Source of the DNA: Dehalococcoides sp. JdFR-54
GTDB taxonomy: Bacteria; Chloroflexota; Dehalococcoidia; JdFR-54
Length of the DNA: 57,070 nucleotides
Direction of reading: 5' to 3'
Assembly: GCA_002011475.1 (NCBI GenBank)
Contig: MTNP01000042.1
Span: 1-57,070, forward strand
Positions 1 through 57,070 of the stretch are shown in pieces. The notes below the pieces were generated by a model. That model made no database searches. It had not been told where the DNA came from and worked only from the letters and a program-made list of their open reading frames with translations. Made by a program: the position numbers and the translations under genes. Positions within the stretch are counted from its first letter, which is position 1, and each line of letters starts with the position of its first letter.

Positions 1-126
1 GCCTGTGGCCTCTTGGGCGACATCACCGCCCGCTTCTCTGTCTCGGCTCGGGGGGCCCGGGCCGGCTTGCCCAGCCTCGACCAGCTAGCCGGGGAGTACC
101 AAGCCCGCACCGGGCATAGGCTCTAG
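1..126 (+). CDS. C-terminal 41 residues of an unidentified protein (5' end outside window)
   Basis: Frame 1 is open from the first base and stops at TAG 124-126, giving a 41-residue tail that begins [12 protein letters not shown] and ends ARTGHRL. Composition and codon use look like the surrounding genes, so it is probably a real C-terminus rather than a chance frame. It converges on clpP, whose stop codon overlaps this one by a few bases. I do not recognise the family from so short a tail. Confidence 0.5.
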
Positions 127-740
127 CTGCCCCTCCTCCCCTCCTCCTTGGGACGCAAGATCTGGTCCACGATCCCGTATTCCACCGCCTGCTCGGCACT
201 GAGGTAGAAATCGCGGTCGGTGTCCCGGGCGATCCTATCCAGGGGCTGACCGGTGTGCTTGGCTATGATCTCCCGGAGGATGTCCTGAACCCTGAGGATC
301 TCCTTGGCGGCGATGGCGATATCAGCCGCCTGTCCCTGGGCACCCCCGGCTGGCTGATGCAGATGGATGGTGGCATTGGGCAAGGCGTAGCGCTTGCCCT
401 TGGCCCCGGCGCACAGCAACACCGTCCCCATGCTCGCCGCCAGCCCCACGCAGATGGTGGACACATCGGGGCGAATGAGCTGCATGGTGTCATAGATGGC
501 CAGGCCGCTGCTGATGATGCCCCCGGGACAATGGATGTAGAGGCTGATATCCTTGTCGGGGTCCTCCCTCTCCAGGTAGAGGAGCTGGGCGATAATAAGA
601 TTGGCCATCTGGTCATTGATGGGCATGCCCAAGAACACGATGCGCTCCTTGAGCAGCAAGGAGTAGATATCGAAGGCGCGCTCCCCCCGGGCGCCGCTCT
701 CGATAACCATCGGGATCACATTCTGTGGCTCAATACTCAT
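123..740 (-). CDS. clpP: ATP-dependent Clp protease proteolytic subunit ClpP
   Basis: Serine peptidase that forms the tetradecameric barrel of the Clp protease and degrades proteins fed by ClpX or ClpC in the cytoplasm. The 205-residue length is normal. The catalytic triad is visible: Ser103 in GLAASMG, His128 in HLHQP, Asp177 in [14 protein letters not shown], with the 25- and 49-residue spacings of the E. coli enzyme. The oxyanion-loop CPGG is at 71-74. The ATG overlaps the stop of tig by four bases (ATGA), so it is translated from the tig message. The tig-clpP pairing is common in bacteria; clpX is not next door. Confidence 0.97.
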
Positions 741-2068
741 CTCTTACCCCCATCCTGAAATTGACTAGACCTGGTGACCTCTTCCGGTCTCTCGCCTTTG
801 GCTATGTCTCTCAGTCGGTGCACGGTTTTTCGTCTGAGCAACCATTGCTCTATGGAGCGGCGGCCTTCAGGGGAGCTGAGGCGTCGCCGCGCCTCCTCAA
901 CCCCATGCCCTGCCCTGGATAGGCGATCTTGGATCTCGGCCTCCACCTCCTCCGGGGCCACCTCGATATTCTCCCGGGCGGCGATCTCGCTGAGGACCAG
1001 GGAACGCATCAGCCGCTTGCGGGCCACAGGCTGTAGCTCTTCTTTCAACTCCGCCTCCGATTTCCCGATCCGGCTGAGGTAGGCATCCACCCCGCCTTCT
1101 CCTCCCTGAAAGAGTCGGGCCTGCTCCTCCACAAGATAGGCTACCTCCTGCTCCACCAGCAAGGGGGGCAGCTCCACATTGGCCAGCTCCACCACCGAAT
1201 CGATCACCTTCTCTTCGTAGCGCTCTTGGGCCTGGACTTCTGCCCGCCTTAATAAATCGGAGAAGATGCGGTCCCTTAGCTGCTCCAGGCTGTCAAAGCC
1301 TTGCCCCAGGCTCCTGGCAAAACCATCGTCCAGCTCAGGGAGCCTTTTCTCCTTTACCTCCCTGACCACCACCTTAAAGGCATAAGTCTTGCCCGCCAGG
1401 TCTTTATTGGCATGCTCCGTGGGAAAGGCGAGGCTGAATCCCTTCTCCTGGTCTGCTGTCATGCCCACAATCTCCTGGGCAAAGCCAGGCAGGGGCACCG
1501 AGGAGTTCTCCATTACTTGATATTGAATATTCTTTTGACTGGAGGGCTCACCCCCGTCCACACTGTTCTCCACATCCATAGTGACCAGGTCTCCGAATCG
1601 CACTGGCCTGACCGCCGGCTCCCAAGGAGCCTGCTGCCAGCGAAGTCGCTCCAGCACCTCATCTACCTGGGCCTGGGTAATCTCCACCGGCTCGTAGGGA
1701 ACCCTGATGCTCTTATAGTCGCCCAATTCAACAGGGGGCCGCAAGGCTACCCTGGCCGTGAAGATAGGCGGGTCGCGCCGGGTGATTTCGATCTGCGGCT
1801 GGGTTATGGGCTCCAGTCCCTGCTCTTGGATAGCCTGCTCGTAGATTTCCGGTATCAGTCGCTCCAGGGCCTCCTCTACCAGAACCTCCCGACCCAGATA
1901 GCGTTCCACCAGCACCCGAGGTGCCTTGCCTTTGCGAAAGCCGGGCACGTTGACCCTGCCCACCAACCGCCGATAAGCCCTGTCCAGGGAGCGCTCCATT
2001 TCCTCTGACTCCACCTCGATATGGAGCGCTACCTGGCCGTTCCCGGCATCCTCTCTCTTTACTCTCAC
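737..2068 (-). CDS. tig: Trigger factor (ribosome-associated chaperone and peptidyl-prolyl isomerase)
   Basis: Binds ribosomal protein uL23 at the exit tunnel and shelters nascent chains. With the start chosen here the protein has 443 residues. The N-terminal ribosome-binding signature GFRKGKAP is at about 43-50, followed by an FKBP-type middle domain (about 150-240) and the helical C-terminal arms. The frame is open to 2116, but that longer version would run through the TATAAT and TTGACC boxes of its own promoter. I therefore chose the GTG at 2066-2068, which begins VRVKRED, the usual trigger factor N-terminus. First gene of the tig-clpP operon. Confidence 0.95.
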
Positions 2069-2086
2069 CCTAGCCCCCTGTGCCCG

Positions 2087-2116
2087 ATTATAGCAGGGCC
2101 CGATGGAGGGGGTCAA
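2087..2116 (-). promoter_or_regulatory. Sigma-70-type promoter of tig-clpP
   Basis: On the minus strand TTGACC (2111-2116) and TATAAT (2087-2092) are separated by 18 bases. Transcription would start near 2080, giving a leader of about 12 bases before the GTG at 2068. The boxes lie inside the longest open frame, which is why the downstream start is preferred. Confidence 0.75.
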
Positions 2117-2166
2117 TGATGGAGGCCAGAACTCGGCTAAGTCCCTACCTTATAGGGCGGATTTGC

Positions 2167-3972
2167 CTATTGCTGGCCATTTATCAATTTGAGGTGCAAC
2201 TCCCGGAGCTGCTCCTCGGGTACCGGGGAGGGGGCATTGGTGAGCAAATCCACAGCGCTCTGGGTCTTGGGAAAGGCGATGACCTCGCGGATGTTCTCCT
2301 CCCCGGCCAGCAGCATAACGATGCGGTCGATGCCGGGGGCAATGCCCCCATGGGGTGGGGCGCCGTATTCGAAGGCCTCGAGCAGGTGCCCGAAGCGCTC
2401 CCGGATCTCCTCGTCTGTGTAGCCCAGGAGGTGGAAGACCTTCTCTTGAAGCTCTCGTTTATGGATCCTGATGCTGCCGCTGGACAGCTCATGGCCGTTG
2501 CAAACGATGTCGTAGTGTCTGGACCTCACCTTCTCCGGGGCTGTATCCAGCAGCGGTATATCCTCCTCCACAGGGGCGGTGAAGGGGTGGTGCATGGGGG
2601 TCCAGTGTCCGGCCTGGGCATCCCACTCCAGCAGGGGGAAGCCCTGGATGAAGACGAAGGCCAGGAGATTGGGGTCAGCCAGCTTGAGGCGGCGACCCAT
2701 TTCCAGCCTGAGTTCATTCAATACCCTCCTCACCATGGGGGTATTGCCAGCGGCGATGAGCAGGAGGTCACCCCCCTTGGCCCCAAAGCGCTGGGCCATG
2801 GCGCGCACCTGCTCCAGGGTCAGATACTTGGCCGCCACGGAGCGCACCCCTTCCAGGGTCAAGCCATTCAGGCTGCTGCCCTCCTCCCCCAGCCCCAGGG
2901 TGACCAAACCCTTGGCACCGTAGGACTTGGCCAGCTCGCCCAGCTCCTCCAGCTGGCGGCGGGAGTAGCTGGCGCCGCCAGGGATGCAAATGCCAGCCAC
3001 CAATCCCTTCTCCTCCACAGCGGAGCGGAAGGGCATAAACTCGGAGCCGGCCACGATATCGGTCACCTCCCGAAGCTCCAACCCGAAGCGGACATCGGGC
3101 TTATCGGTGCCGAAGCGTTCCAGGCACTGGGCATAGGTGAGGCGAGGGAAGGGTTTGATGACCCGCATGTCGGGCTTGACCGTTGCCACCAGCTCGGTGA
3201 ACATGTCCTCCAGGAGGCCCAGAATGTCCTCCTCATCTATAAAGCTCATCTCCAGGTCGAGCTGGGTGAACTCGGGCTGGCGGTCAGCCCTCAGGTCCTC
3301 ATCGCGGAAGCAGCGGGCTATCTGGAAGTATTTCTCCAGTCCCGCCACCATGAGGATCTGCTTCAACTGCTGGGGCGACTGGGGTAAGGCATAGAACCTG
3401 CCCGGGGAGATGCGGCTGGGCACCAGGTAGTCCCTGGCCCCCTCGGGGGTGCTCTTGATCAGGATAGGCGTCTCCACCTCGATAAAGCCGCGGGCATCCA
3501 GGAAGTCCCTGATGAACTTGACCACCCTGTGGCGCAGGATGATGTTATCCTTCATCCTGGGGCGCCTCATATCCAGGTAGCGATATTTGAGGCGCAGGGG
3601 CTCCTCCACTTCTACATCCTCGTTTATGTAGAAGGGGGGTGTCTTTGAGGTATTAAGAATGGTGGCTGATCGGGCGATCACCTCCACCTCGCCGGTGGCC
3701 AGCTTCGGGTTCTCGGTGCCCTTGGGCCGACGGCTCACCTCCCCCTTGACCTGGAGCACGAACTCATTGCGCAGCTTATCCGCTACCTGATGGGCCTCCG
3801 GGGAGACCTCGGGGTTAAACACCACCTGCACCAGCCCCTCCCGGTCCCTGAGGTCGATAAACACCAGGCCACCGTGGTCACGGCGGCGGTGCACCCAGCC
3901 TGCTAGGCTCACCCGCTGACCTATGTGTTCCGCCCTGAGCTGGCCACAGTAGATTGTCCTCAGCAAAGCCAT
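2167..3972 (-). CDS. aspS: Aspartyl-tRNA synthetase, bacterial type
   Basis: Class IIb synthetase that charges tRNA-Asp. At 601 residues it has the bacterial architecture: N-terminal OB-fold anticodon domain (about 1-105), catalytic core with QSPQQLKQ at 198-205 and motif 2 FRDE at 222-225, a GAD insertion at roughly 290-420, and motif 3 GIAPGIDRIVMLLAG at 543-557. The start ATG is directly preceded by AGAGGAG. It has its own promoter and lies back to back with ogt. Whether it also charges tRNA-Asn cannot be judged here because neither AsnRS nor GatCAB is in the window. Confidence 0.97.
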   Translation of the reverse strand: MALLRTIYCGQLRAEHIGQRVSLAGWVHRRRDHGGLVFIDLRDREGLVQVVFNPEVSPEAHQVADKLRNEFVLQVKGEVSRRPKGTENPKLATGEVEVIARSATILNTSKTPPFYINEDVEVEEPLRLKYRYLDMRRPRMKDNIILRHRVVKFIRDFLDARGFIEVETPILIKSTPEGARDYLVPSRISPGRFYALPQSPQQLKQILMVAGLEKYFQIARCFRDEDLRADRQPEFTQLDLEMSFIDEEDILGLLEDMFTELVATVKPDMRVIKPFPRLTYAQCLERFGTDKPDVRFGLELREVTDIVAGSEFMPFRSAVEEKGLVAGICIPGGASYSRRQLEELGELAKSYGAKGLVTLGLGEEGSSLNGLTLEGVRSVAAKYLTLEQVRAMAQRFGAKGGDLLLIAAGNTPMVRRVLNELRLEMGRRLKLADPNLLAFVFIQGFPLLEWDAQAGHWTPMHHPFTAPVEEDIPLLDTAPEKVRSRHYDIVCNGHELSSGSIRIHKRELQEKVFHLLGYTDEEIRERFGHLLEAFEYGAPPHGGIAPGIDRIVMLLAGEENIREVIAFPKTQSAVDLLTNAPSPVPEEQLRELHLKLINGQQ

Positions 3973-3993
3973 TCTCCTCTGCCTTGTTCCTCG

Positions 3994-4022
3994 ATTATAG
4001 CCCAGAGAGCCCAGGCTTTCAA
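3994..4022 (-). promoter_or_regulatory. Promoter of aspS
   Basis: TTGAAA (4017-4022) and TATAAT (3994-3999) on the minus strand with a 17-base spacer. Transcription would start near 3987, about 15 bases before the aspS ATG. Confidence 0.75.
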
Positions 4023-4031
4023 CTTGGCCAG

Positions 4032-4060
4032 TTGTCTCCTGACCAGGGCCATGCTATAGT
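4032..4060 (+). promoter_or_regulatory. Candidate promoter of ogt
   Basis: TTGTCT (4032-4037) and TATAGT (4055-4060) with a 17-base spacer, nearly touching the -35 of the divergent aspS promoter. The predicted start point is near 4067, only about four bases before the ogt ATG, so the message may be close to leaderless. Confidence 0.5.
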
Positions 4061-4070
4061 TGATGCCATA

Positions 4071-4616
4071 ATGAAGCCATTTTATGCCGTCTTCGAGGTG
4101 GGAAGCCCAATTGCCAGCTCGCTTCAAGAGAACCAGGCCAAGGTGGAAAAGGGCTGGATGGCGCTTCTGGGCTCGGAGCAGGGCATCCGAAGGGTGGTCT
4201 TGCCCCAGCCCTCACCCCGGGCCGCCGTGGAGGCCCTGGGCAAGGCCGCAGACGGGTGCATAAGGGGTGATTCTGCCTTTGCTGACCTTCAGGAGCAGAT
4301 AAAGGGGTACTTCAAAGGGGAGGTAAAGGGCTTCACGGCTCGGCTTGACCTCTCCGAGATTACCCCTTTTCAGAGACAAGTCTATGAGGTCAACAACACC
4401 ATCCCCTATGGGGAGACCCGCAGCTACGGGTGGGTGGCCCAGCATCTGGGAAAACCCGAAGCGGCCCGGGCGGTGGGCCAAGCCCTGGCCCGAAACCCTC
4501 TCCCCCTGCTCATCCCCTGCCATAGGGTGGTGGCCGGGGATGGGGGCCTGGGGGGCTATGGCGGGGGGCTGGGACTCAAGCGTTGGCTGCTGGAGATGGA
4601 GGCGGCGCATCGCTGA
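4071..4616 (+). CDS. ogt: Methylated-DNA--protein-cysteine methyltransferase
   Basis: Suicide repair enzyme that moves the methyl group from O6-methylguanine (and O4-methylthymine) in DNA onto its own cysteine. 181 residues, in the usual range. The active-site motif IPCHRVV is followed by the typical GGYGGGLGLKRWLLEME C-terminus; the preceding winged-helix DNA-binding part begins near TPFQRQVYEV. The frame is open from 3954, but the ATG at 4071 gives the natural N-terminus MKPFYAVF and lies just after the candidate promoter. No clear Shine-Dalgarno sequence precedes it. Convergent with dnaE. Confidence 0.92.
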   Translation: MKPFYAVFEVGSPIASSLQENQAKVEKGWMALLGSEQGIRRVVLPQPSPRAAVEALGKAADGCIRGDSAFADLQEQIKGYFKGEVKGFTARLDLSEITPFQRQVYEVNNTIPYGETRSYGWVAQHLGKPEAARAVGQALARNPLPLLIPCHRVVAGDGGLGGYGGGLGLKRWLLEMEAAHR

Positions 4617-4624
4617 TGGCGGAA

Positions 4625-4649
4625 GGGCGTTCGCAAAAAAACAACGCCC
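4625..4649. other. Inverted repeat between the convergent ogt and dnaE ends
   Basis: GGGCGTT (4625-4631) pairs with AACGCCC (4643-4649) around an A-rich 11-base loop. It lies between two convergent genes, where a two-way terminator would be expected, but there is no U-run after the stem on either strand. The terminator role is a guess. Confidence 0.3.
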
Positions 4650-4652
4650 AGG

Positions 4653-7600
4653 TCAGGAAAGGACCTCCACGTTTCCCTCCCCCACCAGCGCCACCAGCTT
4701 CTCCTCCAGCTCTGGGCAGTAACCGACGGAGATATGGGGCAGCTCCATATTGACCATTTCGCCGCCGCTATGGACAACCAGGCGCACCTCCCCCTGCCCC
4801 GGATAGCGGACCAATAGCTCCAGCACCTGCCTCAGCCGGGCCCGGTCGCTGGGCTCATCCTCCGTCTGATAGAGCTTGATGGATACTTTGTGTCGAGCTC
4901 CTTTTGGCGCCGTCGTCACGGGGCCAGCCTCGGCCTCAAAGCGCGGGGCTGGTGATTCCCCCTGGGGCTGGTAAGGGCGTACCTTCTGGCAACTGAGGCT
5001 CACCCGCTCGCCCCGCACCCTGACCCTGCCCAGAACCACCAGGATATTCCCCTCCTGCCACAGCTCCTCGGTATCGGCATAGACCTCGGGCCAGACGCTG
5101 ACCTCCAGGCTACCCTCCAGATCCTCCAGGGTGGCGATAACGAAGGGGCGGTTGTCCTTGGTGAAGGAATGCCGCACCGATATCACGGAGCCAGCCACTA
5201 TCACCGTTTGTCCTGCCATCTCAGCATCCATCTGCCCACATAGGGCGGTGGTGGCCGAGGCCAGCTCTGGTGCCGCCTGGCTGAAGGGGTGCTCCGAGAG
5301 GTAGGCCCCGGTGAGCTCCTTTTCCCAGGTCAGCTTCTCGCGGAGGGGCACCTCTACCTGGGGGATGTCTATGGCAGGCAAGGGGGTGGGCACGTTGTGG
5401 CCCCAGAGGTCAAACATGGTCGATTGTCCGGTGTCGCGGAGGCGCTGCTGGTGCTGGGCCAGGGAGAGGATGCGGTCCAGGCTCTGAAGCAGGCCCCCCC
5501 GTGGCCCCAGGGAATCCAGGGCACCCACCTTGATAAGGCTCTCCAGGGCCCGGCGGTTGATGCCCCGAAGCTGGGCACGGCGACAAAAGTCTTCTATGGA
5601 CGCAAAGGGGCCGCCCTCCTGGCGCGCCGCCAGGAGGGGTTCCAGGGCCAACTCCCCCACATTCTTGATAGCCCCCAGGCCGAAGCGGATAACCCGCTGG
5701 CCCTGGTGCTCCTCGATGGTGAAATCGATCTGGCTCCGGTTGATATCGGGGGGGGCTATGGGGATGCCCAGCCGATGGCATTCCCCCAGGGCTGAGCTCA
5801 CCTTCTCCATATCCCGACTGTGGGTAGTCAGGAAGGCGGTCATATATTCCAGGGGGTAGTTGGCCTTGAGATAGGCGGTCTGGTAGGCGATGAGGGCATA
5901 GCTCACGCTGTGGGCCTTATTGAAAGCGTAGCCGGCGAAGGGCTCGATGAGACGGAAGACCTCCTCGGCCATGGCCCTGGAGAAACCCTTGGCCATAGCC
6001 CCGGCCACGAAGCTCTCCCGCTCCTGTCTCATCACCTCGGGAATTTTCTTGCCCATGGCCTTACGAAACACATCGGCCTGGCCCAGGCTATAGCCGGCGA
6101 AGGCCTGCACGATGAACAGCACTTGTTCCTGATAGACTATCACGCCATAGGTCTCCTCCAGGATCTGGGCCAGGGCGGGGTGGGGGTAGCGGATAGGCTC
6201 CAGGCCATGCTTGGCCTTGATAAAGGTGGGGATATGCTCCATGGGACCGGGGCGATACAGGGCGATCATGGCCGCGATGTCGCTGAAGGAGGAGGGCTTG
6301 AGCTCCTTGATGTAGCGGCGCATCCCGGCGCCTTCCAGCTGGAAAACCCCTCCCGTCTCTCCAGAACTCAACAGCTCGAAGGCCTTGGCATCATCCAGGG
6401 GCAACTGGTTCAGGTCGATATCGATGCCCCTGGTGGCCTGGATAATCTCCTTGGCCTTCCCCAGGATGGTCAGGTTGGTCAGCCCCAGGAAGTCCATTTT
6501 GAGCAGGCCGATCCTGGCGATGTCCTCCATGCTGAACTGGGTCATGGTGGCTGAGGTCTCATCGTTGCCCCGGCCGGCCCGCTGCAAGGGCACATAGTTG
6601 ACCAGTGGTTCCCGGGAGATAACCACCCCGGCAGCATGGGTGCTGGCGTGGCGAGCCAGTCCCTCCAGTCGCCTGGCCGAGTCCACTAGATAGCGTACCG
6701 CCTGGTCCTGTCCATAGATGGTCCTGAGCTCGCTGCTCTGGTCCAGGGCCTTGTCCAGGGTCACCCCCGGCCCCAGGGGCACCAACCTGGCTATGCGGTC
6801 GACATCCCCGTAAGACATGCCCAGGGCACGTCCCACATCCCGCAGGGCAGCCCTGGCCCCCAGGGTGCCAAAGGTGATGATCTGGGCCACCCGGTCAGAG
6901 CCGTATTTCCTGACGGCATAGTTCAACACCTCGTCGCGACGGTCATCCTGGAAGTCCAGGTCGATATCGGGCATCTCCCGCCGTTCTATATTGAGGAAGC
7001 GCTCAAACACCAGCTTCATGGCCAGGGGGTCTATCTCGGTAATCCTCAGGCAGTAGAGGATGAGGCTGGCCGCGGCGCTGCCCCTAACCCCGAAGAGGAT
7101 CCCCTGGCGGCGAGCAAAGGAGATGAGGTCCCAGACCACCAGGAAGTAGTTGGCGAACTGGGTTTGCTTGACCACCTCCAACTCGTAGGCCAGTCGTTCC
7201 CTGGCCTCGGGGGTGGGGTTGGGGTAACGCTGTTCAAAGCCCTGCCAGCACAGCTCGGCCAGGTAATCATCGGCGCTCTTCCCCGGCGGCAGCTCCACCT
7301 GGGGCAGGTGCAGGCGCTCGAATTCCAGATGAAGATCGCACATCTCCGCGATGTGAGCGGCGTTCTCCAGGGCCTGGGGGAGGTCTGCGTAGAGCTCGGC
7401 CATCTCTTGAGGGCTTCGCAAATAGAAACTATCCCCGGGCATTTTGAATCGCTTCTCATCGTAGACCGAGGTGTTGGTCTGGATGCATAGCAGAAGCTCA
7501 TGGGCTGAGGCATCCTCCCTGTTCACATAGTGGACATCGTTGGTAGCCACTAAGGGTAAGCCCAGCTCCTGGCTCATGGAGATGAGTTCAGCGTTTATGG

Positions 7601-8138
7601 TCTCCAGGTCGGGGATAGGGTGCCTCAGGATCTCCAGATAGAAGTCGCCGAAGTTCTCCCGGTACCATAGGGCAGCCTCCTTGGCCTGTTGACGGCGTCC
7701 CTCCAGGATAAGCCGGCCCAGCTCCCCCTGGGGACAGGCGGAAAGGGCTATCAGGCCTTGATGGTACTGGGCGAGGAGCTCCTTATCCACCCTTGGCTTG
7801 TAATAGAAGCCCTCCAAATGGGCCTTGGTGATGAGCTGCAACAGATTACAATAGCCTGTCTCATCCTTGGCCAGAAGCACCAAGTGATAGGGGTTCTTCT
7901 CCGCAGGGTCGCGGCTGTGCCGGCTGTCCAGAGCCACATAGGTCTCACAGCCGATGATGGGCTTTATGCCGGCTTCGCGGGCAGCTTGATAAAAGGCGAT
8001 GGCGCCATATAGGGCGCCATGGTCGGTGATGGCCAAGCTATCCATTCCCAGCTCTGTGGCTCGGCCCACCAGCTCCGGGATATAGCACATACCATCGAGG
8101 AGGCTATACTCAGTATGGACATGCAGATGGGCAAACAC
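4653..8138 (-). CDS. dnaE: DNA polymerase III alpha subunit
   Basis: Replicative DNA polymerase, DnaE1 type. With the start used here it has 1161 residues. The N-terminal PHP domain begins HLHVHTEYSLLDGM (from residue 4). The family-C catalytic aspartates are in MPDIDLDFQDDRRDE, and the basic GLARHASTHAAGVVIS stretch follows. An OB-fold of the tRNA-anti type lies near the C-terminus (GSVISVRHSFTKDNRPFV). The open frame reaches a GTG at 8174, but a TTGCCT/TATAAT promoter lies inside that extension. The GTG at 8136-8138, six bases after GGAG (8145-8148), fits both the promoter and the family N-terminus. Confidence 0.96.
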   Translation of the reverse strand: MFAHLHVHTEYSLLDGMCYIPELVGRATELGMDSLAITDHGALYGAIAFYQAAREAGIKPIIGCETYVALDSRHSRDPAEKNPYHLVLLAKDETGYCNLLQLITKAHLEGFYYKPRVDKELLAQYHQGLIALSACPQGELGRLILEGRRQQAKEAALWYRENFGDFYLEILRHPIPDLETINAELISMSQELGLPLVATNDVHYVNREDASAHELLLCIQTNTSVYDEKRFKMPGDSFYLRSPQEMAELYADLPQALENAAHIAEMCDLHLEFERLHLPQVELPPGKSADDYLAELCWQGFEQRYPNPTPEARERLAYELEVVKQTQFANYFLVVWDLISFARRQGILFGVRGSAAASLILYCLRITEIDPLAMKLVFERFLNIERREMPDIDLDFQDDRRDEVLNYAVRKYGSDRVAQIITFGTLGARAALRDVGRALGMSYGDVDRIARLVPLGPGVTLDKALDQSSELRTIYGQDQAVRYLVDSARRLEGLARHASTHAAGVVISREPLVNYVPLQRAGRGNDETSATMTQFSMEDIARIGLLKMDFLGLTNLTILGKAKEIIQATRGIDIDLNQLPLDDAKAFELLSSGETGGVFQLEGAGMRRYIKELKPSSFSDIAAMIALYRPGPMEHIPTFIKAKHGLEPIRYPHPALAQILEETYGVIVYQEQVLFIVQAFAGYSLGQADVFRKAMGKKIPEVMRQERESFVAGAMAKGFSRAMAEEVFRLIEPFAGYAFNKAHSVSYALIAYQTAYLKANYPLEYMTAFLTTHSRDMEKVSSALGECHRLGIPIAPPDINRSQIDFTIEEHQGQRVIRFGLGAIKNVGELALEPLLAARQEGGPFASIEDFCRRAQLRGINRRALESLIKVGALDSLGPRGGLLQSLDRILSLAQHQQRLRDTGQSTMFDLWGHNVPTPLPAIDIPQVEVPLREKLTWEKELTGAYLSEHPFSQAAPELASATTALCGQMDAEMAGQTVIVAGSVISVRHSFTKDNRPFVIATLEDLEGSLEVSVWPEVYADTEELWQEGNILVVLGRVRVRGERVSLSCQKVRPYQPQGESPAPRFEAEAGPVTTAPKGARHKVSIKLYQTEDEPSDRARLRQVLELLVRYPGQGEVRLVVHSGGEMVNMELPHISVGYCPELEEKLVALVGEGNVEVLS

Positions 8139-8159
8139 GACTCGCTCCAGGTCGCGCTT

Positions 8160-8188
8160 ATTATAGACTATCACCCCCTCGAAGGCAA
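8160..8188 (-). promoter_or_regulatory. Promoter of dnaE
   Basis: TTGCCT (8183-8188) and TATAAT (8160-8165) on the minus strand with a 17-base spacer. The predicted start point is near 8153, leaving a leader of about 15 bases that holds the GGAG ribosome site. The same TTGCCT-17-TATAAT combination recurs at 20871-20899. Confidence 0.72.
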
Positions 8189-8264
8189 TGGCGCTTTCCC
8201 GTTATCCAAAGCAAAGCAACAATAATTTGGTTGGCGATTTGTGGTAGAATTATATAGAGAGTTG

Positions 8265-8888
8265 ATGAACGCCATCGTGCTGGTGGGGGGGCAGAGCCAA
8301 CGCTTTGGGCGGGATAAGTTGGCCCAGAAGATCGGTGGCCTGAGGCTTATCGAGCACGTTTTGGTGCGCCTGGCCGAAATAAGCCCCCGTATCCTCCTGG
8401 TAGGCTCCAACATGGGATTAGACCTGCCCCCCCTGAAGCAAAGCCGTGCGCAGTGGATAGACGATATCTATCCCGGCAAGGGAACCCTGGGCGGGCTCTA
8501 TACCGGGCTCCTGGCCTCCGACACCGAGCACAATATAGCAGTGGGCGGCGATATGCCTTTCCTGAACACAGAACTGCTGTCATACATGCTTTCCTTGGCC
8601 CCGGGCTTCCAGGCAGTGGTGCCCCGCCTGGGGGGATACCTGGAGCCGCTTCATGCTGTATATTCCAAGGGCTGTCTTGAGGCCATCAAGGGGGCGCTGG
8701 AGCAAAATCGGCTCAAGATCGCCGACCTCATCCCCACCCTCAGGGTGAGGTATGTGGAGGAAGAAGAGGTGAACCTATATGACCCAGAGCATCTCAGCCT
8801 TCTCAATATCAATACCCGGGCCGACCTGGAGAGGGCGAGGCTGTTAGTTGGCGGTAAAGCTAGGCCTGAAGCGGAGGCGATGCCATGA
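8265..8888 (+). CDS. mobA: Molybdenum cofactor guanylyltransferase MobA
   Basis: Adds GMP from GTP to molybdopterin to form the guanine dinucleotide form of the cofactor used by DMSO-reductase-family enzymes. 207 residues from the ATG at 8265, which follows AGAGAG. The nucleotide-binding signature VLVGGQSQRFGRDK is at 5-18 (the usual LAGG is VGG here), and GGDMPFLNTEL carries the metal-binding aspartate. The start of the open frame at 8241 is less likely because it precedes an AT-rich TAGAATTATATAG stretch that looks like a -10 region. The stop overlaps moeA by four bases, so this is the first gene of a cofactor operon. Confidence 0.93.
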   Translation: MNAIVLVGGQSQRFGRDKLAQKIGGLRLIEHVLVRLAEISPRILLVGSNMGLDLPPLKQSRAQWIDDIYPGKGTLGGLYTGLLASDTEHNIAVGGDMPFLNTELLSYMLSLAPGFQAVVPRLGGYLEPLHAVYSKGCLEAIKGALEQNRLKIADLIPTLRVRYVEEEEVNLYDPEHLSLLNINTRADLERARLLVGGKARPEAEAMP

Positions 8889-10147
8889 TCAGCGTGGAGG
8901 AGGCCCTGGAAAGGGTCCTGAACTGTGTCCATGTACTGGAGGCGGAGGAGAAGCCCATCCTGGAAGCCCTGGGCCAGGTCCTGGCCGAGGATGTCCACTC
9001 GCCTGTGGACGTCCCTCCCCTGGACAACGCAGCTATGGACGGCTACGCCGTCAGGGCGGAGGATACGCTGGGGGCCACTCCCACCTCCCCCCGGGTGCTC
9101 AAGGTGGTGGCTGAGGCGGCGGCGGGCACAGTGGTGGAGCACAGGCTGGAGCCGGGGGAGGCGATACGCATCATGACCGGTGCCCCCCTGCCCCCTGGGG
9201 CCACCGCAGTGATCCCCTTTGAGGATACCGATGAGATGAAACGCCAGTCTCCCATCGCTGAGATAGGTATCCATCGTTCAGCGGATGGGGGGTTGAATAT
9301 CCGCCGCGCCGGAGAGGATATCACCAAGGGGTCTCTGGTATTGAGAAAGGGAACGGTGCTCCGTCCCCAGGAGATAGGGGTTCTGGCCTCCCTGGGCCGA
9401 GGCAGGGTTCAGGTCGTCCGGCGGCCCAGGGTAGCGATACTGGCCACCGGCGATGAGCTTATCGACGTGGGCCAGCCACCCGCGCCGGGGAAGATATATG
9501 ATAGCAATACCTATACCATTGCCTGCCAGGTGAGGCGGGCCGGGGGGATACCCAGGATACTGGGCATCGCCCCTGACCGGGAGGAGAGGCTGGTGGCCAA
9601 GGTAAGGGAGGGGCTTGAGGCGGACATGCTCCTGACCTCGGGGGGCGTCTCCCTGGGCGATTACGATATGGTGAAGGGGGTGCTGGCCAAGGAGGGGGAG
9701 ATCGCCTTTTGGACGGTGCGGATGAAGCCCGGCAAGCCCTTGGCCTTCGGCAGCTTCGCGGTGGGGGAAGGCGATAGATTGCGCCGGGTGCCCCATCTGG
9801 GCTTCCCCGGGAACCCGGTCAGCTCCATGATCAGCTTTGAACTCTTCGCCCGTCCAGCCATCCTCAAGATGATGGGCAAGACCACCCTGTCCAAGCCCAC
9901 CGTCACCGCCATACTGGAAGACAGGGTGATCAACAGCGACCGACGGCGCATCTTCGCCCGGGTAAACGTGGAGAGGCGCCAGGGGCAATACTTTGCCCGA
10001 CTTACCGGCCCCCAGGGCTCGGGGATACTGACCTCCATGGCCTGGGCCAATGGCCTGGCCATCATCCCTGAGGATGTGGCTGAAGCAAAGCCAGGGGATA
10101 CGGTTCAGGTGATCATGCTGGACTGGGCCGAAGGGCAAGGGGCCTAG
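8885..10147 (+). CDS. moeA: Molybdopterin molybdenumtransferase MoeA
   Basis: Inserts molybdate into adenylylated molybdopterin, releasing AMP. 420 residues. Family signatures in order: PPLDNAAMDGYAVRAED, TGAPLPPGATAVIPFEDTD, ATGDELIDVGQPPAPGKIYD, TSGGVSLGDYDMVK and GFPGNPVSS. Its ATG overlaps the mobA stop (ATGA), so the two are translationally coupled. mobB follows 17 bases later. The adenylylating partner MogA/MoaB is encoded far away at 52768-53280. Confidence 0.96.
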   Translation: MISVEEALERVLNCVHVLEAEEKPILEALGQVLAEDVHSPVDVPPLDNAAMDGYAVRAEDTLGATPTSPRVLKVVAEAAAGTVVEHRLEPGEAIRIMTGAPLPPGATAVIPFEDTDEMKRQSPIAEIGIHRSADGGLNIRRAGEDITKGSLVLRKGTVLRPQEIGVLASLGRGRVQVVRRPRVAILATGDELIDVGQPPAPGKIYDSNTYTIACQVRRAGGIPRILGIAPDREERLVAKVREGLEADMLLTSGGVSLGDYDMVKGVLAKEGEIAFWTVRMKPGKPLAFGSFAVGEGDRLRRVPHLGFPGNPVSSMISFELFARPAILKMMGKTTLSKPTVTAILEDRVINSDRRRIFARVNVERRQGQYFARLTGPQGSGILTSMAWANGLAIIPEDVAEAKPGDTVQVIMLDWAEGQGA

Positions 10148-10164
10148 GGAAGGAGAACCCGTAA

Positions 10165-10668
10165 ATGCCGCCCATTATATCCATCATCGGCCATTCCGAG
10201 GTGGGCAAGACCAGCCTCCTCGAGCGGTTGGTGGCGGAATTGAGAAATAGGGGCTACCGTATAGCTGTCATAAAGCACGTAGCCCACGATTTCGAGCTCG
10301 ACCGCCCAGGCAAGGATAGCTGGCGGCTGGCCCGGGCCGGGAGCAGTGCCGTGGTGCTGAGTTCCCCTCACCATATAGCCCTGCTCAAGCCTGTAGAGCG
10401 GGACCCCGGTCTGGGGGAGCTGGCCCAAATCCTGGGCGACGATTATGACCTCATTTTGGCTGAGGGCTTCAAAGGGGAGCCAGGGGCCAAGATCGAGGTG
10501 CACCGGCGGCGACGGGGGAACAAGCTCCTCGGTCCACCTAGCCAGGTGGTGGCTGTAGCCAGCGATGAGCCGCTGGATATAGAAGCCCCCTGCTATCCCC
10601 CGAACGATATCCAGGGGCTGGCCGACCTTATAGAGAAGAGGTTCCTCGGCCCCGATAAGGCAGCCTGA
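10165..10668 (+). CDS. mobB: Molybdopterin-guanine dinucleotide biosynthesis protein MobB
   Basis: P-loop GTPase-like adaptor that helps MobA and cofactor delivery. 167 residues. The P-loop GHSEVGKTSLLERLV is at 8-22. The HDFELDRPGKDSWRLARAGS stretch is the conserved MobB core, and LAEGFKGEPGAKIEVHR is the typical later motif. Third gene of the mobA-moeA-mobB operon, with a GGAGAACC ribosome site just before the ATG. Confidence 0.92.
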   Translation: MPPIISIIGHSEVGKTSLLERLVAELRNRGYRIAVIKHVAHDFELDRPGKDSWRLARAGSSAVVLSSPHHIALLKPVERDPGLGELAQILGDDYDLILAEGFKGEPGAKIEVHRRRRGNKLLGPPSQVVAVASDEPLDIEAPCYPPNDIQGLADLIEKRFLGPDKAA

Positions 10669-10691
10669 GCCCCTCCCAAAGGTTAAGGACC

Positions 10692-11408
10692 ATGAGGTTG
10701 ATTGCCGAAGCGGCAAGCTTCACCTTTGAGCCGGCACCGGCAGTGGCCAGGGCGCGGCGGGTGCTTATCAAGCCCCTTGCCGCCTATCCCCTGCCCCATC
10801 CCGTAACCACCAGCCCGGAGACCATAAGGGCCATTGTGGACGGGATCAGACGGGTCAGCGATGCCGATATCCTCCTCATGGAGGGAAATGCCGAGGGCAG
10901 GGCCATGCGCCCCGTCTATCAGGCCCTGAACTACAACTTCCCCAGGGTACTCCTCCTGGATGTCCAGGATTCGGTGGCGGTAGAGGTGGAAAACCCTTTA
11001 TCCCGACCCTTCGCCCTGCCCACCTTCTGGATCCCCAATGTAGTGCTCTCCTGCGACTATCTCATTACCGTGGCCCCCTTTAAGGTGATCAGAGGCGGGG
11101 GCTGCTTCAGCATAATGAATCTGCTGGGCTTATTGCCCGCCACCAAGTATCAGCAGCCGGGACTGCGAGCGCTGGGGATCCACAAAGTAGTGGCCGACCT
11201 CTTTTTCACCGTGCCCTTCGACCTGGGCGTGGTGGATGCCCGCTGCCGCTTTGTTGGCGACGAACCCACCCAGGGTACCGCCGAAGCCTACAATAAGATC
11301 TTTCTGGCCGAGCCTGCCCTGGCTGACCGATTGGCCTCAGAGGCAGCCGGGGTCAGCACCGAATACCTGCAACTCATCGAGGCCGCTCAAAGTGAATTCC
11401 AGCAATGA
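10692..11408 (+). CDS. DUF362-type protein of unknown function
   Basis: 238 residues. The pattern of an N-terminal VLIKPLAAYPLPHPVTTSPE, a central aspartate/glutamate-rich segment (ADILLMEGNAEG) and CDYLITVAPFKVI resembles the DUF362 family, often annotated as iron-sulfur proteins. This copy has no ferredoxin-type cysteine clusters; it carries only a few isolated cysteines. It starts 23 bases after mobB in the same direction and is probably co-transcribed, but nothing ties it directly to molybdenum cofactor. Function unknown. Confidence 0.7.
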   Translation: MRLIAEAASFTFEPAPAVARARRVLIKPLAAYPLPHPVTTSPETIRAIVDGIRRVSDADILLMEGNAEGRAMRPVYQALNYNFPRVLLLDVQDSVAVEVENPLSRPFALPTFWIPNVVLSCDYLITVAPFKVIRGGGCFSIMNLLGLLPATKYQQPGLRALGIHKVVADLFFTVPFDLGVVDARCRFVGDEPTQGTAEAYNKIFLAEPALADRLASEAAGVSTEYLQLIEAAQSEFQQ

Positions 11409-11418
11409 GGGAGAGAAA

Positions 11419-11835
11419 ATGCTTCCCGACCAGGATTCTCAGCCAGAAATCCGGTACGCCATAGATTTAGGGTGGTTTCGCGAAAATAATCGCTCTTTCG
11501 CCACCCTGGCTAGTAGTCGGCTGTGCCCGAAGTGCCAGGGCCAGCTTCAAGAGACGGCTGAGGCCATGCTAGATCGCTTCAGCCAACACTGTTCCCAGGC
11601 TCCAGGGCTCTTCCACCCTCGTCAACCCCTTATGGAGGCCATATTTCGGCTTTTCCTGACCAATGGGAACAGGCCGATGAGCCCGGACGAAATCGCTGAC
11701 CAATTAAATATGTGTCGAGCTGGCCAGTCTCACCCTGTGGACGCCATGACCCTGCGCCGCCTGCTGGATAGTGACCGGTTCTACGGGATTAGACCTGCGA
11801 CCAGGCCGGTGGCAGAGGCTAGTCCCAATACCTGA
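11419..11835 (+). CDS. Small conserved-looking protein with a CxxC pair
   Basis: 138 residues from the ATG at 11419, placed after GAGGGAGAG. Cys36 and Cys39 (LCPKCQGQL) could form half of a zinc site, and single cysteines occur later. The C-terminal half (MEAIFRLFLTNGNRPMSPDEIADQL) looks like a helix-turn-helix or winged-helix segment. I do not recognise a named family. It is the last gene of the mobA operon and its 3' end overlaps the convergent acylphosphatase gene by 17 bases. Confidence 0.7.
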   Translation: MLPDQDSQPEIRYAIDLGWFRENNRSFATLASSRLCPKCQGQLQETAEAMLDRFSQHCSQAPGLFHPRQPLMEAIFRLFLTNGNRPMSPDEIADQLNMCRAGQSHPVDAMTLRRLLDSDRFYGIRPATRPVAEASPNT

Positions 11836-12109
11836 TCCTGAAATCGGCGAAGCTGCCGCTATACTCAGCCCACTCCACATCCACCCGGTCCACCCTGGCC
11901 CCGGGAGGACCTTGATGCAGCTTCTCCAGCAGGCTATCCAGTTTAGGCCTCTCTCCCTCGGCCTTGACCTCCACAGCCCCGCCCTGGGGCAGGTTCCGCA
12001 CATAGCCGCTCAGGCCCAAGGCCCGGGCGTGGCGAGACACAAAGTCGCGGAAGAAGACACCCTGGACGCGACCATAGATGAGGGCATGGAGAGAGGCCAG
12101 TTCCGACAA
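11819..12109 (-). CDS. acyP: Acylphosphatase
   Basis: Small enzyme of 96 residues that hydrolyses acyl phosphates such as acetyl phosphate or carbamoyl phosphate. The signature GRVQGVFFRDFV (13-24) holds the catalytic Arg21, and GYVRNLPQGG holds Asn39. It starts two bases after the stop of the PflX-type gene and is the last gene of that operon. Confidence 0.93.
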   Translation of the reverse strand: MSELASLHALIYGRVQGVFFRDFVSRHARALGLSGYVRNLPQGGAVEVKAEGERPKLDSLLEKLHQGPPGARVDRVDVEWAEYSGSFADFRIRYWD

Positions 12110-12111
12110 GG

Positions 12112-13041
12112 CTAGACCAACCTCAGGAAGAAGACGCCGTGAACCCCATCCAGCCTGGTTAGCCCGGCCTGGCGAGCCAGCCTCACCGCCTCGAGGAACT
12201 CAGCCCGACTTATCGGCCGGGACAGGGCTGGAAATTCCATGGCTCGATGGCAAGGACGGTACTGGGCCATGACATTCAGATAGGTCGAAGGGGAGATCTC
12301 CTGAGCCAAGAAGCGCACTACCTGGGGGGTGCCGGCCAGGCCCTCCGGCAGAACTAAATGGCGTACCAGGAGCCCCCTGGTGGCCACCCCGTTTTCATCC
12401 AGCTTCAGGTCCCCCACCTGGCGATGCATCTCCTTGACTGCCGCCCGGTTCACCGCGGGATAGTCCTTGATCCCGGAGTAGTGCCGCGCCGTCGCCTCGT
12501 CAGAATATTTCATATCGGGCATATAGATATCTACAATGCCATCGAGCAGCTCCAAGGTATCCAGGGAATCATAGCCACCGGAGTTGTAGACGATGGGCAG
12601 AGTCAGCCCCCGGGAGACGGCTATCTCCAGGGCTTCCAGGATCTGGGGGACCACGTGGCTGGGGCTGACTAGGTTGATATTGTGGCAGCCCTTTCCTTGC
12701 AGGGCCAGCATCATCCCAGCCAGCTCCTCCGGGGAGACCTCATAGCCCTCGCCCTTCTGGCTTATGGTGTAGTTCTGGCAGAAGACGCACCTGAGGTTGC
12801 AGTGGGTGAAGAAGATGGTGCCCGAGCCGCCTCGTCCCACCAGCGGACCCTCCTCCCCGAAGTGGGGACCATAGCTGGAGACCACTGCCCTGGCCCCGGT
12901 GCGACACACCCCCACCTCTCCGGCCAGCCGATCGACCGCGCAGTGCCGGGGACATACCTGACATTCCCTGAGCAGCGCCCTGGCCCGCTTCACCCTATCG
13001 CCCAGCTCGCCCCGGGCATGAAGCTCGGCGTAGGCTGGCAT
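12112..13041 (-). CDS. Radical SAM protein of the PflX (COG1313) type
   Basis: 309 residues. The radical SAM cluster CNLRCVFCQ is at 81-89 (Cys81, Cys85, Cys88). An N-terminal group of cysteines (27, 30, 34, 46; CQVCPRHC then VGVC) is typical of the pyruvate-formate-lyase-activating-enzyme-like PflX group. The substrate of this group is not known to me. It lies between a 50-residue basic protein (five bases upstream) and acylphosphatase (two bases downstream), which suggests a shared job, perhaps in acyl or formate metabolism; that is inference. Confidence 0.85.
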   Translation of the reverse strand: MPAYAELHARGELGDRVKRARALLRECQVCPRHCAVDRLAGEVGVCRTGARAVVSSYGPHFGEEGPLVGRGGSGTIFFTHCNLRCVFCQNYTISQKGEGYEVSPEELAGMMLALQGKGCHNINLVSPSHVVPQILEALEIAVSRGLTLPIVYNSGGYDSLDTLELLDGIVDIYMPDMKYSDEATARHYSGIKDYPAVNRAAVKEMHRQVGDLKLDENGVATRGLLVRHLVLPEGLAGTPQVVRFLAQEISPSTYLNVMAQYRPCHRAMEFPALSRPISRAEFLEAVRLARQAGLTRLDGVHGVFFLRLV

Positions 13042-13046
13042 GCCTC

Positions 13047-13199
13047 CTATTCCTCTGTCGCCGGGCGCGCTTTCTTGCCCTTAACTTTAATGACCTCGAC
13101 CATCATCGCCTCAGGGGGGGTCACGCTGACGCTGATGGCCTTCTTGGCATCCTTCTTGGGTTTTTTCTTCTCCCGCCACCGGTAGTCTCGAGTACCCAT
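13047..13199 (-). CDS. 50-residue lysine-rich protein
   Basis: Starts at the ATG at 13197-13199 with the sequence MGTRDYRWREKKKPKKDAKK. A longer frame to 13235 is excluded because the promoter -10 lies at 13236-13241. The first half is strongly basic with repeated KK pairs; the second half is mixed (VTPPEAMMVEVIKVKGKK). No signal peptide or membrane segment. It is the first gene of the operon with the PflX-type enzyme and acylphosphatase. Function unknown; the basic head could bind nucleic acid. Confidence 0.6.
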   Translation of the reverse strand: MGTRDYRWREKKKPKKDAKKAISVSVTPPEAMMVEVIKVKGKKARPATEE

Positions 13200-13235
13200 A
13201 GCTATCGCCCCTTGTTGCCGGGTTGCTATAACCAA

Positions 13236-13264
13236 AGTTTAGCAAAGGCCCTCATGGCTGTAAA
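13236..13264 (-). promoter_or_regulatory. Promoter of the 50-residue protein / PflX / acylphosphatase operon
   Basis: TTTACA (13259-13264) and TAAACT (13236-13241) on the minus strand with a 17-base spacer. The start point would be near 13229, about 30 bases before the ATG at 13199. Confidence 0.6.
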
Positions 13265-13288
13265 GGGATGGCTGAGAAGGATGGAGGC

Positions 13289-14467
13289 CTAGCGGGCGGT
13301 GAGTCGGCTCTTTAGGGCGCGAATGATGCCCCCCAATAGGTGAGAGGTCAGGGCCTTGAGAAGGAGCCCGCCATGCCAATCGAAGGAGAAGTCATCAGCC
13401 CGGAGCAAGGCCTCATGGATGCCATTGCGTATCATTATGTCAAATACACGCTCGATGTGGCTATCGCCAGCCCTTTCGTAGAGGCGGCGGGCGTAGTAGC
13501 CAATTTGGAGCTCCCGATAGAGCTTGCGCTTCCAGTTTCGTTCATATTGGGCAAAACGCTCCTCTGAGAAGTCGTCGCTGGCCAGGGCCTGGTGCAGGAC
13601 CTCGGCTGCCAGTTGGGCACAGAGCAGGCCATAGTATACCCCGCCGCCCGTAGTGGGCTTTACCTGGCCAGCGGCATTCCCCACCACCACCACCCGGCTG
13701 GCATAGGTTTTGGGCAGCGGCCGAAGGGGAATGCCCCCAAACCGGGGTGGGGTGATGGCCGAGAGCACCTTGCCTTGGGCACGGAGCCGGTTATAGAGCT
13801 TGACTAAATAGGTTCCGGGGTGGTGGCGGCTGAGCAGGCCCAGGCGTCCCCGCCCCGGCATTGTGGGCACCAGCCAGGCAAAAAAGCCAGGGGCTACCTC
13901 CTGTCCCAAATATATTTCGACCTCTTCTGTGTCCTGGACATCCACATCTAGCTGGGCCCCGATGACGAAATCGCCGGGATCCCCCAGCCCCAGTTGCCGT
14001 GTCAACCCGGAGGCGAAGCCACTGGCCACAACCAGGGCCCGGCCTCGCAGTTCTGCCCGGGTGCGGTCGTGCTCACAGGCTACCGTAGCGCCTTCCCTTG
14101 TCACCCTCGCCGCCAATGCCCGATAGCCCAAGAGGAATTCCGCGCCCTGCTCCCTAGCCCTCCCCGCCCAAGCGGTGTCCAAAGCCTCCCTATTGACTAT
14201 GTAGGCCTGGGGCCCTTCTTTGCACACCCTTATCCTCTTGCCCGAGGGGCTGAAGAACACCGCCGAGCTGGCAGTCCTGAGGATGACATCTGGAGGCACG
14301 GGGAATAGCTCCACACATTCCCGTCCCAGGATCCCGGTGCAGCAGCTTCGGCCATCGCGCTTATCTCGCTGCTCCACAACGGCTACCCGGTAGCCCGAGC
14401 TGGCCAAAAGCTCTGCCGTATAGCTCCCCACCGGCCCCGCCCCTATCACCAGGACATCGTACATCAT
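13289..14467 (-). CDS. FAD-dependent oxidoreductase of the geranylgeranyl reductase family
   Basis: 392 residues from the ATG at 14467 (preceded by GAGGATGGC). A Rossmann FAD motif GAGPVG is at 9-14, the family's SCCTGILG is at about 41-48, and GNAAGQVKPTTGGGVYYG is the second FAD-contact motif. Members reduce isoprenoid double bonds of lipids, quinones or chlorophyll side chains; the substrate here is unknown. It is the last gene of the MoxR/DUF58 operon, 13 bases after the DUF58 stop. A role in membrane isoprenoid maturation would be inference. Confidence 0.87.
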   Translation of the reverse strand: MMYDVLVIGAGPVGSYTAELLASSGYRVAVVEQRDKRDGRSCCTGILGRECVELFPVPPDVILRTASSAVFFSPSGKRIRVCKEGPQAYIVNREALDTAWAGRAREQGAEFLLGYRALAARVTREGATVACEHDRTRAELRGRALVVASGFASGLTRQLGLGDPGDFVIGAQLDVDVQDTEEVEIYLGQEVAPGFFAWLVPTMPGRGRLGLLSRHHPGTYLVKLYNRLRAQGKVLSAITPPRFGGIPLRPLPKTYASRVVVVGNAAGQVKPTTGGGVYYGLLCAQLAAEVLHQALASDDFSEERFAQYERNWKRKLYRELQIGYYARRLYERAGDSHIERVFDIMIRNGIHEALLRADDFSFDWHGGLLLKALTSHLLGGIIRALKSRLTAR

Positions 14468-14480
14468 GCCATCCTCGCGC

Positions 14481-16049
14481 CTAAATCCTGCGGTCGAGCC
14501 CCACCGGGAGGACGGGGTAGCCCCTTTCCCCAAGGGAGAAACGGCTGAGGGCTATGGCCTCAGCATCGTGGTTACATGCCGATATTATGACCACACTGGC
14601 CTTCTCCTTAACCATGCCCAGAGCGGTTTGTAATGCCTTTGTGGCAGGATTGTCCATAGCCATAGCGCTCAAAGCCCTGTATTCCAAATCCAGCACCTCG
14701 GCCAGCTTTGCGGCCGAGGGCAGTTGGGCCCGTCTTAGGCGACCGATATTGCCCCTCAGCCTGAGCACATCGGGAAGCTCGAGGTAGCGCAGCGGGCTGA
14801 GGGAAATGGTCACCTGCTCAGCCAGGTTCAGCGCCTGAAGCAGGGCCTGCCGCGGGCCTAGCAATGGGGTGGTCAGGAGCACGTGGCGGTGATTGTAGGC
14901 AGACAAGACCATGGAGATGTTCTCCTTGGCCAGGGTAAGGGCGGTGCAGATGAGACTGGAAGCCAGCTTGTCCTTCTCCTCCTCATCGGTGACCGATAGG
15001 TTCACCACCACGATGGCGGACTGGGCCCCTGGGTCCAGGAACTCTTTAACCACCATCTCCCGCAACTTCAGGGTATGCTTCCAGTCGATGCTCTTCAGGC
15101 TATCCCCCAGTTGATAGGGGCGGAGGCCATAATACTCGAGTCCCTTCCTGGAGACGCGCCCCGTCCTGGCCGAAGCGGCCACGGTCATCAGCTCCCGGGT
15201 TCCCGCCTGGGTCATCCCCAGATACCTTCGGGCCAACCACTCGGCATATCTGACCCTGGGGATGACGAAAAGCTGTACCAGCTCCAGCCCAAAGCCGACG
15301 CGGAGCCAGCCCCAGGGGTCCAGCAGGGCTGCCTTGACCTCCAGCCTCCCCGGCCCAGCCAGCGGGGGGGCAAAAAACACCTCCACCTCCTGCATCTTTC
15401 CCCTTAGGATCAGTCTGCCCGGCTCGATGCGGAGCCATGGGTGAGGGGATTGCAGGATCAGTTGGCCGCCCAGCCGTGCCCTATTCCACAGCCTCACCGA
15501 TATTTTATTGGGGTCGCCGGCCAAAACCCGGTAATCGATCACCTCTGCCTCAACCGGCATGCGGGATAGCCTCGCCAGGGTAATGGCTATAACCCCGGCC
15601 AGATAGCCGGCCACCAGGCCACAACTCACCACCAGGCCCCAGCCCCTCAGTAAGACCGCGATAAACCCTACCCCCAGCAGGGCCGAGACCAGCAACAGGC
15701 CCAGCCTGGTGGGCTGGCGACCCCTCCCCACAGGGCCAAAGGGATAGGTCAGGGCGGTCTCCCTCAGGCTGTAATCCAGCAGGGGCAGGAGGGGCAGGGC
15801 GAAGGTAGAGCAAAGCCATGCCCCCACTAGGGGCTGAAATAGCTGGGGCAAGGCCAGGACCAAGAATAGATGGAGCGAAAGCTGCATACTGGGCCGGGTT
15901 CGCCTGAACCATACGTATAGGGAGAGCAGCAGCATGAGCAAAGGTATGGGCATATATATCGGCGGGGACATCATCCCGGCTGCGGTCAGGGCTACGACCG
16001 CATATACCTTGGACAGGCCCCGGAGGGCATCTATGGTTAGGCCTTTCAT
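14481..16049 (-). CDS. DUF58 domain membrane protein
   Basis: 522 residues. Hydrophobic helices fill roughly the first 175 residues (for example LRGLSKVYAVVALTAAGMM and a later pair), then a beta-rich segment. The DUF58 core GLEYYGLRPYQLGDSLKSID lies near residue 310, followed by a von Willebrand-A-like region (VVVNLSVTDEE). DUF58 proteins accompany MoxR ATPases and are thought to be assembly factors or substrates. The start overlaps the MoxR stop by four bases (ATGA). Confidence 0.9.
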   Translation of the reverse strand: MKGLTIDALRGLSKVYAVVALTAAGMMSPPIYMPIPLLMLLLSLYVWFRRTRPSMQLSLHLFLVLALPQLFQPLVGAWLCSTFALPLLPLLDYSLRETALTYPFGPVGRGRQPTRLGLLLVSALLGVGFIAVLLRGWGLVVSCGLVAGYLAGVIAITLARLSRMPVEAEVIDYRVLAGDPNKISVRLWNRARLGGQLILQSPHPWLRIEPGRLILRGKMQEVEVFFAPPLAGPGRLEVKAALLDPWGWLRVGFGLELVQLFVIPRVRYAEWLARRYLGMTQAGTRELMTVAASARTGRVSRKGLEYYGLRPYQLGDSLKSIDWKHTLKLREMVVKEFLDPGAQSAIVVVNLSVTDEEEKDKLASSLICTALTLAKENISMVLSAYNHRHVLLTTPLLGPRQALLQALNLAEQVTISLSPLRYLELPDVLRLRGNIGRLRRAQLPSAAKLAEVLDLEYRALSAMAMDNPATKALQTALGMVKEKASVVIISACNHDAEAIALSRFSLGERGYPVLPVGLDRRI

Positions 16050-16996
16050 ACCTCCACCTTGGGTACGGTTACCCGCTCCAGTGCCCTGTGGATGATGGAT
16101 TCGGCGCTGATGCCCTCCAGCTCCGCCTCCGGCTTGACACGCAACCGATGGACCAGGGCAGGTATGGCCAGGCGTTTCACATCGTCGGGGATGACGAAGT
16201 CCCTACCCTCCAGCAGGGCGCGGGCCCGGGAACATTTATACAAGGTGATGCTGCCCCTGGGGCTGGGGCCGGATGACACATCTGGGTCTTTCCTCAGCGC
16301 GTCCACGATATCCAGGATATACTCGGTGGTGCTGTTGGCCACGTAGACTTCCCTGGCTAACTTCTGTATGGCCTCGATCTGGGCGCCATCGGCCACTGGG
16401 GCGATGGGGGGCTCATCCAGATAGTCGATGCCGCTGACCACCTGCCTCTCCTCATCTCGGTCGGGATACTGGCTCAAGGTCCTCAGCATAAACCTGTCCG
16501 TTTGCCCATCGGTCAGGGGATAGGTGCCTTCTGCCCCCAGCCCTAACTGGGTGGCGATGACCATGAAGGGTCTGGGCAGCGGATAGGTGACGCCCTCGAT
16601 GCTCACCTGATATTCCCCCATAGCTTCCAGCAGGGCTGACTGGGTCCTGGGCGTGGTCCGGTTGAGCTCGTCGGCGAGCACCACATTGCTGAAGATAGGC
16701 CCCCGGACGAAATGGTAGGCGCCCTCAGGGGTGTAGATACAAAATCCGGTGATATCGGCTGGCATCATGTCTGGGGTAAACTGGATGCGCTTGAACTCGC
16801 CCCCCATGGCCACGGCGAAGGCCGCTGCCAGCTTGGTCTTGGCGGTCCCGGGGAGTCCCTCGATCAGGACATGCCCTCTGGCCATCAAGGCCACCAACAG
16901 CACCTCCTTGGCCTCCTCCTTGCCGATGATCGCCTTGGAGACCTCCTCCAGTATCCTTCGGGGGAGCTGATAAATGTCTTGGTCACTTTTGCTCAA
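16046..16996 (-). CDS. MoxR family AAA+ ATPase
   Basis: 316 residues. Walker A GLPGTAKT is at 47-54, Walker B VVLADELNR is at about 105-113, and the sensor region PFMVIATQ follows. The C-terminal AAA lid ends RALERVTVPKVEV. MoxR ATPases act as chaperones that mature metal- or cofactor-containing complexes or cell-envelope proteins. It lies between DUF4350 (14-base overlap) and DUF58 (4-base overlap), the classical MoxR neighbourhood. Confidence 0.94.
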   Translation of the reverse strand: MSKSDQDIYQLPRRILEEVSKAIIGKEEAKEVLLVALMARGHVLIEGLPGTAKTKLAAAFAVAMGGEFKRIQFTPDMMPADITGFCIYTPEGAYHFVRGPIFSNVVLADELNRTTPRTQSALLEAMGEYQVSIEGVTYPLPRPFMVIATQLGLGAEGTYPLTDGQTDRFMLRTLSQYPDRDEERQVVSGIDYLDEPPIAPVADGAQIEAIQKLAREVYVANSTTEYILDIVDALRKDPDVSSGPSPRGSITLYKCSRARALLEGRDFVIPDDVKRLAIPALVHRLRVKPEAELEGISAESIIHRALERVTVPKVEV

Positions 16997-17885
16997 TATC
17001 GTCTCCCTTCCGCCACAGGGGCATCAATATCAGAGCCAAGACCATCGCCACCATGAGCACCTGGGAATAGGGCTTGGACAGCTGCCCCTGTACCATTGTC
17101 CACATGTCCCTCGACCGGTCCAGCGGAGATTTGGTTATATGGGATTCGTCCATCATCAGCCTGGGATTCTCGCCTCCCATAGCGATAAGCGCCTTCATGA
17201 AGGACTCATTGTCCCCCAGGCCTCTCATACTATTGATCAGGATGCTGGGGTCCGAGACCGCCACCACCATCCCCTGGCCCAACCGCTCCATGGCAGCTAT
17301 CGCCAGATTTCCCTTAGGTTCCCCTTCGTCCCAGGCTGAGTTGCCGTTGGCGTCGGAGAAGGCCAGATCCGAGGACCAGGCGAGGGCTTGAGCCGGGCGA
17401 GACACCGTCAGACTGGTAGCGTGGTTCAGGACCAGGGTCTCTACCCCGGCCTCCTTCAGTTCTGGGGCAAACTCCGTGGCCAGGGGCAGCCACTGGTGGC
17501 GGTGGCAGTAAAAGGGGTCTAGCAAGGGTGCGCCGGCGAAGCTCATTCCCACCCCCAGGGCCTGCAATACCTGATTCCCATGGCCATAGTCATCCATAAG
17601 CAATAAATAACCCCCCTCCGCGACAAAGTCCCGCAGCTGTTGCAGCTCCTCTTCCTGGTAGGGGACATAAGGGATAGCTATAAGGATGTTGCCCTCTGGC
17701 CCCGGTTCCAGCTCGCCGAGGCCGCTCAGCATCGCCCCCTGGAATCGGTGGCTAAAGTCTCTCAGCCCGTTCCAGAAGGGGTTGGTCTTCATGAAATCCT
17801 GTACCGAGGGATAAAAGGAGATACAGACCAAGGAAATGGCCAGCACCAGTATCAGCGTGATGGCGATGAGGTTACGCAGACTCAC
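16983..17885 (-). CDS. DUF4350 domain membrane-anchored protein
   Basis: 300 residues starting at a GTG. One transmembrane helix lies at about 5-25 (LIAITLILVLAISLVCISF) and a second near the C-terminus (about 276-292), so the middle domain should face outside. That domain contains LRDFVAEGGYLLLMDDYGHG, the glutamine-amidotransferase-like pattern of DUF4350. The start overlaps the DUF4129 gene by 14 bases. Such proteins occur in MoxR/DUF58/DUF4129 loci; their biochemical role is unknown. Confidence 0.85.
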   Translation of the reverse strand: MSLRNLIAITLILVLAISLVCISFYPSVQDFMKTNPFWNGLRDFSHRFQGAMLSGLGELEPGPEGNILIAIPYVPYQEEELQQLRDFVAEGGYLLLMDDYGHGNQVLQALGVGMSFAGAPLLDPFYCHRHQWLPLATEFAPELKEAGVETLVLNHATSLTVSRPAQALAWSSDLAFSDANGNSAWDEGEPKGNLAIAAMERLGQGMVVAVSDPSILINSMRGLGDNESFMKALIAMGGENPRLMMDESHITKSPLDRSRDMWTMVQGQLSKPYSQVLMVAMVLALILMPLWRKGDDIEQK

Positions 17886-19854
17886 CCTTTAAGCCCTCTT
17901 CTATGCTTTGGCTGAGCTGCCTGCCCCGGGTGGCCTCCTCTTCCCCGAGGCGGTGGCGGGAATATAACAGCCTCTCCACCAGGGCAGTGAACTCCTGGAA
18001 ATAGCCGGCTAAGGGTCCCAAATATGGCGCGCACTGTCGGGCAAACTCCCTCAGCGTATGATGGGGCCTCAGCGCCACTGCGGTTATGCCCAGGATCAGC
18101 CCCAGCACCCGCCGATACAGGGTGAGCAAGATGGCCTCGGGGCTCCCTTTAGCCATGGCTTTGAACATGTCCGCCCCGGGGCCAGCCCCTTCTTCCCCGA
18201 TCAGGGCAGGGGCTGGCTGCAATTCGCCCGGGAAAGCGGCCTCCGCCTCCCCTCTTCTTAGGCGGCGCATCCCGCTGGCCACAGGCAGGACAATGATGAC
18301 CAGGACCAAGAGCAGGCCCCCGATGTGGACCGGGTTAACCACCCAGAGTCCCACCTGGGCGTAACTGGGGGCATGCCATGGCTCTTTGGGCATAACTCGA
18401 ACCTCCAGATTCTCAGGGCCCCCCAGAGTTAGGCTCATCCCGGTGTTGACTCGGGCGTTAAAGCTACCATCGGCCAGGCTGGTGGTGGTCATCTCCCAGT
18501 CACCCAGCCCGATCCTGAGCGAGGCATCCTGAAGCGGGCCCAGCGCCGAGTAGGCTTTGCCCTTGATCCCAAATCCCAGGGGGAGCAGAACCATCCCCGG
18601 AGCATCTATATCGATGGCCGGGACCACCTTGACCACCTCCACCTCAACGGTGGCCCAGGTGGGGGCATATCTCTTCTGGGCGGTGACAAATACTGTAAAA
18701 TCGTATTTGCCAGGCGCTGTGTCGCCGTCTATATTGAACTTGAAGGTAAACGATTCGGCTACCGCCTCCGAGGCTATCGCCTCCCCATTCCAGTAGACCC
18801 GAATTGTCCGGCTTTGGGGAAGGGGGGCGCTGCCGTAATCGAATTTCCCGGCTATGGCCAGCTCCCGACCTGGGTAGGCCTGCCCCGGCACGCTTAGGCT
18901 CAACCTGGTATTGTAGAAAAGTGTCTTCACGGTGACCACAGGGCTGGAGCAGCCCAGGTACAGGCCTATATCGTCGCCCTGGGGGTAGAACAGGGCCTGC
19001 ACCGTCATCTCCGGGACATAGCGATAGGGAAGCACCAGGCTCCCCCGGTAGGTTCCCCCAGGGCCTGTTTGCACCGTATCGGCAGGGGCGCCGTCCAGCA
19101 GCACAGTCACCCTCCTCCCAGGCAGGGGCTCCCCCTCCGAGGTGAGACTGCCCCAGAATCCTATCTCATCTCCGACGAAGGCGGACACAGGCCTCACCGA
19201 GAGGGTTAGCTGGGTGGGGCGAAACAGTTCCGCCCTTGGCTCCTCTAATTCCTCGATCTGCTGTCTCAAGCTTTGGAGCATGTCCCGCAATAGGTCGAGC
19301 AGGCTGCGCACGCTCAGCAGCCCCTCTTCCACTTGGCTATAGGCGCTCCTCAGCTCCACATCTCCGGGGGTGGAGGCTACCCCAAACCACTGGCCGGTGT
19401 CCTGGGCCGCCCCCTCCATCGCCTTCAGCTCTAAATAGGCTTTGGCCAGTTTCCGTGCCGCCACTCCCAGCCCTTCCTCGGCCTCCTCCGGCCGAAATTG
19501 GGAGAGCAATGCCCTCGCCGTCGCCAGCCCTCCATCTATATCTAGGACTAGCTGGGCCAAGGCATGCCCTGACGACATGAAATCGCCTATAGCGTCTTCC
19601 AGCTCGTCTGGGGTATTGGCCCGCGGCATCTCCCCAGCAATCAGCTTGACCCCCTCGGGGTCCCTAGCCAGGATGCAATCCAGGGTTTCTGAGTAATGCC
19701 CCAGGAGCGACACGCCGTCGAAGACCCAGGGGGCTGTGGCGGGGTTCTCATGGGGGGCAGGGGAGGCCTCAGCGGCCAGCAGCGGGGACGAGGCTATGCC
19801 TATTGTCGCCACTGCCATAGCAATAGCCAAAAGTAACTGCCTTAACGGGGTCAT
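17872..19854 (-). CDS. Secreted multidomain protein with Ig-like repeats and C-terminal DUF4129
   Basis: 660 residues from the ATG at 19854, which overlaps the previous stop by four bases. A signal peptide (MTPLRQLLLAIAMAVATIGI onward, likely cut after LAA) is followed by a helical segment (about 30-190), then several beta-rich Ig-like or carboxypeptidase-regulatory-like repeats (LTLSVRPVSAFVGDEIGF; LSLSVPGQAYPGRELAI). A transmembrane helix lies near residue 505. The C-terminal cytoplasmic part (LLTLYRRVLGLI to LLYSRHRLGEEEA) matches DUF4129. It probably senses or supports something outside the membrane while coupling to MoxR inside; that is inference. Confidence 0.82.
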   Translation of the reverse strand: MTPLRQLLLAIAMAVATIGIASSPLLAAEASPAPHENPATAPWVFDGVSLLGHYSETLDCILARDPEGVKLIAGEMPRANTPDELEDAIGDFMSSGHALAQLVLDIDGGLATARALLSQFRPEEAEEGLGVAARKLAKAYLELKAMEGAAQDTGQWFGVASTPGDVELRSAYSQVEEGLLSVRSLLDLLRDMLQSLRQQIEELEEPRAELFRPTQLTLSVRPVSAFVGDEIGFWGSLTSEGEPLPGRRVTVLLDGAPADTVQTGPGGTYRGSLVLPYRYVPEMTVQALFYPQGDDIGLYLGCSSPVVTVKTLFYNTRLSLSVPGQAYPGRELAIAGKFDYGSAPLPQSRTIRVYWNGEAIASEAVAESFTFKFNIDGDTAPGKYDFTVFVTAQKRYAPTWATVEVEVVKVVPAIDIDAPGMVLLPLGFGIKGKAYSALGPLQDASLRIGLGDWEMTTTSLADGSFNARVNTGMSLTLGGPENLEVRVMPKEPWHAPSYAQVGLWVVNPVHIGGLLLVLVIIVLPVASGMRRLRRGEAEAAFPGELQPAPALIGEEGAGPGADMFKAMAKGSPEAILLTLYRRVLGLILGITAVALRPHHTLREFARQCAPYLGPLAGYFQEFTALVERLLYSRHRLGEEEATRGRQLSQSIEEGLKGESA

Positions 19855-20108
19855 TTCCCAAACAGCCACTCTATCACTCTGAGGGCCACCACAACCAAGA
19901 AGCCGGCAAAGGCGGCCAAGCCCACCATATTCAGCCCCCGCCTCGCCCTGGGACTGAAATAAACATAGAGCACGGTGAGCCCCAGCAGGGCTAGGGCATA
20001 GGCGGTGAAATAAACATCCAGTTTGTCCAGGCCAAAGGCAGCCAGCGCCACGGTAATAATGGTAAAGATAAGCACCAGGACAGCAATATAGCTGTTGAAT
20101 ACCCTCAA
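19851..20108 (-). CDS. Small three-helix membrane protein
   Basis: 85 residues with three hydrophobic helices (about 7-24, 32-50, 60-80). The start is TTG, overlapping the upstream stop as TTGA, and its own stop overlaps the next ATG as ATGA, so it is locked into the operon by translational coupling on both sides. No known motif; function unknown. Confidence 0.8.
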   Translation of the reverse strand: MRVFNSYIAVLVLIFTIITVALAAFGLDKLDVYFTAYALALLGLTVLYVYFSPRARRGLNMVGLAAFAGFLVVVALRVIEWLFGK

Positions 20109-20833
20109 GGTAGCACCTCTATCTCCACCCTGATCCCCTTGCCGGTTTCCTCCTCGCTGCCGATTCTCACCGGCCTGTCCAAGGCCTCACACACCACGGT
20201 GGCTGCGATGGAAGCCAGGGGACTGCCCAGGCAGCGATGGAACCAGAGGTTCTGGTAACGAAGCTTGGGCTTGGCGATCTCCACCAGCACCCGGTCGCTG
20301 GACAGGTGAGCAGACACGGAATCGGCCAAGTCCATTATGCCCACGATAATGCTGCTCAAGGTGCCCTCGATCTGGGCAGGGGCGGGCCTCAGCTCCAGGC
20401 TATCCAGGCTGATGCCGCCAGGGGTGATGACCGAGAGGCCCATGTCCTCCGGATTGGGGCCATATCTCACTATCAACCTATCTGAGGGGACCCTATCCCA
20501 TTTGAGAGCGGCACCATCTTCGCTCAGGGGGATGAGGGCCCGGGGGCGGCCGCCGCTCACCGAGGAGGGCAGATACACTGCTCTGGACCTCAGCCCCAAC
20601 TCCTCCAACAGGATGGCGATGTTCTCCACCCCGGTGCGCAGCATCATCTGGCTGGCCTCCGGGGATACGTTGGGTCGGGCATTCCCCAGGGCCACGCTCA
20701 CCAGCCCCATGATGATCGTGGATATGCTCAACGCCGTCAGCGGGGTCGAGTCGACTACAAAGTAGAAGATAGGGGTCAACACGGCGCCGGCCAGCGTCAG
20801 GGCCGATCCCAGCCACAGATAAGGGTTTCTCGT
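20105..20833 (-). CDS. Two-helix membrane protein with a cytoplasmic or external domain; start codon appears to be ACG
   Basis: The frame has no ATG, GTG or TTG upstream of GTG 20782, yet it stays open to 20857 and codes for an obvious hydrophobic helix (NPYLWLGSALTLAGAVLTPI) that the GTG start would cut in half. A strong GAGGAG (20840-20845) sits six bases before ACG at 20831-20833, giving a natural N-terminus of 242 residues. Two hydrophobic helices (about 5-25 and 32-50) are followed by a soluble domain of about 190 residues with SGGRPRALIPLS and RYGPNPEDMGLSV. Family not recognised. First gene of the MoxR operon. Confidence 0.7.
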   Translation of the reverse strand, partial: TRNPYLWLGSALTLAGAVLTPIFYFVVDSTPLTALSISTIIMGLVSVALGNARPNVSPEASQMMLRTGVENIAILLEELGLRSRAVYLPSSVSGGRPRALIPLSEDGAALKWDRVPSDRLIVRYGPNPEDMGLSVITPGGISLDSLELRPAPAQIEGTLSSIIVGIMDLADSVSAHLSSDRVLVEIAKPKLRYQNLWFHRCLGSPLASIAATVVCEALDRPVRIGSEEETGKGIRVEIEVLP

Positions 20834-20870
20834 GGTTCGCTCCTCGCTCAGATTTGTTTACTAAGGAAGA

Positions 20871-20899
20871 ATTATAATGTATACCTATGGGAAAGGCAA
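20871..20899 (-). promoter_or_regulatory. Promoter of the seven-gene MoxR/DUF58 operon
   Basis: TTGCCT (20894-20899) and TATAAT (20871-20876) on the minus strand with a 17-base spacer, identical in both boxes to the dnaE promoter. The start point is near 20864, about 30 bases before the ACG start. The -10 is embedded in the symmetrical ATTATAAT, but no matching -35 was found for the plus strand. Confidence 0.7.
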
Positions 20900-20952
20900 T
20901 AGCCATAGGCCGCCTAAGCCGGGGCTGATGCCCCACGGGGATTGAGGACGAG

Positions 20953-22284
20953 ATGGGCGAACGCCGGGCATTGATCATTTTCGGCCTGCTCCACGCCGTC
21001 ATTTTCCTGGGCCTTTTCACCAGCCTGGGCAGACAATTCTATTACGGGCCCGGCGAGTTCGAGCGCTGGGTCAGCCTGCACATGCTTCAGGGGCAGGTGC
21101 CCTACCGGGACTTTCTCACCGAGTATCCACCCCTGGCGCTTCTCAGCTTCCTGCTGCCCGGGCTGTTTTTTCGCACCCCGATGGCCTACAGTTGGGCCTT
21201 CAGCACGGAGATGCTGCTGCTGGATCTGGTGGGCCTGACCTTGGTGGCAGCCTCCGCCTCTCGGCTCGGGGTTTCCTCATGGGGCTCACTGGGCATATAC
21301 ACGGTGACCCTGCTGTCGGTGGGCCCTATAGCCATAAGCCGCTACGACCTGCTGCCCGCTGTACTGGTACTGGCCGCCCTCCATGCCTTCATAGCCGGCA
21401 GAAATAAGCTGGCCTGGGCCATCCTGGCCCTGGGGGTGGCGGCCAAGGGCTATCCCGCTATCATAGCTCCGCTTTTGGCCTTATGCTGCCTGCGCCACAG
21501 AGGGTATCGCCGGCTTATGGAGGGCGTCGTTGCCTTCGCCGCTGTGCTGCTGATCGTGGTTCTCCCCTGCGTCCTGCTCAGCGCCCAGGGTTTCTGGCAG
21601 TTCTTGAGCTTCCACGCCCAGCGGGGGCTTCACAGCGAGAGCAGCTATGCCTCTGTGCTGTTGATAGGGCAAATCCTGGGGTTGACCCAGCTGGAAGCTG
21701 GCTTCAGCTTTGGCTCCTGGAACCTGAGTTCTCCCCTAGCCGATACCCTGGCCCGAGTTTCTCCATATATCGCAGTTGGCCTGCTCCTGGCCGTATACAG
21801 CTTGTATACCAAGTCCTTGTGGCGAGCAGCAAGGCCAAAGGAAGGCATGGTCTCCCTTAGCCCGGAGGAATCGCGCCTCGTGGTCAACCACTCCCTATTG
21901 GCCGTCTTGGCCTTTTTGCTGACCAGCAAGCTGTTTTCGCCCCAGTTTCTGGTCTGGCTCTGCCCCTTGCTGCCCCTCATCGGCGGGCGATGGCGTCATC
22001 TATCGTGGTGGCTCTTTGTGGCCGTGGGCGGGCTCACCCAATATCTCTTCCCCTATCACTACATCGAATTCGAGCTGGGCTGTCCCCATCTCATAGGCAT
22101 CCTGGCCGGGAGAAATCTGCTCCTGGTGGTGATGGCCTTGCTCTTAACAAACTTGACAAGACCCGTGCATCACGATAGGATGCAACGACAGCCAGGAGAG
22201 GACTATGAGCCAGTTGCCACTCGTGGCCGGCGTGGACATAGGGGGAACCAAGATATTGGCCGGGGTGGCCAACGCCGCCGGTGA
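20953..22284 (+). CDS. GT87-like polyprenyl-phosphate-dependent mannosyltransferase (multipass membrane protein)
   Basis: 443 residues with about ten hydrophobic helices. The early ERWVSLHMLQGQVPYRDF and TEYPPLALLSFLLPGLFF match the GT87/DUF2029 glycosyltransferase pattern, and SRYDLLPAVLVLAALHAF follows. Members transfer mannose or similar sugars from polyprenyl phosphates outside the membrane; the acceptor here is unknown. The last 27 codons lie inside the next gene in another frame and read as a basic non-hydrophobic tail (RGRRGHRGNQDIGRGGQRRR), so the natural C-terminus has probably drifted. GAGGACGAG precedes the ATG. Confidence 0.8.
   Translation: MGERRALIIFGLLHAVIFLGLFTSLGRQFYYGPGEFERWVSLHMLQGQVPYRDFLTEYPPLALLSFLLPGLFFRTPMAYSWAFSTEMLLLDLVGLTLVAASASRLGVSSWGSLGIYTVTLLSVGPIAISRYDLLPAVLVLAALHAFIAGRNKLAWAILALGVAAKGYPAIIAPLLALCCLRHRGYRRLMEGVVAFAAVLLIVVLPCVLLSAQGFWQFLSFHAQRGLHSESSYASVLLIGQILGLTQLEAGFSFGSWNLSSPLADTLARVSPYIAVGLLLAVYSLYTKSLWRAARPKEGMVSLSPEESRLVVNHSLLAVLAFLLTSKLFSPQFLVWLCPLLPLIGGRWRHLSWWLFVAVGGLTQYLFPYHYIEFELGCPHLIGILAGRNLLLVVMALLLTNLTRPVHHDRMQRQPGEDYEPVATRGRRGHRGNQDIGRGGQRRR
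22153..22181 (+). promoter_or_regulatory. Promoter of the ROK kinase gene, inside the 3' end of the GT87 gene
   Basis: A perfect TTGACA (22153-22158) and TAGGAT (22176-22181) with a 17-base spacer. The start point is near 22188, followed by AGGAGAGG (22194-22201) and the ATG at 22205. It would let the kinase and transporter be transcribed apart from the GT87 gene. Confidence 0.75.
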
Positions 22285-23191
22285 GTTACTGTCCCAGGAC
22301 TATCGCACTACCCCGGTTGAGGCAGGGAGCGACGCTGGGATCGACAGGATAGTGACCTCTATCGAAAGGGCCGCTCATGGGGCTGGCATATCGCCGTCTC
22401 AACTTTCGGGGGTAGGGATAGCCATTGCTGGCCTGGTCGAATCGGAGACCGGGGTCCTGCACACCTCTCCCAACATGCCGGGCTGGAAGGACGTGCCTAT
22501 TCGTTCGCTGCTGGGTTCCAGGCTCGGTCTGGATATTTATGTCATCAACGACGCCTCGGCGGCCGCCCTGGGAGAGGGGTGCTACGGTGCTGGCCGGGGT
22601 GTAGCCAATCTCGTCTATCTCACGGTTAGCACTGGGATCGGCGCTGGCATAATCGCGGGGGGAAGGCTCTATTGTGGGGCGAATGGCACTGCTGGCGAGC
22701 TGGGCCACATGATCATCGAGGCGGATGGCCCTCCCTGTGCCTGTGGCGGCCATGGCTGCCTGGAGGCCTTGGCCTCGGGCACAGCCATGGCCAAGGAGGC
22801 CATCAGCCGCATCCAGGCTGGGGCTCGCTCCTCGCTGGGCCGGATGGCGGGCGGCGATATTGACAATATCACCGCCCGCCACATAGAGTTGGCGGCCCGG
22901 CAGGGCGATGGGCTGGCCCAGGGGGTAATCGCTAGGGCGGCCCATTATCTAGGGCTGGGGCTGGCCAACATCGTCAATATCTTCGATCCGGAGCTGATCA
23001 TCATCGGGGGCGGGGTGGCTAAGATGTGGGACTTGCTCGTGGAGCCGGCGATACAAAGGATGCAGGCTCGAGCCTATGCCCTATGGCACTTCCGGGTCCG
23101 TGTAGTTCCGGCCGAACTGGGCGATAGAGCCGGGGTACTAGGAGCTGTGGCCTTTGTCCTGCAACACAGGTCGGCAGAGAAGGGCCAGTGA
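22205..23191 (+). CDS. ROK family sugar kinase (glucokinase-like)
   Basis: 328 residues. The ATP-binding GVDIGGTK is at 9-16, the catalytic region is VINDASAAALGE, and the ROK zinc motif CACGGHGCLEALASG lies at about 178-192 with the upstream ligand in GELGHMII. Most such enzymes phosphorylate glucose or an N-acetyl sugar; the exact sugar cannot be told. Its stop overlaps the start of an MFS transporter, suggesting uptake or export linked to sugar phosphorylation. Confidence 0.9.
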   Translation: MSQLPLVAGVDIGGTKILAGVANAAGELLSQDYRTTPVEAGSDAGIDRIVTSIERAAHGAGISPSQLSGVGIAIAGLVESETGVLHTSPNMPGWKDVPIRSLLGSRLGLDIYVINDASAAALGEGCYGAGRGVANLVYLTVSTGIGAGIIAGGRLYCGANGTAGELGHMIIEADGPPCACGGHGCLEALASGTAMAKEAISRIQAGARSSLGRMAGGDIDNITARHIELAARQGDGLAQGVIARAAHYLGLGLANIVNIFDPELIIIGGGVAKMWDLLVEPAIQRMQARAYALWHFRVRVVPAELGDRAGVLGAVAFVLQHRSAEKGQ

Positions 23192-24411
23192 AGCGGGCTG
23201 AGACTCAGGTCGTAGCTTATACCTCGACCTGCCACAGCATGGTCCACGTCTTCGAGCTGGCTTACCCGGCGGTGATGGTCTTCATTGCCGCCGAATTTGG
23301 GCAAGGCAAATTCGCCCTGGGCATAATGGCCAATCTCTTTGCCCTGGGCTTCGGCGTCACTGCCTTGCCCGCTGGGTTTCTCTCCGACCGTATCGGCTCC
23401 AAGCGCCTTATAGTGATGACCTGCCTGGGCAGTGCCATTGCCGCGGTGGGGATTGGCACCTCCTCAAACATCTATTTTCTGGGGTTCACCATGGCGCTAT
23501 TGGGGCTGGCCACCGGCCTCTACCACCCAGCGGGGCTATCCCTGATAGCTAAAGTTATAAAAGCCCCCCAGCTAGCCTTCGCCTATCACGGTATGGCCGG
23601 GAACCTGGGCATGGCTCTGGCCCCCTTCATCGCCGTAGGGATTGCCTCCCTGTGGAACTGGCGGACCAGCTACCTGGTCTTTGCCGCTGTGGCCTTGCTG
23701 CTAGCAGTCCTGGTGAAGCTCTCCTCGGTTCCGGGCCAAGCCTATCCCCAGGGGATACCACCTAAGCCCGCCCAGGAGGGGAGGCCAAAAATCCCCAGGC
23801 ATGCCATCATCGCCCTGGTCACCATTTACATAGCTTACATATTCTTCGGCTTCGTGTATCGGGGCAGCCTTACCTTCCTGCCCCTTCATCTCGCCGAGCG
23901 AGCCCGGTTCACCTTGTTCGATATCGACCCTGCTACCTTAGCTGGCTCCTTCGCCACCATAGCCTTGCTCTTCGGCATTTTGGGCCAGTACGTCGGGGGC
24001 CACCTGGCCCGCAGGATCAGACCCGAGCTACTGATGGCCCTCCATGCAGCATGCGTGGCCATCCCCCTGGTGCTCATGGGGATATTCGGGGGCGGGATCC
24101 TGGTGGCCCTGGCCTGTATCTTTGCCTTCTTGTATTTCATTGCCCAGCCTGTCTACGCCACGCTGATAGCCACCTACGCCCCGCCCCAGTTTCAGGGTCG
24201 TGCCTTCGGCATCTCCTTCTTTCTCACCTTTGGCATGGGCTCTTTTGCGGCCGGCTTTGGTGGCTATATCGCCCAGAACCTGGGCACCCACTGGGTGTTC
24301 ATCACCATGGCCAGCCTCTGTGCTGTATTGCTGATGACCGGCCTTTTCCTGACCTACCGCGCCAAGCTGAGGCCCGGCGCTGGGAGAGTCTTCCTTGACC
24401 ATCCTGGCTAG
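23188..24411 (+). CDS. Major facilitator superfamily transporter
   Basis: 407 residues with about twelve hydrophobic helices in two halves separated by a polar loop near 190-215 (PPKPAQEGRPKIPRHA). The loop-2 MFS signature is visible as GFLSDRIGSKRLIVM. GLATGLYHPAGLSLIAK resembles the fosmidomycin-resistance-like branch. The GTG start overlaps the kinase stop (GTGA). Substrate unknown; a sugar or drug is possible. Confidence 0.88.
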   Translation: MKRAETQVVAYTSTCHSMVHVFELAYPAVMVFIAAEFGQGKFALGIMANLFALGFGVTALPAGFLSDRIGSKRLIVMTCLGSAIAAVGIGTSSNIYFLGFTMALLGLATGLYHPAGLSLIAKVIKAPQLAFAYHGMAGNLGMALAPFIAVGIASLWNWRTSYLVFAAVALLLAVLVKLSSVPGQAYPQGIPPKPAQEGRPKIPRHAIIALVTIYIAYIFFGFVYRGSLTFLPLHLAERARFTLFDIDPATLAGSFATIALLFGILGQYVGGHLARRIRPELLMALHAACVAIPLVLMGIFGGGILVALACIFAFLYFIAQPVYATLIATYAPPQFQGRAFGISFFLTFGMGSFAAGFGGYIAQNLGTHWVFITMASLCAVLLMTGLFLTYRAKLRPGAGRVFLDHPG

Positions 24412-24423
24412 CCATGCTAAAAT
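24395..24423 (+). promoter_or_regulatory. Promoter of tRNA-His
   Basis: TTGACC (24395-24400) and TAAAAT (24418-24423) with a 17-base spacer. The -35 overlaps the last codons of the MFS gene. The start point is near 24430, just before the tRNA. Confidence 0.65.
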
Positions 24424-24432
24424 CGGGGATGC

Positions 24433-24507
24433 GGTGAGCGTAGCCGAGGGGTTTAAGGCGCCAGGTTGTGGCCCTGGAGGTCGAGGGTTCGAATCCCTCC
24501 GCTCACC
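24433..24507 (+). tRNA. tRNA-His (anticodon GTG)
   Basis: The acceptor stem closes as GTGAGCG with CGCTCAC, and the extra G at position -1 (24433) faces C73 (24507), the identity mark of histidine tRNA. The anticodon stem is CCAGG/CCTGG with loop TTGTGGC, so the anticodon is GTG. The T arm is GAGGG-TTCGAAT-CCCTC. CCA is not encoded, so it depends on the nucleotidyltransferase. Confidence 0.96.
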
Positions 24508-24612
24508 CTTTTTCGACCTGGGTGTGGGTCGACCGAAGGGGCGTCAGCAATTTTCCGAGATAACTACAGCGAACTGGCTTTTCGCCCAAGATACAACGCC
24601 CAGCTCAAAAAA

Positions 24613-24686
24613 GCGCCCGTAGCTCAGCGGACAAGAGCATCGGTCTTCGGAACCGAGGGTCGGGGGTTCGAATCCCTTCGGGCGCG
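24613..24686 (+). tRNA. tRNA-Arg (anticodon TCG)
   Basis: The acceptor stem is GCGCCCG/CGGGCGC with discriminator G. The anticodon stem is TCGGT/ACCGA with loop CTTCGGA, so the anticodon is TCG (reads CGA). The T stem GGGGG/CCCTT contains two G-U pairs. CCA is not encoded. It follows tRNA-His by about 105 bases in the same direction and has no strong promoter of its own that I can see. Confidence 0.95.
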
Positions 24687-24695
24687 CTGCCCGAC

Positions 24696-24878
24696 CTAGT
24701 GCCTGGTCAGGCCCATAGCTATGACCACCAGCCCGGCCAAGGCCACCAGGACGCCTACAGCATAGATTGCAAGGCCAAGGGCTGGCTTGTCAGGGACACG
24801 GGACAGTCCCCGGGCAACAGTCACCCCGATGATGGCCAGTGTCACCCCGCCCAGCCATAGCTTGGCTCTACCGCTCAC
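24696..24878 (-). CDS. 60-residue two-helix membrane protein downstream of oadB
   Basis: Starts at the GTG at 24878, overlapping the oadB stop as GTGA. The sequence begins MSGRAKLWLGGVTLAIIGVT and has two hydrophobic helices (about 8-22 and 33-56) split by a short polar loop (ARGLSRVPDK). Translational coupling to oadB and conserved reading suggest a real small partner of the pump. No family recognised. An upstream extension to 25004 is only a shadow of oadB. Confidence 0.6.
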   Translation of the reverse strand: MSGRAKLWLGGVTLAIIGVTVARGLSRVPDKPALGLAIYAVGVLVALAGLVVIAMGLTRH

Positions 24879-26086
24879 CACTTTACAAACCCTATGGCGG
24901 AAACGTAAATCCCGGTAATTATGGCGCTGGTGATCACCCCGGCCACACACGGCCCCATGGCATAGGGGAGGATCATGGCCCTGCTGTTGGCCTCGGCGGC
25001 ACACTTCTGGGCCACCTTGGCCGTGGTGGGGATGCAGGAAACAGCAGCAATCCCCACCAAGGGGTTGAACTTACCATTGCTCAGCCTATAGCATATCAGG
25101 CCCCCAGCCAGCCCCCCTATCCCCGAGAGGAGCAAGGCGACCATTCCTAAGAGCATGAGGATCAAGACCTTGGTGTTGAGGATAACTTCGGCGCTGAGCA
25201 GGGCGCCCAAGGTTAGGCCCAGGAAAAAGGTGGCACCGTATAGTAGGGGCTGGGATAGGAACTCGACGAATCTCAGGATATTCGCCTCCTTGATGGCCAC
25301 CCCCACGAAGAAGGAGACAAATAGGGGCGCCGCTACAGGAAAGAGGAGGCAGAGGATGCCGCAGGCGGCCACGGAGAAGGCGAACTTCTCCGTGGCCGAG
25401 ACCTTGGGCATGGCGAAGGGGTCCATCTCGATGCCCCTGAGTCGCTTGGGTATCATCAGTTTTATCAGGTATGGGTATCCGGCGTAGATTATACTGAGGT
25501 AAATATAGGCCACCACGGCGATGGGCACAAAGAGGTGTTCAGCCAGAATGATAGAGCCATACAGGACCATGGGGCCATCCGCCCCGCCCACGATGGCAAT
25601 GGCGGCCGCCTCTTCGGGGAGCAGACCGCAGGCTATAGCTATCGGCAGGGTGGCGATGGTGCCCAGCTCGGCACACACCGCCAGCAACAGGCTCATCACC
25701 GGCTTGGCCAGGAGGTAATCCAGGTCGGTGATGGCGCCAACCCCCATGAAGATGAGACAGGCGATGAGGCCATTGCTGAAGGTAAAGGTATAAATGGGCT
25801 GGAGGAAGTCCACCTGGAGAAAGTACATTAGCTTTTCGGGGGGGGCCAAGGGCTCCACGAACAGGGTGCCCGTCCGGGTGGCCTCTATCATGAGTACGCC
25901 GGCATTGACAGCTATCATCCCGAAACCCATGGGTATCATCACCAGGGGCTCCAGGACGCGTTTATAGGCGAGGTATATTAAAAAGAACCCCAGGACTATC
26001 AGAAAAATCCTGGCCCCGGCAATGGCCGCCTCGGTTTGGAACAGGGTGTATATGCCCTGGAAGAATTCCCAAAAAGGAAATGACAT
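24875..26086 (-). CDS. Sodium-translocating decarboxylase beta subunit (OadB/GcdB/MmdB family)
   Basis: 403 residues with about nine hydrophobic helices. The hallmark GGADGPM contains Asp170, which corresponds to the sodium-site aspartate (Asp203 in the Klebsiella protein). The C-terminal NPLVGIAAVSCIPTTAKVAQ resembles the second sodium-site region. The family couples decarboxylation of oxaloacetate, methylmalonyl-CoA or glutaconyl-CoA to sodium export. I chose the ATG at 26086 (MSFPFWEFFQGIYTL) because it starts seven bases after the small gamma-like gene. No alpha (carboxyltransferase) or biotin carrier gene is nearby, so the substrate is undecided. Confidence 0.9.
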   Translation of the reverse strand: MSFPFWEFFQGIYTLFQTEAAIAGARIFLIVLGFFLIYLAYKRVLEPLVMIPMGFGMIAVNAGVLMIEATRTGTLFVEPLAPPEKLMYFLQVDFLQPIYTFTFSNGLIACLIFMGVGAITDLDYLLAKPVMSLLLAVCAELGTIATLPIAIACGLLPEEAAAIAIVGGADGPMVLYGSIILAEHLFVPIAVVAYIYLSIIYAGYPYLIKLMIPKRLRGIEMDPFAMPKVSATEKFAFSVAACGILCLLFPVAAPLFVSFFVGVAIKEANILRFVEFLSQPLLYGATFFLGLTLGALLSAEVILNTKVLILMLLGMVALLLSGIGGLAGGLICYRLSNGKFNPLVGIAAVSCIPTTAKVAQKCAAEANSRAMILPYAMGPCVAGVITSAIITGIYVSAIGFVKW

Positions 26087-26093
26087 GGCTAGG

Positions 26094-26246
26094 CTACAGC
26101 TCTTTGTCCGGCTCGGTTTCGGTTCCGCCACCCGCCCGTTTCCGGACGGCGATGTAGATGACCCGGATTATCCCCGCCACCAGCAAGGCGATGAGCAGGG
26201 TGAAGGCGTATGTAACTAGGGCAAACTCGATGAACTTTACCACCAT
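26094..26246 (-). CDS. 50-residue OadG-like single-helix membrane protein
   Basis: A short frame reading MVVKFIEFALVTYAFTLLIA, one membrane helix (about 8-30), a basic IRVIYIAVRKR segment and an acidic tail ending TEPDKEL. This layout (one N-terminal helix, charged cytoplasmic tail) is that of the gamma subunit of sodium decarboxylases, though shorter. It lies directly upstream of oadB with a seven-base gap. GGAGGAG occurs farther upstream than ideal, so initiation may be weak. Confidence 0.65.
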   Translation of the reverse strand: MVVKFIEFALVTYAFTLLIALLVAGIIRVIYIAVRKRAGGGTETEPDKEL

Positions 26247-26407
26247 AGGGCCTGATCGTCTCCTCCATATCTTCTAAAACCGATGATAAAAACATGCCCG
26301 CAACCCCACCAGATTGTGGCCGGGCACGGTCCGAATATGTGCCCATTGTAGTCATTCAGGTGGGTGAATGCAAGACCCAGGCTTTTCCTCAATTGACATA
26401 CAAAGCC

Positions 26408-26436
26408 TGGACGATGCCGCGGCACACTGTTATAAT
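26408..26436 (+). promoter_or_regulatory. Promoter of the C_GCAxxG protein gene
   Basis: TGGACG (26408-26413) and a perfect TATAAT (26431-26436) with a 17-base spacer; the start point is near 26443, about 45 bases before the ATG. A perfect TTGACA at 26393 is 32 bases away from this -10 and is not its partner. Confidence 0.6.
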
Positions 26437-26487
26437 GGGCTGGCCGCAGCGGGGAAGAGGGTCAAAGCAGGACAAGGAGGGTCTACC

Positions 26488-27006
26488 ATGGCCAGGGTTG
26501 GAAAGGAGGCTGTCCAAAAGGCATATGACTTGGGCAAGGAATACGAAAGGACCTACAGGGGCTGTAGTCAGTGTGTCATAGCCGCGCTCCAGGATGCCTT
26601 TGAGTTCAGGAATGATGATGTCTTCAAGGCAGCAACCGGCCTGGCGGGCGGAGGCGGCATAACCACCGATGGCAGTTGCGGGGCCTATACGGGCGCAATC
26701 CTGACCCTCAGTTCCCTGTTGGGCAGGGAGAGGGACGATTTTGCAGACCCCAAGGGCATTCGATTCCGAACCCATGAGCTGGTGAGAAGGTTTCGGCATA
26801 ATTTCATCCAGGAATATGGCTCTGTGGTCTGCCGCAATATCCAGACCAAGGTCTTAGGGCGGCCCTACTACCTTGCTGACCCGGAGGAGATGAGGAAATT
26901 TCACGATGCCGGAGCCCACGATGTGCATTGCCCTGAGGTGGTGGGCAAAGCCGCCAGGTGGATGGCTGAACTCATAGTGGAGGAAAACCTGCTTCCGCAG
27001 CAATGA
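26488..27006 (+). CDS. C_GCAxxG_C_C family probable redox protein
   Basis: 172 residues from the ATG at 26488 after AAGGAGGG. The cysteine pattern GCSQCV (Cys26, Cys29), DGSCGAYTGAI (Cys64), then VVCRN and HCPEV follows the C_GCAxxG_C_C family, with a GCGAY-type variant of the central motif. Family members are suspected redox or metal-binding proteins, but no reaction is established. It is followed by an FAH-family gene 67 bases on. Confidence 0.85.
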   Translation: MARVGKEAVQKAYDLGKEYERTYRGCSQCVIAALQDAFEFRNDDVFKAATGLAGGGGITTDGSCGAYTGAILTLSSLLGRERDDFADPKGIRFRTHELVRRFRHNFIQEYGSVVCRNIQTKVLGRPYYLADPEEMRKFHDAGAHDVHCPEVVGKAARWMAELIVEENLLPQQ

Positions 27007-27018
27007 GGCGTCATGGCG

Positions 27019-27050
27019 CCAGCGGTGGCCTACTCCATTCCTACCGCTGG
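27019..27050 (+). other. Hairpin between the C_GCAxxG and FAH genes
   Basis: CCAGCGGT (27019-27026) and ACCGCTGG (27043-27050) pair perfectly over eight bases with a 16-base loop, and the stem can extend past a bulge. No U-run follows, so it is not a standard terminator. It could stabilise a message end or act as a leader structure. Confidence 0.4.
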
Positions 27051-27073
27051 GCGTAGCGAGCACGGAGGATGAT

Positions 27074-27838
27074 ATGAAAATCGCCAGATTCGAACACGAG
27101 GGGAAAGTCGGGTATGGCATCCTGGAGGAGGATACCCTCTTTGCCCTGGAGGGCGAGCTCTTCGGCAAATTTCACCGTGGCCCTGAGATAGCCCCGCTCA
27201 GGGAGGTTCAGTTGCTGGCCCCTGTACAGCCCAGCATCGTGGTCTGCGCCGGACTGAACTATATGAGACATATCCAGGAGCGGGGGCTGTCTCCCCCCAA
27301 AGAGCCCCTGCTGTTTTTCAAGCCGTCTTCGTCGGTCATCGGGCATCTGGAGGACATCGTCTACCCAGCCCTGTCACAGCAGACCTGCTACGAGGGGGAG
27401 CTATGCCTCATCATAAAGCGCCCGGCCCGGGGGATAACCGAAGGAGAGGCGTTGGACTATATCCTGGGCTACACCTGTGGCAATGACCTCACCGCCAGGG
27501 ACATTATGGAAAAGGACGGCAATAACACCCGGGCTAAGTCCTTCGACACCTTCTGTGCCCTGGGCCCCTGCATCGCTATCGGCCTCGATGGCAGTAATTT
27601 GGCTATCCAATCCAGGGTGAACGGCCGCGTGCAGCAGGACAGCTCCACCAAGGAAATGATCTTCGGAATAGAGAAGCTGGTCAGCTACATCTCCCAGTTC
27701 ATGAGCCTGCGCCCCGGCGACGTGATAATGACCGGAACGCCCTCAGGGGGGCTTTGCCCCATTCAAGTAGGGGATGTCCTGGAAGTGGAGATCGAGGGCA
27801 TCGGGGTGCTTCAGAACAAGGTGGTGGCCCCTAAATAG
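27074..27838 (+). CDS. Fumarylacetoacetate hydrolase (FAH) family protein
   Basis: 254 residues. The core motifs are VVCAGLNYMRHIQERG, LLFFKPSSSVIGH, YEGELCLIIKR (metal-binding glutamates), GYTCGNDLTARD and TGTPSGG near the end. The family cleaves carbon-carbon bonds of dioxo-acids or acts as oxaloacetate decarboxylase or tautomerase; substrate cannot be read from sequence. The ATG follows CGGAGGATGAT. It lies near an OadB-type pump on the other strand, which makes an oxaloacetate-type substrate imaginable but unproven. Confidence 0.88.
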   Translation: MKIARFEHEGKVGYGILEEDTLFALEGELFGKFHRGPEIAPLREVQLLAPVQPSIVVCAGLNYMRHIQERGLSPPKEPLLFFKPSSSVIGHLEDIVYPALSQQTCYEGELCLIIKRPARGITEGEALDYILGYTCGNDLTARDIMEKDGNNTRAKSFDTFCALGPCIAIGLDGSNLAIQSRVNGRVQQDSSTKEMIFGIEKLVSYISQFMSLRPGDVIMTGTPSGGLCPIQVGDVLEVEIEGIGVLQNKVVAPK

Positions 27839-27871
27839 GCCAATTCAAACTGCCCGACGGGAGGGTCTAAT

Positions 27872-28075
27872 ATGGAGAGACCAAAGGTGTACGTCACTCG
27901 CCGCATAGCCCAGGAGGCCCTGGATATGGTCGCCAGGGCCACCGATATGAAGGTATGGGAGGGGGAGCAGGCACCACCCCGCCAGGTGCTGGTGGAGGAG
28001 TCCAGGGACATCGATGGCCTGCTCTCCTTGCCCACCGACAGGCTCGATGCCCGCTGGTCGCCCACCTCATCATAG
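27872..28075 (+). pseudogene. N-terminal fragment of a D-2-hydroxyacid (glyoxylate/glycerate-type) dehydrogenase
   Basis: A good ribosome site precedes ATG 27872, and the frame begins MERPKVYVTRRIAQEALDMV with later DIDGLLSLPTDRLDA, the usual N-terminus of this NAD-dependent family (full length about 320 residues). Family similarity ends at about 28051, after which only RWSPTSS remains before a stop. The catalytic and NAD-binding domains are absent. The loss coincides exactly with the end of another truncated gene on the opposite strand. Confidence 0.75.
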
Positions 28076-28257
28076 GCGGCAAACACTATCCCTTTGGCCC
28101 TGGCCACGTCCATACCCTTGAGCTGAGCATAGCGTTGCGGAATAGCTTCGCCCCACACCGCGTTGCTGAAATCGGGCTTTATCAGGGTCCCCTCCAAATC
28201 GAAGGAGACCACTTTTACCCCGCCCGGGTCAGTCAACTTGCCCCCAGAGATGGCCAT
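28051..28257 (-). pseudogene. N-terminal fragment of a HAD-superfamily hydrolase
   Basis: On the minus strand the frame reads KVVSFDLEGTLIKPDFSNAV and continues to GIVFAAYDEVGDQR, a HAD motif I (DLEGT, with the usual DxDGT changed) plus the start of a cap domain. Similarity stops at about 28051 where the other fragment begins; the frame continues only as the antisense of that fragment. The start may be the ATG at 28257, which overlaps mtaB, or the GTG at 28212 after GGGCGGGG. Probably non-functional. Confidence 0.65.
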
Positions 28258-29467
28258 CTTTCAGGGTGTGCAAAAGTACCGACATAAGCCTATTGCTCAA
28301 GTTATGGCGGCTTTCCGCCAGGACCCTCATATAGTTGTCTGTCCTGCCCGTCCAGAGCCCGGGGCTTATTTCCCTTTCCCATAATACCTCCCGCCGGCGC
28401 CCCAGGAACCTGGCTTGGAAGCGAGCCAAGCTTTCCTGGCCCAGCTCCAGCATCAGCAGCGCCCGGTTTCGCTTGATGGCGGCTTCCACCTGGCCAGGCA
28501 TATCGGCGGCGGGCGTGCCAGCCCGTGCCGAATAGGGAAAGACATGGATGGCAGCGAAGCCCGCCTCCCGGCATAGATCGTAGCTGGCCTCAAACTCAGC
28601 CGCGGTCTCTCCGGGGAAGCCCACCATTATGTCGGTGGTGATGGCTATATCCGGTATCTGGCTCCGGCATCGAGCCACCGCCTCCTTGAAATCGGCCGTG
28701 GAATAGCCCCTGCCCATCCGCCTCAGAACGGCATCGCTGCCGCTCTGAAGGGGCAGGTGGATGTGGCGACATAGCCGCGGGTTTTGCCAGAGACGGAGAA
28801 GGGCCGGGGTTAGCTCCTGAGGCTGAAGGGAGGACAGGCGTAACCGCTCTATTCGGCTCTGGGCCAGGACTTGTTCCAAAAGCTCCCTCAGCCCCCAGCC
28901 ATCGAACCGATAACAGCCCACTTTAGTCCCGGTGAGGATGACCTCGCGGTAACCCTGGGCCTCCTTGGCTTGAATGTCGGCGAGGATATCCTCAGGTGGC
29001 CGACTGCGCTCTCGCCCCCGCACCTCCGGCACAATGCAATAGGTGCAAAAGGAGTCGCAGCCATCCTGAATCTTGACCAGGCTCCTGGTGCGCGGCCAGC
29101 GGCCATGGGAGGGCTGGTCGGACTGGGGAGGGCGTAGTTCCAGCAGGCGCCTTAAGAGGCGGGGTTTCTCATCGTTGCCCATCACCAGGTCAGCGCCGAG
29201 CCCGGCCAGCGCCTGGGGCGACCTCTGGGCATAGCAGCCGGTGGCCACCACCAGGGCCTTGGGATTGAGCTTCCGGGCCAGCCGGAGCAGGTGGCGGGAC
29301 TTGCGGTCGGCGATATGGGTCACGGTGCAGGTGTTGACGATGCAGATGTCGGGGGCCTCGTGATGGCTTGCCAGCCCATAGCCTGTCCCCTGCAACTCCG
29401 CCGCCAGGGACTCGGACTCCGCCTGGTTCAGTTTGCAACCCAGGGTCTCCAGGGCCACAATGGTCAA
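28229..29467 (-). CDS. mtaB: tRNA t6A37 methylthiotransferase MtaB
   Basis: Radical SAM enzyme that converts t6A to ms2t6A at position 37 of ANN-decoding tRNAs. 412 residues, starting at TTG 29467 after GGGAG. The auxiliary cluster cysteines are Cys11 (TLGCKLNQAE), Cys47 (NTCTVT) and Cys78 (ATGCYAQ); the radical SAM cluster is Cys137, Cys141, Cys144 (CDSFCTYC). The TRAM domain occupies the C-terminus. The LGCKLNQAE variant is that of MtaB rather than MiaB (LGCQMN). Confidence 0.92.
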   Translation of the reverse strand: MTIVALETLGCKLNQAESESLAAELQGTGYGLASHHEAPDICIVNTCTVTHIADRKSRHLLRLARKLNPKALVVATGCYAQRSPQALAGLGADLVMGNDEKPRLLRRLLELRPPQSDQPSHGRWPRTRSLVKIQDGCDSFCTYCIVPEVRGRERSRPPEDILADIQAKEAQGYREVILTGTKVGCYRFDGWGLRELLEQVLAQSRIERLRLSSLQPQELTPALLRLWQNPRLCRHIHLPLQSGSDAVLRRMGRGYSTADFKEAVARCRSQIPDIAITTDIMVGFPGETAAEFEASYDLCREAGFAAIHVFPYSARAGTPAADMPGQVEAAIKRNRALLMLELGQESLARFQARFLGRRREVLWEREISPGLWTGRTDNYMRVLAESRHNLSNRLMSVLLHTLKDGHLWGQVD

Positions 29468-29499
29468 AGTGGCATCTCCCTTCGCTTATAGACCAGGCC

Positions 29500-29528
29500 A
29501 TTATATTCTCTGACTTGGGAGAGGTCAA
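29500..29528 (-). promoter_or_regulatory. Promoter of mtaB
   Basis: TTGACC (29523-29528) and TATAAT (29500-29505) on the minus strand with a 17-base spacer. The start point is near 29493, about 26 bases before the TTG start codon. Confidence 0.75.
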
Positions 29529-29592
29529 GTTAGCGGGGCTCTTGCGCCATCACCGATAATATGGTAAAACTTATGGGCAAAGAGGGCGACTT

Positions 29593-30837
29593 GTGAAGGA
29601 ACGGGTCGTAGTCACTGGAATAGGCGTCATCTCTCCCCTGGGCAATAGTGTAAATGAGCTATGGCAGGGCCTCGTCTCTGGCCAGTCCGGGGTCGATTAC
29701 ATCACGCTGTTCGATGCCACGGGCTTTGATACCAGGATCGCCGCTGAGGTGAAGAACTTCGACCCCGCCCAATATATGGACCGCAAGGAGGCCCGTCGCA
29801 CCGACCGCTTTGCTCAGTTCGCGGTGGCGGCCAGTTTGCAGGCTGTAGAACAGGCGCGGCTCAAGATCGAGCCAGCCAATGCCTATGACGTTGGGGTGAT
29901 TATCGGGAGCGGCATCGGTGGCCTGATCACCCTGAGCGAGCAGTTCCAGGTCCTTCTCCAGAAGGGCCCAGGGCGAGTCAGCCCCTTCACCATACCCATG
30001 ATGGTGGCCGATATGGGCTCGGGCCAGGTATCTATAATCCTGGGAGCTAAGGGACCCAATTTCTGCACTACCTCCGCCTGCGCCAGTGGCTCCGATGCCA
30101 TAGGGGTGGCCTATGAGCTGATCAGGCAGGGACATGCCCGGGTTATGGTGGCCGGGGGCAGCGAGGCAAGCATTACCCCCATAGGTCTGGCCGCCTTCAA
30201 TTCGGCTCGGGCCCTATCCACCCGCAACGATGATCCCAAGGAGGCCTCCCGCCCCTTTGACCTGGAGCGGGATGGCTTCGTTATGGGGGAGGGGGCAGCC
30301 ATCTTCGTCCTGGAAAGCCTCTCTCATGCCTTGGAGCGCGGCGCTCCCATCCAGGCCGAGCTCTTGAGCTACGGCGCCACCTCCGACGCCTATCACGTTA
30401 CCGCGCCCCTGGAGAACGGGGAGGGGGCGGCCCGGGCTATGGAGATAGCAATGCGCCTGGCCGGACTGGAGCCGGCCCAGATCGAGTATATCAATGCTCA
30501 CGGCACCTCCACCCCCCTCAATGACAAGGTGGAGACCCTGGCCATAAAGAGCGTCTTCGGCGAGCATGCCTATCGCATCCCCATAAGCTCCACCAAATCC
30601 ATGCTGGGGCATCTCCTGGGAACGGCCGGGGCCATTGAGGCTGTAGTTTGTGTACTGGTCATCCAGAATGGCATCATCCCCCCCACCATCAACCTCACCC
30701 ACCCCGACCCCGAATGTGACCTCGATTATGTCCCCAACCAGGCCCGCCCGGCCAAGGTGAGAGTGGCCCTGACCAATTCCTTCGGCTTCGGGGGCCACAA
30801 CTCAGTATTAGTATTTGGCGAATATACCGAGGGCTAG
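29593..30837 (+). CDS. fabF: 3-oxoacyl-ACP synthase II (FabF)
   Basis: Condensing enzyme of fatty acid elongation. 414 residues from the GTG at 29593, preceded by GAGGG. The catalytic triad is visible: Cys163 in TTSACASGSD, His in INAHGTSTPLND, and His in SMLGHLLGTAGAIEAV. N-terminal VVVTGIGVISPLGN is standard. Other fab genes are not adjacent. recJ starts two bases after its stop. A weak promoter (TTGCGC 29542-29547, TAAAAC 29565-29570, spacer 17) lies upstream. Confidence 0.95.
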   Translation: MKERVVVTGIGVISPLGNSVNELWQGLVSGQSGVDYITLFDATGFDTRIAAEVKNFDPAQYMDRKEARRTDRFAQFAVAASLQAVEQARLKIEPANAYDVGVIIGSGIGGLITLSEQFQVLLQKGPGRVSPFTIPMMVADMGSGQVSIILGAKGPNFCTTSACASGSDAIGVAYELIRQGHARVMVAGGSEASITPIGLAAFNSARALSTRNDDPKEASRPFDLERDGFVMGEGAAIFVLESLSHALERGAPIQAELLSYGATSDAYHVTAPLENGEGAARAMEIAMRLAGLEPAQIEYINAHGTSTPLNDKVETLAIKSVFGEHAYRIPISSTKSMLGHLLGTAGAIEAVVCVLVIQNGIIPPTINLTHPDPECDLDYVPNQARPAKVRVALTNSFGFGGHNSVLVFGEYTEG

Positions 30838-30839
30838 AC

Positions 30840-32519
30840 TTGCCCCACAGCCGCTGGCAGGTGCTGCCTCCCCTGACCCCGGGATCCATCCCCCAGACGG
30901 CTGCTGGCTCCCCCTTCCTGTATCAGCTTCTCCACAACCGGGGCCTCACCGATCCCTCCCAATTCAGCAGCTTCCTGGCCGCCGATGAGGGACTCCAGAA
31001 CAACCCCCTCCTCCTCCCCGATATGCCCTGGGCGCTGAGGCGCCTGTACCAGGGGCTGCTCCGGGGCGAGAGCATAGCTATTTACGGCGATTTCGACGTC
31101 GATGGCATTGCCGCCACCGCCCTTCTCGTGGAAGGACTCACCTCTGTGGGTGGCAAGGTCATCCCTTACATCCCCCACCGCCTCAGCGAAGGCTACGGCC
31201 TGACGGCCGCCGCCCTGGAGGAGCTACGCCGAAAGGGCATCAGCTTGGTAATCACCGTGGACTGCGGCATCACTGCCCACGCTGAGATAAGGCAGGCGCG
31301 GAAATTGGGGCTAGATGTCATCATCACCGACCACCACTCCGTCCCCGCCGAATTACCCCCGGCCATGGCCTGTGTCAACCCCCGCCGCCCCGACTCAGGC
31401 TATCCCTTCCCCGAGCTGACCGGGGTAGGGGTTGCCTTCAAGCTCCTTCAGGCACTGCACCAGGCCCTGGGCCGGCCTGAGGCCCTTTCTCGATTTGGCG
31501 ACCTAATTGCCCTGGGGACTGTAGCCGATATGGCCCCCCTCCTCGGAGAGAACCGGTTCCTGGTCAAGCACGGCCTGGAGCTCCTCAATCACACCCAGCG
31601 CCCCGGCCTTCAGGAGCTGATCCGGTGCTCGGGACTGATGCCGGGGAGGATAGATGCCGAGGCCATCTCCTGGATCCTGGGGCCACGGCTCAACGCTGCC
31701 GGCCGGCTGGCCCATGCCCTCCTCAGCTACAACCTGCTTGTGGCTGAGTCCGCCGAGGCCGGTCAGCGGTTGGCTCAAGAGCTGGAGCGCTACAATGCCG
31801 AGCGGCAAAGGCTCACCGATAAGGTCTGGACGGCGGCCCGGGAGCAGGCCATGGCCCAGTCCGGGGCCAAGCTCATCCTGGCAGCCGATGAGGACTTCCC
31901 GCCCGGGGTGGTGGGGATCGTGGCCGGCAAGCTGGTAGAGGAGTACTATCGCCCCAGCCTGGTGGTGGAGAGGGGCAAAAAGATGAGTCGGGGCAGTGCC
32001 CGGAGCATCCCCGAATTCGATATCGTGGCCGCTCTGGCCGAGTGTCGCCGCTGGCTGACCCGTTTCGGGGGGCATCCCCTGGCCGCTGGCTTCACCCTGC
32101 CCACGGAAAACCTGCCCCGGCTTCACCAGAGGTTGCTGGAGATGGCCGAGACGAAACTGGCTGGCCTGGACCTCCGCCCCCAGCTTTTTATCGATGCCGA
32201 GATCCCCCTGAGCCGCCTCGATGGCCGGATGTATCAGGAGATTCAACAACTAGCCCCCTTTGGCTATGGGAACCCCGTGCCCACTTTTCTCAGCCGCCGT
32301 GTCCAGGTGACCAGCTATCATGCCCTGGGCAATCAGAGTAGCCACCTGGAGCTCAGACTACGCGAGGGGAACATAGCCTGGCGGGGGGTAGGCTTTGGCC
32401 TGGGCGACCTAAGGGGGGAGGTCTCCCCTTATCTGGATATAGTCTACAACCTGGGGGTGGACGACTGGACGGGCACCCTCCAGCTCAACATCCTGGATTT
32501 TGCCCCATCGGTCACATAA
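30840..32519 (+). CDS. recJ: Single-stranded-DNA-specific exonuclease RecJ
   Basis: DHH-family 5'-3' exonuclease in recombination and mismatch repair. 559 residues, near the lower end for the family. Motif I YGDFDVDGIAATALL is at 82-96, the DHH motif ITDHHS is at 162-167, and the DHHA1 region includes FGGHPLAAGFTL. The start is TTG directly after the fabF stop, with a ribosome site inside the fabF end. The 3' end overlaps the convergent resA gene by eight bases. Confidence 0.93.
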   Translation: MPHSRWQVLPPLTPGSIPQTAAGSPFLYQLLHNRGLTDPSQFSSFLAADEGLQNNPLLLPDMPWALRRLYQGLLRGESIAIYGDFDVDGIAATALLVEGLTSVGGKVIPYIPHRLSEGYGLTAAALEELRRKGISLVITVDCGITAHAEIRQARKLGLDVIITDHHSVPAELPPAMACVNPRRPDSGYPFPELTGVGVAFKLLQALHQALGRPEALSRFGDLIALGTVADMAPLLGENRFLVKHGLELLNHTQRPGLQELIRCSGLMPGRIDAEAISWILGPRLNAAGRLAHALLSYNLLVAESAEAGQRLAQELERYNAERQRLTDKVWTAAREQAMAQSGAKLILAADEDFPPGVVGIVAGKLVEEYYRPSLVVERGKKMSRGSARSIPEFDIVAALAECRRWLTRFGGHPLAAGFTLPTENLPRLHQRLLEMAETKLAGLDLRPQLFIDAEIPLSRLDGRMYQEIQQLAPFGYGNPVPTFLSRRVQVTSYHALGNQSSHLELRLREGNIAWRGVGFGLGDLRGEVSPYLDIVYNLGVDDWTGTLQLNILDFAPSVT

Positions 32520-33066
32520 TCAGTTCCAAGGCGGCGAACAGCGATGACTTGGTCGTGAAGGCACCGGGCCTGGCAAACCTGATCACCCCATCCCGGCCAA
32601 TGAGGAAATTGGTAGGCAGACCAAATATCCTATACTGTTTAGCTACCTCCCTCTCGGAGTCCAGGGCGACCATGAAGGTGAACCCGTTGCTCGTCATCCA
32701 AGCTCGGGCAATGGCCTCAGGCTCGCCCACATTGACCGCTAGCACCACCAGACCCTCTCCACCGAACTCTTTGTGAGCTGCCTCAAAGTAGGGCATCTCG
32801 CTCCTACAAGGGCCACACCAGGTGGCCCAGAAGTTCAACAGCACTGGCAAACCACGGAGCTCGCTCAGGGTGATGGTGCCCCCACCCAAGAGGGGGAGCT
32901 GGAAGTCGGGGGCCAGGGCCCCCACCCGAGGCCCCACTGGAAGACTGGTGGGCGAGGGACTGGGAGAGGGGATGGGCGACGTCGTCGGCGGGGTGGCCGG
33001 AGGACAGCCACCGGTCAGCAACAGGGCTAGCCCTAGGCTCAGGGCTAGAGCAAGGCCGCGGCGCAT
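32512..33066 (-). CDS. TlpA/ResA-like thioredoxin-fold lipoprotein
   Basis: 184 residues from the ATG at 33066, which follows GGGGAAG at good spacing; the longer TTG start at 33084 lacks this. A signal sequence with lipobox LTGGC (Cys21) shows it is lipid-anchored outside the membrane, followed by a Pro/Ser/Thr linker. The redox site WATWCGPC has Cys84 and Cys87. It should reduce disulfides, for example in apocytochrome c or other envelope proteins, receiving electrons from the CcdA protein encoded just upstream. Confidence 0.9.
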   Translation of the reverse strand: MRRGLALALSLGLALLLTGGCPPATPPTTSPIPSPSPSPTSLPVGPRVGALAPDFQLPLLGGGTITLSELRGLPVLLNFWATWCGPCRSEMPYFEAAHKEFGGEGLVVLAVNVGEPEAIARAWMTSNGFTFMVALDSEREVAKQYRIFGLPTNFLIGRDGVIRFARPGAFTTKSSLFAALELIM

Positions 33067-33086
33067 CGCTTTCTTCCCCGCCAAAG

Positions 33087-33797
33087 CTAAGTCGTTATAC
33101 CGAAGAAATCGAACAGCGGGTATAGCCGAACCAGTGCCTCGCTAATGATCAAAGCACCCAAAGCTATGAGAAAGAGACCGCTCACGATGGAAACCAGATT
33201 AAGGTATCGGTTGAGGCGCTTCAGCTGGCGGCTGACCGGTGCCACCGCCAGACCCGTCACCAGGAAGGGTATCCCCAGCCCCAGGCAGTAGGCCGTGAGA
33301 TAAAAGACCCCACTCCATACCGTCTCCGAACTCCAGGCCAGGGCCAGGATGCCCCCCAATATGGGCCCAATGCAGGGCGTCCATCCCAGAGAAAAGGCCA
33401 GCCCCACCAGAAATGAGCGCCAATAACTGGGCCGGCCCTCGCCCAGGCCAATACGCCTCTCCCGATAGAGAAAGGGTATCTTGATAGCCCCCATGAGATG
33501 CAATCCTAGGACTATCAACAATGCCCCAGCCATCTTACGCAACAAACCCATATGAGCGGAGAGGACCGCCCCCAGCCACCCAGCAGCAGCCCCCAGGGCG
33601 ATGAACACCACCGAAAACCCTACTACGAAAAGAAGGGCGTGGTAAAAGGTGCCCCGGTAGCCCACCGCTGAATCCCCCACGACTGCTGAGGAGCCGGCCA
33701 TGTTTGCCAGATAGACAGGCACTAGGGGCAGGATGCACGGCGAGAGGAAGGAAGCGATGCCAGCGCCGAAGGCGATGAGCAGGGACAGATTCTCCAT
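33087..33797 (-). CDS. ccdA: CcdA/DsbD-type membrane electron transporter
   Basis: 236 residues with six hydrophobic helices. The two redox cysteines are in SFLSPCILPLVPVYL (Cys21) and GWTPCIGPILGG. The family passes electrons from cytoplasmic thioredoxin to ResA-like proteins outside. It lies 11 bases after lgt and 20 bases before the resA start used here, so all three form one operon. Confidence 0.92.
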   Translation of the reverse strand: MENLSLLIAFGAGIASFLSPCILPLVPVYLANMAGSSAVVGDSAVGYRGTFYHALLFVVGFSVVFIALGAAAGWLGAVLSAHMGLLRKMAGALLIVLGLHLMGAIKIPFLYRERRIGLGEGRPSYWRSFLVGLAFSLGWTPCIGPILGGILALAWSSETVWSGVFYLTAYCLGLGIPFLVTGLAVAPVSRQLKRLNRYLNLVSIVSGLFLIALGALIISEALVRLYPLFDFFGITT

Positions 33798-33808
33798 AAT
33801 CGGGGCGT

Positions 33809-34630
33809 TTATGCCTCTGCCTGGGGAGGAATATCTCCCTCGGTTTCGGCAACCGCGCCCGCCGCCAGGCCCTGGCGGCGGGCGCGGAGGTTGGCCACTA
33901 CCAGGAAAGGCACGGCTACCACCAGCACGATCAGGGCTATATATTGTGCCTGGTGTAGCCCGCTCACCTCAGGCCACCTCAGGAAATCGAGGAAGAAACG
34001 CCCAAAAGAGTATATGGCTATATAGAAGGCATAGAGGGAGCCATTGGCCCTGAAGCGCCCCCTCAGCGCCAAGAGGACGCCGAAGATGACCAGGTCCATC
34101 AGAAGTTCGTAGAGTACTTCGGGGTGAACGCCCACCCCAAAGGGGGCATAGGAGTTGGGATGGGTATAGTTGAAGGCCCAGGGCAGTGAGGACACGGTGC
34201 CGTAGCAGCAGCCATTGATGATACATCCCACCCGCCCTATGGCCTGGGCCAGGATAATGCCCGGGGCCATAATATCGGCCAGGCGAGCAAAGGGGAGCCT
34301 TACGAATCGGCCATAGATAAAGATTCCCAGGGTGGCCCCCAGCACTGCCCCGTATATGGTCAGGCCCTCGAAGCCAACGATCTGGCCAGGGTGGGTCATA
34401 TAGTAATCCAGTTGGTCCACTATGTGAAGCCCTCTGGAGATTATGAAACCGCTGGGGATGCCCACGATGGCAGCAGTAACAGCCGTATCGACAGAGATGC
34501 CGGCTTTTCTAGCCCCCCTGATCCCCCACACCACCACCACCACAATGGCTACCAAAACCGCGACCCCGTACCAACGGAACTCAAAGGCGCCAACCCTGAA
34601 TAAGACCGGGTCAAGACCTATTTCGATCAC
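33809..34630 (-). CDS. lgt: Prolipoprotein diacylglyceryl transferase
   Basis: Transfers diacylglycerol from phosphatidylglycerol to the lipobox cysteine of prolipoproteins. 273 residues, about seven helices. The signature GRVGCIINGCCYG is intact (arginine and the glycine/cysteine cluster), and HPEVLYELL follows. GTG start with AGGGGAAG in front. It shares an operon with ccdA and the lipoprotein resA, one of its own clients. Confidence 0.94.
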   Translation of the reverse strand: MIEIGLDPVLFRVGAFEFRWYGVAVLVAIVVVVVWGIRGARKAGISVDTAVTAAIVGIPSGFIISRGLHIVDQLDYYMTHPGQIVGFEGLTIYGAVLGATLGIFIYGRFVRLPFARLADIMAPGIILAQAIGRVGCIINGCCYGTVSSLPWAFNYTHPNSYAPFGVGVHPEVLYELLMDLVIFGVLLALRGRFRANGSLYAFYIAIYSFGRFFLDFLRWPEVSGLHQAQYIALIVLVVAVPFLVVANLRARRQGLAAGAVAETEGDIPPQAEA

Positions 34631-34658
34631 GTTCTTCCCCTACAAGATATTAAATAGC

Positions 34659-34687
34659 ATTATAGCTTGGCTCCACTAGCTGCGCAA
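34659..34687 (-). promoter_or_regulatory. Promoter of lgt-ccdA-resA
   Basis: TTGCGC (34682-34687) and TATAAT (34659-34664) on the minus strand with a 17-base spacer, in the gap between ftsY and lgt. The start point is near 34652. Confidence 0.6.
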
Positions 34688-34700
34688 GCTTCCCACAGGC

Positions 34701-35621
34701 TTAATAGGGTGCCAATAGGGCCTCCACAAAGGGGCGGGGGTGGAAGGGGGCCAGGTCGTCCAGGCCCTCGCCAGTGCCGATGTATTTGATGGGGATCTTA
34801 AGCTGGTCGCAGATGGCCAGCACAATGCCACCCTTAGATGTCCCGTCCAGCTTGGCCAGGAAAATCCCGGTCACCCCCACCGCCTCGGTAAAATACCGGG
34901 CCTGAGCCAGGCCGTTCTGGCCAGTGGTGGCGTCCAGCACCAGCAGCACCTCCTGGGGGGCTGGGGGGTGGCTGCGGGAGGCAACGCGGCTTATCTTCTT
35001 CAGCTCCTCCATGAGGTTGAACTTGGTGTGGAGACGCCCGGCGGTATCTATGATGACCACCTTGGAGCCCCGGTGTCGGGCGGCCTCTAGGGCATCGAAG
35101 ACCACCGCCCCCGGGTCGGCGCCGGGCTGGTGGGCGATGACGTCCGCCCCTGCCCTTGCCCCCCATACCCTTAACTGGTCGATGGCTGCTGCCCTAAAGG
35201 TGTCGGCAGCGGCTAGGATGACAGACTGCCCCGCCTCCCTGTAGCTGTGGGCCAGCTTGGCGATGCTGGTGGTCTTGCCCGAGCCATTCACCCCCACCGT
35301 CAGGATAACCAGGGGCATAGGGGTGGGGGAAGGCTGCTCCGGAACCTCCACGCTCAGCATCCGAACCATCTCCTCCATCAGGACAGCGCGCACCTCAGGG
35401 CCTCCCTCCAGCCTCCGCCGCTGGGCATGCTCCTTGACCAGCTCCAGGAGCTTGGCCGTGGTGGCCACTCCCACATCGGCGGCGATGAGCAGTTCCTCCA
35501 CCTCCCCCCAGACCGCCTCGTCGATAGCGGCCCGGTTGAAGAGGCGGGAGAGCCTGCCGAACCAGGTTTCTTTACTGCGCCTCAGGCCCTGCTCCGTTCT
35601 CTGACGAAATACGCTCAGCAA
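34701..35621 (-). CDS. ftsY: Signal recognition particle receptor FtsY
   Basis: SRP GTPase that docks ribosome-SRP complexes at the membrane. 306 residues, the short form without an acidic A domain. An N-domain (about 10-90) precedes the G domain: P-loop GVNGSGKTTS at 110-119, DTAGRLHTK, and TKLDGTSKGG-type motif (AKLDGTSKGG). The last gene of the run from pabB, starting 11 bases after pabC. Confidence 0.96.
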   Translation of the reverse strand: MLSVFRQRTEQGLRRSKETWFGRLSRLFNRAAIDEAVWGEVEELLIAADVGVATTAKLLELVKEHAQRRRLEGGPEVRAVLMEEMVRMLSVEVPEQPSPTPMPLVILTVGVNGSGKTTSIAKLAHSYREAGQSVILAAADTFRAAAIDQLRVWGARAGADVIAHQPGADPGAVVFDALEAARHRGSKVVIIDTAGRLHTKFNLMEELKKISRVASRSHPPAPQEVLLVLDATTGQNGLAQARYFTEAVGVTGIFLAKLDGTSKGGIVLAICDQLKIPIKYIGTGEGLDDLAPFHPRPFVEALLAPY

Positions 35622-35632
35622 TCCATCTCCTT

Positions 35633-36505
35633 TTAGCAGGCGATTCCCGTCTCCCGGGCCACCAGCTCTTTATAAGCGGCCATGAAGCTCACGGTCAGCG
35701 GCCCGGGCCTGCCTGAGCCAATAGCCTTTCCCCCTATTTGGGTCAGGGGCATTACCTCGATAAGGCTATTGGTCAAAAAGGCCTCGTCGGCGCTGAGCAG
35801 GGCCTCCGGCCCGAGTTTGTCCTCCTTGACCGCTACGCCCAGCGAATGGGCCAGCTCCAGGACCACTTGGCGGGTAATGCCGGGCAGGATGCCGCTTTCC
35901 TGGTCGGGGGTGAACAGGCGACCCCCTTTGCCCAGGAAGATGTTGCTCAGGCTGCCCTCGGCCACATGGCCCCGCTCGTTGAGGAGCAAAGCTTCGTCAG
36001 CGCCAGCCCCCCTGGCCTCCTGCCGGGCCAGGAGGCTCAACAGGAAGTTGGCCGATTTAAGATAGGAAAGCGGTGACTGGCTATCCCGCCGCAGGGAAGC
36101 CATCACGGCGCTAAAGCCCCGTTCATAGGCCTCCGGGGAGGGAGGCACGTAGGTTCTGGCCACTATGAAGACAGTGGGCTCCTGGCAGGTAGCCGGGTCC
36201 GGCCTGGGCTCCCCCTCCCCCGCTGATACCGCCAGCCGCACCGAGGCCTCCTCAAGCTGGTTGGCCTCTAATACTTCGACGCAGGCTTGCTTCAGCATGG
36301 CGGCGCTGAGCTTGGAGGCAAAGCCTAATAGCTTGGCAGCCGCCAGGAGTCGCTCAATATGGGCGTTGAGACGGAATATATGGCCCTTGTAGGCCCTCAT
36401 CGTCTCGAAAAGGCCATATCCATAGAGAAAGCCATGATCCAGGGGCGAAATGCGAGCCTGGGCCCGAGGCAGGAGCCGACCATTCAGGTAGACTAACTCT
36501 TCCAC
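35633..36505 (-). CDS. pabC: Aminodeoxychorismate lyase (class IV PLP aminotransferase fold)
   Basis: 290 residues. The class IV signature is present: LDHGFLYGYGLFETMRAYKG at the N-terminus, the PLP lysine in SYLKSANFLLSLLARQEA, and EALLLNERGHVAEGSLSNIF. PabC releases pyruvate and p-aminobenzoate from aminodeoxychorismate. By sequence alone it could be a branched-chain or D-amino acid aminotransferase, but it overlaps pabA by 13 bases in a pabB-pabA-pabC order, which settles the call. Confidence 0.88.
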   Translation of the reverse strand: MEELVYLNGRLLPRAQARISPLDHGFLYGYGLFETMRAYKGHIFRLNAHIERLLAAAKLLGFASKLSAAMLKQACVEVLEANQLEEASVRLAVSAGEGEPRPDPATCQEPTVFIVARTYVPPSPEAYERGFSAVMASLRRDSQSPLSYLKSANFLLSLLARQEARGAGADEALLLNERGHVAEGSLSNIFLGKGGRLFTPDQESGILPGITRQVVLELAHSLGVAVKEDKLGPEALLSADEAFLTNSLIEVMPLTQIGGKAIGSGRPGPLTVSFMAAYKELVARETGIAC

Positions 36506-37077
36506 AGCGGCCCAGCGAAGCGCAGGAAGTTGCGCAATAGGTCATGGCCAGGCGGGGTGAGGATGGACTCAGGGTGGAACTGCACCCCCTCCACCACATA
36601 TTCCCTGTGGCGCACCCCCATGATTATGCCTTCCTCAGTCCGGGCCGTCACCTCCAAACAGGGGGGCAGGCTCTCCGGCTTGATGACCAGGGAGTGATAG
36701 CGTCCCCCGATGAGGGGATTGGGCAGTCCCTCATAAATGGTCTTGCCATCGTGGTGGATGGAGGAGGGCTTGCCGTGCACGGGCACCGGGGCCCGCACGA
36801 TCTCCCCGCCATAGGCATAGCCGATGCACTGGTGTCCCAGGCATACCCCCAGGATGGGCAGCTTGCCCCCGAAGTAGCGCACCACATCGTTGGAGATGCC
36901 CGCCTCCCGCGGGGTGCAGGGGCCGGGGGAGATGACGATATGGGTGGGGGCTAGCCTTTCTATCTCTTCCAGGGTTATCTTATCGTTGCGGAAGACCTCC
37001 GGCTCCCAGCCCAGCTCCCCCAGGTACTGGGCCAGGTTATAGACGAAGGAATCGTAGTTATCGATGACCAGGATCAT
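36493..37077 (-). CDS. pabA: Glutamine amidotransferase subunit of aminodeoxychorismate synthase (PabA/TrpG)
   Basis: Class I amidotransferase that supplies ammonia from glutamine. 194 residues. The nucleophile Cys79 is in ILGVCLGHQC, and the HxE pair is in VQFHPESILT. PabA and TrpG cannot be told apart by sequence; the partner next door is PabB-type, and no trp genes are present. It may serve both enzymes. Overlaps pabB by four bases (ATGA). Confidence 0.92.
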   Translation of the reverse strand: MILVIDNYDSFVYNLAQYLGELGWEPEVFRNDKITLEEIERLAPTHIVISPGPCTPREAGISNDVVRYFGGKLPILGVCLGHQCIGYAYGGEIVRAPVPVHGKPSSIHHDGKTIYEGLPNPLIGGRYHSLVIKPESLPPCLEVTARTEEGIIMGVRHREYVVEGVQFHPESILTPPGHDLLRNFLRFAGPLWKS

Positions 37078-38516
37078 GCCTTGGCCTCCACTGCCACTTT
37101 GGCCGAGAGATTCAGCGCTTGCACCAAGGCCTTGGCCTTGTCCAGGGTCTCCATATACTCGGCCTCGGGCTCCGAATCGTAGACAATGCCACCCCCCACC
37201 TGGAAATAGGCCCTCCCCCCCCTGACAATAAAGGTGCGGATGACGATGCTCAAGTCCATCCCCCCATCGAAGCTGAGGTAACCGATGGAGCCAGTATAGA
37301 CGCTGCGCCGGGTGGGCTCCAGCTCATCGATGATCTCCATAGCCCTGACCTTGGGGGCGCCGGTGACGGAGCCGCCGGGGAAAGAGGCCTTGAGCAGGTC
37401 GATGCGATCCTTATCCGGCCTGAGCTGCCCTACCACCGTGGATACCAGGTGAAACACGGTGGGGTATGTCTCCAGGATGGCCAGCTCCAAGACGCGCACC
37501 GTGCCATAGCGGCACACCCGCCCGATATCATTTCGCTCCAGATCCACTATCATGATGTTCTCGGCACGGTCCTTGACACTGCCCAGAAGCTCCCGGGCCA
37601 GGGCCTGGTCTGCCTCCGGGGTCCTGCCCCGGGGGCGAGTGCCTTTGATGGGCCGGGTCTCCACCCAATCGCCGCTCACCTTCAGGAAACGCTCCGGGGA
37701 GGCGCTGAGGATGGCAGCCTCGGGGTAGCTAAGGAAGGCGGCAAAGGGTGCTGGGTTCACCTGGCGCAGCTTGAGGTAAAGCTCATCGGGGGCTACCCCC
37801 AGTTCAGCCTCAAAACGCTGGGAGATGTTGGCCTGAAAGATATCCCCGGCACAGATATACTCCCGGGTCCTGGCCACCGCCTCCAGGTACTCATCCCGGG
37901 TGAAATTGGCCCTTATTTCGATCTGGGAGTATATCTCCGGCTCATGCCTTGCCGGTATCAATCCCTGAGCACTGGTCAAAAGTCTTCTGGTCTCCTCCAG
38001 CCTCTCTCGGGCCCGATGCAGCCGCCTGGCCTCCTCCAGCTCCGGGAAACCGGTGGAGGCAATATATACTTTATTGGCCAGGTGGTCGAAGGCCACCACC
38101 ACATCATAGAGGCCCAGGTAACATTCGGGCAGTTCCAGGTCATCGATGGCGCTAGAGGGCAGCTTCTCGATGAAGTGGCACAAATCATAGCTGAAGTAGC
38201 CCACCGCCCCGCCCACCAGGGGGATAGGTGCCGGCCCGCTATCCAGGCGATAGGCGTTCAAGGCGTCGCGCAGCACATCGAAGGGGTTGCCCTTTTCGAC
38301 CTGGGCTTCATCGTTTGCCTGGAGCAAGGTGATCTCAGGGCCGCGGCTTTTAAGGACCAAGAAGGGCTCAGCCCCCAGGAAGGAGTACCGCCCCAGCTTG
38401 TGGGGGTCCATGCCGCTATCCAGGAAAAAGCAGAAGGGACGGTCTTTGAAGACCTGGAAGGCTTGGACGGCGCTCAATGGAAGGTCTATCCCCTCGACCA
38501 AGGGTCGCCGGGCCAT
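37074..38516 (-). CDS. pabB: Aminodeoxychorismate synthase component I (PabB)
   Basis: 480 residues. It has the chorismate-binding fold with IKGTRPRGRTPEAD, where the lysine of PIKGT marks PabB (anthranilate synthase has PIAGT), and the C-terminal FPGGSVTGAPKVRAMEIID and IRTFIVRGGRAYFQVGGGIV motifs. It makes 4-amino-4-deoxychorismate for folate. First of three consecutive pab genes, four bases downstream of a small gene that follows herA. Confidence 0.92.
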   Translation of the reverse strand: MARRPLVEGIDLPLSAVQAFQVFKDRPFCFFLDSGMDPHKLGRYSFLGAEPFLVLKSRGPEITLLQANDEAQVEKGNPFDVLRDALNAYRLDSGPAPIPLVGGAVGYFSYDLCHFIEKLPSSAIDDLELPECYLGLYDVVVAFDHLANKVYIASTGFPELEEARRLHRARERLEETRRLLTSAQGLIPARHEPEIYSQIEIRANFTRDEYLEAVARTREYICAGDIFQANISQRFEAELGVAPDELYLKLRQVNPAPFAAFLSYPEAAILSASPERFLKVSGDWVETRPIKGTRPRGRTPEADQALARELLGSVKDRAENIMIVDLERNDIGRVCRYGTVRVLELAILETYPTVFHLVSTVVGQLRPDKDRIDLLKASFPGGSVTGAPKVRAMEIIDELEPTRRSVYTGSIGYLSFDGGMDLSIVIRTFIVRGGRAYFQVGGGIVYDSEPEAEYMETLDKAKALVQALNLSAKVAVEAKA

Positions 38517-38520
38517 GCTT

Positions 38521-38775
38521 TTACGTTTCCCCTTCTCCAGTTTTATGTCTAGCTTTATGCCTTCGGCGTTGGGCCAAAGTATCTATCAGGGCGATAATCG
38601 CGGCCTGGAAGTAGATACCGGCGTGGGCGGCGGGGAAGATGGGGGTTCCGCCCCGCTCTTGGGCCCGTCGCTTCTCAAAGGCCTCCTCCACCAGGCGGAG
38701 CCACCTCTGCCTGAAGCCGATGTGGCGCTCCTCGGCCTGGGGCGGCTCTGGCTTCGGTTCTTTGTTCTCGGCCAT
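38521..38775 (-). CDS. 84-residue protein coupled to herA
   Basis: Starts at the ATG at 38775, overlapping the herA stop as ATGA. The sequence MAENKEPKPEPPQAEERHIG is followed by a charged helical segment (RQRWLRLVEEAFEKRRAQERG) and a more hydrophobic stretch (AGIYFQAAIIALIDTLAQRR). No signal peptide or known motif. The tight coupling suggests a partner of the NurA/HerA machinery rather than of pabB, four bases further on. Function unknown. Confidence 0.65.
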   Translation of the reverse strand: MAENKEPKPEPPQAEERHIGFRQRWLRLVEEAFEKRRAQERGGTPIFPAAHAGIYFQAAIIALIDTLAQRRRHKARHKTGEGET

Positions 38776-40403
38776 CAACCATCCCCCCACAGCCTGTCTA
38801 TATCTGCCTCGGCCTGCCTCTTGAGCTCGGCGGTATCCTTGAAGCCAAAGCTCTTATAGGATTCGGCAGAGCCATACTCCCGAACCTTCACCACCACCGG
38901 CACAGGCAGGGCGTGCCCGAAGATGAGCGCCTGCTGCTTGGTCTCCAGCCGGGAAAGCACCGACCTCAGCTCCCCGCGACCTGGGGTGCCGGTGAGCACC
39001 GCCTCGATATCCCGCTCGTTGTCTAAGAGACAGGTTATCTTGGTGCCCAGCTGGGACATGACCTCGTCGTCGATGCCACTGGGGCGCTGGTCGATGACCA
39101 GCAGGGTCACATTATACTTGCGCATCTCCCGGGCGATGGTGCCGAAGATGGTCTGGTCAGCCACCTGGGGGTTGAGGAACTTGTGGGCCTCCTCGATGGT
39201 GATGACCAGGGGGCGGGGGAGGGGCCTGTCGGCGCCCATGGCTTCCTCGGTGCGCGCCCGGTACTGGGCGTGGATGCGCCGGGTGAGCAGGTTGGCCACC
39301 AGAATGTAGGCAGTGATGTCGGTATAGCGGCCGAACTCGAGGACCACATTTATCCCCCGCTCTAGGTACTCCAGGATGCGTCTCACCGAATTGTCGGCGG
39401 CCTGGGGCACCAGAAAGGCCAGCCTTCTCAGGGTGTCGAGGCGGCGGTGCAGGGAGGCCAGGGTAGCCTCGTGCTCGCCCAGGCTATTGGCCAGGGAATT
39501 CAGGTCCTCTCGGCTTTCCAGGGCCAGAAAGCTCTCCAGCCACCGTTGGCCGAAGCGCCGCGCCAGCCGGTAGCAGGCCTGTTTTGCCGCCTCGGTGAGG
39601 CCCAGGGTCTCGCTCAGGAGCTCCACATCCTCGGGCTCGATCTCGTCGTAACCGATGTTGACCACGAAGTCGGTGCTCACCCCCCGTCGCCGCGAGCTCT
39701 CCTCGTCCAAGGTGAACACCGCTACCTTGGAGGGGAAAAGCTGTTTCAAGGCCTTCACCTTGTAGCCATGCTCGCTGCGGCCCTCCCAGCCATATTCATT
39801 GTGCATATCGAAGACCAAGCTGGAGGCCACATCCTTCTGGAGCAGGCCCACCAGGAGCAGGCGGGTGAGGAAGGTCTTGCCGGTGCCGCTCTTGCCGAAG
39901 ATGCCATTGGAGCGCATCACAAACTGGGCCAGGTCGAGGCAGACCTTTGTCTCCATATCCAGGGGGTTGCCGATGTAGAAAAGCCTCTCGTCCTCACTGC
40001 CGAAGACCAGCTCGATATCCCGCTGGGAGGCCTCCCGCACCACCGAGAAATGGGCGGGCACCGTCTTCACCGGCTGGGGGCCTTCCCCGGGGAGGCCCAG
40101 CATTTCGCCCAGGGCAAGCTGGGGCATGACATGAAGGCTGCCATAGGTGCTGCTGCCCTTGATGACCTCGGCGATGAAGGGGTCGGAGAGGTCGGGCGGG
40201 GCCACCGACACCCGGGGGTCGATGGCCCCTAGGCTGACATCGGTGACCATACCCAGGAAGCGTTGCCGCTCGCCCTCGATGGTGACATAGCGGCCTACCG
40301 CCATATCCTCCACCGAGATGGCGTTATCCAGCTTGACCTCGACCCCCTTGGTCAGGGAGCCGGAGACCACGATGCCCAGTTGCTTAGGTGCTTCCTGGTT
40401 CAC
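38775..40403 (-). CDS. herA: HerA-type hexameric DNA translocase/helicase
   Basis: 542 residues. An N-terminal HAS-barrel (QLGIVVSGSLTKGVEVKL, about 8-60) is followed by the ATPase: Walker A GKSGTGKT at 170-177, Walker B LVITIEEAHKF, and the family stretch DQRPSGIDDEVMSQLGTK. HerA pumps DNA and works with the NurA nuclease to resect DNA ends in archaea; bacterial copies are known. The GTG start overlaps the upstream gene stop (GTGA). Confidence 0.92.
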   Translation of the reverse strand: MNQEAPKQLGIVVSGSLTKGVEVKLDNAISVEDMAVGRYVTIEGERQRFLGMVTDVSLGAIDPRVSVAPPDLSDPFIAEVIKGSSTYGSLHVMPQLALGEMLGLPGEGPQPVKTVPAHFSVVREASQRDIELVFGSEDERLFYIGNPLDMETKVCLDLAQFVMRSNGIFGKSGTGKTFLTRLLLVGLLQKDVASSLVFDMHNEYGWEGRSEHGYKVKALKQLFPSKVAVFTLDEESSRRRGVSTDFVVNIGYDEIEPEDVELLSETLGLTEAAKQACYRLARRFGQRWLESFLALESREDLNSLANSLGEHEATLASLHRRLDTLRRLAFLVPQAADNSVRRILEYLERGINVVLEFGRYTDITAYILVANLLTRRIHAQYRARTEEAMGADRPLPRPLVITIEEAHKFLNPQVADQTIFGTIAREMRKYNVTLLVIDQRPSGIDDEVMSQLGTKITCLLDNERDIEAVLTGTPGRGELRSVLSRLETKQQALIFGHALPVPVVVKVREYGSAESYKSFGFKDTAELKRQAEADIDRLWGDG

Positions 40404-40984
40404 GCCCTGATCTTCCTCAATATAGTGTCCAGGCGGTGCAGGTCTCCGGCCAGGAGCAGCGCCAGCTCCTTGCCCGCCGCCACCAGAAAACCACGGCGGT
40501 CTTCCCGGGCAAGGCTTAGCTGACGGAGGGTGGCCGCTATCAACTCCTCGGCGGGCACCGGCCCCCCGGCTTCGACCAGAAGGCTCAGGAAATCAAAGGA
40601 ACGGCTGAACTCGACTATTTCATCGTCGCCGCAGAGATAGACGAAGCTATGAAGGTAGGGCGGTAAGGGCGGCAAATATTGCTTGAGCTGGCCCCCCTCC
40701 CGATAGCCCACGATTAGGGTCGAAAAGACGGTGCGCAGGAGGCGGGCCAGTTGGGGGTGCTCCCGATAGATGTCCTCCGCCTCCGCCACCTCCCTGCCCC
40801 GGGCGATAGGGCGGCGCCCCGGCTCAAGGCTTGAGGTAGCGGCATGGGCCACCACGCCAAAGACCTCCCCCTGGGCATCCTGGCAGCGGACCAGGCTGCC
40901 CAGGGGAGGGGGCTGGTGCAGCTCATAGCACTGGGCGGTGAATGAGCTGCTTGAGGACTCGATGACCTCGCCTATCCTGGTGAT
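40400..40984 (-). CDS. HAS-barrel protein between nurA and herA; start codon appears to be ATC
   Basis: The first normal start (GTG 40855) would remove a clear N-terminal barrel whose frame remains open to 40990: GEVIESSSSSFTAQCYELHQ, then LGSLVRCQDAQGEVFGVVAH. The likely initiation site is ATC 40982-40984, after AAGGGGTGAGGTCAG, giving 194 residues beginning as (M)TRIGEVIES. The rest includes SSLEPGRRPIARG and YLHSFVYLCGDDEIVEF. HAS barrels occur on HerA and related ATPases, so this is probably an assembly factor of the NurA/HerA complex. A one-base sequence error or frameshift at the start is an alternative. Confidence 0.72.
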   Translation of the reverse strand: MTRIGEVIESSSSSFTAQCYELHQPPPLGSLVRCQDAQGEVFGVVAHAATSSLEPGRRPIARGREVAEAEDIYREHPQLARLLRTVFSTLIVGYREGGQLKQYLPPLPPYLHSFVYLCGDDEIVEFSRSFDFLSLLVEAGGPVPAEELIAATLRQLSLAREDRRGFLVAAGKELALLLAGDLHRLDTILRKIRA

Positions 40985-40985
40985 C

Positions 40986-41062
40986 TGACCTCACCCCTTC
41001 TTTCGACCTGGGTGTCTATCTCGGGTGAAATGCCTACGGCTATCAGTATGACCTCACCCCTT
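40986..41062. repeat. Two copies of a 14-base direct repeat, 63 bases apart
   Basis: TGACCTCACCCCTT occurs at 40986-40999 and 41049-41062 on the plus strand. On the transcribed minus strand it reads AAGGGGTGAGGTCA, which resembles a ribosome-binding site; the second copy supplies the ribosome site of the HAS-barrel gene. The flanks of the two copies are otherwise unlike. Confidence 0.6.
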
Positions 41063-41065
41063 GTA

Positions 41066-41081
41066 TCCCCTCACCGGGGGA
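41066..41081 (+). terminator. Possible plus-strand terminator-like stem with T-run
   Basis: TCCCC (41066-41070) pairs with GGGGA (41077-41081) and is followed by GTTTTT. The form is that of a short rho-independent terminator on the plus strand, but no plus-strand gene precedes it, so it may block antisense transcription or be accidental. Confidence 0.3.
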
Positions 41082-41089
41082 GTTTTTAT

Positions 41090-41110
41090 AAGAGGGGCTG
41101 CGCCCCTCTT
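41090..41110. repeat. Perfect 9-bp inverted repeat downstream of nurA
   Basis: AAGAGGGGC (41090-41098) and GCCCCTCTT (41102-41110) flank a three-base loop TGC. It lies 45 bases after the nurA stop on the nurA message. No U-run follows, so an attenuator, message stabiliser or repetitive extragenic element are all possible. Confidence 0.55.
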
Positions 41111-41154
41111 GGACGCCCCGAAAGCGGGAGGCAATAGCCCGGATAAGGCCCATG

Positions 41155-42366
41155 CTAAATCCACCTCAATCTCTTGCTCAGGCGTTTGGTGGAGCTGGCA
41201 CAGGGCAGGCGCCGCTCCTCCAGCATCTGCTCCACCAGCTCCTGGAACTGGCCCCGGTCGGCGGCGGTGACCACCGCTTGCTCGTGGGCCTCGCTCAAGG
41301 CCACCGGGTAGCCCAGCCCCCGCCGGCACTGGTCATAGACCAGGGCATGAGCCAGCCCCAGCAAATCCCCGTCCTCGGCCACCCAGCGGGGCATCTCCAC
41401 TCGGCCTATCTCCTCGCCCACCTTCATATAGAAGAAGCAGACCTCGTGCTCCCGATACCGCTCCCTCACCACCGAGGAGCGACTGAGGAAGACGTCGGAG
41501 CGCTCGCCTTCCTCGAGAAGCCTCAGGAACAGGTCGCTATCCAGCACGCCGGCCACCTTATCGCAGGGACGCCCCCGAGAGGCCCGGCGCCCAGGGCAAA
41601 AGCGGTCACAGTCCGCCGGCTCGTAGGGGCAGAGGGCCACCCGGAGCACATTGACCACCTCGGTGCTCCGCGGGAAGCTTATGTAGCTGGCCAGGGCCCT
41701 TTTCGACCTGGAGGTCAGACCCTTGAGTTTGTCCAGACATTTTAGGAAGCTATTGTCCAGAAGGGCTTCCCTGACGAAGTCTCCATATCTCTGGCTGGCC
41801 AGGCCCCACAGTATCAGAGAGCCATCCAGCAGGGCCAGGGCTGGCATCGCCTCATCCATTCCCTCGACGAGGCTGGCCAGGGCCCAACACTCCTCGACGC
41901 TGCGCCTGATGCCCAGAAGGGCACCCTCTATGGGCTCCTCGCGGTTGCTGGAGGGATCACTGAGCATCAGATCCGATTCCTCAGAATACAAGGCAGGCTG
42001 GCTACGGAGAACGGCTTTAGGTTCAGCCCCATATTGGAGCTGCACCAATCCCATATTCAGCAGATAGCAGCGCGCCGGGCTATGGCGGTCGACATCGATA
42101 TGTGAGCCATCTACCGCCACCACAGCGAAGGCCTGGGGCAGGGGTGGCGGGGCATGACGCCCATCGAGCCCCTGCCCCAGCCCAGCCACCAGCCAGGTGG
42201 TATTGCTGGCAGCGATCTTCTGCTTCAAGGAGGGAAGGGACTGGGCTTGCTGGGCCAGGGTCTCCCGGGCGAAGGCCAATCTCTGGGCCTGCTGGGCCCG
42301 CTCCCGGCCCAGCCTGTCCACCATGCCCTCTACCTGGGCCGCAACCAGGGTAAAATCCAGGGGCAT
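41155..42366 (-). CDS. nurA: NurA domain nuclease
   Basis: 403 residues. NurA is a manganese-dependent 5'-3' nuclease that trims DNA ends together with HerA. The active-site aspartates are visible in FAVVAVDGSHIDVDR (Asp86) and ALALLDGSLILWG (near residue 200). The N-terminal 50 residues are predicted coiled coil (RERAQQAQRLAFARETLAQQ). First gene of the nurA / HAS-barrel / herA / 84-residue operon, although 170 bases with repeats separate it from the second gene. Confidence 0.88.
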   Translation of the reverse strand: MPLDFTLVAAQVEGMVDRLGRERAQQAQRLAFARETLAQQAQSLPSLKQKIAASNTTWLVAGLGQGLDGRHAPPPLPQAFAVVAVDGSHIDVDRHSPARCYLLNMGLVQLQYGAEPKAVLRSQPALYSEESDLMLSDPSSNREEPIEGALLGIRRSVEECWALASLVEGMDEAMPALALLDGSLILWGLASQRYGDFVREALLDNSFLKCLDKLKGLTSRSKRALASYISFPRSTEVVNVLRVALCPYEPADCDRFCPGRRASRGRPCDKVAGVLDSDLFLRLLEEGERSDVFLSRSSVVRERYREHEVCFFYMKVGEEIGRVEMPRWVAEDGDLLGLAHALVYDQCRRGLGYPVALSEAHEQAVVTAADRGQFQELVEQMLEERRLPCASSTKRLSKRLRWI

Positions 42367-42395
42367 CGCTTACCAATCGGCGCCTTTTGAGAAGC

Positions 42396-42424
42396 AGTAT
42401 AGCATAGGCCCAGCCCTGGGGCAA
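42396..42424 (-). promoter_or_regulatory. Promoter of nurA
   Basis: TTGCCC (42419-42424) and TATACT (42396-42401) on the minus strand with a 17-base spacer; start point near 42389. It is back to back with the promoter of the deacetylase-like gene. Confidence 0.65.
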
Positions 42425-42442
42425 TCAGCCTCAGATTGCCCA

Positions 42443-42471
42443 TTGCTTGAGAGGGGCCTCTCTGATATTAT
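42443..42471 (+). promoter_or_regulatory. Promoter of the histone-deacetylase-like gene
   Basis: TTGCTT (42443-42448) and TATTAT (42466-42471) with a 17-base spacer. The two divergent -35 boxes (this and nurA) are 18 bases apart. GAAAGGGGG precedes the ATG at 42493. Confidence 0.6.
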
Positions 42472-42492
42472 TGGCCAGGTCGAAAGGGGGAA

Positions 42493-43527
42493 ATGAGCAA
42501 GGTAGGCATCGTCTATCACCCCATCTACCTGGAGCACGATACCGGGGGCCACCCTGAGAACGCCAACCGGCTGGTGGAGGTGCTCTCAGTCCTGGAGAGG
42601 TCGGGGGTGGCCAGCCAGCTACTCCCTGTGGCACCGCGACCGGCCACCACAGCGGAGCTAATGAGAGTCCATACTGCCGATTATATTCGTGCCATCGAGA
42701 TGACATCGGTTGGGGGCGGGGGCTGGCTGGATGCCGATACCGTGGTCTCCCGTAAGTCCTATGAGGCGGCCCTCTATGCTGCCGGCGGCCTCATTGAGGC
42801 CACCTCAGCCGTGTTGAGGCAGGAACTGGACAGCGCCTTCGGTCTGGTAAGGCCCCCAGGCCACCATGCCACCCCATCCCGAGCCATGGGCTTTTGCCTG
42901 TTCAACAATGTGGCTGTAGCTGCCAGGCATGCCCTGGCCGATTTTGGGCTGGAACGCATCCTCATCGTCGACTTCGATGTCCACCACGGCAATGGCACCC
43001 AAGAGGCCTTCTACCACGACCCATCCGTCCTCTATTTCTCCACCCACCAATACCCCTTTTATCCGGGCACGGGGGGCGCAAACGAGGTGGGGGTGGGCGA
43101 AGGCGAGGGTCTCACTGTAAATGTGCCCCTCCCCGCCGGCTGCGGCGATGAGGAGTACCTGCAAGCCTTTGAGGAGATCCTCTTGCCTGCTGCTCGCCGC
43201 TTCCAGCCCCAGCTTGTCCTGGTATCAGCGGGCTACGACATCCACTGGGCCGACCGTCTGGCCCTGATGCAGGTCTCCACCACCGGCATCGGCCACATGG
43301 TAGCCCTTTTGAGGGGTTTGGCCCAGGAATTATGTCAAGGACGACTGGTGTTCGCTTTGGAGGGGGGATACTACTACCCCTCGCTGGCGGCCTCGGTCAA
43401 GGCCACCTTCGATGTCCTCCTGGGAAATCCCGTCGATGACCCCCTGGGCCCAGCCACCCCGGCCCGGAAGACCTCGGACATCGCCCCCCTGTTAAGGGCC
43501 ATAAAGGAAAGGCACCAACTGGCTTAA
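42493..43527 (+). CDS. Histone deacetylase / acetoin utilization (AcuC) family hydrolase
   Basis: 344 residues with the zinc-dependent deacetylase fold. Motifs: RPPGHHATPSRAMGFCLFNN (catalytic His pair), DFDVHHGNGTQ (zinc Asp and His), SAGYDIHWADRLA (zinc Asp in the usual GFD/GYD place) and ALEGGYYYP. Bacterial members deacetylate acetyl-CoA synthetase, polyamines or lysines; the substrate here is unknown. The gene stands alone, convergent with hemW. Confidence 0.92.
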   Translation: MSKVGIVYHPIYLEHDTGGHPENANRLVEVLSVLERSGVASQLLPVAPRPATTAELMRVHTADYIRAIEMTSVGGGGWLDADTVVSRKSYEAALYAAGGLIEATSAVLRQELDSAFGLVRPPGHHATPSRAMGFCLFNNVAVAARHALADFGLERILIVDFDVHHGNGTQEAFYHDPSVLYFSTHQYPFYPGTGGANEVGVGEGEGLTVNVPLPAGCGDEEYLQAFEEILLPAARRFQPQLVLVSAGYDIHWADRLALMQVSTTGIGHMVALLRGLAQELCQGRLVFALEGGYYYPSLAASVKATFDVLLGNPVDDPLGPATPARKTSDIAPLLRAIKERHQLA

Positions 43528-44720
43528 CGGGAATCGGGCAGGAAGCGCATAAACACCTCGTTGCCCAGGAGACGGCCCCGCTGGGTCAGCCTGAGCCTCG
43601 AGCCCCGGGGTTCCAGCAATCCCGAGTCTATTAGCTCCTCGACCTTCCCCGGATAGAGAGAGGACACCTCTGCCCCGAAGCGCCGGGCAAAGCCTTCGAG
43701 CTCTATCCCCTCCACCAGCCTCAGCCCCAGGATCAAGGTCTCCGCTATTTCCGTATCACGGTCTATCCTTTCCACCTGGGCCACTGAACCCGGATAGCTT
43801 CCGCCGTCCAAAGCCCTGGGCAAGCCCGACTCCAGGCGCTCGATATATTCCTGCGGCGAGTTCTCGTTGCTGAAGCGGTAGCCCTGGAAACAGGAGTGGG
43901 CGCTGGCGCCCAGGCCCAGGTAGGGCCGGTTTTGCCAGTAAAACAGGTTATGATGGCACCGATGCCCCGGCCTGGCCCAATTGGAGATCTCATAATGCTC
44001 ATAGCCGGCTTGCCCCAGGACCGTCTCGGCAGCGATATACATATCGGCTACCAGGTCGCTTTCAGGGAGGGATAGTCGTCCCGAGGCCGCTTCCCTGCCC
44101 AGAGGGGTGTCTGCCTCCAGAGTGAGGGGGTAGAGGGAGATGTGCTCCGGGGCCAGTTCCAGCGCCTGCTCCAGGTCATTGCGCCACCTCTCCAGCGACT
44201 GCCCCGGCAGACCATACATCAGGTCCAGGTTGATATTGTGGAAGCCGGCGCGGCGGGCCGCCCAAAGGGCATCCCTGGCCTGCTCCGCTGTATGAAGACG
44301 GCCCAATGTTTTCAACAGATCGGGCTCGAAGCTCTGCACCCCCAGGCTGCGACGATTGACGCCCATGCTGGGAAGATGTTTGAGCAGAGCATCGTGGGCG
44401 CTATCTGGGTTGGCCTCCAGGGTTATCTCCGCCCCGGGGGCTACCCGAAAGCTATTGCGGCAGGCCTCCAGTATCCGATTTACCTGTTCCCCGCTGAGCA
44501 GGCTGGGGGTGCCGCCTCCGAAATAAATGGTGGCCACGGGGAGCCGGCCCCGAGACCGGGCCCAAAAGGCGGCCTCCGCCTCCAAAGCCTCCACATATCG
44601 GGGGATGAGCCCCTCCAGCCCACTATATGAACTGAAGTCACAGTAGGGGCATTTGGTGCGGCAGAAGGGGATGTGGATATAAAGGGCCAGGGCAGTGTCA
44701 GGTTTGGGGCTCATCCTCAT
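43524..44720 (-). CDS. hemW: HemW-type radical SAM protein (heme chaperone / coproporphyrinogen oxidase-like)
   Basis: 398 residues from the ATG at 44720, which overlaps the secF stop as ATGA; ATG 44714 is an equal option. The N-terminal ALYIHIPFCRTKCPYCDFSSY carries the CxxxCxxC cluster but lacks the extra cysteine of true HemN after CDF. That and the short C-terminal HemN domain point to HemW, which hands heme to acceptor proteins, rather than to the oxidase. Often misannotated as HemN. Confidence 0.88.
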   Translation of the reverse strand: MRMSPKPDTALALYIHIPFCRTKCPYCDFSSYSGLEGLIPRYVEALEAEAAFWARSRGRLPVATIYFGGGTPSLLSGEQVNRILEACRNSFRVAPGAEITLEANPDSAHDALLKHLPSMGVNRRSLGVQSFEPDLLKTLGRLHTAEQARDALWAARRAGFHNINLDLMYGLPGQSLERWRNDLEQALELAPEHISLYPLTLEADTPLGREAASGRLSLPESDLVADMYIAAETVLGQAGYEHYEISNWARPGHRCHHNLFYWQNRPYLGLGASAHSCFQGYRFSNENSPQEYIERLESGLPRALDGGSYPGSVAQVERIDRDTEIAETLILGLRLVEGIELEGFARRFGAEVSSLYPGKVEELIDSGLLEPRGSRLRLTQRGRLLGNEVFMRFLPDSR

Positions 44721-45631
44721 CTTTTTGGCCGCAAGCGAAGCCAAAGCCTCCCCACCTCCCCCCGCTCCCACACCACCAGCAACTGACTGGCGATGAACAG
44801 GGAGCTATAGGTGCCAGCGATGACCCCCACCAGGAGAACCAAGATGAAGGGGCGTATCTCTATCCCCACCACCAGATAGAGCGCCAGCAGCACAAAGACC
44901 GTGGTCAAGCTGGTGTTGAGGGAGCGTCCCAGGGTCTGCACCAGGCTCAGATTGACGGTATCGGCGAAGTTGGCGCCGATGCCCCGCCCCAGATTCTCTC
45001 GGATCCGATCGAAGACCACCACCGTGTTGTTGACGCTATAGCCTATGACCGCCAAAACGCCGGTGACGAACATGAGGTCGACCTCCATATTGAGGAGCTT
45101 CCCCAAAATGGAGAATACCACCACCACCACCAAAATATCGTGGAGCAGGCCGACGATGGCGCAGGTGCCATAGCGGAAGGGCCTGGGCAGGCGACGGAAG
45201 GCCCAGGCGATATAGAGCAGGATGCCCAGAGCCCCTACGGCCACGGCGATGGCCGCCCCCCTGACTATCTGCCTGGAGTGGGCCGGGCCTACCGAGGCCA
45301 GGGTGGGCTGGGCGGCAAAGGGACTGAGCTTTTCCTCGATCCGGTCCTTGATCCGGGCCAGCTCCTCTCCGGTGACGTTGCTGGTGGTTCTGATGATATA
45401 GCTGTTCTCGCCCACGCCCTGAACCGCGGCGTCGGGGTAGCCCAGGTCAGCCATCTCCGCCACCAGAGCCCCCCTGTCCACCGCTTGGCTGAAGCGGACG
45501 GTCAGCTCTGACCCGGGGCTGAAGTCAACGCCCCACTTGAGTCGGAAGATCCCCAGGAAGACCAAGCCAACGATGATGATCACCCCCGAGAGGGCAAAAA
45601 ACCAGTGTCTCTTGCCTACCAGGTCAAACAC
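44717..45631 (-). CDS. secF: Protein translocase subunit SecF
   Basis: 304 residues. One N-terminal helix, a periplasmic-type loop beginning KWGVDFSPGSELTVRF, then five helices. VTGVLAVIGYSVNNTVVVFDRIREN is the RND-family motif. With SecD it uses the proton or sodium gradient to help release translocated proteins. Overlaps secD by eight bases. Confidence 0.95.
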   Translation of the reverse strand: MFDLVGKRHWFFALSGVIIIVGLVFLGIFRLKWGVDFSPGSELTVRFSQAVDRGALVAEMADLGYPDAAVQGVGENSYIIRTTSNVTGEELARIKDRIEEKLSPFAAQPTLASVGPAHSRQIVRGAAIAVAVGALGILLYIAWAFRRLPRPFRYGTCAIVGLLHDILVVVVVFSILGKLLNMEVDLMFVTGVLAVIGYSVNNTVVVFDRIRENLGRGIGANFADTVNLSLVQTLGRSLNTSLTTVFVLLALYLVVGIEIRPFILVLLVGVIAGTYSSLFIASQLLVVWERGEVGRLWLRLRPKR

Positions 45632-47066
45632 CTCGCCCCTCCCTCAGCCAAACGTAAAGCCACCGTCGCTGGAGCCATCGCCAGCCGGTGGCCAGGTGCA
45701 GGAAGTTGCGGGTGACGAAAACCGCGGTGAACATGCTGGTGGCCACGCCGATAAATAGGGTCAGGGCAAAGCCCTGCACCGGGGGCGAGGTCGTCCAGTT
45801 GCCCAGCCAGTAAAGGATGGCACAGACGATGAAGGTGGTCACATTGCTATCTCGAATGGCGGGCCAGGCCCGAGCGAACCCCGCCTCCACGGCTGCCCCC
45901 AGGGTGCGCCCCGCCCGCAACTCCTCCTTTAGCCTCTCAAAGATGAGCACATTGGCATCCACGGCCATCCCTATGGACAGGATAAAGCCCCCCAGGCCGG
46001 CCAGGGTCAGGGTGACCGGGATCAGCTTGAAAATGGACAAGACCAGGCAGCCGTAGATGAGCAGGGCACCTCCAGCCAGCAGGCCGAGCAAGCGGTAGAA
46101 GAGAAACATGAACAGGATGACCAGCCCCAGGCCAATGGCCCCGGCTATCAGGCTTTGCTTGATGAACTGAGGCCCCAGGGCGGGGTCGATATCACGGCGG
46201 TCGCCGGTCTCCTTGAGGGGCACGGGCAGGGCACCAGAGTTGAGCTGAATGGCGTATCTGGTGGCCTCAGCGGCGGTTACGTTTTCAATTACGGCGCCAC
46301 CAGCGGCAGCAGTGATGGGACCATGGCTGAATACCGGCGCAGATATGAGCCGATCGTCCAAGAAAATGCCCAGGGGTGGATATTCAAGAACCCGCGGCCC
46401 GCCCAAATGCTCTCTGAATTCTTCGTCGGTGAACCCTTCCATCCCTTTGATGTATGTCGGTCGCCAGCTGTTGACCAGCCTGGTGCTGAGCGCCTCCAGT
46501 ATCCGCCGCCCCTCCCTGTCCAGGTCGAGGCTTACCTGGGGCTCGCCCATATCGGTGAAGGTGGCCGCTGCCCGATTGAGGTTATCTCCGGTCAGGGATT
46601 CCCCCCGCTGTCTCATTTCCTCCCGGGAGAGCCACTGGAGGCGGCCCTCCTCGTCCAGAGCGGCGTGGCCATCCCTCTCCAGTCGGGGTGCCCTGAAATC
46701 CAGAAAGGCCGCCTGCTTGATGACCGCCATGGCCTCGTCGGTATCGGTAATGCCGGGGAGTTGCACCACGATGAGATGCTTGCCCCCCGCCTCCTTACTC
46801 TGGATTACGGGCTCGGTAACCCCCAAGGCATCGACACGATTCTGGATCTTGTGGATGGCGCTATCGATATAAGCCTTGGCCTCTATGCCGCTGGCCTCGG
46901 GGGGTAGCTCCGCCTCCAGTTCCACATAAACGCCGCCTTTCAGGTCCAGCCCGAAGACGAAGTCATCCCGGCCCAGCCTTTCGCCGCCGAAGGGCGTCAG
47001 GGCGAAGGCAGCGAAGCCGGTGAGCAGTGCTATTCCCCCAAAAATCCACCATCTGCGCCTGCGCAT
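45624..47066 (-). CDS. secD: Protein translocase subunit SecD
   Basis: 480 residues. An N-terminal helix is followed by FVFGLDLKGGVYVELEAELP, the SecD domain with VQLPGITDTDEAMAVIKQAA, and six helices whose GGFILSIGMAVDANVLIFERLKEE-type region contains the conserved membrane Asp. secD and secF are separate genes, overlapping by eight bases. It follows the CCA-enzyme gene by 57 bases. Confidence 0.95.
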   Translation of the reverse strand: MRRRRWWIFGGIALLTGFAAFALTPFGGERLGRDDFVFGLDLKGGVYVELEAELPPEASGIEAKAYIDSAIHKIQNRVDALGVTEPVIQSKEAGGKHLIVVQLPGITDTDEAMAVIKQAAFLDFRAPRLERDGHAALDEEGRLQWLSREEMRQRGESLTGDNLNRAAATFTDMGEPQVSLDLDREGRRILEALSTRLVNSWRPTYIKGMEGFTDEEFREHLGGPRVLEYPPLGIFLDDRLISAPVFSHGPITAAAGGAVIENVTAAEATRYAIQLNSGALPVPLKETGDRRDIDPALGPQFIKQSLIAGAIGLGLVILFMFLFYRLLGLLAGGALLIYGCLVLSIFKLIPVTLTLAGLGGFILSIGMAVDANVLIFERLKEELRAGRTLGAAVEAGFARAWPAIRDSNVTTFIVCAILYWLGNWTTSPPVQGFALTLFIGVATSMFTAVFVTRNFLHLATGWRWLQRRWLYVWLREGRGV

Positions 47067-47123
47067 TATGCCTGCCTCGAATGAGATTGCTGCAAAGAGA
47101 GCGAAGCGAGTTATTAAGCGGTC

Positions 47124-48635
47124 TTATTTAGCCTCCAGGTATCGCCGGGCCAGGGCCAGGGCCTCCTCCCTGGTGGCCACCTCCCCCGCAGCCTGGGCCT
47201 CCCGCACCATTTCCAAAAGCCGTCCCACGCTCGGGCCGGGCTCAAGGCCGAGGCTCTGCATCAGGTCGTGGCCATCCACCAGCTTGGGGGGACGGGTGAG
47301 GCTCTTTTCCTTAAAGTGCTGCTCCAGCACATAGCCGACCTGCTCGGCGTGCTGCTGCCAGGAGGCCAGGTCCAGGGTGGGGCCCCGAGCCGCCAGATGA
47401 TCGGCCAGGCTCAGGAAAAGGGTATCGATGGCGGCCTCACCGGCATCTCGAAAATAGCGGTACATAGCCCGCCGGGTGGGCAGCCCCTCACCGCCGGCCA
47501 TCTGCACCGGGCGGAGGTGGTAACGGATGGCCGTCTCCACCAGCCTTATCTCCCGGTTGCTGAAGCGGAGGCGGTCCATGATGAGGGCCGACTGGCTGGC
47601 CCCCTCCCGGGCATGACCGAAGAAGCGAATCCGGCCGCTCTCCTCCAGGCTTCGGGTATGGGGTTTGGCGATATCGTGAAGGAGTGCCGCCAGCTTGAGC
47701 AAGACGCGACGGCTGTGACCGCTGCTCACCTCCCGGTCGAAGTGCTCCGCCAGCGTCTCAGACCAGGGGACGATGCAGGCAAAATCGGGACGTCGCTCCT
47801 GGAGCACCACCCCCACCGCTGCCACCGTCTCCAGGGAGTGCTCGAAGACATTCCAGAAGTGCTCCTTGGGCTGCTTCGAGCCCACTGTGGGCGCCAGCTC
47901 CGGGATTATATTAAGCAAAAGGCCCAGCCGGTGAAGCTGATGCAGGTATTGGGCCGCCTCGGGGTGGCCCAGGATGAGGCACAGCTCATCCCGCACCCGC
48001 TCCGGCGCCCCGCTCTTTATAAGTCCGGCCTTGTCCTGGATCAACCTCCGGGTCTGCATCTCGATAGCGAAGCCCAGCTGAGAGGCCAGCCGCACTGCCC
48101 GAAGCAGCCGCACCGGGTCGTGCTCGAAGGCGCGCTGCCTCACCACCCTGATTCGCCTTTTCCGAAGGTCAGCCAGCCCGCCATGAGGATCGATGATGTG
48201 CTCCGTCGACCACTCAACCTGCGAGGAGGGGCGACTGTCATCCCCAGGTCGAAAAAGGGGCAGGGCCATGGCATCTATGGTGAAGTCGCGGTCGCCCAGG
48301 TCGGCCTCGATATCCCCACGCAGGGCAGACAGGTCAACGAACCAGCGACCATCCTCCAGGAACAGCACCACCCTGGCTACCTGGTGAACCTGATCCAGGA
48401 GCACATATTTGCCGCCTAGGGCATCAGCCAACGATCGGGCCAATAGCTGGGCCTCGCCGGCCACTGAGACATCTATATCAGTGGTAGCCCGGCCCAGGAG
48501 AGCGTCACGGACAAAGCCCCCCACCAAGTAGGCGTGGCTCACCTGGGAGGCCAGGAAATCCCTCACCCTGGCCAATAGGAAGGCAGTCCCGCCCTCGATG
48601 GTGATTCTGGTTGGTCTGTCTTTCACACCACACAT
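47124..48635 (-). CDS. CCA tRNA nucleotidyltransferase / poly(A) polymerase family protein with HD domain
   Basis: 503 residues from the ATG at 48635. The class II nucleotidyltransferase head has LVGGFVRDALLGRATTDIDV with DID as metal ligands, and RDFTIDAMAL follows. A later HD domain contains LLHDIAKPHTR. Both tRNA genes in this window lack an encoded CCA, so the organism needs a CCA-adding enzyme; this is a candidate, though poly(A) polymerases look similar. Start uncertain: a longer frame reaches 48689. It follows def and precedes secD. Confidence 0.85.
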   Translation of the reverse strand: MCGVKDRPTRITIEGGTAFLLARVRDFLASQVSHAYLVGGFVRDALLGRATTDIDVSVAGEAQLLARSLADALGGKYVLLDQVHQVARVVLFLEDGRWFVDLSALRGDIEADLGDRDFTIDAMALPLFRPGDDSRPSSQVEWSTEHIIDPHGGLADLRKRRIRVVRQRAFEHDPVRLLRAVRLASQLGFAIEMQTRRLIQDKAGLIKSGAPERVRDELCLILGHPEAAQYLHQLHRLGLLLNIIPELAPTVGSKQPKEHFWNVFEHSLETVAAVGVVLQERRPDFACIVPWSETLAEHFDREVSSGHSRRVLLKLAALLHDIAKPHTRSLEESGRIRFFGHAREGASQSALIMDRLRFSNREIRLVETAIRYHLRPVQMAGGEGLPTRRAMYRYFRDAGEAAIDTLFLSLADHLAARGPTLDLASWQQHAEQVGYVLEQHFKEKSLTRPPKLVDGHDLMQSLGLEPGPSVGRLLEMVREAQAAGEVATREEALALARRYLEAK

Positions 48636-48704
48636 TGACATAGGCCCAAACGCGAATGCAGGCGGGGCTGCTTGCGAACCGCCCCCCATGACATGGCGAA
48701 ATGC

Positions 48705-49199
48705 CTACATCCCCGGTTCGGCCTCTGCCTCAGGTTTGATCCTGGTTAGCTTGTCAGGGCCCTCCACCCGGTCGATATACAGGATACCATTGAGGTGGTC
48801 GATCTCATGCTCCAGGGCCTGGGCCATTAGCTCCTCCGCCCTGAGCCGAACCTCCCTGCCCCATCGGTCATGGCCCTTAACTACCACCCTTTCGGACCGC
48901 TTCAGCTCCCCCTGATAGCCCGGGATGCTGAGACACCCCTCCACCACCTCCCGCTCCCCGGAGCGCTTTACTATCTCGGGGTTTACCAAGCAGACCACCT
49001 CCGTCTCCGGGAGATGGATGACCACCAGGCGCAGAGGGACCCCTACTTGATTGGCCGCCAGCCCCACCCCACCGGCGGAGTGCAGCGTATCTATCATATT
49101 GTCGATGAGACGCTGGACGGAGCCATCAAAGCTAGTTATTCTCTTGGCCCGCTGCCGCAGCACCGGGTCGGGCACCTGACGGATAGGCAAAACGGCCAT
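48705..49199 (-). CDS. def: Peptide deformylase
   Basis: Removes the formyl group from the N-terminal methionine of new proteins. 164 residues from the ATG at 49199. Motif 1 GVGLAANQVG, motif 2 EGCLSIPG with the metal-binding cysteine, and motif 3 QALEHEIDHLNGI (HEIDH) are all intact. The frame is open to 49286, but the -10 TATAAT sits at 49219-49224, inside that extension, so the shorter version is preferred. Confidence 0.95.
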   Translation of the reverse strand: MAVLPIRQVPDPVLRQRAKRITSFDGSVQRLIDNMIDTLHSAGGVGLAANQVGVPLRLVVIHLPETEVVCLVNPEIVKRSGEREVVEGCLSIPGYQGELKRSERVVVKGHDRWGREVRLRAEELMAQALEHEIDHLNGILYIDRVEGPDKLTRIKPEAEAEPGM

Positions 49200-49218
49200 T
49201 TGCCAGCCTCGCACCGCC

Positions 49219-49247
49219 ATTATAATCGAGCCTGATGGCAGTGTAAA
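49219..49247 (-). promoter_or_regulatory. Promoter of def
   Basis: TTTACA (49242-49247) and TATAAT (49219-49224) on the minus strand with a 17-base spacer, starting directly after the priA stop. The start point is near 49212, leaving a leader of about 12 bases. Confidence 0.72.
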
Positions 49248-49249
49248 GC

Positions 49250-51664
49250 TCAGAGCAGGTTTACCGGGTCGATATCCAGGCTCCACCCCTGGGGGAGGGG
49301 CACCCCCTCCACCAGGCGAGCCGGCTCAGCCCCTCGAAGGATGATGTGCCAGCGGAAGCGCCCCCTGATCCGCTCCAAGAAGGCGGGGGAGGGGCCGATG
49401 AGGTCGAGGTCGGCGATGCCCTGACTGGCCCTCTCCTGCTCCAGACGGCGATACAGCCGCAGCGCCTCCTTTTGGCACTGGCTGGCATTGGGGTGAGTGT
49501 AGACCAGGCGTGCCAGCCGGGCGAAGGGCGGCAAGTGGTGCTCCCGGCGGAAGGCCAGCTCCCTTTCATAGAAAGCGGCATAGTCGTGGCCGGCGGCAGC
49601 CTGCACGGCATAATGCTCTGGGGTATAGGTCTGGATGATCACCCTGCCCCTCCCAGGGCCCCGCCCCGCCCTGCCCGCCACCTGGCACAGGAGCTGAAAG
49701 GTGCGCTCCCCGGCCCTGAAGTGGGGCAGATAGAGGCCGACGTCGGCAGAGACGACCCCCACCAGGGTGACCAGGGGCATGTCTAGTCCCTTGGCCACCA
49801 TCTGGGTGCCGATGAGCACATCCGCCTCGCGGCGCAGAAACCGCTCCATAATCCGCTCATGGGCGTTCTTGCCCTTGGTAACATCCCTGTCCCAGCGCAG
49901 CAATCGGGCCGAGGGGAACAGCCGGGCCACCTCCTCCTCCACCCGCTGTGTCCCCACCCCTAGGAACTTGATGCGCGGGCTATCACACTGGGGGCAGCTC
50001 TGAGGCACCCTTGACTGATAATTGCATTGGTGGCAGATAAGCCCCCTCTCCGCCGAATGATAGGTCAGCGGGATATGACAGCGCCGGCAGCGCAGCACAA
50101 AGCCACAGTCCCGGCACTGCACGATACTGGCGGCCCCCCGCCGATTGAGGAACAGGATCGCCTGCTCCCCGGCAGCCAGGGCCTGGCCCAGGGCCTCGAT
50201 CAAGGAGCGACTGAAGATGCCGCGATGGCCGGCCTTGAGTTCCTCCTTGAGGTCGACGATTTCCACCCGGGGCAACGATACATCTGGAGCCGGCCCCACC
50301 CGCCCCGGCAGCGACAGGAGGCTATAGTCGCCCCGACGGGCCCGATAGAAGCTCTCCACCTCAGGGGTGGCGCTACCCAGGATCACCACCGCCCCGATAA
50401 GCTCCGCCAGCTTCAGGGCTACCTCCCGGGCATGATAGCGGGGCGAGGTCTCCTGCTTGTAGGTCCATTCATGCTCCTCATCAATGACTATGAGCCCGAG
50501 ACGGGGTTGAGGGGCGAACAAGGCGCTCCGCGAGCCAATGACTACATCGAAGGCACCCTCCTGGATACGACGCCACTCGTCGTATTGTTCCCCCAGGGAT
50601 AGCTGGCTGTGGAGCACTGCCACCCGATCGGGAAAGCGGGAGGCAAAGCGGGCGATGGTCTGCGGGGTGAGGGCTATCTCCGGCACCAGTACGATGCCTT
50701 GCTTGCCCAGGGTTACCGCCTCGGCCAGAGCCCTGAGGTAGAGCTCGGTTTTGCCGCTGCCGGTGACCCCATGCAGTAGGAAGACCGAGGGTTTCCCCTG
50801 ATGCAAGGCCTCCCTGATGGGCACCCAGGCAGCCTCCTGGGCTGGTGTTAGCTGAGGAGCCACTGAGGGCGCAAAGCGGCGCCCCGCCAGGGGGTCGCGC
50901 CTGACCTCGATTTGCTCCCGGCAGGCCAAGCCTTTCTGCTCCAGGGAACGGAGCACCGCCAAGTCACGGGCATCCAGCCTCGCCTCCGCAGGGCTCAGAG
51001 GGCCGAGTTGCAGCAGTTGTAGCAGCACCGCTTGGCGTCGGGACCTTCGGGCCAAACGCCCGGCTGCCTCCTGGGCCTGCTCCTGGCCCACGGCCAAGCG
51101 CCAGCGGTCCACGAACTTGGGCCCTACTTTAGCAGGCTCGAGCTCATACACCCTCTCGATGAGCCCGGAACGCACCAGCTGGGCCACCACCCGCCCCGCC
51201 CTTTCCTTGCCCAGCCTTTTCTCGACCTGGGACTGGGGCACCCTGTTATGCGCCTCGACTAAACGAAGCACTGCCCGCTGCTCGGGGGACAGCGAACTCG
51301 GCCCCGCTTCGCCGAAGTTAGGGCCGGCCCGAAAGAAGGTCAGGATACGGCGCTCGAAGCCGGGGGGGAGCATCAGGGCAACGGCATCGAAGAGGGGGCA
51401 AAGATAGTGGTCTGAGAGCCACCGAGCCAGCTCCACCTGGGCGGGGCTGAGGAGGGGTTGGGGGTGGATAATACCCTCGATATCCCGCGTCTCTTCGACC
51501 TGAGGCTGGTGGCTCAGCTCCAGGACGATGCCCTGGAGCACCTGGCGGCCGAAGGGCACCCAGACCGCCTGCCCTGCCGCCACCGAGAGGCGAGCTGGTA
51601 TGGAGTAGCTAAAGGTGCGGCGACCTGCCAGCGGGGAGTTTACAGCGACCTCGGCATAGCTCAC
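49250..51664 (-). CDS. priA: Primosomal protein N' (replication restart helicase PriA)
   Basis: 804 residues. It recognises stalled forks and reloads DnaB. An N-terminal DNA-binding domain ends before about 250; Walker A HGVTGSGKTELYLRAL and the DEEH box VIDEEHEWTYKQ follow. The zinc-binding insert has eight cysteines, beginning CRDCGFVLRCRRCHIPL and ending CPQC. Last gene of the mog-trmD-rplS-priA run, 11 bases after rplS. Confidence 0.95.
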   Translation of the reverse strand: MSYAEVAVNSPLAGRRTFSYSIPARLSVAAGQAVWVPFGRQVLQGIVLELSHQPQVEETRDIEGIIHPQPLLSPAQVELARWLSDHYLCPLFDAVALMLPPGFERRILTFFRAGPNFGEAGPSSLSPEQRAVLRLVEAHNRVPQSQVEKRLGKERAGRVVAQLVRSGLIERVYELEPAKVGPKFVDRWRLAVGQEQAQEAAGRLARRSRRQAVLLQLLQLGPLSPAEARLDARDLAVLRSLEQKGLACREQIEVRRDPLAGRRFAPSVAPQLTPAQEAAWVPIREALHQGKPSVFLLHGVTGSGKTELYLRALAEAVTLGKQGIVLVPEIALTPQTIARFASRFPDRVAVLHSQLSLGEQYDEWRRIQEGAFDVVIGSRSALFAPQPRLGLIVIDEEHEWTYKQETSPRYHAREVALKLAELIGAVVILGSATPEVESFYRARRGDYSLLSLPGRVGPAPDVSLPRVEIVDLKEELKAGHRGIFSRSLIEALGQALAAGEQAILFLNRRGAASIVQCRDCGFVLRCRRCHIPLTYHSAERGLICHQCNYQSRVPQSCPQCDSPRIKFLGVGTQRVEEEVARLFPSARLLRWDRDVTKGKNAHERIMERFLRREADVLIGTQMVAKGLDMPLVTLVGVVSADVGLYLPHFRAGERTFQLLCQVAGRAGRGPGRGRVIIQTYTPEHYAVQAAAGHDYAAFYERELAFRREHHLPPFARLARLVYTHPNASQCQKEALRLYRRLEQERASQGIADLDLIGPSPAFLERIRGRFRWHIILRGAEPARLVEGVPLPQGWSLDIDPVNLL

Positions 51665-51675
51665 CGCCCCCTCCG

Positions 51676-52020
51676 CTAGGTCTCTCGCTGCTCCTTGAGA
51701 CGGGCTGCCTTGCCTGTGCGCCCCCGCAGGTAGTAGAGTCGGGCACGACGCACCTTGCCCCGCCGCAACACCTCCACCTTCTCCAGGAGGGGGGAATGCA
51801 GGAAGAAGGTACGCTCCACGCCTATGCCGTAGCTTATCCTGCGTACTGTGAAGTTGGCGTTGGCCCCGCCACGGCGCCGGCGAATAACCACACCCTGAAA
51901 GCTCTGGCTCCGCTCTCGGTCCCCCTCGACTACCTTCACCGTGACCTTAACACTATCCCCGGGTCTGACTTCGGGGAGGTCGGGGTTCTCCTTGAGTTCC
52001 GCCGCAGTGGCCAGGTCCAT
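51676..52020 (-). CDS. rplS: 50S ribosomal protein L19
   Basis: 114 residues. [20 protein letters not shown] and the [25 protein letters not shown]-terminal pattern are those of bL19, which sits at the 30S-50S interface. trmD precedes it by 14 bases, the usual pairing, although the commonly linked rpsP and rimM genes are not present. Confidence 0.97.
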
Positions 52021-52034
52021 GGCATAACGCTCCT

Positions 52035-52778
52035 CTAGGCCGAGGGCAAGCTCCCTCGCTTAACCCTCTCCACGAATTTCTTATCCTCACTGCTGAGGTT
52101 AGCCGTCTCCAGAAGGTCGGGACGGCGCTCCATGGTGCGCCTCAGGGCCTGTTCCCGGCGCCACCGGGCTATCTGGGCATGGTTCCCCGATAGGAGCACC
52201 GGGGGCACCGGCCACCCCCGGAATACCCGGGGGCGGGTGTAGTGGGGATATTCCAGAAGCCCTGAGGCATGGGAGTCTTCCACCGCCGATTCCTTTGAGC
52301 CCAGGACGCCGGGCAGCAGCCTGACCACGGCATCCACCACCACCACCGCCGCCGGCTCGCCGCCGCTGAGCACATAGTCGCCGATGCTGATTTCATCGGT
52401 GACGAGATGTTCCCGCACCCGCTCGTCCACCCCCTCATAGCGGCCACAGATGAGCAACAGGCGGTCATGGCCCGCCAGTTCCTGGGCCACCTGATGTCGG
52501 AACAGCCTCCCCTGGGGGGTGAGCAAGATGATGGGCACCGAGCTATCGCCGCCGGTTATGGTCTCCACCGCCTCGAAGAGGGGCTGGGGGCGCAGCACCA
52601 TCCCCGCCCCACCCCCATAGGGGTAATCATCCACCGTGCCATGTCTATCGTGGGCGAAATCCCTCAGGTTGTGCACATATATCTCCACAAGCCCCCTTTC
52701 CCGGGCCCGCTGGATAATGCTCTCACTCAGGGGACCCTGAAACATCCCCGGGAAAAGGGTCAGGATATCAATGCGCAT
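52035..52778 (-). CDS. trmD: tRNA (guanine37-N1)-methyltransferase
   Basis: 247 residues from the ATG at 52778 ([18 protein letters not shown]), preceded by GGAGAGG. SPOUT-class knotted methyltransferase: [30 protein letters not shown] and [16 protein letters not shown] form the S-adenosylmethionine knot. It prevents +1 frameshifting at proline codons. A longer frame to 52865 reads through the mog gene in another frame and is rejected. Overlaps the mog stop by 11 bases. Confidence 0.96.
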
Positions 52779-53280
52779 GGCTTGGCCTCTCCTGGGGAGC
52801 ACATTCCTCGACCTCGCCCCGCAACACCTCCAGGGCGTGGGGCAGGGCTGGCATGATGACTGCAAGGTTCTCCCTAACCGCCTTGGGGCTGCCGGGCAGG
52901 TTTACGATGAGGCACCTCTTCCTGATGCCGGCCACCGCCCGACTCAGCATGCTGTGGGGCGTGAGCTTCAGGCTTTCGGCCCTCATGGCCTCGGCCAGGC
53001 CCGGCACCAGGCGGCTGGTCACAGCCAGAGTGGCCTCTGGGGTGACATCCCGAGGCCCCAGCCCCGTGCCCCCGGTGGTGAGCACCAGGTCGATGTGGCC
53101 GCTGTCGGCCCACTCCCGGAGCTTGGCTGAGATCATCCCGGCCTCATCGGGGACCACCTCATATTTCACCACCTGAGCGGGCAGGCCCGATATTATCTCA
53201 GCAATAAGCCGGCCGCTGGCATCAACCCTCTCCCCTCGCCAGCCCTTATCGCTTATGGTGAGTATAGCTGCCTTGAACAA
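52768..53280 (-). CDS. MogA/MoaB-type molybdopterin adenylyltransferase
   Basis: 170 residues starting at TTG 53280. It adenylylates molybdopterin, the step before MoeA inserts molybdate. [17 protein letters not shown] and [13 protein letters not shown] are the conserved molybdopterin-binding motifs, and [14 protein letters not shown] is the N-terminal one. It heads the trmD-rplS-priA run rather than lying with mobA-moeA-mobB, so the pathway is split across the window. Confidence 0.9.
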
Positions 53281-53311
53281 CTCGCCCCCCGCGACACCTG
53301 ATCCACGACAT

Positions 53312-53340
53312 ATGATACCACAAAGGCATCTCCCTGCCTA
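53312..53340 (-). promoter_or_regulatory. Candidate promoter of mog-trmD-rplS-priA
   Basis: TAGGCA (53335-53340) and TATCAT (53312-53317) on the minus strand with a 17-base spacer. Both boxes are imperfect. The start point is near 53305, 25 bases before the TTG. Confidence 0.5.
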
Positions 53341-53377
53341 CTTGATAAGAATTGTGTACAAAATAGTCCAAAACCTA

Positions 53378-53406
53378 TTGACAAGGTGGAAATATTGTGT
53401 TAATTT
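53378..53406 (+). promoter_or_regulatory. Promoter of the mraZ division operon
   Basis: A perfect TTGACA (53378-53383) and TAATTT (53401-53406) with a 17-base spacer. The start point is near 53413, inside the MraZ repeat array. Confidence 0.75.
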
Positions 53407-53431
53407 GTGGGAAAGTGTGGGGTAAAGTGGG
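53406..53431 (+). promoter_or_regulatory. MraZ operator: three direct repeats at 10-base intervals
   Basis: TGTGGG (53406-53411), TGTGGG (53416-53421) and AGTGGG (53426-53431) are spaced exactly ten bases apart, one helical turn. MraZ in other bacteria binds direct repeats containing TGGG in front of its own gene. The array overlaps the end of the -10 and the start point and ends two bases before the ATG, so binding should repress the operon. Confidence 0.85.
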
Positions 53432-53433
53432 GC

Positions 53434-53868
53434 ATGGCGGCATTTCTAGGGGAATTCGAATACAACATCGATAGCAAGGGCAGGCTGCCCATACCCCCCA
53501 GGTTCAGGGAGGAGTTCAGAGCGGGAGGGGTGGCCTGCTTCGGCCTGGACAAATGCATCGTTGTTTACCCCATGTCCGAGTGGACAAAGCGCGCCGAGGC
53601 CCTATCCAAGTTGCCCGAGATGCGGAGCAAGGACCGTCGGCTGAGTCGTTTCCTGTTCAGCGGTGCCTTCCCCTTTGTACTGGATGCCAATGGCAGGCTG
53701 GCCCTGCCCGGGGTGCTGAGACAGTATGCGGAGTTGAAGAATACCGCGATCATCGCCGGTTTATACCATTGCCTGGAGATCTGGAGCAGGGAACTATGGG
53801 ATCAGGAGATGGCGGAGGTGCGTGCCCAGGCAGCACAGCTCTGGGAGAGACTGGAGAGGCGGGAGTGA
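53434..53868 (+). CDS. mraZ: Transcriptional regulator MraZ
   Basis: 144 residues from the ATG at 53434 ([20 protein letters not shown]); the frame is open upstream to 53407, but that part is the operator. Two AbrB/SpoVT-like half-domains carry the DSKGRL and [12 protein letters not shown]-contact motifs. It controls its own division operon. The stop overlaps the rsmH GTG as GTGA. Confidence 0.96.
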
Positions 53869-54797
53869 ACCTACAAGCCACGGTGCCCATCCATATGCCG
53901 GTTCTGCTCGAGGAGGCTATAGAGGCCCTCCGAGTACAGCCGGGGGGGCGGTATGTGGACTGCACCGTGGGCCTGGGAGGACACGCCGCCGCCATCCTGG
54001 AGCGCAGCTTCCCGGGTGGTCAGCTCCTGGGCATTGACGCCGACCCCGAGGCCATTCGCATCACCCGAACCAGGCTTCGCCCCTATGGCTCATCCCTGGT
54101 CCTGGTCAATGAGAATTTCGCCCATTTGGAATGTATTTGTTCCCGGTATGATTTCCGCCCCGTGCATGGCATCCTCTTCGACCTGGGTGTATCCTCCTAC
54201 CAACTGGAGGCCAGTGACAGGGGATTTAGCTTCCAGCGCGATGCCCTCTTAGATATGCGTTATAACCCCGGTCAGCAGCTCTCCGCCGCTGACATTGTCA
54301 ACAATGCCCCAGAGGCGGAGCTGGCCGATATTATCTGGCAATACGGTGAGGAGCGCTTCAGCCGCCAGATAGCCCGCCATATTGTGGCCCACCGTCCCGT
54401 CACAAGGAGCCTCGAGCTAGCCCAGCTGGTAGCCCAAGCGGTGAAGACCAGGGGACGCATTCATCCCGCCACCCGAACCTTCCAGGCCCTGCGCATCGCT
54501 GTTAACAGCGAACTGCAAAACCTGAGAGCGGCGCTGGGAGGGGTGCCCAAGCTCCTGGGCCATGGCGGGCGCCTGGTGGTGATTAGCTATCACTCTCTAG
54601 AAGACAGGATAGTCAAGGAGTTCATCGGCCGTGAGAGCAAGGGATGTCTGTGCCCTCCGGGGATACCCCAATGTATTTGCGGGCATAGGCCCAGCCTGAG
54701 GCCGGTCACCAGGAAGGTCATCACCCCCTCCCCCGCCGAGATAGAGGCCAACCCGCGCAGCCGCAGCGCCCGGATGCGGGTGGCAGAGCATATATAG
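53865..54797 (+). CDS. rsmH: 16S rRNA (cytosine1402-N4)-methyltransferase RsmH
   Basis: 310 residues if started at the GTG at 53865 that overlaps the mraZ stop; the ATG at 53895 ([12 protein letters not shown]) is an alternative. The S-adenosylmethionine site is [14 protein letters not shown], followed by [20 protein letters not shown] and LLDMRYNP, and [13 protein letters not shown] near the C-terminus. It methylates C1402 of the decoding centre. Normally followed by ftsL and murein genes, absent here. Confidence 0.96.
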
Positions 54798-54811
54798 CCA
54801 GGCAATCCCCT

Positions 54812-54988
54812 ATGAAATCAGTGAGCAATAGTCTATCCGAGGTGGAAGTCGAGGGCAGCGCCAATCGGGCTGCTATCTTACAGCGACGCAAAGGGCATCG
54901 TCGAGCTCTAGCGCTACATGCCCGGCCGGCGCTGCCCTGGCTCCGGGAAGGAGGGGGCCTATGGAAAGAAACCTTTTCTGCTAAATAA
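54812..54988 (+). CDS. Doubtful 58-residue reading frame between rsmH and ftsA
   Basis: Reads MKSVSNSLSEVEVEGSANRA and continues through RRKGHRRALAL to a TAA at 54986-54988. It occupies the place where ftsL usually lies, but has no membrane helix and no Shine-Dalgarno sequence before the ATG. Coding is possible but unproven; it could be an untranslated spacer. Confidence 0.3.
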   Translation: MKSVSNSLSEVEVEGSANRAAILQRRKGHRRALALHARPALPWLREGGGLWKETFSAK

Positions 54989-55018
54989 CAATAAACCGGA
55001 AAGGAGGGAAATAAGGGC

Positions 55019-56257
55019 ATGGCTAAAGAGAGCACCTTTTCAGCTATTGATGTTGGCACTAGTAAGATATGCACCCTCATCGCCTCTTTCCAAGAAGGGA
55101 GCCTGAAAATCCTGGGGGCCGGCATCACCCCCTCAGAGGGGATCCGCAAGGGCCTGGTAGTCAATATCGACCAGGCCCGGGAGGCCATAAAGAGGTCGGT
55201 GCACCTTGCTCAGCGCACCAGCGGTCGAAGTGTAAATGCCGCCTACATCAGCGTTACCGGGCGCCATATCAGCTCGGTCAATAACCGGGGGGTGGTGGCC
55301 ATCCCCAAAAGCGACCGCATGGTATCCTCCAGAGACCTCAAGCGGGTGCTCCAATCGGCCCGCAGCATCACCATCCCCAACGAGAGACGACTGCTCCACG
55401 TCATCCCCCGCTCCTATACCCTGGACGGTCAAACGGGCGTCAGGAACCCCGTGGGCATGTGCGGCTTTCGCCTGGATGTGGAGACCCACATCATCACCGC
55501 CGCCGCCACCTCTATTCACAACCTAGTGAAGTGCATTCGCGGCGTAGGGGTGGAGGTGGAGAACCTGGTCCTGGAGCCCTTGGCCAGCGCCGAGGCCGTG
55601 ATCAGGCCCGAGGAGAAGGAGGCAGGGGTGCTTCTGGTGGACATCGGCGGGGGGACCACAGATATAGCCATCTTCAAGGAGGGCAGCATCTGGCATACCT
55701 CGGTGCTCCCCGTTGGCGGCTATCAGATCACCAGGGATATATCTATCGGCCTGGGCATCCCCTGGGAGATGGCCGAGGGGATCAAGAAGCGCTATGGCAG
55801 CCTCCTGGTGAAGAGTAGCAACAGCGACCAGCAAGCGGAGCCCACCCCACTAGCCCCGGGGAATAGCTATGCTGGCCTCTCCCAAGACCTGGGCGACATC
55901 ATCCGGGCTCGGGTGGATGAGATCTTCAAGTTGGTCATGCTGGAGATGCCCGACTCTAAATATGAGACAATCGTGCCCGCTGGCATGGTGCTCACCGGAG
56001 GAACCGCCAACCTGCCCGGCATCGACGCCCTGGCCCAGGAGGTATTAAACCTTCCGGTGCGCATTGGCGCCCCCCAGGGGATGGTTGGGCTTGCCGATGA
56101 CCTCCACGACCCGGCCTATGCCAGCAGCGTAGGGCTTCTGCTCTGGGCAGCCCACCAACAATCCGACGAGCCGGCCCTGCCCTATCAGCCGCGCCTGGGC
56201 AGGAGGGGATTAGCCAGGCGCTGGTTCTCCCGGCTGAAGTCCTGGTTGGGTCGGTGA
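55019..56257 (+). CDS. ftsA: Cell division protein FtsA
   Basis: 412 residues. Actin-like ATPase that tethers FtsZ to the membrane. Phosphate motif [13 protein letters not shown] at the N-terminus, [16 protein letters not shown] in the middle and [12 protein letters not shown] later. The C-terminal [18 protein letters not shown] is an amphipathic basic helix for membrane binding, intact here. AAGGAGGG lies before the ATG. ftsZ follows 29 bases later. Confidence 0.96.
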
Positions 56258-56286
56258 CGGAGAAAGCGATAGAAAGGAGGAGTAGG

Positions 56287-57070
56287 ATGTCGGAAGCGGC
56301 TTATTCAAACTATGTGCCTAATCCAGCCAAGATAAAAGTAATAGGAATCGGGGGCGGGGGTTGCAATGCTGTGACCCGAATGGTGAGGCAGGGCATTGCA
56401 GGGGTCGAGTTTATCGCTATTAATACCGATGCCCAGGCCCTGCTCACCGCCGAGGCCCCCCACCGCATGCGCATCGGGGATAGGCTCACCCACGGACTGG
56501 GGGTGGGCGGCAACCCCGAGCTGGGCGCCAATGCCGCTATGGAGAGCCAGGACGAAATCAGGGAAGCGGTTAGTGGTGCCGATATGATCTTCGTCACCGC
56601 CGGCATGGGCGGTGGCACCGGAACCGGGGCCTCCCCGGTGGTAGCTCAGCTGGCCAAGGAGGCCGGTGCCCTCACCATTGCCGCGGTCACCAAGCCCTTC
56701 GCCTTCGAGGGGGTGCACCGCGCTCGGGTGGCGGAGACGGGCATCTCCAAACTGGTGGACAAGGTGGATACCCTGATAATCATCCCCAACGACCGCCTCC
56801 TCAACCTCTGCGACCACAAAGTGCTGGCCCAGGATGCCTTCAAACTGGCCGATGATGCCCTGAGACAGGGGGTTCAGGCGGTGGCCGAGGTCATCACCCG
56901 ACCCGGCGAGATCAATCTGGACTTCGCCGATGTCAAAGCCATAATGAGCAACGCCGGCCCGGCCTGGATGTCCATCGGCTATGGCACCGGCCAGAATCGG
57001 GCCACCGATGCGGCCCGGGCCGCCATCGCCAGCCCACTCCTGGATGTTTCCATCGAGGGCGCCCGGGGGG
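56287..57070 (+). CDS. ftsZ: Cell division protein FtsZ (3' end outside window)
   Basis: The first 261 codons are present, starting at ATG 56287 after AAAGGAGGAG. Tubulin-like GTPase that forms the division ring. The N-terminal [19 protein letters not shown], the tubulin signature [13 protein letters not shown] and the [15 protein letters not shown] synergy-loop region are all intact. The window ends in the C-terminal domain (SIEGARG). Confidence 0.97.

Follow-up and report, generated by a model that had tools for sequence, protein, structure and literature searches.

A free-standing HAS-barrel protein is a candidate third component of the NurA-HerA machine in Chloroflexota and haloarchaea

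The window analyzed here is a 57,070-nucleotide stretch of contig MTNP01000042.1 from Dehalococcoides sp. JdFR-54. It contains a minus-strand locus of four confirmed open reading frames: nurA, the gene for a separate HAS-barrel protein (hereafter the HAS protein), herA, and an 84-codon ORF. The original prediction had proposed this layout of a nuclease, a separate HAS-barrel protein, a translocase, and an 84-residue ORF, and all of its ORFs were found on that strand. The features are as follows:

41155..42366, minus strand: nurA, encoding a 403-aa NurA-family nuclease (PF09376, E=2.8e-28)
40985..41154, minus strand: nurA-HAS intergenic spacer of 170 nt, with an imperfect 19-nt direct repeat
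40400..40984, minus strand: gene for the HAS protein (type 1), ~194 aa (AlphaFold2, Foldseek, 38-sequence alignment)
38775..40403, minus strand: herA, encoding a 542-aa hexameric-type DNA translocase (PF01935, E=6.7e-32; PF09378, E=5.2e-7)
38521..38775, minus strand: orphan ORF of 84 aa with coding-like codon usage, between herA and a trpE/pabB-like gene

The HAS gene and herA share a 4-nt overlap, and the 84-codon ORF begins at the final base of the herA stop codon (TGATG). No in-frame ATG, GTG, or TTG lies ahead of the conserved N-terminus ITRIGEV of the HAS protein, and the sequence points to an ATC codon at 40984 as the most likely start. As a consequence, the standard ORF call for this gene (40400-40855) misses ~43 residues of the barrel. 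The locus is flanked by a gene of the trpE/pabB type (aromatic amino acid/PABA) and by unrelated genes, and no mre11/rad50 linkage was observed among the window neighbors of nurA-HAS-herA. Dehydrogenase genes lie downstream in many loci.

Judged by their sequences, the NurA and HerA encoded here are ordinary members of their families. NurA matches Pfam PF09376 with 99.5 bits (cut-off 21), covering profile positions 2-254 of 254. In a 31-sequence alignment, D86-G-S, D181-G-S, D276, E324, and E359 are invariant or nearly so, and we take these acidic motifs to be catalytic from what is known of the family; the same alignment reveals a Dehalococcoidia-type cysteine cluster (C246/C253/C257/C268). 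A search of the PDB with a profile of window-type NurA sequences returned no matches, including no solved NurA. HerA has a DUF87/HerA central ATPase domain (PF01935, 111.8 bits) and, at its N-terminus, a HAS barrel of its own (PF09378, 30.1 bits); it contains a Walker A motif (GKSGTGKT) and a Walker B-like motif (ITIEEAH), the P-loop and E404-E405 being conserved in a 34-sequence alignment.

The HAS barrel was reportedly defined by Iyer et al. in 2004 (NAR). The free HAS protein scores 18.7 bits against the corresponding Pfam model PF09378, under the gathering cut-off of 25.2. It consists of a HerA-type HAS barrel (~residues 5-120) followed by a C-terminal helical domain (122-195); it has no ATPase motifs, and no ATPase core appears in its predicted fold. 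The AlphaFold2 model has a pLDDT of 93.9 and a pTM of 0.89, and the top Foldseek matches listed in the PDB are all HerA-family proteins (best E 2e-7), so that the protein is predicted to have the HAS-barrel fold. Its kinship with HerA rests on this predicted structure because the profile-profile scores between the two are weak (E ~0.02). A PDB search with the HAS sequence profile gave no matches, and comparison with a viral fold library gave nothing significant. The model thus describes a HerA N-terminal barrel module in which the ATPase core would be replaced by a small helical domain: the N-terminal ~120 residues share the fold of PF09378, whereas the barrel of HerA forms part of an ATPase and the one described here belongs to a stand-alone protein that ends in a helical domain. 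A herA fragment or frameshift can be ruled out, since HerA retains its own barrel and ~100 distinct loci have a separate ORF for the HAS protein. We also considered a specially conserved docking element in the HAS protein, equivalent to the HerA alpha-1 block; this was unsupported, with conservation spread across the barrel.

A second, divergent form of the protein (type 2) was identified. A comparison with hhalign shows the homology of the two types (probability 95.5%, E=1.4e-8), the type-2 profile picks up type-1 genes in place (E 3e-5), the order of strands and helices is the same in both AlphaFold models, and both types find HerA structures in the PDB. A Pfam scan of five type-2 members yielded no model matches. 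In four haloarchaeal plasmids, a type-2 HAS gene annotated as a "hypothetical protein" is located between nurA and herA, with mre11-rad50 upstream in three of these loci and the fourth cut by the end of the record. Searching plasmids with type 2 gave matches in haloarchaea only, and with type 1 none; no type-2 match was found in phages.

The HAS protein closely follows NurA and HerA across genomes. Within the class, it is present in exactly 39 of 60 genomes, the identical set to those with a window-type HerA, and NurA is detectable in 36 of these 39, the remaining three being fragmented assemblies. In a phylum sample of 151 Chloroflexota genomes, each at least 90% complete, HAS type 1 or type 2 was detected in 94 of the 99 genomes with NurA, 94 of the 96 genomes with HAS encode NurA, and 50 genomes have neither (Fisher p ~1e-31, a value that ignores shared ancestry). 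The pairing of a free HAS-barrel protein with nurA and herA, initially noticed at this one locus, therefore holds as a near one-to-one co-occurrence in Chloroflexota, with linkage kept to a nearby partner, rather than as a gene scattering independently of the other two. Neither HAS profile detected the protein in five NurA genomes of the phylum sample, nor did either match at a NurA-HerA-Mre11-like operon found in two genomes of the same class (L070 and L071). The locus is usually single copy and is spread over many families of the class, and the HAS protein is also encoded by complete single-contig genomes of 1.4-1.9 Mb in the class. Long AddAB/RecB-like frames occur in 8 of the 39 HAS-containing genomes vs 12 of their 21 relatives that lack it (p=0.009), and the PDDEXK_1 matches in the JdFR-54 genome itself are only Cas4-sized.

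Gene order was examined in a contig scan that used HerA as the query. Of 73 named loci that offered enough room, 54 have the HAS gene upstream of herA at a distance of at most 320 nt; nurA is no more than 400 nt upstream of HAS in only 20 of the 54 testable loci where HAS abuts herA. Among the 17 genomes without HAS at the herA locus, 16 have it elsewhere; there, with herA at a distance, 13 of the 16 carry HAS on the strand of nurA and at most 1 kb from it. Type-2 HAS genes away from nurA are directly upstream of herA in all 12 such loci. This linkage pattern is that expected of a bridging subunit. Another reading, which we consider unlikely, is that the HAS protein imitates HerA to sequester the NurA dimer, so that the nuclease stays inactive until HerA pushes the mimic off; the protein would then be an inhibitor or chaperone and not a permanent subunit. 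A HerA barrel devoid of an ATPase core would suit such a role, as would the position of HAS directly after nurA, seen at many linked loci and also in those Anaerolineae that have herA elsewhere. However, linkage to nurA would be expected of a protein that does nothing but inhibit NurA, and HAS is equally often found with herA when nurA is not adjacent, as illustrated by the herA-abutting loci, where only 20 of 54 have nurA close by, and by the 12 unlinked type-2 loci.

The literature agrees with the original prediction that NurA-HerA is best known from archaea. In solved complexes, the HAS domain of HerA is the surface on which NurA docks (PMC9960219; PMC12977600), through the HerA alpha-1 helices and their preceding loops in T. 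kodakarensis (PMC12977600). Deinococcus radiodurans resembles the window in encoding a bacterial NurA-family nuclease together with a HerA-type translocase whose HAS barrels dock NurA; its complex has two components in a 2:6 stoichiometry, and no free HAS protein was reported (PMC9960219). The archaeal mre11-rad50-nurA-herA operon of Sulfolobus and Thermococcus shares the NurA and HerA families and HAS-barrel docking with the locus described here, and its rad50 linkage is also seen at type-2 loci. However, HerA-NurA is described there as two proteins (PMC12977600, PMC5715905), mre11/rad50 are not adjacent in the window, and both the window and the haloarchaeal plasmids encode an additional HAS protein between nurA and herA. 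As the two-component NurA-HerA of Deinococcus and Thermococcus functions without a free HAS protein (PMC9960219; PMC12977600), and as the L070 and L071 operons have no detected HAS gene, this subunit is dispensable for the chemistry. In the open literature, we found no paper tying a free HAS-barrel protein to NurA; an earlier mention is possible.

Gene content, predicted fold, co-occurrence, linkage, and the existence of a second divergent form were established computationally. The product of the HAS gene is probably a third part of the NurA-HerA machine that has so far been overlooked, and we give a probability of roughly 0.6 to the reading of this locus as coding for a DNA-end-processing machine of three components: NurA, HerA, and a dedicated HAS subunit. 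In the mechanism that we propose, a NurA dimer would dock on the HAS-barrel crown of the HerA hexamer, as in the solved complexes, and the free HAS protein, which shares this barrel, would bind at the junction between crown and NurA. It could then bridge NurA and HerA as an adaptor or assembly factor, forming a physical complex with an effect on activity, while its helical domain may contact NurA, HerA, or another factor. The whole machine would resect or degrade double-strand DNA ends in lineages mostly without an AddAB/RecBCD-type enzyme. It is plausible that the HAS protein sets the NurA:HerA stoichiometry.

A role in anti-phage defense or in DNA import or donation, instead of housekeeping repair, is less probable still than sequestration. 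HerA paralogs do have such roles (SIR2-HerA, DUF4297-HerA, TdpAB, and Thermus TdtA, according to the PDB matches), type-2 copies reside on haloarchaeal plasmids, and both strands are cut in vitro by the T. kodakarensis complex, an activity that the authors of that study found hard to square with end resection; they proposed roles such as the destruction of foreign DNA (PMC12977600). However, the SIR2-HerA, DUF4297-HerA, and TdpAB complexes, although they also join a HerA translocase to a partner protein, use other partner enzymes, with no NurA and no free HAS protein among the PDB matches listed. PADLOC matched HerA but not NurA, the HAS protein, or the small ORF. The usual single copy in many families of the class is not the patchy pattern of defense islands, and the neighbors are of a housekeeping kind, both the aromatic amino acid/PABA genes of the window and the dehydrogenase genes of many loci. 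Finally, it is highly improbable that the HAS protein, although inherited together with NurA and HerA, has its site of action elsewhere and is linked through a shared repair regulon only; a co-expressed factor facing SSB or Rad50 would be one example. Linkage alone cannot show contact and rad50 is also linked at type-2 loci, but the barrel is shared specifically with HerA, and type-1 HAS stays with nurA/herA with no adjacent rad50 among the window neighbors.

NurA-HerA has been studied as a two-protein machine whose one-strand resection mode is disputed. If a third subunit is conserved across these lineages, their complexes studied without HAS would be incomplete, and the HAS protein, if this reading is true, becomes a direct candidate regulator of both assembly and strand choice. 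We would put at even odds the broader proposal that a large class of NurA-HerA machines, throughout Chloroflexota and in haloarchaea, has three components, with a HerA-barrel protein that lacks the ATPase and comes in two forms of ancient divergence as an obligate adaptor that sets nuclease assembly or strand choice, and that it was overlooked because of its "hypothetical" annotation and sub-cut-off Pfam score. A widespread hypothetical protein of Chloroflexota and haloarchaea thereby gains a function hypothesis.

The 84-aa ORF, originally proposed as a coupled partner, does not belong to this set. It has no Pfam, NCBIfam, PADLOC, or PHROG match, and the other loci examined have unrelated genes after herA and never this ORF. 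A conserved partner is ruled out because no credible homolog was found in 393 genomes of the class (the next best match, at E=1e-3, has internal stops), and by this comparison the ORF is a lineage-specific orphan outside the conserved module. Its codon usage is gene-like (0.31 bits/codon, with real genes at 0.38 +/- 0.15 and a wrong-frame 95th percentile of 0.22), and it is thus probably a real gene.

The locus comes from a Dehalococcoidia-like member of the Chloroflexota whose genome measures 1.69 Mb and is 94% complete, and the nearest named loci come from Dehalococcoidia/Chloroflexi MAGs. As the original prediction had it, a free-standing HAS-barrel protein (hereafter HAS) is encoded between the NurA nuclease and the HerA translocase; the genes are in place, and Pfam supports both NurA and HerA. 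In transcription order, they are:

41155-42366, minus strand, nurA (Pfam NurA, 99.5 bits)
40400-40984, minus strand, HAS gene (Pfam HAS barrel, 18.7 bits, under the 25.2 cut-off)
38775-40403, minus strand, herA (Pfam DUF87, 111.8 bits, and its own HAS barrel, 30.1 bits)
38521-38775, minus strand, 84-codon ORF without any Pfam match
38516 (start), minus strand, trpE/pabB-like gene

The trpE/pabB-like gene opens a run of three genes with overlapping ends (35633-38516), the other two being glutamine amidotransferase and aminotransferase (pabC/ilvE-like) genes; trpE- or trpG-like genes also follow herA at two relatives' loci, L046 and L035.

The AlphaFold2 model of the HAS form in the window (type 1; 38-sequence alignment, pLDDT 93.9, pTM 0.89) predicts seven strands and two short helices up to about residue 120, with helices continuing to residue 195. 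All 50 of the PDB matches listed are HerA-family entries (best E 2e-7; structural alignments of 120-180 columns), the T. kodakarensis HerA-NurA complex among them. Because of these matches and since HAS carries no ATPase motifs, the modeled protein is best viewed as a HerA N-terminal module in which a helical domain takes the place of the ATPase core. As HerA retains its own barrel, HAS is an additional protein. We found no report of a HAS subunit of NurA-HerA in the open-access papers searched; an earlier mention is possible, including in the 2004 paper in which the HAS barrel was reportedly named.

The original prediction had proposed a co-occurrence check, and HAS does keep company with NurA and HerA. 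In a set of 60 genomes from the class, 39 encode HAS, and the window-type HerA occurs in the identical 39; NurA was detected in 36 of these, the other three (G005, G039, and G040) being fragmented assemblies. Among 151 Chloroflexota genomes, each at least 90% complete, NurA is present in 99 and a strong type-1 match in 59; NurA genomes without type 1 were at first apparent exceptions. Many of the sampled nurA loci without type 1 encode a protein of about 200 residues after nurA, often with herA next and rad50 ahead. The profile of this second, divergent form (type 2) finds 37 genomes, and no genome of the sample has both types. Either form is thus found in 94 of the 99 NurA genomes and NurA in 94 of the 96 HAS genomes, with 50 having neither (Fisher p about 1e-31 in a test that ignores common ancestry). 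NurA occurs without HAS in five genomes (G077, where the NurA match is weak, G086, G105, G147, and G155), and HAS without NurA in two (G082 and G202). At L188, the G202 locus, the HAS frame is broken, and no NurA is detectable in the genome, possibly reflecting decay following nuclease loss. Two loci of the class, L070 and L071 (genomes G001 and G042), show a third arrangement, a distant NurA-like gene with a HerA-like and an Mre11/SbcD-like gene, and neither HAS profile matches there.

The two HAS types are related. Profile-profile comparison aligned them over 157 columns (probability 95.5%, E=1.4e-8), and in three genomes the hits of the type-2 profile fall exactly where the type-1 genes lie (E 3e-5 to 7e-4). 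The elements are predicted in the same order in the type-2 model (pLDDT 83, pTM 0.80), which likewise matched HerA-family entries in the PDB. Beyond Chloroflexota, phyla were covered solely through a plasmid collection, and the type-2 profile matched four haloarchaeal plasmids. Those of Natrinema zhouii, archaeon DL31, and Halobaculum marinum carry mre11-like, rad50-like, nurA, HAS, and herA genes in that order, with HAS annotated as hypothetical; on the Halorussus plasmid, the locus is clipped by the record start, leaving HAS, herA, and the end of nurA in position.

HAS lies at most 320 nt upstream of herA in 54 of the 73 named herA-centred loci with enough room, mostly with gaps below 80 nt and with three overlaps. 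Seventeen genomes have a herA locus lacking HAS; 16 of them encode it elsewhere, in 13 cases on the strand of nurA and within 1 kb of it. Where type 2 is apart from nurA, it is directly upstream of herA (12/12 loci). HAS therefore keeps beside whichever partner remains, the pattern expected if it contacts both NurA and HerA.

In Deinococcus, NurA and HerA form a 2:6 complex with NurA carried on the HerA HAS domains (PMC9960219), and in the Thermococcus complex every HAS-domain alpha-1 helix and its preceding loop touch NurA (PMC12977600). In the archaeal system, NurA selects for the HerA hexamer (PMC5715905). Because HAS domains of the same kind carry NurA in the solved complexes, the simplest reading is that the free barrel would sit where the HerA crown meets NurA and serve as an adaptor or an assembly factor. 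The main rival is that HAS is a mimic that sequesters NurA. The alpha-1-equivalent block of HAS is no more conserved than the rest of the barrel.

The 84-residue protein, originally predicted to be coupled to the module, did not hold up as a partner. Its codon usage is gene-like, and a search of 393 class genomes returned the window's own copy alone (E=2.5e-53), the next match (E=1e-3) containing internal stops. Other genomes have unrelated genes downstream of herA, and at L046 a trpE/pabB-like gene follows herA with no such ORF between. The ORF is an orphan.

Neither NurA nor HAS is matched by a defence profile. In the window's genome, PDDEXK_1 matches are only Cas4-sized and no long AddAB/RecB-like frame was found. 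Such frames occur in 8/39 relatives with HAS vs 12/21 without (p=0.009, ancestry ignored). Both observations are in keeping with end processing as a main function. Eight complete or nearly complete relatives (G014, G016, G020, G047, G049, G050, G053, and G059) lack NurA, HAS, and the window-type HerA, and most have long AddAB/RecB-like frames instead.

Dehalococcoidia NurA proteins share a nearly invariant cluster, C-x6-C-x3-C-x10-C (C246, C253, C257, and C268 in the window), which may ligate zinc or an iron-sulphur cluster. A loose form of the pattern fits 48 of 60 strong type-1 NurAs and none of the 33 more distant NurAs examined.

The window's HAS gene has no in-frame ATG, GTG, or TTG ahead of the conserved N-terminus and probably starts at an ATC preceded by GAGG. 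A canonical start is also absent at two relatives' loci, L033 (ATC) and L043 (ATA), both with GGAGG upstream. The apparent non-canonical starts are:

window, 40984
L033, 1818
L043, 9250

With ATC or ATA behind ribosome-binding-like motifs in three lineages, the dose of HAS may be limited by a weak start codon. The window's nurA-HAS spacer contains, at 40986-41067, an imperfect 19-nt direct repeat (89%) with copies 63 nt apart, one of which overlaps the presumed ribosome-binding site.
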